Shown in pieces: positions 1-36,347 of a stretch of DNA of 36,347 nt. The stretch spans positions 1 through 36,347 of the forward strand of contig CAMDGG010000011.1 in assembly GCA_945898045.1 (NCBI GenBank), read 5' to 3'. The notes below the pieces were generated by a model. That model saw nothing but the letters and a program-made list of their open reading frames with translations. It was not told where the DNA came from and ran no database searches. The first letter of the stretch is position 1. Each line of letters opens with the position of its first letter. Origin of the DNA: a bacterium UBP8_UBA817 (GTDB lineage Bacteria; Margulisbacteria; Marinamargulisbacteria; SXXA01; SICP01). The translations under genes and the position numbers were made by a program.

Positions 1-14
1 TTCAAAACATCGAC

Positions 15-43
15 TTTAAAAAAAGCCATAATTTGTATATAAT
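15..43 (+). promoter_or_regulatory. Predicted sigma-70 promoter of rplY-pyrE-pyrF
   Basis: A perfect TATAAT lies at 38-43, with a weaker -35 candidate TTTAAA at 15-20 (17-base spacer, 4 of 6 matches). It would give a leader of about 60 bases before the rplY ATG at 112. The -10 match is seen directly; use as a promoter is inferred. Confidence 0.5.
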
Positions 44-111
44 CGTGCAACTTCGTTTTTTATATTAACATAAATGCCCAAATGTCCATGAGATGTTGCA
101 AGGAGAGACAA

Positions 112-723
112 ATGAATACAGTTACATTGGAAGCAGAAGTTCGGAAGAGTAAAGGGAAAGAAGATTCTAAGAAATTGCGTGCTTCTGGTTTGATCCCTGC
201 AGTTATCTATGGAGATAAATCGGAAGGTTTATCTGTAGCTTTAGATCCCCGTGCATTAAGACGTCTGTATAAAGGGCCTCAAGGTCGTAATACTATTTTT
301 AATTTAGCGATTAAGGATGAAGGTAAAGTTGAAGAAATTGGCGTTATCTCAGTTCAATTTGAGCGCCATCCTATTTCTCAAGATATTACACATGTAGATT
401 TCAAGCGTGTGCATGGTGATGTGCCTGTTGTGATTACAGTCGGTGTGGAGTTATTTGGTGTAGCGCCTGGTGTTAAGATGGGTGGTATGTTGGTCAAGAA
501 GAAAGAGCGTATCAAAATGTCATGCCTCCCTAATAGCATTATGGGTAAAGTGCGCGTTGATGTGTCTGCTTTGGGTATTGGCGACATGATTACAGTTGCA
601 GATTTGGATTTGGGCGAAGGTATTCAAATTCTTTCTCCAGCTAAAGATATTATTGCTCAAGTTGCTGCGCTTCGTGGTAAAACTGACGAAACGGCCACTG
701 TTGGGGCTCCTGCTAAGAAATAA
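112..723 (+). CDS. rplY: 50S ribosomal protein L25 (bL25), long CTC-type form
   Basis: Ribosomal protein bL25 binds 5S rRNA in the large subunit. The 203-residue product has the N-terminal L25 barrel domain (roughly 1-95, including RKSKGKEDSKKLRASGLIPAVIYG-like residues typical of the family, split here by position: RKSKGKE then LRASGLIPAVIYG) followed by the C-terminal TL5/CTC beta domain (about 100-190) and an Ala/Lys-rich tail. This long form is normal outside enteric bacteria. An in-frame ATG at 82 exists, but the ATG at 112 is preceded by AGGAGAG at 101-107 and matches family length, so I use 112. It heads a cluster with pyrE two bases downstream and pyrF overlapping pyrE. Confidence 0.95.
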   Translation: MNTVTLEAEVRKSKGKEDSKKLRASGLIPAVIYGDKSEGLSVALDPRALRRLYKGPQGRNTIFNLAIKDEGKVEEIGVISVQFERHPISQDITHVDFKRVHGDVPVVITVGVELFGVAPGVKMGGMLVKKKERIKMSCLPNSIMGKVRVDVSALGIGDMITVADLDLGEGIQILSPAKDIIAQVAALRGKTDETATVGAPAKK

Positions 724-725
724 GT

Positions 726-1256
726 ATGGCTTTAATTGATTTAATTCGTGATATCAAACGGGTTGCATATTTAGAAGGTCATTTTGTAACCCGATCAGGA
801 AAACCCACCACGTATTATATTGATAAGTATTTATTCCAAACCAATCCAAAAATTTTAGACCCGCTTGCTGATGCTTTAGCGGGTCTTTTTCCGTCTCCTG
901 ATACGTATGACCGTATTGGTGCGCCTGAGTTAGGTGCTGTCCCGATTGGGGCGTTACTTTCTGTGAAATTGAATAAGCCTTTTGTAATAGTTAAAAAACA
1001 AGCTAAAGACTATGGGACGTCGCGTCAAATTGAGGGGCCTTATTTTCCGGGTGAACGGATTGTTGTTGTTGAAGATATATTGACAACGGGTGGGGCAGTT
1101 TTAAATGCGTGTAATGCGTTGGTTTCAGCATCTCTTAATGTTGTTGAAATTATTGGCATTATTAATCGCGAAGAGGGTGCTTTTGAGAATTTGGCAGCGG
1201 CTGGATTCCCTCATGTAAAAGCGTTGATGACTAGGACTGATTTGCAGTCGTGCTAA
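726..1256 (+). CDS. pyrE: Orotate phosphoribosyltransferase
   Basis: Transfers phosphoribose from PRPP to orotate to give OMP, step five of UMP synthesis, in the cytosol. The 176-residue protein has the family N-terminal segment SGKPTTYYIDKY (about 25-36), a substrate-loop region around KKQAKDYGT (96-104), and the PRPP-binding loop VVVEDILTTGGA (about 114-125) with the paired acidic residues E and D. The ATG lies two bases after the rplY stop with no clear Shine-Dalgarno, so translation is probably coupled to rplY. The next enzyme of the pathway, PyrF, overlaps its 3' end by seven bases. Confidence 0.95.
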   Translation: MALIDLIRDIKRVAYLEGHFVTRSGKPTTYYIDKYLFQTNPKILDPLADALAGLFPSPDTYDRIGAPELGAVPIGALLSVKLNKPFVIVKKQAKDYGTSRQIEGPYFPGERIVVVEDILTTGGAVLNACNALVSASLNVVEIIGIINREEGAFENLAAAGFPHVKALMTRTDLQSC

Positions 1257-2026
1257 CGCACTCGTTTCTTTCTCGGCTTCAAACTCTTTCTATAAAACGG
1301 CAATCTTCTTTATGTGTAGGATTAGATCCTGATTTTGATCGTTTGCCTAATACTGTTCCTAAAACCCTTGCGGGGATGACTTCTTTTTTATTGGAGGTTG
1401 TTTCTGCAACATCAGATCGTTGTATTGCCTATAAGCCGAATATCGCTTTTTTTGAGGCCATGGGTATAGAAGGTCTTGAGATGTTGTTAAAAGTGCGTCA
1501 GGCGATTCCGTCTGGGATTCCTGTTATTGCGGATGGTAAGCGTGGGGATATTGGGAATACGTCTCGTATGCAGGCAAAATTTTTGTATGAGTATTTTGGT
1601 TTTGATGCGGTGACGTTACATCCGTATATGGGCTCGGATAGCCTAATCCCTTTCTTTGAATATAAAGATAAATTTAATTTTGTTTTAGCATTGACCTCTA
1701 ATCCTGGAGCATTGGATTTTGAATGTCTTGAGTTAAAATCTGGGGTGCCCTTATATAAAGAAGTGATTAGGCGTTGTGTGGCTTGGGATGCTGAGTACCA
1801 CAATGTGGGGTTGGTTGTGGGGGCCACGCAAGATGGCTTGTCTGATGTGAGAGAGTGCGCTGAGAATTTGTTGTTTTTGATGCCGGGGATTGGGCATCAG
1901 GGTGGAGATTATCAGCATTCTGTTCAGGTTGGAAAGAATGCTGATGGGTTGGTTCTGGTAAATGTGGGTCGGGATATTATGTATGCGTCCTCTATTGAGG
2001 ACGCTGTTTCGAAGTTATTTAGATAA
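1250..2026 (+). CDS. pyrF: Orotidine 5'-phosphate decarboxylase, subfamily 2
   Basis: Decarboxylates OMP to UMP, the last step of de novo pyrimidine synthesis. The 258-residue TIM-barrel protein carries [13 protein letters not shown] (about 21-33) and the catalytic [11 protein letters not shown] segment (about 95-105) with the Asp-Lys-Asp array. The VGLDPD signature and the length above 250 residues fit the type-2 subfamily rather than the roughly 230-residue E. coli type. It starts with GTG at 1250, inside the end of pyrE, so the two consecutive enzymes are translationally coupled. Its stop overlaps the convergent rpoD stop by eight bases. Confidence 0.93.
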
Positions 2027-3092
2027 CGCTTCTAAACGCTTCTAGTTTTCCACGACGTGCTGGATGGCGAAGTTTTCTGAGTGCTTTTTCTTCGATTTGG
2101 CGTATTCGTTCACGTGTTACATTGTAAACGCGTCCAACTTCTTCGAGTGTTCTTGGACGGCCGTCATCGAATCCAAATCTTAGTTTAAGGATCATTTGCT
2201 CACGTTCTGTGAGGATGTCCATAGACTTGATGAGTTCTTCTCTCAAGATATTTCTCATTGTGATGTGATCGGGAGATTCTAGATTTTTGTCTTCGATAAA
2301 ATCACCTAATTGTGAAGAATCTTCATCACCGATAGGCATTTCTAGCGATAGAGGAACCTGAGAATATTTTCTGATTGCTACAATGTTTTCCAAAGGAATT
2401 TGTGTGCGCTCTGAAATTTCTTCGTTGGTGGGTCTACGGCCTAGTTCTTGCATGAGAATGCGAGAGGTCTTTTTAACTTTATAGATGGTTTCAACCATGT
2501 GTACAGGGACACGAATCGTTCTGGATTGGTCAGCAATAGCACGTGTGATGCCTTGTTTGATCCACCAGGTTGCGTATGTTGAAAACTTGAAGCCTTTGGT
2601 ATAGTCAAATTTCTCTGCTGCACGGATTAGGCCTGTATTGCCTTCTTGGATAAGGTCTAAGAATAGAAGACCTTGGCCGGTGTATTTTTTTGCGATGGAT
2701 ACAACGAGACGTAAGTTTGCATTGATGAGTTGTTGTTTTGCTTGTTCGTCGAATAATTCTACTCGTTTTGCAAGACTGATTTCTTCTTCTTGCGTCAAAA
2801 GATCGATAGTGCCAATTTCTCTAAGGTACATTTTGACCGAATCATCAAGGTCTACGATTTTTTCGGTTCCTTCTATTTTTTCGTCTGAATCATCATCATT
2901 TTTTTTGTTGAGAGGAGCGTTTTCAACGATTTCAACATCACCATCTAAAATTTCTTCGATTTCAGCGATCATGGTTTCGGGATTACTGCAGGCAGCCATA
3001 ATTTGGTCTGAGTTTAGGAATTCACTGACGCTTCCCAAGTGTTTTAGCTGATCTAATTTTCCGCTTTTTTCTTCTTCAAAGTGCATAGACAT
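2019..3092 (-). CDS. rpoD: Primary RNA polymerase sigma factor (sigma-70, RpoD)
   Basis: Housekeeping sigma factor that directs RNA polymerase to -35/-10 promoters. The 357-residue product has an acidic N-terminal stretch with a DDDSDEK cluster, region 1.2 ([10 protein letters not shown]), region 2 ([43 protein letters not shown]) and regions 3 and 4 ending in [21 protein letters not shown], the -35-recognition helix-turn-helix. The N-terminus is short, with no full region 1.1 or the long insertion of gammaproteobacterial RpoD. The ATG at 3092 is chosen because AAGGAGA (reverse complement at 3102-3108) lies ten bases upstream. An in-frame extension to 3119 lacks support. It is monocistronic and read from the promoter at 3277-3304. 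Confidence 0.95.
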
Positions 3093-3123
3093 AAATCTAT
3101 TTCTCCTTAGCCCGCCCAAAATC

Positions 3124-3147
3124 GCAGCAGCATAATCGCTGTTCTGC
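3124..3147 (-). other. Hairpin in the rpoD 5' leader
   Basis: In the rpoD leader the RNA-sense strand reads GCAGAACAGC, loop GATTAT, then GCTGCTGC. It can fold into two 4-bp stems separated by an AA bulge. It is followed by GATTTT and ends about 15 bases upstream of the rpoD Shine-Dalgarno. The fold is seen by eye; a regulatory role is speculation. The rest of the 290 bases between rpoD and queF (3093-3383) holds only the two divergent promoters. Confidence 0.35.
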
Positions 3148-3276
3148 GTTTCTAATTTTATCTATGAATTGTTTTGATGGGATTTAGCCGGATTATTATT
3201 TTTTCGGCTGGTGTCCATATCTCAATGGATCTTATGGTATAGTCTCTTTGTTAAGAATACCAAAAAAGGGTCTCTT

Positions 3277-3304
3277 ATAATAGCAATATTTTAGATCCAG
3301 TCAA
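3277..3304 (-). promoter_or_regulatory. Predicted sigma-70 promoter of rpoD
   Basis: On the minus strand TTGACT (3304-3299) and TATTAT (3282-3277) are separated by 16 bases. Both hexamers match 5 of 6. The start point near 3270 would give rpoD a leader of about 177 bases. Confidence 0.6.
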
Positions 3305-3309
3305 TTGCA

Positions 3310-3338
3310 TTTTTCTCACTATCTATTTATCGTATACT
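3310..3338 (+). promoter_or_regulatory. Weak candidate promoter of queF
   Basis: TATACT at 3333-3338 is a good -10 box. The -35 position (TTTTTC at 3310-3315 with a 17-base spacer) is poor. It lies back to back with the rpoD promoter. Confidence 0.3.
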
Positions 3339-3383
3339 GCAATATTTAGTTGCATCGAAAAATTTTGTTCTTTAAGGATGACT

Positions 3384-4163
3384 ATGTATCCGTCTTCGTA
3401 TGATCCAAGCTTGTTAGTATATGTTGATAGAAATGATGCTCGTAATTTATTGACTGTTTCTGGGCAACTCCCTTTTTTTGGAGGGGATTTATGGACTGCC
3501 TATGAACTATCTTGGTTAAATCTAAAGGGTAAACCTTGTGTTGCGATTGCTGAATTTCTTTTTTCATACGATACGCCGTATTTAATTGAGTCTAAATCTT
3601 TTAAATTGTACTTGAATTCATTGAACGAATGTAAGTTTGCGTCTTCGAATGAATTTTTGGATGTAGTTCAAAGCGATTTGAGTCGTGCTTGTGGGGGGGC
3701 TGTTCAGGTTCATCTTTTTTTCCCTGGAGATGAAAGTGTATCTGTTGTTCATCATTTGGATGGAATTTCATTGGATAATTTGGATATTTCAACAGATGTG
3801 TATGACCCTAATGTTGATTTTCTATCTATGTCTTTGCCGATTGTTTCTGAAACTTTATATACAGATCTATTTAAGAGTAAGTGTCCTATGACTGGGCAGC
3901 CTGACTGGGCTACTGTCCAAGTGCGGTATGTTGGACCTCAAATTGATAGAAAGGGTCTGCTCAAATATTTTATTTCGTATCGTTCTCATGGTGCATTTCA
4001 TGAAAATTGTGTTGAGCAGATATTTATGGATATTCTGACGCGATGTCGTCCAGAGAAACTTACGGTGTATGCTCGATTTACGCGTCGAGGTGGGTTGGAT
4101 ATTAATCCCTTTCGTTCTAATTTTGAGCCTTCACTTAAGAGTGTGTGGTTGGTGCGTCAGTAG
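3384..4163 (+). CDS. queF: NADPH-dependent 7-cyano-7-deazaguanine reductase, bimodular type II
   Basis: Reduces the nitrile preQ0 to the amine preQ1, a step of queuosine tRNA modification. The 259-residue protein is the long bimodular form known from E. coli, about 280 residues there. It has the QueF motif ESKSFKLYLNS (69-79), the catalytic cysteine in CPMTGQPDW (C167, with D174 as expected proton donor), and the conserved tail YARFTRRGGLDINPFRSN. I chose the ATG at 3384 because AAGGA at 3374-3378 is five bases upstream; the ATG at 3378 overlaps that site. No other queuosine gene is nearby. The last 29 bases overlap the convergent rnhC. Confidence 0.94.
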   Translation: MYPSSYDPSLLVYVDRNDARNLLTVSGQLPFFGGDLWTAYELSWLNLKGKPCVAIAEFLFSYDTPYLIESKSFKLYLNSLNECKFASSNEFLDVVQSDLSRACGGAVQVHLFFPGDESVSVVHHLDGISLDNLDISTDVYDPNVDFLSMSLPIVSETLYTDLFKSKCPMTGQPDWATVQVRYVGPQIDRKGLLKYFISYRSHGAFHENCVEQIFMDILTRCRPEKLTVYARFTRRGGLDINPFRSNFEPSLKSVWLVRQ

Positions 4164-5127
4164 GCTTTTCTTGTAATTGTTTGGTTAGTTTGAAGTGGAG
4201 TTTGACGACGTAGGGTAGGGTGGCTATTCCGTGCTCTTTAACAAATCGTTTTGCTGCCGCCATCACAATATCTCCGCTGCCTTTTGGAATATGTGTTTTA
4301 AATCTATCACTTATTTCCTGAATATAAGTTACAAATTTATTTCTTGCTAAAATGCTTGCTGCCGCAACCGCTATGTTTTCTTCCGCTCTTGGTCTTGAAA
4401 AGAGTATGACTTGGAGCCCTTTAGCGTAGAGTTTTGCGCGTATTAGGTTGGGGTCTCCAAATTGGTCTGATAGAGCGTAGGGGCAGTCGACTTGGGCGAG
4501 CACGTTTTCTAGTACACGTGCATGGCCCCATGCGAGTATGTTGTTAAGGTTGGGTATTTTTTCATAAATTTCGTTGTAACTTTTGTTGGCTAAAATGACC
4601 ATGGAATGAGGACAATTTTCTTCGATATATTTTGCGAGTTCGGCTATTTTGGTGTCGTTTAGTTTTTTACTGTCTTGGACGCCTCTTTTTTTGAGTTCTT
4701 CTGCAATAGTTGGATTGACGTAGACGGCGGCTACTACTAAGGGGCCGAAGTAGTCGCCTTTGCCAGATTCGTCGATGCCGATGAGTTCGTCGGGGTCTTT
4801 TTTTGGGGTGCCTTCGAATTGCACGGGGCCGTTTTTTTCTTTCACAATGCTACTGGTAAATTTTAAGCGTTTTCCACGCTCTAGTTCGATAGGGGCTAGT
4901 AGATTGTGCGTGTGGGATTTCATGTTCTCATCTTTAATTTGTGAGAGATCTAGCGTGAGTCCTTTTTTGCTATTAAATATTCTAATGATGCCGGACTCTG
5001 AGCCCATAAAAATAATAAATTGAATGCCATGCTGTACGGGACGAAAAGGGTTTGTTGTATAACCGTTCTCATTGAGTAGGCTTTTGATACGTTGGTAGTA
5101 CTCTTCTAAGGTTATTGGGTAGCTCAT
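4135..5127 (-). CDS. rnhC: Ribonuclease HIII
   Basis: Cleaves the RNA strand of RNA-DNA hybrids. The 330-residue protein has an N-terminal substrate-binding (TBP-like, DUF3378) domain over about 1-95 and a C-terminal RNase HII/HIII catalytic domain. That domain starts with IGIDESGKGDYFGPLVVAA (about 116-134), where Asp-Glu begin the catalytic set; a further acidic site lies in LSDQFGDPN. The GKGDYFGP form and the N-terminal extension distinguish HIII from HII. The ATG overlaps the panC stop as ATGA. It is the last gene of the minus-strand mutL-topA-panC group. Its 3' end overlaps queF by 29 bases, the deepest convergent overlap here. Confidence 0.92.
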   Translation of the reverse strand: MSYPITLEEYYQRIKSLLNENGYTTNPFRPVQHGIQFIIFMGSESGIIRIFNSKKGLTLDLSQIKDENMKSHTHNLLAPIELERGKRLKFTSSIVKEKNGPVQFEGTPKKDPDELIGIDESGKGDYFGPLVVAAVYVNPTIAEELKKRGVQDSKKLNDTKIAELAKYIEENCPHSMVILANKSYNEIYEKIPNLNNILAWGHARVLENVLAQVDCPYALSDQFGDPNLIRAKLYAKGLQVILFSRPRAEENIAVAAASILARNKFVTYIQEISDRFKTHIPKGSGDIVMAAAKRFVKEHGIATLPYVVKLHFKLTKQLQEKPTDAPTTHS

Positions 5128-5966
5128 AATTCTAATTGTACATTATCTATGAGACGTGTGTTACCTAGATATCCTGCGAATAGCATCCTGTCGTTTTTTT
5201 CTGCAGATTTTGTGCGCGAAAGAGTAGGGTGAACAATGTCTAGATACTCGATGTGAATATCGGGTGTATTTTGTAGTGTTTGCATCATGTGTTCAATAAG
5301 TTTTTTGGGTGATTGGATGCCATTTTTAAATTGTGTTTGGCCGTTTTTAAGGGCACTATAAATGTTGCTTGCGATTTCTTTTTCTTGTTCTGTGAGATAT
5401 TGGTTCCGAGAACTCATGGCAAGTCCATTGGATTCTCGGATGATGGGGCACCCAACAACTTCTATGGGCATGAATAAATCGTGCGTCATTTTTTGGATAA
5501 GTTGGAGTTGCTGAAAATCTTTTTCTCCGAAGTAGGCTTTTTGTGCATGAACTATATTAAATAATCGGTTAACGACCATGAGTATGCCTCTGAAAAAGTG
5601 GCGTCTTGTTTGTCCACAAAATTGTTTGGATAGTTTTGGGATGTAGAGTTGGGTGGCATTTTTGAGGCCGTTGGGATAGATGTCTTTTTGGCTGGGTGTG
5701 AATAGGATATTGACGTTGTTTTTTTTGAGTAGCTCGATATCTTTTTCAAGGGGTCTTGGATACTTATCTAGATCTTCTGTCGGAGAAAATTGTGTGGGAT
5801 TTACGAATATGCTGACGATGGTGATGTCATTTTCTAGTTGAGATTGATGAATGAGCGAGAGATGTCCGGCGTGTAGTGCGCCCATGGTGGGTACAAATCC
5901 AATGTGTTTATTTGAAAGTGTTTGAATGTGGGCCTGTATTTGTTGTGGTGTAGAAAAAATATGCAT
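5124..5966 (-). CDS. panC: Pantothenate synthetase
   Basis: Joins pantoate and beta-alanine using ATP to form pantothenate, the coenzyme A precursor. The 280-residue protein has the nucleotidyl-transferase signatures PTMGALHAGHLSLI (about 26-39, with HxGH) and SIFVNPTQFSPTEDLDKYPR (about 52-71). It also has the conserved GEKDFQQLQ and SSRNQYL segments. Length equals the family norm. The ATG abuts the stop of the micro-ORF at 5967-6071, and its own stop overlaps the rnhC start (ATGA), so it sits in a tightly coupled operon. No panB or panD is present in the window. Confidence 0.95.
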   Translation of the reverse strand: MHIFSTPQQIQAHIQTLSNKHIGFVPTMGALHAGHLSLIHQSQLENDITIVSIFVNPTQFSPTEDLDKYPRPLEKDIELLKKNNVNILFTPSQKDIYPNGLKNATQLYIPKLSKQFCGQTRRHFFRGILMVVNRLFNIVHAQKAYFGEKDFQQLQLIQKMTHDLFMPIEVVGCPIIRESNGLAMSSRNQYLTEQEKEIASNIYSALKNGQTQFKNGIQSPKKLIEHMMQTLQNTPDIHIEYLDIVHPTLSRTKSAEKNDRMLFAGYLGNTRLIDNVQLEL

Positions 5967-6071
5967 TTACAGTTTATAGTGGAGTGTAAACCAGAGAAGG
6001 GCAGTTAAGAGTGCGGCAATGAGTTTGATGAAGCGATTTTTGTAAATTAAAGGGCGTACGTATTTGAGCAT
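5967..6071 (-). CDS. 34-residue membrane micro-ORF, YbbR/CdaR-anchor-like
   Basis: Unrecognised small gene. It encodes 34 residues: a basic N-terminus (MLKYVRPLIYKNRF) and one hydrophobic helix (IKLIAALLTALLWF, about 15-28), then a short polar tail. The pattern of a basic Asn-containing segment followed by K-x-I-A-L-L-x-A-L-L-W resembles the membrane anchor that begins YbbR/CdaR proteins, but no YbbR domain follows. Support for being real: GAGG (reverse complement of 6079-6082) seven bases before the ATG, start two bases from the topA stop, and a stop codon exactly abutting the panC ATG. It could be a micropeptide, a truncated anchor, or a translational bridge between topA and panC. Confidence 0.5.
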   Translation of the reverse strand: MLKYVRPLIYKNRFIKLIAALLTALLWFTLHYKL

Positions 6072-6073
6072 CG

Positions 6074-8176
6074 TTATGCCTCGGCTACTTCTTCTTCATG
6101 TTGGCATTTTGGACAGACGTACGTGGGGCTGGTTTGTCCTTTTTTAGTTTTGATCGTCATGATGGGTGATTGGCAGGCCGTACATGTTTTAGTGATGGGT
6201 TTGTCCCATGCTGCAAATTTGCATGTTGGGTAGTTGCCGCAGCCGTAAAATATCTTGCCTTTCCGGGTGCGTTTTTCTACGATGTCGCTTCCGCAATCTG
6301 GGCAGGCTGTTCCGGATTTAACGACAATGGATTTTGTGGTTTTGCAAGCGGGGAAATCTGAACAAGCTAAGAAATCGCCGAAACGCCCGGCTTTGATGAC
6401 CATGGGTTTTTCACAAGTGGGACAGATTTCGTCGCTAGGTTTGTCTTGTTTTATTTTTTCCATGTCGGTGTCGGCAATTTTAAGGAGTGCTTCGAAGGGT
6501 GTGTAGTATTCGCTAACTACTTCTTGCCAAGAATGTTCGCCTTCACTGATTTGATCTAGCTTGGTTTCCATGACGGCTGTGAAATCGACATCAATAATAG
6601 GATCGAAGAATTTTACGAGTTGGTCATTTACGATCATGCCTAATTCTGTTGGAAATAGGGTTCTCTTTTCTTTGTCTACGTAGCCTCTGTCTTGGATTGT
6701 AGAAATTGTGGGCGCATATGTAGATGGACGCCCGATGCCCTTTTCTTCCATTTCTTTGACGAGGGTTGCTTCTGTGTAGCGATGAGGTGGCTGCGTAAAT
6801 TTTTGTTTGCCTTCAATATTTTTAAGATCTAGAGCTTCTTTTTCAGTGAGCTTAGGTAGTTTTGTGTCGTCATCCGCATCGTCTTCGTGATCTTTGCTTT
6901 CATTATAGATTTTAGTAAATCCGTCAAATATGATCACGTTGCCACTGGTTTTTAAGATATAGGTTTTGTTAGGCATAGTTCCTGCAACTGCGACAGAAGT
7001 TGTTTCTAATTCACAGGCTTTCATTTGTGAAGAAACAAGTCGGTTCCAGATGAGTTTATAGAGTTTGTATTGATCACTAGTGAGTACGCCTTCAAGTGTG
7101 TCTGGGGCTTTGTCTACGTAGGAAGGGCGTATGGCTTCGTGTGCGTCTTGCATACCTTTTTTGGCTTTTGCTATGCGGACTTTTTCTGGTAAGTACTCTT
7201 TTCCGTAGGTTTTTGAAATGTAGTCTTTTGCGTTTTCGGTGGCTTCGTCAGATAGACGTGTAGAATCTGTACGCATGTAGGTGATGAGTCCTGTGCTTTC
7301 TCCTCCGATGTCTACGCCTTCATATAATTGTTGCGCCACCATCATGGTTTTCTTGGCACTCCAATTTAGTTTTCTGGAGGCTTCTTGTTGTAAGGTAGAT
7401 GTGATGAACGGTGGGTAAGGAAATCTAAAATTACGTTTACTTTGAATGGTGTCGATTTGGTATTGGGCAGATTTAAGTTCGGATAGTATGGCGTCTGCGT
7501 CGGTTTTGTTGGTGATGAGAAGTTTTTTCTCGCCTTTTATTTCACTTAATTTTGCAATAAATTTGTTGTTTTTTTGAGTTTGTAGTTCCGCTTCAATAGT
7601 CCAGTATTCTTCGGATACGAATGCGAGAATAGCTTTTTCTCTATCGCATATGAGGCGAACAGCAACGGATTGAACGCGTCCTGCACTAAGGCCACGACGA
7701 ATCTTTTTGGAGAGAATAGGACTGAGTTTGTAACCGATGAGTCTGTCTAGGATACGTCTGGCTTGTTGTGCGTCGACGAGGTTGTCATTAATTTTACGGC
7801 CGTTTTCGATGGCGTGCTTGACTGCTTTTTCTGTGATTTCGTTAAAGACGATACGTTCTACTTTTGCTGTTTTTTTGAGTGCCATGGCTTCTTTTACGTG
7901 CCAAGAAATGGCTTCCCCTTCTCTATCAGGGTCAGTCGCGAGGTAGATGATGTCTGCAGTTTTAGCAAGAGTTTTAAGCTCTTTTAAGATTTTAGCTTTA
8001 TCTTTTAAAGGTTCGTAGGTTGGTAAAAAGTTGTCTTTGATATCAACGCCCAATTTCTTTTGGGGAAGATCTCTGACGTGTCCAAAGGATGCTTTGATGA
8101 CGTAATCATCTCCCAAGTACTTGGAAATGGTTTTGCATTTTGCGGGTGACTCTACGATTACAAGATGTTTAGGCAT
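6074..8176 (-). CDS. topA: DNA topoisomerase I (type IA, omega protein)
   Basis: Relaxes negatively supercoiled DNA by transient single-strand breakage. The 700-residue protein has the Toprim domain (VIVESPAKCKTI at 7-18; metal-binding DPDREGE at 82-88) and the core with catalytic tyrosine Y300 in GLITYMRTDS. Its C-terminus carries three zinc-ribbon repeats, each with four cysteines arranged as CxxC pairs (about 590-695). The ATG at 8176 is fixed by the Toprim start and has no Shine-Dalgarno. Instead a consensus-like promoter sits directly upstream, which suggests a leaderless transcript. mutL lies 43 bases upstream on the same strand; the micro-ORF, panC and rnhC follow. Confidence 0.97.
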   Translation of the reverse strand: MPKHLVIVESPAKCKTISKYLGDDYVIKASFGHVRDLPQKKLGVDIKDNFLPTYEPLKDKAKILKELKTLAKTADIIYLATDPDREGEAISWHVKEAMALKKTAKVERIVFNEITEKAVKHAIENGRKINDNLVDAQQARRILDRLIGYKLSPILSKKIRRGLSAGRVQSVAVRLICDREKAILAFVSEEYWTIEAELQTQKNNKFIAKLSEIKGEKKLLITNKTDADAILSELKSAQYQIDTIQSKRNFRFPYPPFITSTLQQEASRKLNWSAKKTMMVAQQLYEGVDIGGESTGLITYMRTDSTRLSDEATENAKDYISKTYGKEYLPEKVRIAKAKKGMQDAHEAIRPSYVDKAPDTLEGVLTSDQYKLYKLIWNRLVSSQMKACELETTSVAVAGTMPNKTYILKTSGNVIIFDGFTKIYNESKDHEDDADDDTKLPKLTEKEALDLKNIEGKQKFTQPPHRYTEATLVKEMEEKGIGRPSTYAPTISTIQDRGYVDKEKRTLFPTELGMIVNDQLVKFFDPIIDVDFTAVMETKLDQISEGEHSWQEVVSEYYTPFEALLKIADTDMEKIKQDKPSDEICPTCEKPMVIKAGRFGDFLACSDFPACKTTKSIVVKSGTACPDCGSDIVEKRTRKGKIFYGCGNYPTCKFAAWDKPITKTCTACQSPIMTIKTKKGQTSPTYVCPKCQHEEEVAEA

Positions 8177-8184
8177 ATCGTTTC

Positions 8185-8213
8185 ATTATGGGGAGGACGC
8201 TAGCACGTGTCAA
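8185..8213 (-). promoter_or_regulatory. Predicted strong promoter of topA, leaderless geometry
   Basis: On the minus strand a perfect TTGACA (8213-8208), 17-base spacer and CATAAT (8190-8185, 5 of 6). The -10 ends eight bases before the topA ATG. Transcription starting about seven bases past the -10 would begin one or two bases from the start codon, with no room for a Shine-Dalgarno. Confidence 0.65.
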
Positions 8214-8219
8214 TGGTTA

Positions 8220-9935
8220 TTAGCTTCTAAGAAAGAGTTTTTCTAGGTCGTTTTTTTTGAGTCGTATAAAAAGGGGGCGTCCGTGGGGGCAGGTGTAGTT
8301 TGCGGGGGCCTGCTGTAGATCTTTTAAGAGGTGTTGGATTTCGATGTCACTCATGCGTTTTCCGGCTTTGATGGCGGCTTTGCAGGCTTTCATCTGGAGT
8401 GTTTCTTTTTGATCCAGGGTGAGATCGCGTCTGCTTCCAGGAATTTCTTTGGCTTGATAGAGATAATTTTCTAGCCAGACTTGGAGGGGGGTATTTGAGA
8501 ATACGCTGGGTATTTCTCGTATGACGATTCGATTTTGGCCAAAGTCTTCTATGTCAAATCCAAGTTCTAATAGAAGCGGTAGTTCGGATTGGCAGATGTC
8601 GTATAAATCAGGGGGTAAGGTGATGATTTCTGAGAGGAGTAAGGGTTGTCGTTCGATATGGGTTTCGAAGCTAGTTTTTATTTTTTCATAGAGTATTCGT
8701 TCGTGTACGGCGTGTTGGTCTAGAAGCCACAAACTGTCTCGGGCTTTGAGTACGATATAGGTGTCTAAGACTTGGAAGTAATCGGTGGTGACGGCATAGT
8801 CTTTAGGTGTAAATAGTTCGGGGGAATAGAGCGCTTGGGTAGATTTTACGAGGTCTGGTGATGATTGTGTGTGGGCATAAGCAAAGGTGGATGTTGGTGT
8901 ATAGGGGCTTTCTTGTGTAAAAGATTCTGGCATGGGTATCATGGTAAGTTTGGTGTGGAGATTGGCTTGAATAATTTTGGGTAGGGTGTCGAATAGAATG
9001 CCGGGATTGTGAAATTTTACGTCTTGTTTTTGGGGATGAATATTGATGTCCACCGTGTCTTTTAAAATAGCTAGATTGAGCACAACTAGAGGGAATCTAC
9101 GGTGCGGAATAATGTCTCTAAAGCTTTGGTAGATAGCTTGTTGAATAACGGGGCTTTTGACTATTCTGCCGTTAATAGAAACAAGTTGTTTGGCACGATT
9201 GGGATAGGTAAGCGTGGGGTTTCCGATGTATCCGGTGACGCTGAGGGGCGACATGTCCGTATTAATTTCTACTAATTGTGAGCCAATATTTTTCCCGAAG
9301 GCTTGTAAGATGCGTGTTTTTTGATCACTGATTCCGGTGGTGTTGTAGCGTTCTTTGCCGTCTGAAATTAGGACAAAAGAAACGGTGGGATTGAGTAATG
9401 CCATATGTAAAATGATGTCGTAGATTTGAGCCGATTCACTAGCACTACTTTTGAGGAATTTTTTTCTGACGGGTAGTTCGAAGAAGAGATCTTGGACATC
9501 GATTGTGGTGCCTTGTCCATGTGCTATTGGTATTGGCGTTGAGATGTGATCTTGGTATGCGTGGAGTTGGTATCCGATTTCTTGGTGTTTATGACGTGAC
9601 GTGAGGGTGACGCGTGCAACGTGACAGATACTTGCAAGGGCTTCGCCACGGAATCCGAAGCTGTCTAGGGTGTAGATGTCATGAATGGAGGTGAGCTTAG
9701 AGGTGGCATGTCGTGCGGGTGCGAGGGGCATGTCATCTGGTAGGATGCCGGAGCCGTTGTCGGTGATTAAGATTTGTTTTTTGCCACCGGATTCGATGCT
9801 TACTGTGATTTTTGTGGCACCTGCGTCGAGGCTGTTTTCGATAAGTTCTTTTACTATAGAAGAGGGCCGATCTATGACTTCACCGGCTGCGATTTTTGTG
9901 ACGGTGACTGGGTCGAGGATTTTGATTGTGGGCAT
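8220..9935 (-). CDS. mutL: DNA mismatch repair protein MutL with endonuclease motif
   Basis: Links MutS mismatch recognition to strand incision. The 571-residue protein has the GHKL ATPase domain: AAGEVIDRPSSIVKELIENS with the catalytic Glu, DNGSGI, and the ATP-lid GFRGEALASI. After a linker comes a dimerisation domain containing DQHAVHERILYE (406-417), an exact DQHAx2Ex4E endonuclease motif. ACKAAIKAG and CPHGRP (549-554) provide further metal-binding residues. This is the incising MutL type of bacteria that lack MutH. No mutS is in the window. The start is set by the conserved N-terminus; no Shine-Dalgarno is visible. It is divergent from vapBC and upstream of topA. Confidence 0.96.
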   Translation of the reverse strand: MPTIKILDPVTVTKIAAGEVIDRPSSIVKELIENSLDAGATKITVSIESGGKKQILITDNGSGILPDDMPLAPARHATSKLTSIHDIYTLDSFGFRGEALASICHVARVTLTSRHKHQEIGYQLHAYQDHISTPIPIAHGQGTTIDVQDLFFELPVRKKFLKSSASESAQIYDIILHMALLNPTVSFVLISDGKERYNTTGISDQKTRILQAFGKNIGSQLVEINTDMSPLSVTGYIGNPTLTYPNRAKQLVSINGRIVKSPVIQQAIYQSFRDIIPHRRFPLVVLNLAILKDTVDINIHPQKQDVKFHNPGILFDTLPKIIQANLHTKLTMIPMPESFTQESPYTPTSTFAYAHTQSSPDLVKSTQALYSPELFTPKDYAVTTDYFQVLDTYIVLKARDSLWLLDQHAVHERILYEKIKTSFETHIERQPLLLSEIITLPPDLYDICQSELPLLLELGFDIEDFGQNRIVIREIPSVFSNTPLQVWLENYLYQAKEIPGSRRDLTLDQKETLQMKACKAAIKAGKRMSDIEIQHLLKDLQQAPANYTCPHGRPLFIRLKKNDLEKLFLRS

Positions 9936-9941
9936 GGGGGT

Positions 9942-9970
9942 ATTGTCTAATGGTGAAGAAGTTCTGTAAA
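9942..9970 (-). promoter_or_regulatory. Candidate promoter of mutL
   Basis: On the minus strand TTTACA (9970-9965, 5 of 6), 17-base spacer, GACAAT (9947-9942, 4 of 6). The -10 ends six bases before the mutL ATG, again a leaderless layout. The -10 match is modest. Confidence 0.4.
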
Positions 9971-9995
9971 TATGGGTTGTTGGTTATTTTTTGTA

Positions 9996-10020
9996 ATGTA
10001 TAATTCATACATCATATAAT
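9996..10020 (+). promoter_or_regulatory. vapBC promoter with palindromic operator candidate
   Basis: Two TATAAT boxes occur, at 9999-10004 and 10015-10020, the second with a TTGTAA -35 candidate at 9991-9996 (18-base spacer). A perfect inverted repeat, ATGTAT-AATTC-ATACAT (9996-10012), covers the first box and the spacer of the second. Ribbon-helix-helix antitoxins usually repress their own promoter through such sites, so this is the likely VapB operator. Confidence 0.5.
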
Positions 10021-10037
10021 TAAATGAGGTGAAGAGT

Positions 10038-10280
10038 ATGGTGAGGACTCAAATTTATTTGAGAGAGGATGAGCATCAAGTTTTGCGTGGGGTTTCCTCT
10101 GAGACTGGGGAGAGTGTTAGTGCGATTATTCGTCATGCGGTGGATGTTTTTATCCAGAATCGTACTGTAAAGCAAAAGTCTCAGCTTGCGCAATTGAAGA
10201 GAATTTGTGGTGTATGGAGTGAGAAAGAAGCTCAGGTTTCTCGGAAGGTTCGTAAAGAATTTGATCGGTTTCCTGTCTAG
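10038..10280 (+). CDS. Ribbon-helix-helix antitoxin (VapB/CopG-like)
   Basis: The 80-residue protein begins with the RHH strand and helices: MVRTQIYLREDEHQVL, then SSETGESVSAIIRHAVD (about 20-36). Together these form the dimeric DNA-binding fold of CopG/Arc-type antitoxins. The charged C-terminal part (about 45-80) would wrap the toxin. The ATG at 10038 follows GAGGTG at 10026-10031. The stop TAG shares a base with the GTG start of the PIN toxin, the usual antitoxin-first, coupled order. It is expected to neutralise the toxin and repress its own operon. The family assignment is confident; the name VapB follows from the PIN partner. Confidence 0.85.
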   Translation: MVRTQIYLREDEHQVLRGVSSETGESVSAIIRHAVDVFIQNRTVKQKSQLAQLKRICGVWSEKEAQVSRKVRKEFDRFPV

Positions 10281-10657
10281 TGGCTACTACGTATTTGGTG
10301 GATACCGATATTTTGATTGATTATTTACGTGGAGATCTAAAAGCGGTTCAGTTTTTAGAAGATCATTTATCCGCTTGTAGTATTTCTGTTTTAACTGTTA
10401 CAGAACTCTTTTCTGGGGCCAAACTTGCTAAACAGATTCGTCATGTTGAAGTTTTGGTTCAGGTTTTTAAACTTTTTTCTTTAGATTTAGATATTTCAAG
10501 ACAAGCCGGTTTATTTCGGGCTAAATATGGTGCTAGCCATGGAACGGGTGTTGTGGATGCGATTCTTGCCGCGACTGCCGAGAAGCATGGGTTATGTTTA
10601 GTGTCACGAAATAAGAAGCATTTTCCGATGGTTACAGATTTATTGGTTCCGTATTGA
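10280..10657 (+). CDS. vapC: PIN-domain ribonuclease toxin (VapC-like)
   Basis: The 125-residue PIN domain has acidic active-site residues at D8 (LVDTDILIDYL), E42 (TVTELFSG) and D93 (GTGVVDAILAATA), plus the VSRNKKHF segment (108-115) in place of the usual fourth site. VapC toxins are metal-dependent RNases that usually cut tRNA or rRNA. All expected residues are present, so it looks active. It begins with GTG at 10280, overlapping the antitoxin stop by one base. Its own stop overlaps the TTG start of lpxB by four bases, so the toxin sits translationally upstream of an envelope biosynthesis gene. The next neighbours are ordinary genes with no mobile element. Confidence 0.88.
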   Translation: MATTYLVDTDILIDYLRGDLKAVQFLEDHLSACSISVLTVTELFSGAKLAKQIRHVEVLVQVFKLFSLDLDISRQAGLFRAKYGASHGTGVVDAILAATAEKHGLCLVSRNKKHFPMVTDLLVPY

Positions 10658-11847
10658 AAACAGAAGACAATACTAAGATTTTAATCTCAGCCGGTGAAGT
10701 TTCTGGTGATTTGCACTCGTCTAAACTAGTAGAAGCGTTATTAGCTCGTGATCCTTCATTGAAGTTTTTAGGTATGGGTGGCGAGAAGCTTCGGGCTTTG
10801 GGTGTTGATGTGCAGGTGGATGTGACGTCGGTGAGTACGATTGGTTTTTTGGAGCCGATTTTGTTTTTGCCGCGTTTGGCGTGGGCATTTTTTAAGATGA
10901 AGAAATTATTGAAGACAGCTCGTCCGGATTTGGTGATTGCTGTGGATTATCAGGGATTTAATTTGGCGCTCTTGAAAGAGGCTAAGAGGTTGGGGATTCC
11001 GACGGTGTATTTTGTGTCGCCTCAGGAGTGGCAGTGGGGGACGGATGCGGGTGGCCGTGGGGTTCTTGAAGTGACTGATTTTATTTTAGCGATTTTTAGG
11101 GACGAGGCTTTATTTTATGAACGGCTTGGGGGAGCGGTAAATTTTGTGGGGCACCCTTTGTTGGATTATACGTCTGGAGCGATGTCTCGGGCAGAGTTTG
11201 GTCGTGTGCATCAGGTGAGCGAATCGGAGCGGATTGTTGCGCTTTTTGCGGGGTCTCGGCCTCAAGAGCTTAAGTTGGTTTATCCCATTTTGTTAGAAGC
11301 GGCGTTGCGGTGTCAGCGTGAGTTGGGGAATGTTGTGATTTTTGTCTCTGTGTCGGCGGCTTCGTTTCGTGATGCGATTGTGGCCGGGTTGCCAACACCT
11401 TTGCCGGATTGGATTCGGTTGTATGCGGGATCTTCTTATGATCTGATGTCAGCTGCGGATTTATCGTTTGCGCCGTCGGGGACGATTACGTTGGAACATG
11501 CGATTATGGGGAAACCTTCGGTGATTGGGTATCGGTTTAATAAGGCTTCTTTTTTTCTAGCGAAACTTTTATTAGGTAAGAGATTGAAGCGAATTAAGTA
11601 TTTGAGTTTGCCGAATATTTTGTTGGATCGGCGCGTGATGCCAGAATTTTTTCAGGAAGAATTTACTGTAGATAACGTGACGTCGTGTGCCCTGGCGCTT
11701 TTGACAGATTCTAAGTTATATCAAAAAACGAGTGATGAAATTAAATCTGTACGGGCTCTTTTGGGTGAAGAGGGTGTTTTGTCCCGAGCCTCGGAAGCTG
11801 TGCTTGCCTTTATGAAGACGAAACGAAATAATAGTGTCCATGGTTGA
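10654..11847 (+). CDS. lpxB: Lipid-A-disaccharide synthase
   Basis: Glycosyltransferase (GT19) that condenses UDP-diacylglucosamine with lipid X to the tetra-acyl disaccharide of lipid A, at the inner membrane. The 397-residue protein has ISAGEVSGDLHSS (about 10-22), FVGHPLLD (about 166-173), GSRPQELK and APSGTITLEHAIMGKPSV in the donor-binding half. The segment SPQEWQWGT replaces the proteobacterial SPSVWAW form and recalls cyanobacterial sequences. The only plausible start is TTG at 10654, since the conserved motif begins within ten residues and no ATG or GTG lies there. No Shine-Dalgarno is visible, so initiation probably depends on ribosomes finishing vapC. Confidence 0.93.
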   Translation: MKTEDNTKILISAGEVSGDLHSSKLVEALLARDPSLKFLGMGGEKLRALGVDVQVDVTSVSTIGFLEPILFLPRLAWAFFKMKKLLKTARPDLVIAVDYQGFNLALLKEAKRLGIPTVYFVSPQEWQWGTDAGGRGVLEVTDFILAIFRDEALFYERLGGAVNFVGHPLLDYTSGAMSRAEFGRVHQVSESERIVALFAGSRPQELKLVYPILLEAALRCQRELGNVVIFVSVSAASFRDAIVAGLPTPLPDWIRLYAGSSYDLMSAADLSFAPSGTITLEHAIMGKPSVIGYRFNKASFFLAKLLLGKRLKRIKYLSLPNILLDRRVMPEFFQEEFTVDNVTSCALALLTDSKLYQKTSDEIKSVRALLGEEGVLSRASEAVLAFMKTKRNNSVHG

Positions 11848-13177
11848 ATCACTTCTTATTAAAGCTGTAAAAATTATGACGCCTTCAGGTATTCGTGAAG
11901 GGGATGTTTTTGTTAAAAATGGAAAAATTTCCGCGTTAGATTGGCATCTGGATGTGCCGGCTCAGCAGGTCATTAATGAGCCTGGGTTGATGTTGATGCC
12001 CGGTGTTTTGGATCCGCATGTACATTTTCGTGAGCCTGGGGCTGAGTGGAAAGAGACGTTGTATTCGGGTAGTAAGGCGGCTGTTTCTGGCGGCGTGACA
12101 GGTTTTTTTGATATGCCCAACACAAAACCTTCTGCAACGACTTATGAGAGTATTGCTGAGAAAAAACGGATTGCGTCTGAGACGTCGCTTGCGAACTATA
12201 ATTTTTATGTTGGCGCGACGACTGAAAATTTGGACGTTTGTAATTCGATAGAAAATGTTGCGGGCATTAAATTGTTTGTGGGGTCTTCTACTGGCGAATT
12301 ATTGATGCAAGATGAGCGTGATATTGAACGTTTATTTGCAAATGGAAAACGTTTGATTGCAGTGCATTCGGAATTGGAACAGATTATTCGTGAGAAAAAA
12401 CTGTTGTATTCTGGTTCGGAAGAAATACGCGATCATATTAAAATGCGTCCTCCTGAAGCGGCTCTACTTTCTACTCAAATGCTTGTGAGATTGGCTAAAA
12501 AATATCGTCGTCGTTTACATATTTGTCATTTAACAACACAAGAAGAAGCCGAATTCTTGGCAACAGAAAAAGATCCTGAATTTATTAGTACAGAAGTGTC
12601 TCCACAGCATGCGATTTTGGCAGCACCTGGTGTTTATACTTTGTTTGGAAATTATGCCAAAATTAATCCGCCAATTCGAGAGTCTCGTCATCGTAATGCG
12701 TTGTGGTTGGCTTTGAAATCTGGTGTGATTGATTGTGTTGGAACGGATCATGCGCCACATACTATTGAAGAAAAAGAGCAGCCGTTTTCGAAGGCGCCTG
12801 CTGGTATGCCTGGGGTGGAAACGTCGTTGCCTTTGTTTTTGAATTTAATGAATCAAGGGAAATGTACTTTAGAAGAAGTGGTGATGTGGTTGTGTGAACG
12901 TCCTGCTAAATTATTTGGCGTTCAGGGTAAAGGACGTATACAGATTGGGTATGATGGCGATTTGGTTCTCGTCGATTTGAAGGCTAAGCGTACGATTGAT
13001 AATAAGATGTTGAATAGCAAGGCTGGCTGGAGTGTGTTTAATGGGAAAATGATTGAAGGCTGGCCCGTGGCTACATTTGTGAATGGTCAACTCGTGTGGC
13101 GTGAGGGTGATTTTTTTGAAGGGGTTAAGGGACAGGAAATTAAAGTGAAGCCTTCATGGGAACGTGGTGTTACCTGA
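11840..13177 (+). CDS. pyrC: Dihydroorotase, class I
   Basis: Closes carbamoyl-aspartate to dihydroorotate in pyrimidine synthesis. The 445-residue amidohydrolase has the metal-binding DPHVHFREPG (H60, H62) and a candidate carboxylated lysine K144 in GIKLFVGSS. Further metal or substrate residues are H176 (AVHSE), H230 (HICHLTT) and D303 (GTDHAPH). The length and the REPG motif mark the long class I enzyme. The start is taken as ATG 11840; an in-frame GTG at 11834 is possible. Either overlaps the end of lpxB. The 3' end overlaps the start of the ankyrin gene by about 14 bases. Confidence 0.92.
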   Translation: MVESLLIKAVKIMTPSGIREGDVFVKNGKISALDWHLDVPAQQVINEPGLMLMPGVLDPHVHFREPGAEWKETLYSGSKAAVSGGVTGFFDMPNTKPSATTYESIAEKKRIASETSLANYNFYVGATTENLDVCNSIENVAGIKLFVGSSTGELLMQDERDIERLFANGKRLIAVHSELEQIIREKKLLYSGSEEIRDHIKMRPPEAALLSTQMLVRLAKKYRRRLHICHLTTQEEAEFLATEKDPEFISTEVSPQHAILAAPGVYTLFGNYAKINPPIRESRHRNALWLALKSGVIDCVGTDHAPHTIEEKEQPFSKAPAGMPGVETSLPLFLNLMNQGKCTLEEVVMWLCERPAKLFGVQGKGRIQIGYDGDLVLVDLKAKRTIDNKMLNSKAGWSVFNGKMIEGWPVATFVNGQLVWREGDFFEGVKGQEIKVKPSWERGVT

Positions 13178-14399
13178 TTCTTTAGATGTGATTGCATCTT
13201 ATGACCAAAAGGGTCAGAAGTTATTGTCATTAGGTAGTGAAGCTCGGTTGCGTAATGATTATGGGGAAGCCCGATCTTATTATGAAGGGGCTATTCGCTG
13301 TTTTAAACAAGCCCTAGACACACGTCCTCATGACCGTGTTGCTAGAGAAGGCATTTCGCGTGCTTGGGATTTGATGTGTCGTCTTTATCCTGATCCCTAT
13401 CGTGTGGAGTCTATTCCCGAGTCTCATGTGATGGATAATACAGAGGGTTCTTTTTCTCCTACTTTTTTTCAGAAAATACGCTGTTTTTTGCTGGACAATA
13501 TTATTGAAGGTGATTGGCGTAAACAGTGTAATGGCCAGTATGGTGGGGATAAACCTCTAGGCAAAAGCTGGAAGCAATTTTATGAAGATAATGAGCTTAT
13601 TCTAGAAAGTTTGTCTCATGATGCGTCAATTGTTTGGGCCATTCAATTTGGTCATCATGCGTTGTTGAGTCGATTGTTTGAAGTGCAACATGTGTCTTTT
13701 TTAGATCCTATAGATGGAATTTCTTGGGCCAGTTTACTGTTATTGGCTATTCAGAAAAATTATACGGAAGTTTCTATTTCTTTGATTGAGAAAGGGGTCA
13801 AAATTAATGTCGTGTGTGAGTCCAATTGGTCGGTTTTACATTGGTCTGTCTATCGCCTAAATTTTTCAATTACCAAGTCATTATTAGAGCATGGGGCCAA
13901 GGCTTCTGCTAAAGATTCTTCAGGCTTAACGCCGTTGCATTGGGCTGCTTTTAAGGGCAGTATTCCGATTGTGAATTTGTTGGTGGAACATAAAGCGGCG
14001 GTGAATGCATTTAGTACTGAAGGGGTTTCTCCATTACATTGGGCTATTTTTTCTGGCTATCAAAACATGGTTTCTCTTTTGTTAGATTTAGGCGCAAGAG
14101 TGGATGTGCAAGATTTATATGGCCGGACGTTATTGCATTGGGCTGCAACCAATGGTCGTGTGCAGATGGTGTTATTGCTTTTAGAAAAAGGTGCAAAGGT
14201 GAATATGAAAGATGATTTTCAGAGAATGCCTTTGCATTGGGCTGCCCAAAAGGGATTTTATGATATTGTGAAATTGTTATTAGATCATCATGCTAATCCC
14301 AATGAGCGCGATAAATTTGGAGATCGTCCGTTGTTGTTAGCTGCGATGGATAGACATAGTAACTTGGTGAGCTTGTTGTTTGAGCATGGGGCGAGATAA
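13164..14399 (+). CDS. Ankyrin-repeat protein with N-terminal TPR/MIT-like helices
   Basis: The 411-residue protein starts with a helical hairpin domain (about 12-75, with YEGAIRCFKQALDTRP like one TPR motif) and a middle region without recognised motifs (80-185). About seven ankyrin repeats follow (186-411). Five consecutive repeats carry LHW (LHWS once, then LHWA) where canonical ankyrins have LHxA, so Trp is fixed at one position. No signal peptide or membrane segment is visible. Ankyrin arrays bind proteins; the partner is unknown. It starts with GTG at 13164 (or the adjacent GTG at 13167), inside pyrC, so it is co-translated with a housekeeping operon. It ends five bases from the convergent hflX. 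Confidence 0.85.
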   Translation: MVLPDSLDVIASYDQKGQKLLSLGSEARLRNDYGEARSYYEGAIRCFKQALDTRPHDRVAREGISRAWDLMCRLYPDPYRVESIPESHVMDNTEGSFSPTFFQKIRCFLLDNIIEGDWRKQCNGQYGGDKPLGKSWKQFYEDNELILESLSHDASIVWAIQFGHHALLSRLFEVQHVSFLDPIDGISWASLLLLAIQKNYTEVSISLIEKGVKINVVCESNWSVLHWSVYRLNFSITKSLLEHGAKASAKDSSGLTPLHWAAFKGSIPIVNLLVEHKAAVNAFSTEGVSPLHWAIFSGYQNMVSLLLDLGARVDVQDLYGRTLLHWAATNGRVQMVLLLLEKGAKVNMKDDFQRMPLHWAAQKGFYDIVKLLLDHHANPNERDKFGDRPLLLAAMDRHSNLVSLLFEHGAR

Positions 14400-14404
14400 A
14401 TAAC

Positions 14405-15667
14405 TTAGGCTAACATTCCCATAATTTTGTTGCCAATAATGCGGTTGATGGCGGTTGTGATGGTGATGTCGGTTTCGTAGGTTTCTTCGATAATGTGTCC
14501 GTATTGGTGAAGAAGATTTACGATGTCCATGCGGCTATAGGGAATGTGAAAGGTGATGGTTTCTCGATAGCTATCTAATAGCTGTATGAGTGCGAGGCGC
14601 AAGTCGGTGAGGTTTTCTTTTTTTGTGGCGGATATGAAGACGCAATGGGGGAACCGTTCGGTGAGCCTGATTTTGTCTAGGGTAATGTCTTTGCATCGGT
14701 CTATTTTATTGAAGACCATGAGGATGGGAACGTCTTTTATTTCTAATTCTTTAAGTGTTTTTTCTGCGGTGTCGAGCATGCCTGCGTAATTGGGATGGGA
14801 CATGTCGACGATGTGTAAAATAAAATTGGCTTGTGTGATTTCTTCCATCGTTGCGCGAAAAGAATTGACGAGTTGGTGCGGGAGTTTTTGGATAAATCCT
14901 ACGGTATCGCTTAAGAGAACGGTTTCGTGATTGGGGAGTTGTAGTTTTCGGGTGGTTGGATCGAGTGTTGCGAATAGCTTATCTTCTACAAAGACTTCGG
15001 CTTCTGTGAGTTGATTAAGAAGGGTTGATTTTCCGGCGTTGGTATAGCCGATGAGTGCACCTGTTAGGATGGGGAGTATGGTTCGGTTTTTTCTTAGGAT
15101 ATCGCGCTGGGTTTTTATTTTTTCTATTTTTGTTTTGATTAAAATAATGCGTTGATCTACTTGGCGTTTATCAGTTTCGAGTTGTGTTTCCCCAGGACCT
15201 CGGGTTCCGATCCCACCGCCCAATCGTGAGAGGTGTTGCCACATGCGGGTGAGTCTGGGGCGAATATAGGTGAGCTGTGCGAGTTCTACTTGGAGTTGGG
15301 CTTCACGGGTTTGTGCGCGTCTTGCAAAGATGTCTAGGATGAGACCTGTACGGTCTGTGACTTTGATGCCGAGGTATTCTTCGAGATTTTTTTGTTGGCC
15401 TGGCGTGAGTTCATCATCTGTTACGACGAGGGTTGCTTTATGTGTTTCGACGAGGGCTTTGAGTTCTTCAATTTTTCCGGTACCAATATAGTATCTTGAG
15501 TGTGCTTTTTCTCGTTTTTGTATGAGGCTATCCACAGTTTGAAGGTTTGCAGTTTTAGCGAGTTCTTTTAATTCTTCTAGTGATTCGAGACAAGACCAGG
15601 CGCTATGTTTACTTGTGTCTATGCCAACTAGGATTGTTATGGGATGAATGATGTCGTTGGATATCAC
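14405..15667 (-). CDS. hflX: GTPase HflX
   Basis: Ribosome-associated GTPase that in other bacteria splits stalled or stress-inactivated ribosomes. The 420-residue protein has the N-terminal HflX domain, the linker signature GGIGTRGPGETQLETDKR (about 168-185), and the G domain. Visible G motifs are P-loop GYTNAGKST, the DTVGF G3 motif and NKID for G4. Residues after the G domain form the usual short C-terminal domain. It starts with GTG at 15667, giving a 4-base GTGA overlap with the end of the TPR gene, so it is the last gene of the O-antigen-ligase-like/TPR/hflX operon. Confidence 0.95.
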   Translation of the reverse strand: MISNDIIHPITILVGIDTSKHSAWSCLESLEELKELAKTANLQTVDSLIQKREKAHSRYYIGTGKIEELKALVETHKATLVVTDDELTPGQQKNLEEYLGIKVTDRTGLILDIFARRAQTREAQLQVELAQLTYIRPRLTRMWQHLSRLGGGIGTRGPGETQLETDKRQVDQRIILIKTKIEKIKTQRDILRKNRTILPILTGALIGYTNAGKSTLLNQLTEAEVFVEDKLFATLDPTTRKLQLPNHETVLLSDTVGFIQKLPHQLVNSFRATMEEITQANFILHIVDMSHPNYAGMLDTAEKTLKELEIKDVPILMVFNKIDRCKDITLDKIRLTERFPHCVFISATKKENLTDLRLALIQLLDSYRETITFHIPYSRMDIVNLLHQYGHIIEETYETDITITTAINRIIGNKIMGMLA

Positions 15668-16683
15668 TGGGTCTTAGGTGCTTTTGAAAACATTTCTTGA
15701 TAGAGCGTCATGAAGCGTTTGGCTTTTTCTTGTTGGTTTGTTTTGAGAAGTGCTTGTATGTAGGATGCTTGATAGGTGGGCATTTCTTTGGGGAATCGTT
15801 TGAAGAGCGTTTCATAGACTGGGATGGCTTTTTCTGGTTGGTTAAAGCGTTGGTAGAGCGCGACGAGATTTTGCAGAAGCTGAAGTTTGTCCGGATATTG
15901 TTTGTAGGCTTCTTCCATATAGTGCAAGGCGTTGAGATAGTCTTGTTTGAGTAGGTAGATGTTAATCATGCCAAATAGCACTTCGCCGTAACTAGGATTT
16001 TGCTTATAGATGGTTTCATATTCGTTGAGTGCCAACTCATATTGTTTTCGTTGGATGTAGATTTCTGCCAGATTGAAGTGTGCAGCTGCTAGTCCATTGT
16101 CCATGGCGATGCTTTTTTTGTAGTAGAGTTCAGCTTCTGCAGTTTTGCCTAGACGATTTAAAAAATAGCCCAGATTGAGTTGGAATAGGGGGTTTTGGGC
16201 ATCTGTTTCTGCGGCTAGTCTGTGATAGCTTTCAGCTTTTTTGATGTAGGTGGCTTGGTGTGCAGGATCTAATTCTGCTAGTGTTGTATAGACTGTGGCT
16301 ATACGGTTTTTAAACCACGGGTTTAGGGTGTCTAATTTTTCTGTTGCAAAGGCCGTTTCTTTAGATTTGTTTAGGTAATAAAGTTTGTCTTCGAGGGTTG
16401 TTTTTTCTAGGGCATAGGTTTCATATGCTTTTGAGAGTTCCATAAGATATTGGGTTTCTATTGGGGCATTTTCTACTGTTTTTTCAAGTTCGCTGACACC
16501 GATATCATTCTGTTTCATAGCGAGTGCGTTGAATCCATCTCTGTAATGCCGCTCTGCTAGTAGGGGGAGCAGACTTTGCCATGTTCCGATTAAGACGCCT
16601 AACGCAAGGAAACTGAGGATTATCCATTGTGCGGGTGTTATGAGTGAAAAGTTTATGCTTGGGCTTTTTTCTTTTTTTGCCAT
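15664..16683 (-). CDS. Membrane-anchored TPR protein
   Basis: The 339-residue protein has a lysine-rich N-terminus (MAKKEKSPS), one transmembrane helix (about 17-42, PAQWIILSFLALGVLIG and on), then about six to seven tetratricopeptide repeats. A clear example is NPLFQLNLGYFLNRLGKTAE, followed by AAAHFNLAEIYIQRKQYELA. The topology predicts TPRs on the periplasmic side. The ATG at 16683 lies one base after the stop of the O-antigen-ligase-like gene; an in-frame TTG at 16692 is an alternative. TPR modules often sit beside, or are fused to, Wzy/WaaL-type proteins, so it may act with its neighbour in surface glycan assembly. That partnership is inferred from position only. Confidence 0.8.
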   Translation of the reverse strand: MAKKEKSPSINFSLITPAQWIILSFLALGVLIGTWQSLLPLLAERHYRDGFNALAMKQNDIGVSELEKTVENAPIETQYLMELSKAYETYALEKTTLEDKLYYLNKSKETAFATEKLDTLNPWFKNRIATVYTTLAELDPAHQATYIKKAESYHRLAAETDAQNPLFQLNLGYFLNRLGKTAEAELYYKKSIAMDNGLAAAHFNLAEIYIQRKQYELALNEYETIYKQNPSYGEVLFGMINIYLLKQDYLNALHYMEEAYKQYPDKLQLLQNLVALYQRFNQPEKAIPVYETLFKRFPKEMPTYQASYIQALLKTNQQEKAKRFMTLYQEMFSKAPKTQ

Positions 16684-16684
16684 C

Positions 16685-18607
16685 TTATTCAAAGGCCTTT
16701 TCTTGAGTGAGTGCGAGCGCCATTCCCATGAGAGCGATGAATAAAAAGACGGTAGCTACTACGCCAAAGTTGAAAACAGTTTGTGCGAGATAAATGATCA
16801 CCCCTGAGGCGGTTCCCGAAATGAGATATCTATAAGGGTTTTTTTGTTTTTCAAATAGGCCACTTAAGATCAGAAATAACCATCCACCTATGAACGCACC
16901 ATAGTAGGCTAAAAACCCTAAAATTCCGGATGTTGCCAATGTATTGAGGTAGGCGTTGTGGAGCCTATCTGGCGTAAAATTGTGTCCGCCTTCTAGAATG
17001 CCGTAATCGGATCTCCGGTATTTGGGGTACATATATTTGATCGTATCGAGTCCACTGCCTATGAGCCAATAGTCTTTGATCCAAGGAATAGAACTTTTCC
17101 ACATAGATGTGCGCGCAGTGCCTTTCAATGCGTCTTTTTCGTAGCTATTTAAACGACCAATAACGTTTGTTGTTGAGCGTAATTTATCTACATTTCCATC
17201 AAAAATTTTATTTATGTAAACGGGAATGACAGGAATTAATATTACGGCACCAAATAAAATTAGGTGTGATAAAAGCCATTTTTTTTTCTCATGTATCATC
17301 TCGGGCTCATGTTTGAAAATGAGTTCGTAGAAACTCCAAATTAAGAGTGCGTAAAGTCCGGTGGAGAGAAGCGAGATGGAAATGTATTGGAGTTTTACAA
17401 AAATAACGATAATGACAACGCGTGTTAAGAAATGTCTTTGTGCCCCTAAAGTATGTTTGCATGCGTAGATAAAATATCCACTAAGTAGGATATGAATAGG
17501 AAGATAGCCCCAGATAGGAAGGCCCGTAAAGTCCATGAAAAAATTTGCAGTAATGACAACTAGATTGATGGCGATGAGGGCATAATTTTTTAGTGATAAT
17601 TTTTTGGGATTGTTTTCTTGGTATTTTGCGACACAGAGTGCGTGGATGGTGTAGGCAATGATAACGGCAAAAATAAAGACGGCATGAATGGGGCTTTTGA
17701 GATGGAATTTGAAAAATGCAGTGAGATAGAGTGCTCCCAGTCCGACGGAGGTGAATATGAAATCCAAAAAGAATGTTTTTTTTGTACGCATGTCAAAATA
17801 ATTGATGGCCAAGAGATAGAAAAGTGTCATAGCGGCAACAAATCCAAGCCAGGAAGCGCGTGAGAAAGAGAGGAATTGTGCATAATAGATAATGCTGGTT
17901 CCTGCAAAAATAGCCCATTTTAAATAGGTGATTTTAGTGCTATTTGTGTCTTTGTATTTCTCAGTTAGAAAGAGGGTGAGCCCTAAACTCACAGGGACCG
18001 TCATGGCGACATAGGCGCAAAAGTGCACTGGATTATTGATACAGGCGAACACACGTGCGGTAGGATCTACGCTCCAATTCATGAAGTCGAGACCGAAGCT
18101 TTGAAAGACGCCATATATAGATGACATGACGGTAGGGATTAATAAGCTGGCTAGTATCCATTTGAGTTGAGATTCTTTTTTAATGAGTTTGGCGAACATG
18201 AGGAATAGTAGGGTGTAATTGGTGACGGTGATGATACCTTCCCAGCGATCGTAGGCGCCAATGATGCTGATCCAGATATTTTGAGAAAACACAGTTGAGA
18301 TGATGGTGAGAATTGTCCAGATTAAAATCGGCCATTCAAGGCCAGTTTTGCGCCATTTGAGTGTGAGGACAGTGAAGTAGCCGTTTGGATGTTCTGTTTC
18401 TTCAATATCGTTTGATTTTTCTATGATGGCTTTAAAGATCCAGAGAAAAATGGTGACAAGTGTGACGAGTCGCATGAGTAGCATTTTGTTGACTTCAAAT
18501 ACCGATCTCGTGAGGGGGGTGAATATGAGGGGAATGCCAATTAAAAGGGCGCATAACAAAATTGTAAACGCTGTGTTAAATACTTTTGTGAATGTGGGCC
18601 GTGTCAT
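16685..18607 (-). CDS. O-antigen ligase/polymerase-like membrane protein (Wzy_C)
   Basis: The 640-residue protein has about a dozen hydrophobic segments and a large soluble loop near 480-560 containing GSGLDTIKYMYPKYRR and then DRLHNAYLNTLATSGILG. This is the Wzy_C/RfaL-type loop and following helix, with the His and Arg typical of O-antigen ligases, polymerases and related glycosyl-PP-lipid transferases. It should act on the periplasmic face of the inner membrane. WaaL versus Wzy cannot be told from sequence alone. The ATG at 18607 has no clear Shine-Dalgarno. It heads an operon with the TPR protein and hflX, divergent from yajQ. No glycosyltransferase cluster surrounds it. Confidence 0.82.
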   Translation of the reverse strand: MTRPTFTKVFNTAFTILLCALLIGIPLIFTPLTRSVFEVNKMLLMRLVTLVTIFLWIFKAIIEKSNDIEETEHPNGYFTVLTLKWRKTGLEWPILIWTILTIISTVFSQNIWISIIGAYDRWEGIITVTNYTLLFLMFAKLIKKESQLKWILASLLIPTVMSSIYGVFQSFGLDFMNWSVDPTARVFACINNPVHFCAYVAMTVPVSLGLTLFLTEKYKDTNSTKITYLKWAIFAGTSIIYYAQFLSFSRASWLGFVAAMTLFYLLAINYFDMRTKKTFFLDFIFTSVGLGALYLTAFFKFHLKSPIHAVFIFAVIIAYTIHALCVAKYQENNPKKLSLKNYALIAINLVVITANFFMDFTGLPIWGYLPIHILLSGYFIYACKHTLGAQRHFLTRVVIIVIFVKLQYISISLLSTGLYALLIWSFYELIFKHEPEMIHEKKKWLLSHLILFGAVILIPVIPVYINKIFDGNVDKLRSTTNVIGRLNSYEKDALKGTARTSMWKSSIPWIKDYWLIGSGLDTIKYMYPKYRRSDYGILEGGHNFTPDRLHNAYLNTLATSGILGFLAYYGAFIGGWLFLILSGLFEKQKNPYRYLISGTASGVIIYLAQTVFNFGVVATVFLFIALMGMALALTQEKAFE

Positions 18608-18611
18608 AACT

Positions 18612-18638
18612 TTAACAATATCATAATTCTGTTACAAT
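18612..18638 (+). promoter_or_regulatory. Candidate promoter of yajQ-efp-DUF3467-tadA
   Basis: TTAACA at 18612-18617 (5 of 6) and TACAAT at 18633-18638 (5 of 6) are 15 bases apart, a short spacer. The predicted start near 18645 leaves room for the Shine-Dalgarno AGGAG at 18657-18661. Confidence 0.35.
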
Positions 18639-18668
18639 TTGCACATCTTGATTTTTAGGAGAATAGGT

Positions 18669-19163
18669 ATGGCAGATCATTCATTTGACGTGGTTTCGAA
18701 AGTAAATTTACAAGAAGTTTTAAACGCCGTTCAGCAAACAGAAAAAGAAGTGGCGACGCGGTATGATATGAAAGATTCGGACAGTACGATTGAATTGAAA
18801 GAGGCAGATAGTAAGATTTTATTGGCCTCTTCTGATGACTATAAGCTGAATGCGTTATACGAAATACTGACACAAAAATTAGCGAAACGTAATGTGTCTG
18901 TAAAGGCGCTTCAAGCCGGAAAAATTGAGTCTGCATCGGGGGGTACAGTGCGGCAAGAAATTGTGATTCAAAAAGGGCTGATTCAAGAGCATTCTAAAAT
19001 TGTGTCTAAAGATATTAAAGATGCAAAATTAAAAGTTCAAGTAAATATTCAAGGGGATCAGATACGTGTTGTTGGTAAAAATATCGATGACTTGCAAACG
19101 GTTATTCATATGATTAAAGAAAAAAATTATCCCTTTCATTTAGAATATATTAACTATAGGTAG
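18669..19163 (+). CDS. YajQ-family nucleotide-binding protein
   Basis: The 164-residue protein matches the YajQ family along its length: HSFDVVSKVNLQEVLNAV at the start, then TEKEVATRYDMKDS, and IRVVGKNIDDLQTVI near the end. The fold is two ferredoxin-like domains. Some members bind cyclic di-GMP (shown in Xanthomonas), others bind tRNA or GTP, so the ligand here is open. The start at 18669 is supported by TAGGAGAATAGGT immediately upstream; an upstream in-frame ATG at 18639 is rejected. It leads an operon with efp 12 bases downstream. Confidence 0.93.
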   Translation: MADHSFDVVSKVNLQEVLNAVQQTEKEVATRYDMKDSDSTIELKEADSKILLASSDDYKLNALYEILTQKLAKRNVSVKALQAGKIESASGGTVRQEIVIQKGLIQEHSKIVSKDIKDAKLKVQVNIQGDQIRVVGKNIDDLQTVIHMIKEKNYPFHLEYINYR

Positions 19164-19175
19164 GAGACTTTAAAG

Positions 19176-19736
19176 ATGATTATTAATGCAACGCAATTGC
19201 GTACGGGTATGATTATTAATTTAGAAAATGAGTTATATCGGGTGACGTATATGATGCATGTGACGCCTGGAAAAGGTGTGGCTTGTGTTCAAACAAAACT
19301 AAAAAATATTGTGACGTCTAAAAATTTGGAGATGCGTTTTCGGTCTGCAGATCGTGTTGATAAAGCAGAGTTTGAAACTCGTGAAATGCAGTTTTTATAT
19401 AAAGAACCCACGGGTTATATTTTTATGGATAATGAAAGTTATGAGCAACAGTCGTTATCGTCAGAGCTATTAGGGACCTACGATAAATATTTGAAAGAAG
19501 GTCATGTGTATCCTGTGAATTTTTATCAGGGGACTGCGGTTGGGATTATTATGCCTAATAGCATTGAACTAAAAGTAGATTACGCACCCCCAGAAATTAA
19601 GCGCGCTACCGCTAATAATTCGTTGAGACCGGTGACGTTGGAAAATGGTATGGAAGTTAATGCGCCTGGATTTATTAAGTCTGGTGATGTAATTCGTGTG
19701 AATACTGAAACCGATGAGTATATTGAGAGGGCATAA
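19176..19736 (+). CDS. efp: Translation elongation factor P
   Basis: EF-P enters the ribosomal E site and helps form peptide bonds at consecutive prolines. The 186-residue protein has the three-domain layout. The KOW-like domain I holds the tip loop HVTPGKGVA, where K33 occupies the position that is lysylated, rhamnosylated or otherwise modified in other bacteria. Domains II and III end with the conserved GDVIRVNTETDEYIERA. A Lys, not Arg, at the tip fits an EpmA-type or unmodified factor; no modification enzyme gene is in the window. The Shine-Dalgarno TAGGAG lies at the end of yajQ. The DUF3467 gene follows two bases after the stop. Confidence 0.96.
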   Translation: MIINATQLRTGMIINLENELYRVTYMMHVTPGKGVACVQTKLKNIVTSKNLEMRFRSADRVDKAEFETREMQFLYKEPTGYIFMDNESYEQQSLSSELLGTYDKYLKEGHVYPVNFYQGTAVGIIMPNSIELKVDYAPPEIKRATANNSLRPVTLENGMEVNAPGFIKSGDVIRVNTETDEYIERA

Positions 19737-19738
19737 CT

Positions 19739-20041
19739 ATGACAAAAGATGCGTCTCATGAGGATGTTGTTAATATTCAGGTTGATGTTGACCCAGTTGT
19801 TGCTCAGGGCATGTATGTAAATTTGGCGATTGGAAATTTTAATCGTGAAGAGTTTGTGACAGATTTTGTTTTTTTGCAGCCAGGAAGCACTAAGGGACAA
19901 GTGAGATCAAGAGTAATTTTGTCGCCACGTAATGCGAAGCGTTTGATGACGATGATGCAAGAAAATATAGCGACGTATGAATCTAAATTTGGTGTGATTA
20001 CAGAAGATCCTCAAGCTGGGGTGCAGTTTAGTTTTAATTGA
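19739..20041 (+). CDS. DUF3467 small conserved protein
   Basis: The 100-residue protein resembles DUF3467 proteins, a family of unknown function: an opening ARGMYVNLAIGNFNREEF-like core (here AQGMYVNLAIGNFNREEF), then FLQPGSTKGQVRSRVILSP and a terminal helix NAKRLMTMMQENIATYE. It is mostly beta followed by helix, soluble, with no signal peptide. It lies two bases after efp and ten before tadA in a translation-related operon, and GAGAGGG precedes the ATG. That context hints at a role in or near translation, but this is guilt by association only. Confidence 0.8.
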   Translation: MTKDASHEDVVNIQVDVDPVVAQGMYVNLAIGNFNREEFVTDFVFLQPGSTKGQVRSRVILSPRNAKRLMTMMQENIATYESKFGVITEDPQAGVQFSFN

Positions 20042-20050
20042 ATTAGGACT

Positions 20051-20497
20051 ATGACTGATTACTCAGGTCTAACGCTAGCTTTAATTGAAGCCAAAAAAGC
20101 AGCTGCGATGGGAGAGGTTCCTGTCGGTGCTGTTTTGGTTCGTGCCAGTGTAATTGTGGCCACCGGCTTTAATCAAAAAGAAAAATTAAAAGATGTGCTG
20201 GGTCATGCCGAGATACAAGTGATTTCGGAGGCGAGTCGTTTGTTGGGAGATTGGCGTTTAAATGGAACGACGTTGTATACGACGCTTGAGCCTTGTCCGA
20301 TGTGTGCGGGGGTGATTTTACATTCTCGTATTGATAGGGTTGTGTTTGGGGCCTGGGATTTGAAGTGGGGTGCGGCGGGTAGCGTGGTGAATTTGTTTGT
20401 ACCTAAGCAGTTTAATCATGTGACGGAAATTGTGTATGTGCCTATGGTTGAATGCGAGGAGATTTTGAGGGATTTTTTTAGGGAGAGGAGAGGTTAA
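20051..20497 (+). CDS. tadA: tRNA-specific adenosine deaminase
   Basis: Converts A34 of tRNA-Arg(ACG) to inosine. The 148-residue deaminase has the zinc-site motifs HAEIQVI (about 56-62, with the proton-shuttling Glu) and EPCPMCAGVI (about 82-91, two Cys ligands). It also has the family start EAKKAAAMGEVPVGAVLV. Length is usual for the family. ATG 20051 has AGGA just upstream. The stop TAA lies in the palindrome TTAA shared with the metW stop on the other strand, a four-base tail-to-tail overlap. Confidence 0.94.
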   Translation: MTDYSGLTLALIEAKKAAAMGEVPVGAVLVRASVIVATGFNQKEKLKDVLGHAEIQVISEASRLLGDWRLNGTTLYTTLEPCPMCAGVILHSRIDRVVFGAWDLKWGAAGSVVNLFVPKQFNHVTEIVYVPMVECEEILRDFFRERRG

Positions 20498-21060
20498 TCT
20501 TTTTTTCCAGACTTCACCACAAACAGTCCCTTTTTTGAAAACAAATTAGACTGATTGTCCGATAAAATTTTAATATTGTTTTGTTCGCATAGGTGACGAA
20601 AATCTCTGATAGAAACGACTCTGATGTTAGGGGTGTCATACCACTCGTAAGGTAGCGTTTTTGTTTTTGGGGCTTGGCCGGTCAGGAGTAGTTGAATACG
20701 TATTTCCCAGTAGCCGAAGTTGGGAAAGGTGATGATTGCTTTGTGGCCAACGCGGAGCATTTCTTCGATGACGTAGAGAGGGCGGGTGACTTGTTGAAGT
20801 GTTTGGCTGAGAATAACGTAGTCGAATGCGTGATCTGAAAAGTCGGAGAGGCCTTCGTCGATGTTGCCATGAAATGTAGAGATGCCGCGTTTGGTACAGG
20901 CTAAAATATGATCGTATTGGATGTCGATTCCGTAGCCTTGGCAGTTTTTTTCTTTGCGTAATTGGTCGAGTAAATCGCCGTCACCACAGCCCAAATCCAG
21001 GACTCTCGCTCCGTTGGGTATGGCGTTGAGTATGTAAGTGTTATACATGTTATTTCTCAT
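20494..21060 (-). CDS. metW: Methionine biosynthesis protein MetW (methyltransferase-like)
   Basis: MetW is a small class I SAM-methyltransferase-fold protein that partners MetX in many bacteria. The 188-residue product has motif I VLDLGCGDGDLL (about 20-31), a GIDI motif II, FDYVILSQTLQQV (about 79-91) and the family tail with FPNFGYWEIRIQLL and LPYEWYDTPN. The ATG at 21060 lies inside metX (11-base overlap) and gives an MR start as in other MetW proteins; an ATG at 21048 is possible. Its position directly after metX confirms the assignment. Confidence 0.92.
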   Translation of the reverse strand: MRNNMYNTYILNAIPNGARVLDLGCGDGDLLDQLRKEKNCQGYGIDIQYDHILACTKRGISTFHGNIDEGLSDFSDHAFDYVILSQTLQQVTRPLYVIEEMLRVGHKAIITFPNFGYWEIRIQLLLTGQAPKTKTLPYEWYDTPNIRVVSIRDFRHLCEQNNIKILSDNQSNLFSKKGLFVVKSGKKD

Positions 21061-22114
21061 GTGTATTTTCCAAAAAGCTTTGAATCAGTTTTGATAATTG
21101 GTCATTTTCCATTAAGAAAGAATCATGTCCGTGGGAGGCTTCGATTTCGCAATAGGTGACGGGTTTGTTTTGTTTCATGAGTGCTTTCACGATGCGTTTG
21201 CTTTCGCGTGCAGGATAGAGCCAGTCTGATGAAATGGATAGGATAAGGAAATTGGCTTGGGTGTTTTTGAAGGCTTCTTCTAAGCTGCCATATTTTTTGG
21301 AGAGATCGAAATAACTCATGGCTTTAGCAAGGTATAAATAACTGTTGGCATCGAATCGGTTGACGAACTTGTCACCTTGATACTTAAGATAACTTTCAAT
21401 TTCAAAATCGGTTGAAAAATCGTATCCGTAATCTTCTTTTTTGAGCAGACGTCGTCCAAATTTTTCGCTCATCGACTCGTCGGATCGGTAGGTAATGTGT
21501 CCAATCATGCGTGCAATTGAAAGCCCATGTTTGGGGACGGTTTCCTCTGCATAGTTTCCTTGTTGAAAATTGGGGTCCGATATAATGGCTTCGCGGCCTA
21601 CTGCATTAAAGGCAAGTGCTTGGGGTGCCAATTCTGCTGATGTGGCAATGGCAACGCAGGTTCTAATATTTTCTGGATAAAGAACGGCCCACTCTAATGC
21701 TTGCATACCGCCCATAGAGCCTCCAATCACCGAGGCTAAACTAGAAATATCTAGTGAATCGATGAGTTTTTTTTGGGCGTTGACCATGTCGGTGATAGTA
21801 ATGACGGGAAAAGACAGATTGTAAGGGGTGTCTGTTTTGGGATTGATACTGGCTGGACCGGTTGAGCCGTAGCAGCTACCAATAGTATTGGAGCAGATCA
21901 CAAAATATTGGTTTGTATCGATTGCTTTTCCGGGCCCCACTTGTGTTTCCCACCATATGACAGCGTCTGCATCACCACTTAAGGCATGACAGATTAAGAG
22001 GGCATTTGATTTGTTTTGATTGAGTGTGCCGTAGGTTGTATAAACTATTTCAAAAGCACCTAATTCTTGTCCACTAGATAACTCTAGGTTTTGTCCTTTA
22101 AATATTAGAGACAT
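21050..22114 (-). CDS. metX: Homoserine O-acyltransferase (MetX)
   Basis: Activates homoserine with an acyl-CoA in methionine synthesis. The 354-residue alpha/beta hydrolase has CHALSGDADA (about 42-51), the nucleophile S133 in GGSMGGMQALEW, and the catalytic His and supporting residues in SHGHDSFL near the C-terminus. Acetyl versus succinyl specificity cannot be fixed by eye; MetX paired with MetW is often a succinyltransferase in proteobacteria. The ATG overlaps the end of gshA by ten bases, so gshA-metX-metW form one coupled sulfur-amino-acid operon. Confidence 0.93.
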   Translation of the reverse strand: MSLIFKGQNLELSSGQELGAFEIVYTTYGTLNQNKSNALLICHALSGDADAVIWWETQVGPGKAIDTNQYFVICSNTIGSCYGSTGPASINPKTDTPYNLSFPVITITDMVNAQKKLIDSLDISSLASVIGGSMGGMQALEWAVLYPENIRTCVAIATSAELAPQALAFNAVGREAIISDPNFQQGNYAEETVPKHGLSIARMIGHITYRSDESMSEKFGRRLLKKEDYGYDFSTDFEIESYLKYQGDKFVNRFDANSYLYLAKAMSYFDLSKKYGSLEEAFKNTQANFLILSISSDWLYPARESKRIVKALMKQNKPVTYCEIEASHGHDSFLMENDQLSKLIQSFLENTHEK

Positions 22115-23349
22115 GCTGATTTTTGTTCCTGAGGTAATTTCGATTGTTCCAATTCACAGATTTCTCGTTTTGCGGCGAGTCCTGCAATTCTTGCTAATAT
22201 TTTGTAGAGTTCTAATTCGGGATCCTCTGTGATTTGGGTGAAAATCATGCCCTGTGAATTGAGATTTTGTCGGTCTGTTTTTTGACTGTTGATACGATAA
22301 AATCCGCCCATAAATTGGTTGGCAATTTGATAGATACACGCTTCTCCGATGTTTTCGTTGATACGTACAATACTAGGAACGCCTTCTTGTAGAATATAGC
22401 GTTCGATGACTTGAGAGCCTTTTCCGACATGTAGTTTGTTGCGTTCTTTTCTATTGAGAGTGAGGATGTCTTCTGCGTTTTCGATGACGTGTATGCCCAT
22501 TCCGTAGGTGCCGTTGTCGGATTTCAAGAAGACGAAGGGCTTTTCTTGTATATGGTGCTCGTCATATTTTTTTTGAATTTCTTTTAATAATCTATCTGTT
22601 TGGAGGAAGAGTTTTTGTCTGTCTTCTTCGGAATTGATATCGATGTGATCTGTGGATTCAAATAGACAAGATAAGAGCCAGGGGTCGATGTCTATGCGTT
22701 TGGCAAAGTCGGTGATGAGTGCATTTGCGACTTTGAAATGATGTGACTTGAGACGAGAATGCCAGCCCGCTTGTAACGAGGGGTAAATGGGTATGGATGC
22801 TTTTTGTAAAATCTCAGGTATACCTGTAGAAAGGTCATTGTTTAAGATGATGAGGTCAAATTGTTTTTCGTCTTTTTCGACATCTTTTAAAATACGGTGT
22901 AGGCAGTTGAGCCGGATTTGTTTTCCTGTTTCTGTTTCAAGGTCAATAAACGGCGTATCTATATTGTCGCAGATAGCGTTTTTTGGGTCTAAAAAAGATG
23001 CGACCGTTACACGGAACCCTGCTTTTTCCATCAGGTTTTGCAAAACCAAGGCATTTTCTAGATACCATTTGTTTCGGGTATGTTCTTCGGTGATGAACAG
23101 GATGTTTTTGGCGTTTGGCACACGATTTTTAATAGCAGTTTGTAGTGCTTGAACAACCTGTGGCGTAATCAGTATATTGTTGAAGCCGGCCGGAAATAAA
23201 TTGGTATCAACAACGGCTGCCTTAAATCCAGCATTACGTACATCTACAGAAGAGTAAAATGGAACACAACAGTTTTGTTCTTGTTTATGTAGCCACTCTT
23301 CTATTTTAGATGAATTTTGGATCAGTTTTTTTTGAATTTTGTCTCTCAT
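22105..23349 (-). CDS. gshA: Glutamate-cysteine ligase, Acidithiobacillus-type GshA
   Basis: Likely forms gamma-glutamylcysteine, the glutathione precursor. The 414-residue protein resembles the distinct GshA family first defined in Acidithiobacillus ferrooxidans, with PFYSSVDVRNAGFKAAVVDT (about 29-48), then NLFPAGFNNI, and later FLKSDNGTYGMGIHVI and VPSIVRINE in an ATP-grasp-like half. It is unrelated in sequence to E. coli GshA. The start is ATG 23349, giving normal family length; a longer in-frame reading to 23475 runs into the divergent gene. There is no Shine-Dalgarno. TATCTT at 23363-23358 is a possible -10 box eight bases upstream. No gshB is present. Confidence 0.8.
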   Translation of the reverse strand: MRDKIQKKLIQNSSKIEEWLHKQEQNCCVPFYSSVDVRNAGFKAAVVDTNLFPAGFNNILITPQVVQALQTAIKNRVPNAKNILFITEEHTRNKWYLENALVLQNLMEKAGFRVTVASFLDPKNAICDNIDTPFIDLETETGKQIRLNCLHRILKDVEKDEKQFDLIILNNDLSTGIPEILQKASIPIYPSLQAGWHSRLKSHHFKVANALITDFAKRIDIDPWLLSCLFESTDHIDINSEEDRQKLFLQTDRLLKEIQKKYDEHHIQEKPFVFLKSDNGTYGMGIHVIENAEDILTLNRKERNKLHVGKGSQVIERYILQEGVPSIVRINENIGEACIYQIANQFMGGFYRINSQKTDRQNLNSQGMIFTQITEDPELELYKILARIAGLAAKREICELEQSKLPQEQKSACL

Positions 23350-23435
23350 TAATAGAGAAGATAGCAGATTTTGTTTTTGCTTGAAATTTTTTTTTCTTCT
23401 AAACCGATAATTAAAAAAACATATTGGAGATTTTT

Positions 23436-24737
23436 GTGAAAAAAATTCTTGCTCAAACACCGGTTCAAATATCACAGGGGATTGCTCTGTTATTAGTGGA
23501 AAAAATACAATCTGGTACGTTATCGTTTTCCGAACAATTTACTTTATTGGATGGAATCAAACATTCTTTGGAACCTAAAGTTATTGAAACTGTAATAAGA
23601 AAACTGGCTAATGAAGGGGCCGATAAAGCTTTGTATGCAATTTTGAGCTATGTCACGAATAATAAATTGGAATTTGATATCAATAGTAAATCCAGTGCTC
23701 TGAAAACAGCGTATGATTTAGCGAAAGAGAAAGGGCACTTAAGTGTTATTGGCGCGTTAACTTGTTTTGGGGTGACTACTCCTGATGGGGGAGAATATGG
23801 TCATTCTGCTACATCAATTGCCAGATATCCTGCGATTTTAGAAGTATATCATCATCTTTCTATTCGTGTTGATTTTACCAAAATTACTCTTATTGGACCT
23901 GGAATGTTGTGGCTTTCTCGCCCTTCTGATTTGAAGGTAGTTGAGGGGTATGTCTCTCCGATTATTACTAGATTCTTTGCAAATCAAGCAATTAAAGATT
24001 TTGAAGAATTAAAGAGTCCTAAAGAAGCCGTTTTGACTTGGTCCGATGTATTGCCTTTTTATTTTTCTATTTTTCCTAAGGCGGAGCTGATTGTAGTGGA
24101 TCGCCCCGATTTGATTGATAGGGCGCTTCATTCGACTATGCTGACTCATTCGGAAATGTATGGGGATATGCTGAATTTTTTCTTGCATTCTTTAATGGAT
24201 GAGTCTTCCGGAGAGGTTATGACACGTTTTGTGGATTGGCATAAACAGGGTAATGATTTTTCACGCGATTCTGTAGGGATGTTTCCAAAAGATTTGTTTG
24301 ACAATCTTATAGAATTCAAACCAGATAAATTTGGACAGCTACCCCAGAGTTTTGCGGCACTCCCGGTTAAGTCTACAGACTGTAATTTAATTGTCGCCCT
24401 TAATGTACTGCAATATCCTGCTCTTAGATGCCGATATGAATCTCAAGATTATCAGTATGATCTAGATAAAATTTTACTATCTTTGTTTCACAGCATGGGG
24501 AATTCGGGAAAAGATGTTCTGATTGTTACGAAAGATAGTCTATCTCCTTATATGGAACCAGGGGGGCTACTTTTTTCTGTGATTAAAAAGGGCATTGTTA
24601 GTCTGGAAGAAATTCCTGATGGTTCTAAGGGAAATTATGAAAAATTAATTGTACTAAAACTCAATTCTCCTAAGGCTTGTTCTCATCTTTTTTCGGAATT
24701 TTTTAAACTTTATCCAGACCAGACTCGTCGTAAATAA
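23436..24737 (+). CDS. Unrecognised protein: helical repeats plus methyltransferase-like fold
   Basis: I do not recognise this 433-residue protein as a named family. Residues 1-135 are helical with an ankyrin-like pair (SALKTAYDLAKEKGHLSVIG, 87-106). From about 148 the order of strands suggests a Rossmann-fold class I methyltransferase: ITLIGPG (150-156) as motif I, LIVVDRP (218-224) ending in an Asp as motif II, NLIVALNVLQY (317-327) as the strand-4 motif, and VLIVTKDS (361-368) as strand 5. Motif I lacks the usual acidic DxGxG form, so activity is uncertain. GTG 23436 is chosen for GGAGA at 23426-23430; an in-frame TTG at 23424 is an alternative. It is divergent from gshA. Confidence 0.7.
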   Translation: MKKILAQTPVQISQGIALLLVEKIQSGTLSFSEQFTLLDGIKHSLEPKVIETVIRKLANEGADKALYAILSYVTNNKLEFDINSKSSALKTAYDLAKEKGHLSVIGALTCFGVTTPDGGEYGHSATSIARYPAILEVYHHLSIRVDFTKITLIGPGMLWLSRPSDLKVVEGYVSPIITRFFANQAIKDFEELKSPKEAVLTWSDVLPFYFSIFPKAELIVVDRPDLIDRALHSTMLTHSEMYGDMLNFFLHSLMDESSGEVMTRFVDWHKQGNDFSRDSVGMFPKDLFDNLIEFKPDKFGQLPQSFAALPVKSTDCNLIVALNVLQYPALRCRYESQDYQYDLDKILLSLFHSMGNSGKDVLIVTKDSLSPYMEPGGLLFSVIKKGIVSLEEIPDGSKGNYEKLIVLKLNSPKACSHLFSEFFKLYPDQTRRK

Positions 24738-24792
24738 ATTGATCTCAAAAAGTTCGTATACATGGGGCTAATTTAACGATAAACTTAACGAA

Positions 24793-25542
24793 ATGCGCTT
24801 AATGAAGTCTCTTTTTTTAATTTGGATGTGCCTAAGTGGGTGTGTTTTTTCGGCAACTATCAAAGAAGTTAAATATGCGTGTGGCGGTAATTTTAAAGCG
24901 TTGGTTTTGTATCCGGATAAACTCTCCGCAAAAATGCCTGTGATTATTTATAACTATCATGAAGACTTGGATCGTGGGAATCAATTTCGTGTCTATCAAA
25001 ATGCACATGATGTGACACTGTTTATGAAAGTTTTTGCATCGTGGGGTGCTATTTGTGTGGTGCCAATGGATCGGTTTCATCAGACGAATGCGATACGTGG
25101 GGCCATTCGATATGTTAAATCTTTACCTCGCGCAGATGCAAATAATATTCATGTAATTGGTATTTCTGAAGGGGGGTTTATGTCTCTTTTGGCGGTTCAA
25201 CCTGGAGATGGGGTGAAATCTCTTACGCTTTTAATGCCGCGTTCTATTCATAATACTGGTGCGCTTTCTTTTCCGGGGTTGATGCATGCGATGCCTAAAA
25301 TTAAAATCCCGATTATGATTATGTTGGCTAATCAATCTGCAGATCGCAGTGTTAAGTCGGCACGCCTTATTAATACAGTTTTGGAACAACAGCATAAGCA
25401 AGTGACTTTGTTAGAGTATTCCGAAATTGATCGTTGGTTTTGGAAACCTCAAAAGGAATATATGCAAAAAATCTATGAAACGATTTTGTATAAAGATACC
25501 AAAAATGATCTCCCAAATTATTGGGGTGAGGGTAGGGGATAA
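24793..25542 (+). CDS. Exported alpha/beta hydrolase-fold protein
   Basis: The 249-residue protein starts with a signal sequence: basic MRLMK, a hydrophobic stretch SLFLIWMCLSG, then CVFSA. LSGC fits a lipobox, so it may be a lipoprotein; cleavage after VFSA is the other reading. The mature part has an alpha/beta hydrolase pattern with the nucleophile elbow GISEGGFMS (about 126-134) after NNIHVI, and PIMIMLANQSADRSV as the strand carrying the acidic residue. The C-terminus lacks an obvious catalytic His motif of the usual type, so the catalytic set is incomplete to my eye. Substrate unknown. The start may be ATG 24793 or 24802. Its stop lies one base before trmB. Confidence 0.75.
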   Translation: MRLMKSLFLIWMCLSGCVFSATIKEVKYACGGNFKALVLYPDKLSAKMPVIIYNYHEDLDRGNQFRVYQNAHDVTLFMKVFASWGAICVVPMDRFHQTNAIRGAIRYVKSLPRADANNIHVIGISEGGFMSLLAVQPGDGVKSLTLLMPRSIHNTGALSFPGLMHAMPKIKIPIMIMLANQSADRSVKSARLINTVLEQQHKQVTLLEYSEIDRWFWKPQKEYMQKIYETILYKDTKNDLPNYWGEGRG

Positions 25543-25543
25543 A

Positions 25544-26143
25544 ATGCGCATTAGGACTCATGCGAATCCGTTTCATTATTATAAACGTGAAGAACGTTTA
25601 GAGCTTGCGACGATTTTCCCTGCGTTTTCTGGCAAGATGGATGTGGAGTGTGGATTTGGAACAGGTGGATTTATGCAGCATTATATGGCGGGTCACCCTG
25701 ATCGCTTTATGGTGGGATTTGAAATTAGACAGCCGGCGGTGGCGTTGTTACAAGATCGTATTCCTGATGAAATGAAATCACGCGTCTATTTGCATAATGG
25801 CACCGCAGAAATTGGTATTGAGGACATGTTGCCTGATCAGTCGATAGATCGTGTGTTTGTATTTCATCCTGATCCCTGGTTTAAGAAAAGTCATCATAAG
25901 AGACGCTTAATTAAACCTGCTTTTTTGAAAATGTTAACAAAGAAAATGAAGCCAGGCGCGCGACTTTATGTAAGTACCGATGTAGAAGACCTGTGGATGT
26001 ATATGCGGCAATCGTTAGATGCCTCACCGTTTCATGAAATTGAAGATCCTGATTTTTGGCGGGACTATTATCTGACGCCGTGGCAGCAATTTAGTGTGCG
26101 GGATTCACGCAATTCGTATCGTGGGGTTTTCGAGCTGTCCTAG
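25544..26143 (+). CDS. trmB: tRNA (guanine-N7-)-methyltransferase
   Basis: Makes m7G46 in the tRNA variable loop using SAM. The 199-residue protein has the SAM site VECGFGTGGF (about 33-42), GFEIRQPAV (about 58-66), and the family signature HPDPWFKKSHHKRRL (about 107-121). The ATG at 25544 is preceded by GGTAGGGGAT, which overlaps the end of the hydrolase gene; a longer frame starting upstream inside that gene is rejected. Its stop TAG sits in CTAG, shared with the convergent purD stop (four-base overlap). Confidence 0.95.
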   Translation: MRIRTHANPFHYYKREERLELATIFPAFSGKMDVECGFGTGGFMQHYMAGHPDRFMVGFEIRQPAVALLQDRIPDEMKSRVYLHNGTAEIGIEDMLPDQSIDRVFVFHPDPWFKKSHHKRRLIKPAFLKMLTKKMKPGARLYVSTDVEDLWMYMRQSLDASPFHEIEDPDFWRDYYLTPWQQFSVRDSRNSYRGVFELS

Positions 26144-27411
26144 ACTGCTTTTTTTCCAATATCGGTTCTATAGTGTTGATTTTCAAACGATATTTTTTCT
26201 ACACCCGTATACGCAATTTTGATAGCACTTTGGATAGAATCTCCCTGACCCAAAACACATAAAACTCGGCCGCCATTGGTGACAATTTTGTTGTTTTTTT
26301 CTTTAGTCCCAGCATGAATCACAGAAACATTTTTAATTTCTTCAGCAGCTTCAATGCCAGAAATTTCTTTTTCTTTTTCAAAATCTCCAGGATATCCACC
26401 TGATGCCATAATGACGCCGACGACGGTAGTAGTGTCCCATTCTATCGTGAGCTGATCTAGCGTGCCGTTGATGATAGCAAAAAATATGTCGATGAGATCT
26501 GTTTTGAGTTTGGGAAGAATGACTTCTGTTTCGGGGTCTCCGAAGCGTGCGTTGAATTCTACGACGGATGCTTGACCGTTTGGCGCAATCATCAGGCCTG
26601 CGTAGACTATGCCCTTATACAAAATACCGTCTTTTTTAAAGCCGCTTATGAGAGGCTGGAGAACTTTTTGCATGACTTGTTCTTGGATTGTTGGTGTCGC
26701 AATTGGAGCGGGACAGTAGGCGCCCATGCCGCCTGTATTGGGGCCTTTGTCGCCATCGAAGACGGCTTTGTGATCCTGTGCTGGCGGCATGGCAATAATT
26801 GTTTCTCCGTCCGTGAAAGCGAGTATGGAGGCTTCTTCTCCGACGAGAAAATCTTCGATGACAACTTGAAGCCCTGCTTGTGAGAATTTTTGATCTAGGA
26901 AACAGTCTGTCAGTGCGGTGAGCGCCATGCTGTGATTTGTTGCGACGGTGACACCTTTTCCTGCCGCGAGTCCGTCTGCTTTGATGACGATGGGGTATAC
27001 GTTTCTGGATTCGATATAGTTTTTTGCAGTGTTGAATTCTATGAAAGTTGCGTAGGCTGCAGTGGGGATGTTGTAGCGTTTCATTTTATCTTTTGCCCAG
27101 GCTTTGGACCCTTCCAGTTGGGCTGAGATTTTGTGGGGGCCCATGATGGCTAGGTTTTGTGATTCAAAATGATCGACGATACCGTTTACGAGGGGGCCTT
27201 CAGGGCCTACTACGGTAAGCTCGATATGGTGTGTTTTTACAGCTGCAATGAGCGCATTAAAATCGGTTTCTGAAATAGCAAGATTTTGTCCGAGTGTTGC
27301 GGTACCTGTATTACCTGGTGCAAAAAATAGTGCGTCGCAATTTTTGCTTTTTTTGAGGGCTATGCCCAAGCTATGTTCGCGTCCGCCGGAACCTATAATT
27401 AAAATATTCAT
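26140..27411 (-). CDS. purD: Phosphoribosylamine-glycine ligase (GAR synthetase)
   Basis: ATP-grasp enzyme that joins phosphoribosylamine and glycine, step two of purine synthesis. The 423-residue protein has the N-terminal IIGSGGREHSLGIALKKS (about 4-21), then KADGLAAGKGV (about 142-152), the metal-binding GGMGAYCPAP, and the conserved EFNARFGDPETE. Length is typical. The ATG at 27411 has no Shine-Dalgarno; a perfect -10 box ends eight bases upstream, so the mRNA is probably leaderless. It is monocistronic here, with no other purine gene in the window. Confidence 0.97.
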   Translation of the reverse strand: MNILIIGSGGREHSLGIALKKSKNCDALFFAPGNTGTATLGQNLAISETDFNALIAAVKTHHIELTVVGPEGPLVNGIVDHFESQNLAIMGPHKISAQLEGSKAWAKDKMKRYNIPTAAYATFIEFNTAKNYIESRNVYPIVIKADGLAAGKGVTVATNHSMALTALTDCFLDQKFSQAGLQVVIEDFLVGEEASILAFTDGETIIAMPPAQDHKAVFDGDKGPNTGGMGAYCPAPIATPTIQEQVMQKVLQPLISGFKKDGILYKGIVYAGLMIAPNGQASVVEFNARFGDPETEVILPKLKTDLIDIFFAIINGTLDQLTIEWDTTTVVGVIMASGGYPGDFEKEKEISGIEAAEEIKNVSVIHAGTKEKNNKIVTNGGRVLCVLGQGDSIQSAIKIAYTGVEKISFENQHYRTDIGKKAV

Positions 27412-27419
27412 GAAGTGAA

Positions 27420-27448
27420 ATTATAGTGTGAAAGTAATCTGCTGGAAA
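27420..27448 (-). promoter_or_regulatory. Predicted promoter of purD, leaderless geometry
   Basis: On the minus strand TTTCCA (27448-27443, 4 of 6), 17-base spacer, perfect TATAAT (27425-27420). The -10 ends eight bases before the purD ATG, the same distance as at topA. Confidence 0.55.
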
Positions 27449-27476
27449 GGTACTACTGCTCGAATCTTTTTCCAAC

Positions 27477-27505
27477 TCGAAAAAATTTCTTTAACAAAGT
27501 ATACT
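27477..27505 (+). promoter_or_regulatory. Candidate promoter of the AlbA_2 gene
   Basis: TCGAAA at 27477-27482 (4 of 6), 17-base spacer and TATACT at 27500-27505 (5 of 6). The start near 27512 gives a short leader with the strong Shine-Dalgarno AGGGGAGGGA at 27521-27530. Confidence 0.35.
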
Positions 27506-27536
27506 AACCCACAATTCATTAGGGGAGGGACTCATT

Positions 27537-28307
27537 ATGGACTGGCCAGGACTACTTTCTTATATTAAAGAAGGCGAAACTCCGACAATTAAATTTTTAT
27601 CTAAAGCAGAAACAGAGGAAGACATTGCACCTATTTTGGTTGCGATGGCGAATAGTACGGGTGGCAAGATATTTCTAGGGGTGGATTTACGAAATTGTCA
27701 TTTAGTAGGGACCCGTCACCAGGCCGAATGGATTCATTATGTTATCTATCAAGTCTGTAAACCTGCGTTTCAAGTGGGGCTTGAAATGGTGGTTAAAAAC
27801 GATAAGCATGTGTTGTGTATTACGGTTCCATCCGGTATTCATAAACCCTATTACGTACAAGAGAATTGTTATGTAATGGATAAAGGGCAGCCTCGGCTGG
27901 CGAGTACAGATGAAATTAATGATATGGAAGAAATGCGGAAATTACGTTATCCAGAAGAAATTCCTGTGATTCCTGTTTCGATATTTACTGCCACTGAACA
28001 AGTCGAAAAAGAAGAAATTATTTCGGCTGTTTCTGAGGAAGAACCGATGGGTGTCGATGAATCCAAAATTATATTGGTGTCTCCCCTCAACAATGCTTTA
28101 ACCAGTCGTCAAAAAGAAACTCTACGCTATTTAGAAAGACAGGCAACACAAGAAGACGAAAGTAGTATTCGTAATAAAACCTATCGTGCTTTATTCAAAG
28201 TGTCTCATAAAACAGCGCATATCGAATTGGTGGATTTGGTGAAACGCGGTTACGTTGCGTCTCATGGTTCTGGTAGAAGCACCTGTTATCGGTTGTGCCC
28301 TAGTTAA
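27537..28307 (+). CDS. AlbA_2 (Schlafen-type, former AAA_4) putative nucleic-acid-binding protein
   Basis: The 256-residue protein has an N-terminal AlbA_2 domain (about 9-140): PILVAMANSTGGKIFLGVD (31-49), then a VCKPAFQV strand and VLCITVPSGIHKPYYVQ. The C-terminal 80 residues (SRQKETLRYLE and on, YRALFKVSHKTAHIELVDLVKRGYV) look like a winged helix. The usual ExxxxEFK start of the family is altered to ETPTIKF, and the usual YxRxGS becomes YVMDKGQ. Members act as transcription regulators or, in Schlafen-type proteins, nucleases; which applies here is unknown. Acidic linker 140-185. Its stop overlaps the convergent phosphatase gene by eight bases. Confidence 0.8.
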   Translation: MDWPGLLSYIKEGETPTIKFLSKAETEEDIAPILVAMANSTGGKIFLGVDLRNCHLVGTRHQAEWIHYVIYQVCKPAFQVGLEMVVKNDKHVLCITVPSGIHKPYYVQENCYVMDKGQPRLASTDEINDMEEMRKLRYPEEIPVIPVSIFTATEQVEKEEIISAVSEEEPMGVDESKIILVSPLNNALTSRQKETLRYLERQATQEDESSIRNKTYRALFKVSHKTAHIELVDLVKRGYVASHGSGRSTCYRLCPS

Positions 28308-28956
28308 TAGTTGTGAGTTTTTTGAGGAGTGTTTCTAGTTCACTTACTGTATCTACTAAGTAAGTGGGCTTGTAACCCTCAAGTTTTTCTCGGGTTCGAT
28401 AGCCATAAGTGACGCCAATAGACTGGATGCTGGCTGCTTTTGCTACTAGGATATCCGCGTCGCCATCTCCTACCATAAAGATCTTTTTTGGTTTTTCGGG
28501 ATAAAGTTTCAGGAGTTCTAGAATACTGCCTGGGTGGGGCTTACAAAAGCCATAGGTATCAGGGCCAATAATGTGATCGAAAAAATGACTGATTTCAAAT
28601 GTTTGCAGGAGTCGTTTTGCCGCTTGTTCTGGTTTATTGGTTAGGACACAGAGTGAAGCATCTTTGTTTTTTATTGTTTGGAGTAATTCTGGAATGCCTT
28701 TGTATAGTGCGGTGTGAATATGGGTGTCGAGGTAAATGTCACGATATGTGTTTCTAAACGCTTCTAGAGAAATCTCGCTATCTTCTGTCGCTTTCATTAA
28801 AAGTTCATCGATGCCTGGGCCTACGTATTTTTTGACGACTTCTCGATGTAGCGGTGGGATGGCAAACGTTGCTTGTGCTTTTGTGAGTGCGGTGTGGATG
28901 TCGTCCAACGAATCGATGAGTGTGCCATCCAGATCAAATAGTATTAACTGTGACAT
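28300..28956 (-). CDS. HAD-family phosphatase (phosphoglycolate phosphatase-like)
   Basis: The 218-residue HAD hydrolase has the nucleophile motif LILFDLDGTLIDS (about 4-16), motif II VLTNKP (about 106-111), the motif III lysine in CKPHPGS, and motif IV MVGDGDADI. The helical cap after motif I is the Gph/PGMB type, so phosphoglycolate phosphatase or a similar sugar-phosphate phosphatase is likely. The exact substrate is not readable from sequence. ATG 28956 lies inside the end of thiH (13-base overlap); an in-frame start at 28968 is less likely. Confidence 0.85.
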   Translation of the reverse strand: MSQLILFDLDGTLIDSLDDIHTALTKAQATFAIPPLHREVVKKYVGPGIDELLMKATEDSEISLEAFRNTYRDIYLDTHIHTALYKGIPELLQTIKNKDASLCVLTNKPEQAAKRLLQTFEISHFFDHIIGPDTYGFCKPHPGSILELLKLYPEKPKKIFMVGDGDADILVAKAASIQSIGVTYGYRTREKLEGYKPTYLVDTVSELETLLKKLTTIN

Positions 28957-30038
28957 GGCGCTTCCCAATCTTTCATGACGGGCTCAAACCCTTGGTAAAT
29001 AAGCATGTTTTTGACTTCCTCTAGACTTCTTGTGTCTGATATTTCGAATTGTTTTTCGGCTTCTTTCCCAGAATATCCGCCGGGTTCTGTATGTGATTCT
29101 GCGGACATACTGGTGATGCCTAATTTGACGAGCCGATCTCTTATGTCTGCTGATTCACGTGTTGATAGCGTAATGCCAACGTCAGGAAAAGCCAATCGAA
29201 AGGCACATATAAATTGGACGATATCCGTATCTGTGACCGGATAGGCTTGTTGGAAGGAGCCGATCATATCTCGAATTCTTGGGAAAGAAACGCTGTATTT
29301 TGTCTTCCAGTAGTTGGTTTGCAGATAGGTGAGGTGTTGGGCTAACGCTAGGGCTTCGAAGCGCCATTCGTAGAGTCCTAAAAGTGCTCCTAAGTTGAGT
29401 CGATAAAATCCTGCTTTTCCTGCTTCATCAACAGCATCTAGTCTATTTTTAAAAAATTTCTTTTTTCCTGAAAGATGATATTGGCTATACGATTCTGGAT
29501 GATAGGTTTCTTGATAAAGTGTGATGCTGTCTGCACCTGCTTTGATGAGAATGCGATAGTCGCTTTCAGTCATGGGTTGTATCTCGACGCCAATAGAAGA
29601 AAACTTGGGTTTGAGAAGTCTGATGGCTTCTGCAATGTAGCCAACGCCGACTTCTTTCGGTGCTTCACCTGTTAGAAGCAAAAGATGTTGAAAGCCCTTT
29701 TGATGCAAGATATCGCCTTCTTTTAAGATTTCATCCCGGGTTAGTGTGACGCGTGGATACGTGTGCTCAATGCTAAAACCACAGTAGGTGCATTTGTTGA
29801 AACATAAATTGGAGAGATAGAGAGGGATGAAAAGTTGCATGGTGTTTCCGAAACGCTGTTGTGTGAGGAGGTGTGATCTTTGTGCAAGTTCTTCGAGATG
29901 GGGTCTCATTTCTGATGAGATTAAAATCGGAAAATCTTGCGATCCAAATTCTTTTTTTCTGAGCGTATTTTCGATTTCAGCTTGGGTGTATGAGCGAGTG
30001 CTGAGTGTGGTTGGATCAAACTGTTCAGAAAACAACAT
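28944..30038 (-). CDS. thiH: 2-iminoacetate synthase (ThiH), radical SAM
   Basis: Cleaves tyrosine to dehydroglycine and p-cresol for the thiazole ring of thiamine, using a [4Fe-4S] cluster. The 364-residue protein has C79, C83 and C86 in LCFNKCTYCGF, the radical SAM CxxxCxxC site. It also has LLTGEAPKEVG, GVEIQPM, and YQETYHPESY typical of ThiH. Its ATG overlaps the thiG stop by one base (TAATG), so thiG and thiH are coupled. The ThiH route implies anaerobic-capable thiamine synthesis rather than the glycine-oxidase (ThiO) route. Confidence 0.95.
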   Translation of the reverse strand: MLFSEQFDPTTLSTRSYTQAEIENTLRKKEFGSQDFPILISSEMRPHLEELAQRSHLLTQQRFGNTMQLFIPLYLSNLCFNKCTYCGFSIEHTYPRVTLTRDEILKEGDILHQKGFQHLLLLTGEAPKEVGVGYIAEAIRLLKPKFSSIGVEIQPMTESDYRILIKAGADSITLYQETYHPESYSQYHLSGKKKFFKNRLDAVDEAGKAGFYRLNLGALLGLYEWRFEALALAQHLTYLQTNYWKTKYSVSFPRIRDMIGSFQQAYPVTDTDIVQFICAFRLAFPDVGITLSTRESADIRDRLVKLGITSMSAESHTEPGGYSGKEAEKQFEISDTRSLEEVKNMLIYQGFEPVMKDWEAPCHS

Positions 30039-30817
30039 TATGTGAGGTGTAAAAAGCCTGTAAGCGGAGAGGATGCGGAGGCTATCTGCTGTGTGGTAGG
30101 AAGTCCGGCTAAATATCCCAGTCTACCTGCCATCACTGCCCATTTAAATGCAGTGGCCATTTCAATGGGGCTTGAGGCTGTTGCGATGGCAGTGTTGACC
30201 AGTACGGCATCTGCGCCTAGTTCCATGGCTTCAGCGGCATGTGAGGGGGCTCCTAGGCCTGCGTCAACAACGACGGGAATTTTGGATTGTTGGATGATGA
30301 GTCTGATCTGGTCTCTGGCATGAAGTCCTTTGTTGGATCCAATGGGGGCTGCCAGTGGCATGACGGTGGCGCAGCCGACTTCTTCAAGTCGTTTTGCCAA
30401 TACAGGATCTGCATTGATATAAGGCAAAACAATAAAGCCTTCTTTCACGAGTTGTTCTGCGGCGATTAATGTTTCGATGGGATCAGGTAAGAGGTGGTTG
30501 GGTTCGGGGGTTACTTCAAGCTTAACCCAATCTGATACCCCTGTTGCACGTGCAAGCTTGGCAATACGAATAGCTTCTTCGGCGGTTCTGGCGCCGGATG
30601 TATTAGGTAAAAATAGATATTTATTAGGGTCAATGTGAGAGATAAAATTATCGTTGGGATTGTTAAGGTCTATACGTCTTACAGCCGTTGTGATCATTTC
30701 TGAGCCACTGGCCTCAATGGCATCTTGCATGAGTTTTGGAGACGCAAACTTACCTGTTCCTAAGAACAGGCGAGAAGTAAAAGATCGGTTTGCAATGATT
30801 AGTTTATCGGATGACAT
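30038..30817 (-). CDS. thiG: Thiazole synthase
   Basis: Condenses deoxyxylulose phosphate, dehydroglycine and the ThiS thiocarboxylate into thiazole phosphate. The 259-residue TIM-barrel has the catalytic lysine K99 in WVKLEVTPE, plus LFLGTGKF (18-25), [12 protein letters not shown] and [19 protein letters not shown]. Length is standard. thiS and thiF, needed for the sulfur carrier, are not in the window. The start ATG 30817 lacks a Shine-Dalgarno. A possible -10 lies eight bases upstream. It heads thiG-thiH-phosphatase. Confidence 0.96.
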
Positions 30818-30825
30818 TGTTTAAA

Positions 30826-30831
30826 TGATAG
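30826..30831 (-). promoter_or_regulatory. Possible -10 box of thiG
   Basis: TATCAT on the minus strand (5 of 6) ends eight bases before the thiG ATG, the same spacing as at topA and purD. The -35 region is poor (CTTTCA with a 17-base spacer). No thiamine-pyrophosphate riboswitch fits in the 46 bases up to the next gene. Confidence 0.3.
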
Positions 30832-30863
30832 AGAAAGATTGGGGAAAATGAAAGAAGAAGCTT

Positions 30864-31109
30864 CTATACAGTGATACCTGTTCCAGAAAAGGCGTTTTGC
30901 ATTTCTTTGCCAAAAGCACCAGAAAAACTTGATGAAGTCGTTGATGCAATGCTTGCGGCTATGTGTATATGCCGTGCAAATTCAGCTAAGTTATTTTTAT
31001 CTTTGGTATCATCTGCTTTAGCATCTTTTGAAGTTGTCTCAGAAGAAGGGCCGGATGTATTTAGGAGCGAAGTAGAGTGTGCAGTTGAGTGAGAGCAGTT
31101 GCTTACCAT
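30864..31109 (-). CDS. Ser/Thr-rich small protein of unknown function
   Basis: I do not recognise this 81-residue protein. Of its residues 26 are Ser or Thr, dense in the first 30 (MVSNCSHSTAHSTSLLN) and again around STTSSSFSG (56-64). A charged middle (KDAKADDTKDKNN, 28-40) and a short amphipathic stretch LAEFARHIHIAASIAS lie between. No signal peptide or membrane helix. The AAAGGAGAT Shine-Dalgarno (31115-31123) is among the best in the window and an extended -10 promoter lies upstream, so it is probably expressed. Such Ser/Thr-rich starts occur in secreted effectors, but no secretion machinery is nearby. Confidence 0.6.
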   Translation of the reverse strand: MVSNCSHSTAHSTSLLNTSGPSSETTSKDAKADDTKDKNNLAEFARHIHIAASIASTTSSSFSGAFGKEMQNAFSGTGITV

Positions 31110-31153
31110 GATGTATCTCCTTTTAAAGTTTGATTTTTATATTTGTGCCCCTA

Positions 31154-31162
31154 ATTATATCA
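31154..31162 (-). promoter_or_regulatory. Extended -10 promoter of the Ser/Thr-rich gene
   Basis: The minus strand reads TGATATAAT: TATAAT (31159-31154) preceded by TG one base upstream. No convincing -35 is seen, which is typical for extended -10 promoters. The leader would be about 38 bases and contains the strong Shine-Dalgarno. Confidence 0.45.
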
Positions 31163-31185
31163 GCTTAAACCTGTTTTTTACTTTT

Positions 31186-32226
31186 TTATAATTTAAATGT
31201 CGCGCTGATGGGTTTGTGGTCGGATCCTGTGCCTTTTGGCAGGGTTATATTGGTGGGGACTATGGTTTGGCTGTAGAAGATGTAGTCTAGTCTCACTTTC
31301 GGTGCAGAAGTCGGGTAAGTCTTGTAGTTTTTTTGAGTTTTTGTGGGAAGTTTGTCCAAGATTTCTCGGAGCGTTTTGGCTTGTCTGAGGATGCTGAGGG
31401 TCTTGTCTTTTTCGTACTCGTGGTGAAATTCTTTTGAGTCGGATAGAGAGGGGACTAGGAGTGTATCGACTGCATTAAAGTCGCCCATGAGAATTTGAGG
31501 TATCTTGGGCAGTGGATCTTCTAGAAATTTTAGGGTGTATTTTGCTTGTTTTGCGCGTTCTTTTTTGTCGAAGGCTTCTAGGTGAATATTGGAGATACGG
31601 ATGCTTTGTGTCTTTGAGAGTGAGACATGGATGGTTTGTAGGACACGATCTAAATAGAAAAGATTATAGAAGCCATTATTGGATGACGGTTTGTTAAATC
31701 TAAGTATTTCTTGTTTGCTTATCGGGTATTTTGAGAAAATAGCTTGTCCAGCCAGTGTTTTTCCGAATTGGTATTTTGGATTGGTAAAGAAAGGGTAGGG
31801 GACCCAGTTTTTATCCCACGTGTAGGCCATTGCTACATAAGGGTATTTGCAGGTTTTTGCGATATATTTTACTTCGTCAATAAAGTATGACCGTCTAGAT
31901 TGAAGATCGATTTCTTGTACGGCTAGTATGTCGGGAGATTCGGATAAGATTGTGTTTTTGATGTCGGATAGGTTTTTCTCTATGTCTTTTTGTGTATAGG
32001 TTCTGCCGTTTAATCCGTTTTCACCAGCGCCAAATCCGAGGTTGTATGTCATGGTTTTGATTGGGGTGTCTGGCGTCCAAATGGTTTCGTTCTGGGAAGG
32101 GGAAGGGAAGTAGAATAATTGTCCTTGCTTGTAGGTTTTGTTTGGCAAAGAAGGGAAGTTTGCCCATAGAAGTAAGCCCAGTATGCCTATGCCTGCTATG
32201 GTGGAGAGAAAGAGAATGAGTTTCAT
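31186..32226 (-). CDS. Membrane-anchored endonuclease/exonuclease/phosphatase-family hydrolase
   Basis: The 346-residue protein has an N-terminal signal anchor (KLILFLSTIAGIGILGLLLW, 2-21) followed by an EEP domain: MTYNLGFGAG (metal-proximal Asn), DILAVQEIDLQSRR with the metal-binding Glu, RISNIHLEAF, the catalytic ILMGDFNAVD, and the terminal LDYIFYS and GSDHKPISA with Asp-His. All signature residues are present, so it should be an active phosphodiesterase or phosphatase outside the inner membrane. Substrate (nucleic acid, lipid or inositol phosphate) is unknown. The start ATG 32226 is supported by a -10 box at 32235-32240 and by the signal anchor; longer in-frame starts would lie upstream of that promoter. 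Confidence 0.85.
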   Translation of the reverse strand: MKLILFLSTIAGIGILGLLLWANFPSLPNKTYKQGQLFYFPSPSQNETIWTPDTPIKTMTYNLGFGAGENGLNGRTYTQKDIEKNLSDIKNTILSESPDILAVQEIDLQSRRSYFIDEVKYIAKTCKYPYVAMAYTWDKNWVPYPFFTNPKYQFGKTLAGQAIFSKYPISKQEILRFNKPSSNNGFYNLFYLDRVLQTIHVSLSKTQSIRISNIHLEAFDKKERAKQAKYTLKFLEDPLPKIPQILMGDFNAVDTLLVPSLSDSKEFHHEYEKDKTLSILRQAKTLREILDKLPTKTQKNYKTYPTSAPKVRLDYIFYSQTIVPTNITLPKGTGSDHKPISATFKL

Positions 32227-32234
32227 CTTTGGAC

Positions 32235-32262
32235 ATTCTACATTAAAATATAGAAGTGTCAT
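32235..32262 (-). promoter_or_regulatory. Predicted promoter of the EEP gene, leaderless geometry
   Basis: On the minus strand ATGACA (32262-32257, 5 of 6), 16-base spacer, TAGAAT (32240-32235, 5 of 6). The -10 ends eight bases before ATG 32226, identical to topA and purD. Confidence 0.5.
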
Positions 32263-32282
32263 ATTCTTAAAGGAGATTGATG

Positions 32283-33017
32283 ATGAGATCTGGAAATCCA
32301 AGTTTAAATATAAATGTATTTCGTGATTTGCCTGCAGTTGTGGGTTCTGAAGTTATGACGGTGAATGGTACCGTCAATAAAACGGCTATTTTGTTGTTTC
32401 TTTTGATTGTATCTGCTTCTTGGACGTGGTCTTCGATTGCTGGCAGACCTGAAGCCGCGATGGGATTTGTTATATTTGCCGGTATTGCTGCTTTTATTGT
32501 CGCGTTGTTCACAATGTTCAAAAAAACGGTTTCGCCTATTTCTGCACCTATTTATGCGCTATTGCAAGGTGTTGTTTTGGGGAGCCTTTCCTTTGTTTTT
32601 GATCGCTCTTACCCAGGTATTGTTCTTCAGGCCGTATCACTTACGTTTGGGGTGATGTTTTGCATGTTGGGTGCTTATAAGTCTGGCATGATTAAGATGA
32701 CGGATAATTTAAAATTGGGTGTAATGGCGGCTACCGGTGGGATTGGGTTGGTTTATTTGGCTTCTTTTGTACTAGGTTTTTTTGGTGTTTCTTTGGGTGT
32801 CTTTGGTAGCGGTCCTATCGGTATTCTTTTTAGTTTAGTGGTGGTTGGTGTAGCTGCTTTTAATTTGGTTTTGGATTTTGATTTTATTGAGCAAGGTGCG
32901 CGTGATGAAGCGCCAAAGTATATGGAATGGTACGCAGCTTTTGGGTTGATGGTGACCTTGATCTGGCTTTATATGGAAATCTTACGATTGTTGTCTAAAT
33001 TACGTGATCGTCGTTAA
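32283..33017 (+). CDS. Bax inhibitor-1/YccA-like membrane protein
   Basis: The 244-residue protein has seven hydrophobic segments, the first at about 31-48 (AILLFLLIVSASWTWSS). It has the N-terminal RSGNPSLN motif seen in the bacterial Bax-inhibitor-like family (PF12811 type), and an acidic patch DFDFIEQGARDEAPKYMEWY near the C-terminus typical of these proteins. The related YetJ is a pH-sensitive calcium leak channel; function here is unknown. AAGGAG at 32270-32275 lies seven bases before ATG 32283; adjacent in-frame ATG 32280 is also possible. The 3' end overlaps the next small membrane gene by about 14 bases. Confidence 0.88.
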   Translation: MRSGNPSLNINVFRDLPAVVGSEVMTVNGTVNKTAILLFLLIVSASWTWSSIAGRPEAAMGFVIFAGIAAFIVALFTMFKKTVSPISAPIYALLQGVVLGSLSFVFDRSYPGIVLQAVSLTFGVMFCMLGAYKSGMIKMTDNLKLGVMAATGGIGLVYLASFVLGFFGVSLGVFGSGPIGILFSLVVVGVAAFNLVLDFDFIEQGARDEAPKYMEWYAAFGLMVTLIWLYMEILRLLSKLRDRR

Positions 33018-33300
33018 TAGTTTATTGTTGTTTTCTCTGGAATTTGCACTTTTGATTTATTTGAAAGGGCAACTGAAGGGAAAGCTAAATTTATCGATTC
33101 TGGACGATGCTGTTGCTGATATGTTGTATATGCTGCGAGATATACGATTGGAGCAGTTGATGTTATATGCGACTTTGTATTTTTCTTTTTTATTATTGTG
33201 TAGAGCTTTTCCTGTTTTATTTTTTATATTGTTTGTGTTTCAAGTGGTATCACTTTGCATGAGTTGTTTTATGATTGTTGTACTCAGAGGGTTGCGTTAA
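33004..33300 (+). CDS. Small hydrophobic membrane protein, unknown
   Basis: The 98-residue product has one N-terminal hydrophobic segment (about 4-20), a polar amphipathic middle (DDAVADMLYMLRDIRLEQL, about 34-52) and two more hydrophobic segments (about 53-93). I recognise no family. The start is GTG 33004 inside the end of the Bax-inhibitor-like gene, with no Shine-Dalgarno, so it would be translationally coupled. The overlap and membrane nature suggest it works with its upstream neighbour, but no motif shows this. It could also begin at an internal TTG. Confidence 0.5.
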   Translation: MIVVNSLLLFSLEFALLIYLKGQLKGKLNLSILDDAVADMLYMLRDIRLEQLMLYATLYFSFLLLCRAFPVLFFILFVFQVVSLCMSCFMIVVLRGLR

Positions 33301-33317
33301 AATCACCCTATTTGTTA

Positions 33318-33333
33318 CATAATATATATTATG
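33318..33333. repeat. 16-bp perfect palindrome upstream of the cupin gene
   Basis: CATAATATATATTATG is its own reverse complement and lies 47 bases before the cupin ATG. It could be an operator or a cruciform-prone AT sequence. It is not followed by a T run, so it is not a normal terminator. No clean -35/-10 pair is seen next to it. Confidence 0.4.
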
Positions 33334-33380
33334 CGACGTAAAGTGGGGGGTCTTATTTTTGAAAAATGGAGGAACTACCA

Positions 33381-33728
33381 ATGTCATTAGAATCGAGAGA
33401 AACGCCCTGGGGACGTTGGGAAGTTTTGTTGGAAGCCAATGATTGTAAAGTCAAACGTGTGACTGTGAAGCCCGGGCATCGTTTGAGTTATCAAACGCAT
33501 CAATTTAGACAAGAAGTTTGGACTATTATTTCGGGGAAGCCGTATGTAATTCTGGATGATGTTAGATCTGAGTATGGGCCTCATGATGTGATTCGTATTC
33601 CATTGGGCGCTAAACATCGTATTGGTAATGAAGGCGCCCAAGATGTGGTGATTATTGAGGTCCAGATGGGTTCTTATTTCGGTGAAGACGATATTATGCG
33701 CCTAGAAGACGATTATTTAAGGACTTAA
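33381..33728 (+). CDS. Type II phosphomannose-isomerase-like cupin
   Basis: The 115-residue single cupin matches the C-terminal isomerase domain of ManC/AlgA-type proteins: PWGRWEVL at the start, LSYQTHQFRQEVWTIISG (metal-binding His and Glu), IPLGAKHRIGN, IEVQMGSYFGEDDIMRLEDDY at the end (split as IEVQMGSYFGEDD and IMRLEDDYLR). It probably interconverts mannose-6-phosphate and fructose-6-phosphate for surface sugars. ATG 33381 follows GGAGGA at 33368-33373; an ATG at 33366 overlaps that site. Its last 24 bases are repeated at 34274-34297, see the direct-repeat entries. Confidence 0.88.
   Translation: MSLESRETPWGRWEVLLEANDCKVKRVTVKPGHRLSYQTHQFRQEVWTIISGKPYVILDDVRSEYGPHDVIRIPLGAKHRIGNEGAQDVVIIEVQMGSYFGEDDIMRLEDDYLRT
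33705..33728 (+). repeat. Direct repeat copy 1: 3' end of the cupin gene
   Basis: GAAGACGATTATTT at 33705-33718 followed by AAGGACTTAA. It encodes EDDYLRT and the stop codon. It matches copy 2 at 34274-34297 at 21 of 24 positions, with the first 14 identical. The flanks on either side do not match. Confidence 0.8.
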
Positions 33729-33767
33729 CAAATCAGTATCTTTTTCTACAAAACAGTATGCTAAATT

Positions 33768-34151
33768 TTATGTTTGCCTCTCTTTAAAAAAATCAATGAT
33801 TCTGAGCATGAGTGTAAGATCCAATTTCATGGCAAGTGCTGCATTTTTTCCTGCTTCAGCAATACAAACCTCTTTACTTAAGTTTATTTCTTGACTCGTG
33901 TGAATATGGTCACTATAAAATATCGCTAACTCTTGAAATGGTTTTGATTCTTTTGGATTCGCTTTTGCGTTCTCTAAAAGTTTATTTAGTTTTTGCATTT
34001 TTATTAAGTTTGGTTCTTTTGGTTGTATACCGCATTTAAAATGCCCACCATAAGTTTTGTTCCAATATATGTTGTTCAGTTCGTGTAATCTACATGTAAG
34101 TAAAGTGGGTGTAGGTGTGGTATTTGATATTCCTAAAATTTTACATAGCAT
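33768..34151 (-). CDS. Hypothetical protein within the inserted segment
   Basis: An open frame of 127 codons with no recognised family. The first 50 residues contain three Cys and two His (LTCRLHELNN, GGHFKCGIQPKEP). The rest is predicted helical: KMQKLNKLLENAKANPKE, then SKPFQELAIFYSDHIH and a final MRIIDFF-like helix. No Shine-Dalgarno or promoter-like -10 precedes ATG 34151; a shorter start at an internal Met near residue 52 is possible. It fills most of the 33729-34273 segment bracketed by the direct repeats. If not a gene, this stretch is otherwise empty. Confidence 0.4.
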   Translation of the reverse strand: MLCKILGISNTTPTPTLLTCRLHELNNIYWNKTYGGHFKCGIQPKEPNLIKMQKLNKLLENAKANPKESKPFQELAIFYSDHIHTSQEINLSKEVCIAEAGKNAALAMKLDLTLMLRIIDFFKERQT

Positions 34152-34273
34152 TAGGGGGCTGCCTTTTTTAAGTGGTTAAGTATTTTATCTCTATCTCATA
34201 GAGTTATCGGTTTTTTTTTTAGTAAAATTTCATTTTTTTGAAATGGAGGCTTTGAGTGTAGGGTTTTAACGTG
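34152..34273. other. Non-coding right part of the inserted segment
   Basis: AT-rich DNA with a run of ten T at 34211-34220 and a weak hairpin ATTTCA-TTTTTT-TGAAAT at 34227-34244. I see no gene and no terminal inverted repeat. The segment ends at the second copy of the cupin 3' end. Confidence 0.4.
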
Positions 34274-34297
34274 GAAGACGATTATTTGAGGGCGTAA
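34274..34297 (+). repeat. Direct repeat copy 2: orphan cupin 3' end, overlapping pth
   Basis: GAAGACGATTATTT at 34274-34287 followed by GAGGGCGTAA. Read on the plus strand it encodes EDDYLRA and a stop, the conserved C-terminus of type II phosphomannose isomerases, but with no cupin gene in front. Its right 16 bases are also the 3' end of pth on the other strand. Confidence 0.75.
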
Positions 34298-34815
34298 AGG
34301 GTTTCTATCGTTGTGAGTGCTAAATCTTGAATAGACGGCAGCTCTTTCTGTTCTGTTTTTGAAAAATTGCTGAGAACGAAGTCTGAGATGGTTTGATTGT
34401 CTGATCTGGGGCCGATGCCGATGCGAAGTCTTGGGAAGTCTTGGGTGCCGAGGAGTTGGATGATGGACTTCATGCCGTTGTGTGTTCCTCCACTCCCCTT
34501 TTCTCTGTATCGTACTGTGTTGAAGGGAATATCAAAATCATCGTAAACGATAAGGACGTCTTGTGTGGGTATTTTGTAATAGGTTGCTGCTGCTACGACG
34601 GCTTCACCTGAGAGATTCATAAAAGTTTGGGGGAAGATGAGGTAGAGTTTCTGGGTGCCGATTTGGCCTTGATAGAGTAGGGACTTGAATTTTTTTCCTA
34701 GGGGAGAGAAGCCGTGTTTTTTTATAAGGGCCTCCCCTACTATAAAGCCTGCGTTGTGCCTCGTGAGTTTATAGGATTCGCCTGGATTTCCTAGACAACA
34801 AATGAGTTTGGGCAT
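34282..34815 (-). CDS. pth: Peptidyl-tRNA hydrolase
   Basis: Releases peptides from prematurely dropped peptidyl-tRNA. The 177-residue protein has CLGNPGESYKLTRHNAGF (about 6-23, with the catalytic His in RHNAG and the conserved Asn), then FMNLSGEAV, IVYDDFDIP (catalytic Asp), and GGTHNGMKSI. The ATG overlaps the der stop by one base (TAATG), so both are coupled. Its C-terminal codons lie in the repeated cupin tail, which suggests pth and the cupin gene once overlapped tail to tail. Confidence 0.96.
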   Translation of the reverse strand: MPKLICCLGNPGESYKLTRHNAGFIVGEALIKKHGFSPLGKKFKSLLYQGQIGTQKLYLIFPQTFMNLSGEAVVAAATYYKIPTQDVLIVYDDFDIPFNTVRYREKGSGGTHNGMKSIIQLLGTQDFPRLRIGIGPRSDNQTISDFVLSNFSKTEQKELPSIQDLALTTIETLYALK

Positions 34816-36152
34816 TAGGCTTCTTTTTTAGGTTTTCCTTTAAAATGGAGTTGGATAGGATTGCCGAAAAAGCCGCCGAATTCTTCTCTGAATTGATTTT
34901 CTAAAAACCGAATATAAGAGGCATCTAGGAGCTTGGGCTGGTTAATGAAAAAGATAAATGTAGGTGGCTTGGTATCGGCTTGCGTGGCGTAATAGACTTT
35001 GAGGCGTTTGCCGGATTTGATGCGTGGATGCTGGCGTTCTAGACATTTTTTGATGAACTGATTGAGTGGGCCTGTTGTGATGCGTTTTTCACCATTTTTA
35101 ATAATGCTCGGAATGAGATGGAATAGTTTGCCGAGATTTAATTTTTCGGTGGCTGATCCAAAAATAAAGGGGTAGTTTTCTAGGAACGGAAGCTCGTCTT
35201 TTGCGATGACTTCGAGGTGTTTTCTGGCGTCGTCGGAGCGTTCTGAGAGGTCCCATTTATTGACGAAGATAATGATGTTGCGTTTTGCATCGAGGGCTTG
35301 GTTGATAATTTTTTTGTCTTGATCTGTGAGATAGTCGTTGGCATCTAGAACAATGACGACGAGGTCTGATTCGTCTATTGCTTTGGCTGTGCGTACTGTT
35401 GAATAAAATTCGATAGACTCGTCTACTTTGGATTTTCTTCGTAAACCTGCGGTGTCGATGAAGATGTATTGATCGTCACCTTGGTTGAAATAGACTTCAA
35501 TGCTGTCTCTGGTGGTGCCCGCTTTGTTGTCTACCAGAATACGAGGTTCATTAATGATGGCGTTGACGAGTGATGATTTGCCGACATTAGGTCTGCCGAC
35601 GAGCGCGACTTTATAAGCTTTTTTATATTCTTCGGAGAGTTCGCGTTCGGAGAAATCGGCTGTTGCGATTGTGAGTAGATTAGCGACGCCATGTCCGTGT
35701 ATTCCTGAAATGCAGATAGGCTCTCCGAGGCCTAATTTGTAGAATGAGAGACTTTGATTGGGTTGGTTGGGATCGTCTAATTTATTAACTGCAACAATGG
35801 TTTTGGATTGATAGGGGCGAAGTACTTTTGCAATAACGGCGTCTAATGGATTGAGGCCATCTTTTCCATCGACTAAAAAGATAATTTTGTCAGCTTTTTC
35901 GATGCCGCTTCTAACGAGGGCTTCGATTTCGGGTTGCATATCTATAGATTCTTGATTTTGGAAAAGTACTCCCCCACTGTCGACGATCATAAAGGCTTTG
36001 TCATTCCATTTGTAGGGATAGCTTAGTAGGTCTCGTGTTACGCCTGGTGTGTCGTACGTGATGGCTTTGTTTTTTTTGAGAATGCGGTTAATGAGGGTGG
36101 ATTTACCGACGTTGGGTCTGCCGATAATAATGACTTCTGGTAGTTTTTTCAT
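34815..36152 (-). CDS. der: Ribosome-biogenesis GTPase Der (EngA)
   Basis: Double-GTPase required for 50S subunit maturation. The 445-residue protein has a first G domain (IIGRPNVGKSTLINRIL, about 9-25; NKLDD) and a second (ALVGRPNVGKSSLVNAII; DTAGLRRKSK; NKWDLSER). A C-terminal KH-like domain follows, with HPRIKSGKRLKVYYATQ. Both P-loops are intact. It lies nine bases after the ABC-F gene and overlaps pth, so ABC-F, der and pth form one operon. Confidence 0.97.
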   Translation of the reverse strand: MKKLPEVIIIGRPNVGKSTLINRILKKNKAITYDTPGVTRDLLSYPYKWNDKAFMIVDSGGVLFQNQESIDMQPEIEALVRSGIEKADKIIFLVDGKDGLNPLDAVIAKVLRPYQSKTIVAVNKLDDPNQPNQSLSFYKLGLGEPICISGIHGHGVANLLTIATADFSERELSEEYKKAYKVALVGRPNVGKSSLVNAIINEPRILVDNKAGTTRDSIEVYFNQGDDQYIFIDTAGLRRKSKVDESIEFYSTVRTAKAIDESDLVVIVLDANDYLTDQDKKIINQALDAKRNIIIFVNKWDLSERSDDARKHLEVIAKDELPFLENYPFIFGSATEKLNLGKLFHLIPSIIKNGEKRITTGPLNQFIKKCLERQHPRIKSGKRLKVYYATQADTKPPTFIFFINQPKLLDASYIRFLENQFREEFGGFFGNPIQLHFKGKPKKEA

Positions 36153-36161
36153 GAGGTTACT

Positions 36162-36347
36162 TTAAGCCAGTTCTTCCCATCTTGCAAATTTTTGTTCGAG
36201 TTGATTGGAGAGTTCTTTGAGTTGTTTGCCTGTTTTGGCGTAGTCTTCGGGACTGTGTGCGCCGGTACCTAGGTAGTTGTTGAGGGTTTTGATTTCTTTT
36301 TCGAGTTTTTCAATTTCGGTTTCTATTTTTTTAAGTTCTTTGGGATC
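36162..36347 (-). CDS. ABC-F family ATPase, C-terminal end (partial)
   Basis: The last 61 residues of a gene that runs off the window edge. They form a charged coiled coil, KELKKIETEIEKLEKEIKTL, then a turn (GTGAHSPEDYAKTG) and a second helix ending in KFARWEELA. This two-helix hairpin is the C-terminal domain of Uup/ABC-F translation factors, whose helices end in a (R/E)WEEL-type sequence. The ATPase domains are outside the window, so the subtype cannot be given. The stop lies nine bases before der. Confidence 0.75.
   Translation of the reverse strand, partial: DPKELKKIETEIEKLEKEIKTLNNYLGTGAHSPEDYAKTGKQLKELSNQLEQKFARWEELA

What the first reader, a model, noticed from the sequence alone, without database searches (positions are those of the whole stretch)
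33705..34297. Duplicated gene 3' end bracketing a probable insertion (att-like junctions)
The final 24 bases of the cupin gene (33705-33728) recur 569 bp downstream (34274-34297) with 21 of 24 identical, the first 14 exactly. The differences keep the coding sense: EDDYLRT-stop versus EDDYLRA-stop, the conserved C-terminus of type II phosphomannose isomerases. The downstream copy has no gene in front of it and overlaps the pth 3' end. Other convergent pairs here overlap at their stops, so the original layout was probably cupin and pth overlapping by 16 bases at copy 2. The DNA between is less G-skewed (my hand count at 33781-34140 is about 62 G to 53 C). Replacement of a gene's 3' end by a near-identical copy is how many site-specific elements integrate, but no integrase is present, so this may be a remnant or a very small non-autonomous element.
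Basis: partly seen in the sequence, partly recalled or inferred. Interest (0 to 1): 0.72.

Follow-up and report, generated by a model that had tools for sequence, protein, structure and literature searches.

The report
Effector-like gene inserted between two genes
In an uncultured Margulisbacterium a 545-base piece of DNA has been inserted exactly where two genes overlapped, leaving both intact, and it carries one gene of a previously undescribed set of host-protein-like genes that share a flagellar-type promoter and a short N-terminal tag.

Summary
In detail: 33705-33728 and 34274-34297 match 21/24 (14 exact), and shuffles do not reach this. The predicted empty site exists. In the only congeneric genome (Margulisiibacteriota MAG, Baikal), cupin runs straight into pth; its single tail equals copy 2 (24/24). 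Four other genomes of the class also have convergent cupin/pth with no insert, so the insert is derived. The site-specific-element reading is not supported: no second copy of the insert or of the tail in the genome, no recombinase gene in the insert, and related genes at other sites show other junctions. What was not foreseen is the cargo. The insert holds one minus-strand gene (127 aa) behind GAAATTT-N14-CCGATA, a sigma28-like promoter found 5-21 times per genome in this order (controls 0-2). In this genus and family most such genes start with a short K-[IVL]-[IVL]-[AS] tag followed by mostly unrelated bodies, including protein kinases, RasGEFs, ankyrins and a ubiquitin hydrolase. The genome carries a flagellar-type export cluster ending in a divergent FliA-like sigma gene. 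I read the insert as a single-gene gain from a fast-turning, putatively secreted effector repertoire, captured with a ~24-bp target duplication. Secretion, expression and the insertion mechanism are inferred.

The parts
33381..33728 (+). cupin / type II mannose-6-phosphate isomerase C-terminal-like gene, left flank of the insert
   Evidence: Pfam PF01050 E 2e-27; orthologue in G001
33705..33728 (+). copy 1 of the gene end (first 14 bp = exact core); now the functional cupin tail, 3/24 differences from the empty site
33729..34273 (.). inserted DNA, 545 bp, GC 31.6%, absent from the congeneric genome's site and found nowhere else in its own genome apart from the promoter stretch
33768..34151 (-). 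ORF127, cargo gene; N-terminus MLCKILGIS carries the K-[IVL]-[IVL]-[ASG] tag; no homologue found
34205..34231 (-). sigma28-like promoter GAAATTTTACTAAAAAAAAAACCGATA, 53 nt upstream of the ORF127 start
34274..34297 (+). copy 2 of the gene end, identical to the empty site of G001 (24/24); overlaps the pth 3' end by 16 bp
34282..34815 (-). pth, peptidyl-tRNA hydrolase; its stop codon lies in the old cupin tail
   Evidence: Pfam PF01195 E 5e-60
23383..23409 (+). second copy of the promoter motif in the window
23436..24737 (+). second tagged regulon gene in the window (VKKILAQTPVQIS..), conserved in G001 (64% identity)

Best explanation
A 545-bp segment carrying one gene with its own promoter was inserted into the 16-bp overlap of the convergent cupin and pth genes; 24 bp of gene end now stands on both sides, so both flanking genes kept their ends. 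The cargo belongs to an order-wide group of genes read from a sigma28-type promoter whose products, in this genus and family, mostly carry a short N-terminal tag and include eukaryote-like domains. I take it to be a putative secreted effector. Insertion and the derived state are shown. Regulon membership is shown at the level of sequence. Export by the flagellar-type apparatus is inferred. The most likely route of entry is capture of the fragment at a staggered break: fill-in would duplicate the overlap, and copy 1, freed from its overlap with pth, would then drift by 3 bases. That route is inferred and only moderately likely (about 0.5 given an insertion).
For: Empty site in G001 with the tail identical to copy 2. 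Convergent cupin/pth without insert in G021, G009, G011 and G016, with gaps I read as about 3, 14, 21 and 101 bp. Promoter motif GAAATTT-N11-16-HCGATA: 21/15/18/16/14/5 hits in G000-G005 against 1/0/2/1/0/0 for the reversed pattern. In G000 16 of 18 motif-linked ORFs carry the tag, against 1 of 83 in a larger control set, Fisher p 1.6e-15. Bodies: Pkinase, RasGEF, ankyrin, UCH, ARM/HEAT, mostly unrelated to one another. FliM/FliN/FliP/FlhB/FlhA cluster ending in a FliA-like sigma. Other regulon genes also differ in presence between G000 and G001.
Against: Only one congeneric genome; both are MAGs. G001's tail equalling copy 2 would also result if the insert were older and G001 lost it by recombination between the 14-bp repeats. 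Similarity between the copies ends exactly at the cupin stop codon, which a plain 24-bp duplication gives only by coincidence. ORF127 has no homologue and no confident fold (pLDDT 47), and its tag (KILG) ends in G rather than A/S. The tag rule was written after seeing part of the data, and in other control sets 5/70 (G000, ORFs of 120 aa or more), 3/19 (G001) and 5/20 (G002) control ORFs also matched.
Confidence: 0.68

Rival explanations
1. A small non-autonomous element integrated site-specifically at the cupin 3' end by an integrase acting in trans: crossover within the 14-bp core, the element bringing a substitute tail (AAGGACTTAA) that restores the reading frame.
For: Exact core, gene-end replacement, restored coding sense, similarity ending at the stop codon, and copy 2 equal to the empty site.
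Against: No recombinase in the insert, no other copy of the insert or of the 24-bp site in the genome, no exact match in viral contigs, and the ilvN/aroC insertion of a related gene lacks such repeats.
Confidence: 0.14
2. The insert entered before the two congeneric species split and was lost from the G001 lineage by recombination between the 14-bp repeats.
For: G001 carries exactly the product such a deletion would leave; the copies differ by 3/24, comparable to the 10-20% divergence of the flanking genes.
Against: It needs two events instead of one; all compared outgroups with the gene pair lack the insert.
Confidence: 0.25
3. Tandem duplication of cupin, with the inserted gene between the copies, followed by deletion of the body of the second cupin copy, leaving only its tail.
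For: A weak 15/18 similarity between the cupin leader and DNA upstream of copy 2 (family D1).
Against: That similarity is T-rich and a third place shows it at 78%; no cupin-body remnant is seen.
Confidence: 0.08
4. The 127-aa frame and its promoter are chance features of AT-rich spacer DNA.
For: No homologue in relatives, phages, plasmids or viral contigs; no confident fold.
Against: Open-frame length reached in 9 of 3000 shuffles, promoter match with a spacer of 14, and the tag at the right place.
Confidence: 0.08

Closest known systems
Integrative elements that use the 3' ends of genes as attachment sites (from general knowledge)
   Same: Gene end replaced by a near-identical copy, both flanking genes intact, empty site in a relative
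   Different: No integrase, no recurrence of the core site, single-gene cargo, and other junction types for related genes
Sigma28 (FliA/SigD) promoters, TAAA-N15-GCCGATAA (from general knowledge)
   Same: -10 CGATAA, an A-rich -35, nearly fixed spacing; a FliA-like sigma gene near flhA
   Different: -35 is GAAATTT, the sigma is divergent and short (201 aa, well below the TIGR02479 cut-off), and no flagellin was seen among the motif-linked genes examined
Type III secretion effector repertoires, some co-regulated by shared promoter motifs (from general knowledge)
   Same: Scattered single genes, eukaryote-like domains, shared promoter, rapid turnover, an export apparatus of the type III family
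   Different: A conserved short N-terminal tag, apparatus of flagellar rather than injectisome type, phylum without reported effector repertoires in the papers held

Membership tests
Gene-3'-end site-specific integrative element | Direct repeat of the target gene end flanking the element, target gene restored | tested here: met
Gene-3'-end site-specific integrative element | Empty site in a relative | tested here: met
   outgroups
Gene-3'-end site-specific integrative element | Encoded integrase, or related elements sharing the site | tested here: not met
   only ORF127 in the insert, no Pfam match; no further copies
DNA transposon / insertion sequence | Transposase, terminal inverted repeats, multiple copies | tested here: not met
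   no inverted repeats pairing the insert ends, no copies, no family match for ORF127
DNA transposon / insertion sequence | Target-site duplication | tested here: inconclusive
   24-bp imperfect duplication; could be a duplication or a substituted tail
Sigma28-type promoter regulon | -35/-10 motif with fixed spacing, enriched over control | tested here: met
   spacer nearly always 13-14
Sigma28-type promoter regulon | FliA-family sigma factor in the genome | tested here: inconclusive
   FliA_WhiG is the best NCBIfam hit (E 7e-17) but at 61.9 bits, below the 189.6 cut-off
Sigma28-type promoter regulon | Transcription from the motif by that sigma | not testable with these tools
   needs RNA data or in vitro transcription
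Type III-exported effector | Type III export apparatus in the genome | tested here: met
   FliP, FlhB, FlhA, FliM, FliN in G000; no FlhA-family hit in G001, a MAG 83% complete
Type III-exported effector | N-terminal export signal | tested here: inconclusive
   shared N-terminal tag in G000-G002, function untested; tag as defined found in only 1 of 27 motif-linked ORFs of G003-G005
Type III-exported effector | Translocation into a host cell | not testable with these tools
   uncultured organism, host unknown

The most novel reading that the evidence does not exclude
Margulisbacteria of this order use a FliA-like sigma and a flagellar-type export apparatus to produce and deliver a large, fast-turning set of eukaryote-directed proteins addressed by a conserved N-terminal K-[IVL]-[IVL]-[AS] tag; promoter plus tag acts as a leader module joined to unrelated bodies, and the insert is one recently gained member.
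Probability: 0.35. Interest if true: 0.82.

Novelty: new variant of a known kind. Interest (0 to 1): 0.6.

Why it matters
The insertion itself is an instructive case of a gene landing in an overlap of two genes, one of them pth (usually essential), without damage. The larger point is what it carries: it led to a promoter motif and N-terminal tag marking putative host-directed proteins in a phylum without cultured members. That gives a simple sequence rule for listing such candidates in Margulisbacteria and makes host association, and the reuse of a flagellar-type exporter, testable.

Tried and rejected
ORF127 homologues: none in 26 relatives, phages, plasmids or viral contigs. Pfam and PHROGs for ORF127: none. 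Rfam: only two sub-threshold matches, taken as chance. Exact copy-1 tail in viral contigs: none. The two further BLAST hits of the insert (C13, C21) first looked like more copies of the element but are only the promoter. Flanking repeats of 13 bp or more around other regulon loci: apart from the 84-bp kinase repeat only single 13-mers at three loci, no pattern. AlphaFold of ORF127 from one sequence: pLDDT 47, not used for a fold search. Literature on Margulisbacteria with type III secretion or effectors: nothing relevant in the papers held.

Full report
Check of the observation. The repeat is as described: 33705-33728 and 34274-34297 agree in 21 of 24 bases with the first 14 exact. A 2-kb stretch shuffled 3000 times never gave better than 20/24 for this query. 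The 24-bp site occurs nowhere else in the 1.24-Mb draft genome at up to three mismatches. The hand count 62 G to 53 C is right.

Empty site. Four other genomes of the class, from three other families (G021, G009, G011, G016), have convergent cupin and pth with gaps that I read from the coordinates as about 3, 14, 21 and 101 bp, no second tail and no 500-bp spacer. The insert is therefore derived. Also, pth in both congeners takes its stop codon from the cupin tail, so the overlap came first (inference). What cannot be decided is whether G000 gained the insert after the split, or the insert is older and G001 lost it through the 14-bp repeats.

The cargo. The insert has one long frame, 127 codons on the minus strand; the open stretch of 135 codons is reached in 9 of 3000 shuffles. 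It has no homologue in 26 relatives, phages, plasmids or viral contigs. A 40-base stretch upstream of it recurs at two other places in the genome. Reading these showed a common motif, GAAATTT-N13/14-[ACT]CGATA, in front of otherwise unrelated genes.

The regulon. Searched as GAAATTTN{11,16}HCGATA, the motif occurs 21, 15, 18, 16, 14 and 5 times in the six genomes of the order that were searched; the reversed pattern occurs 1, 0, 2, 1, 0 and 0 times. Spacers are nearly always 13 or 14. The layout resembles the sigma28 promoter (TAAA-N15-GCCGATAA, general knowledge). In G000 16 of 18 motif-linked ORFs start with a short tag, [KR]-[ILV]-[ILVM]-[ASG] within the first 20 residues (for example MKKIIS, MPLYKIIS, MNFKVIA, MLCKILG for ORF127); 1 of 83 control ORFs of 150 aa or more does, and 5 of 70 in a set of ORFs of 120 aa or more from the same loci. 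G001 and G002 show 7 of 12 and 8 of 12, with controls of 3/19 and 5/20; G003 to G005 only 1 of 27, though G003 has a related form (MNFKVASTP, MNFKITAVP). The tag rule was written after seeing examples, so the G000 figure is descriptive rather than a blind test.

Bodies. Pfam finds protein kinase domains (two tandem genes in G000, one in G004, a weak match in G003), RasGEF (two in G000), ankyrin repeats (G000, G001, G002), a ubiquitin carboxyl-terminal hydrolase and two terpene synthases (G002) and ARM/HEAT repeats (G003); most others match nothing. All-against-all comparison finds few related pairs: leader and promoter are shared, the bodies are not. Two tandem kinases in G000 share an exact 84-bp block that covers promoter, leader and tag codons.

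Apparatus. G000 has FliM, FliN, FliP, FliR-like, FlhB and FlhA genes in one cluster, with a 201-aa sigma-like gene at its end whose best NCBIfam hit is FliA/WhiG, though below the cut-off; G002 has the same order. A weak hook/rod-like match lies about 12 kb beyond the cluster in G000. A link between this sigma, the motif and export of tagged proteins is plausible but inferred.

Turnover. Other regulon genes also differ between G000 and G001. A 371-aa tagged gene between ilvN and aroC is absent in G001, with junctions sharing about 4-5 bp; at the CvpA-like site G001 keeps the promoter region but lacks the ORF; G001 has room for one kinase where G000 has two; at two sites G001 has other genes. 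The junctions differ from site to site, so a common site-specific recombinase is unlikely, and the gene-end duplication is peculiar to cupin/pth among the sites examined.

Mechanism. I favour capture of a fragment at a staggered break with fill-in, followed by drift of copy 1 once it no longer overlapped pth; all three differences lie in the former overlap. An integrase acting in trans stays possible because the similarity stops exactly at the stop codon. Neither is shown.

Novelty. The papers held include none on type III secretion or effectors in this phylum beyond a screen mentioned for the Trichoplax symbiont Ruthmannia (PMC6784892). Most subscription papers are not held, so novelty is provisional.

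Noticed in passing
window 33311-33338: dif-like palindrome TGTCGCATAATATATATTATGTTA-type (minus strand) upstream of cupin, conserved in G001 and, near pth or cupin, in G003, G009, G013 and G020; GC skew does not change sign there in the window or along the 37.7-kb G001 contig.
   Followed up: partly
window 23383-24737: Second tagged regulon gene of the window with its promoter; 64% identical orthologue in G001.
   Followed up: partly
L105:2450-2533 and 3416-3499: Exact 84-bp repeat covering promoter, leader and tag codons of two tandem kinase genes.
   Followed up: partly
L164, L183: The promoter motif also precedes rpoD-like sigma genes in G002 and G003.
   Followed up: no
L107:608-620 and 2167-2179: GAAATTTATTAAG is both the start of the promoter motif and the end of a downstream rhodanese-like gene; may be chance.
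   Followed up: no
L150 and L154: Nearly identical ORF starts (98% over 63 aa) behind the motif near the ends of two G001 contigs, suggesting a repeated gene.
   Followed up: no
L071:3620-4246: A REP-associated-transposase-like ORF in G001 at the place where G000 has a tagged gene (judged by eye).
   Followed up: no
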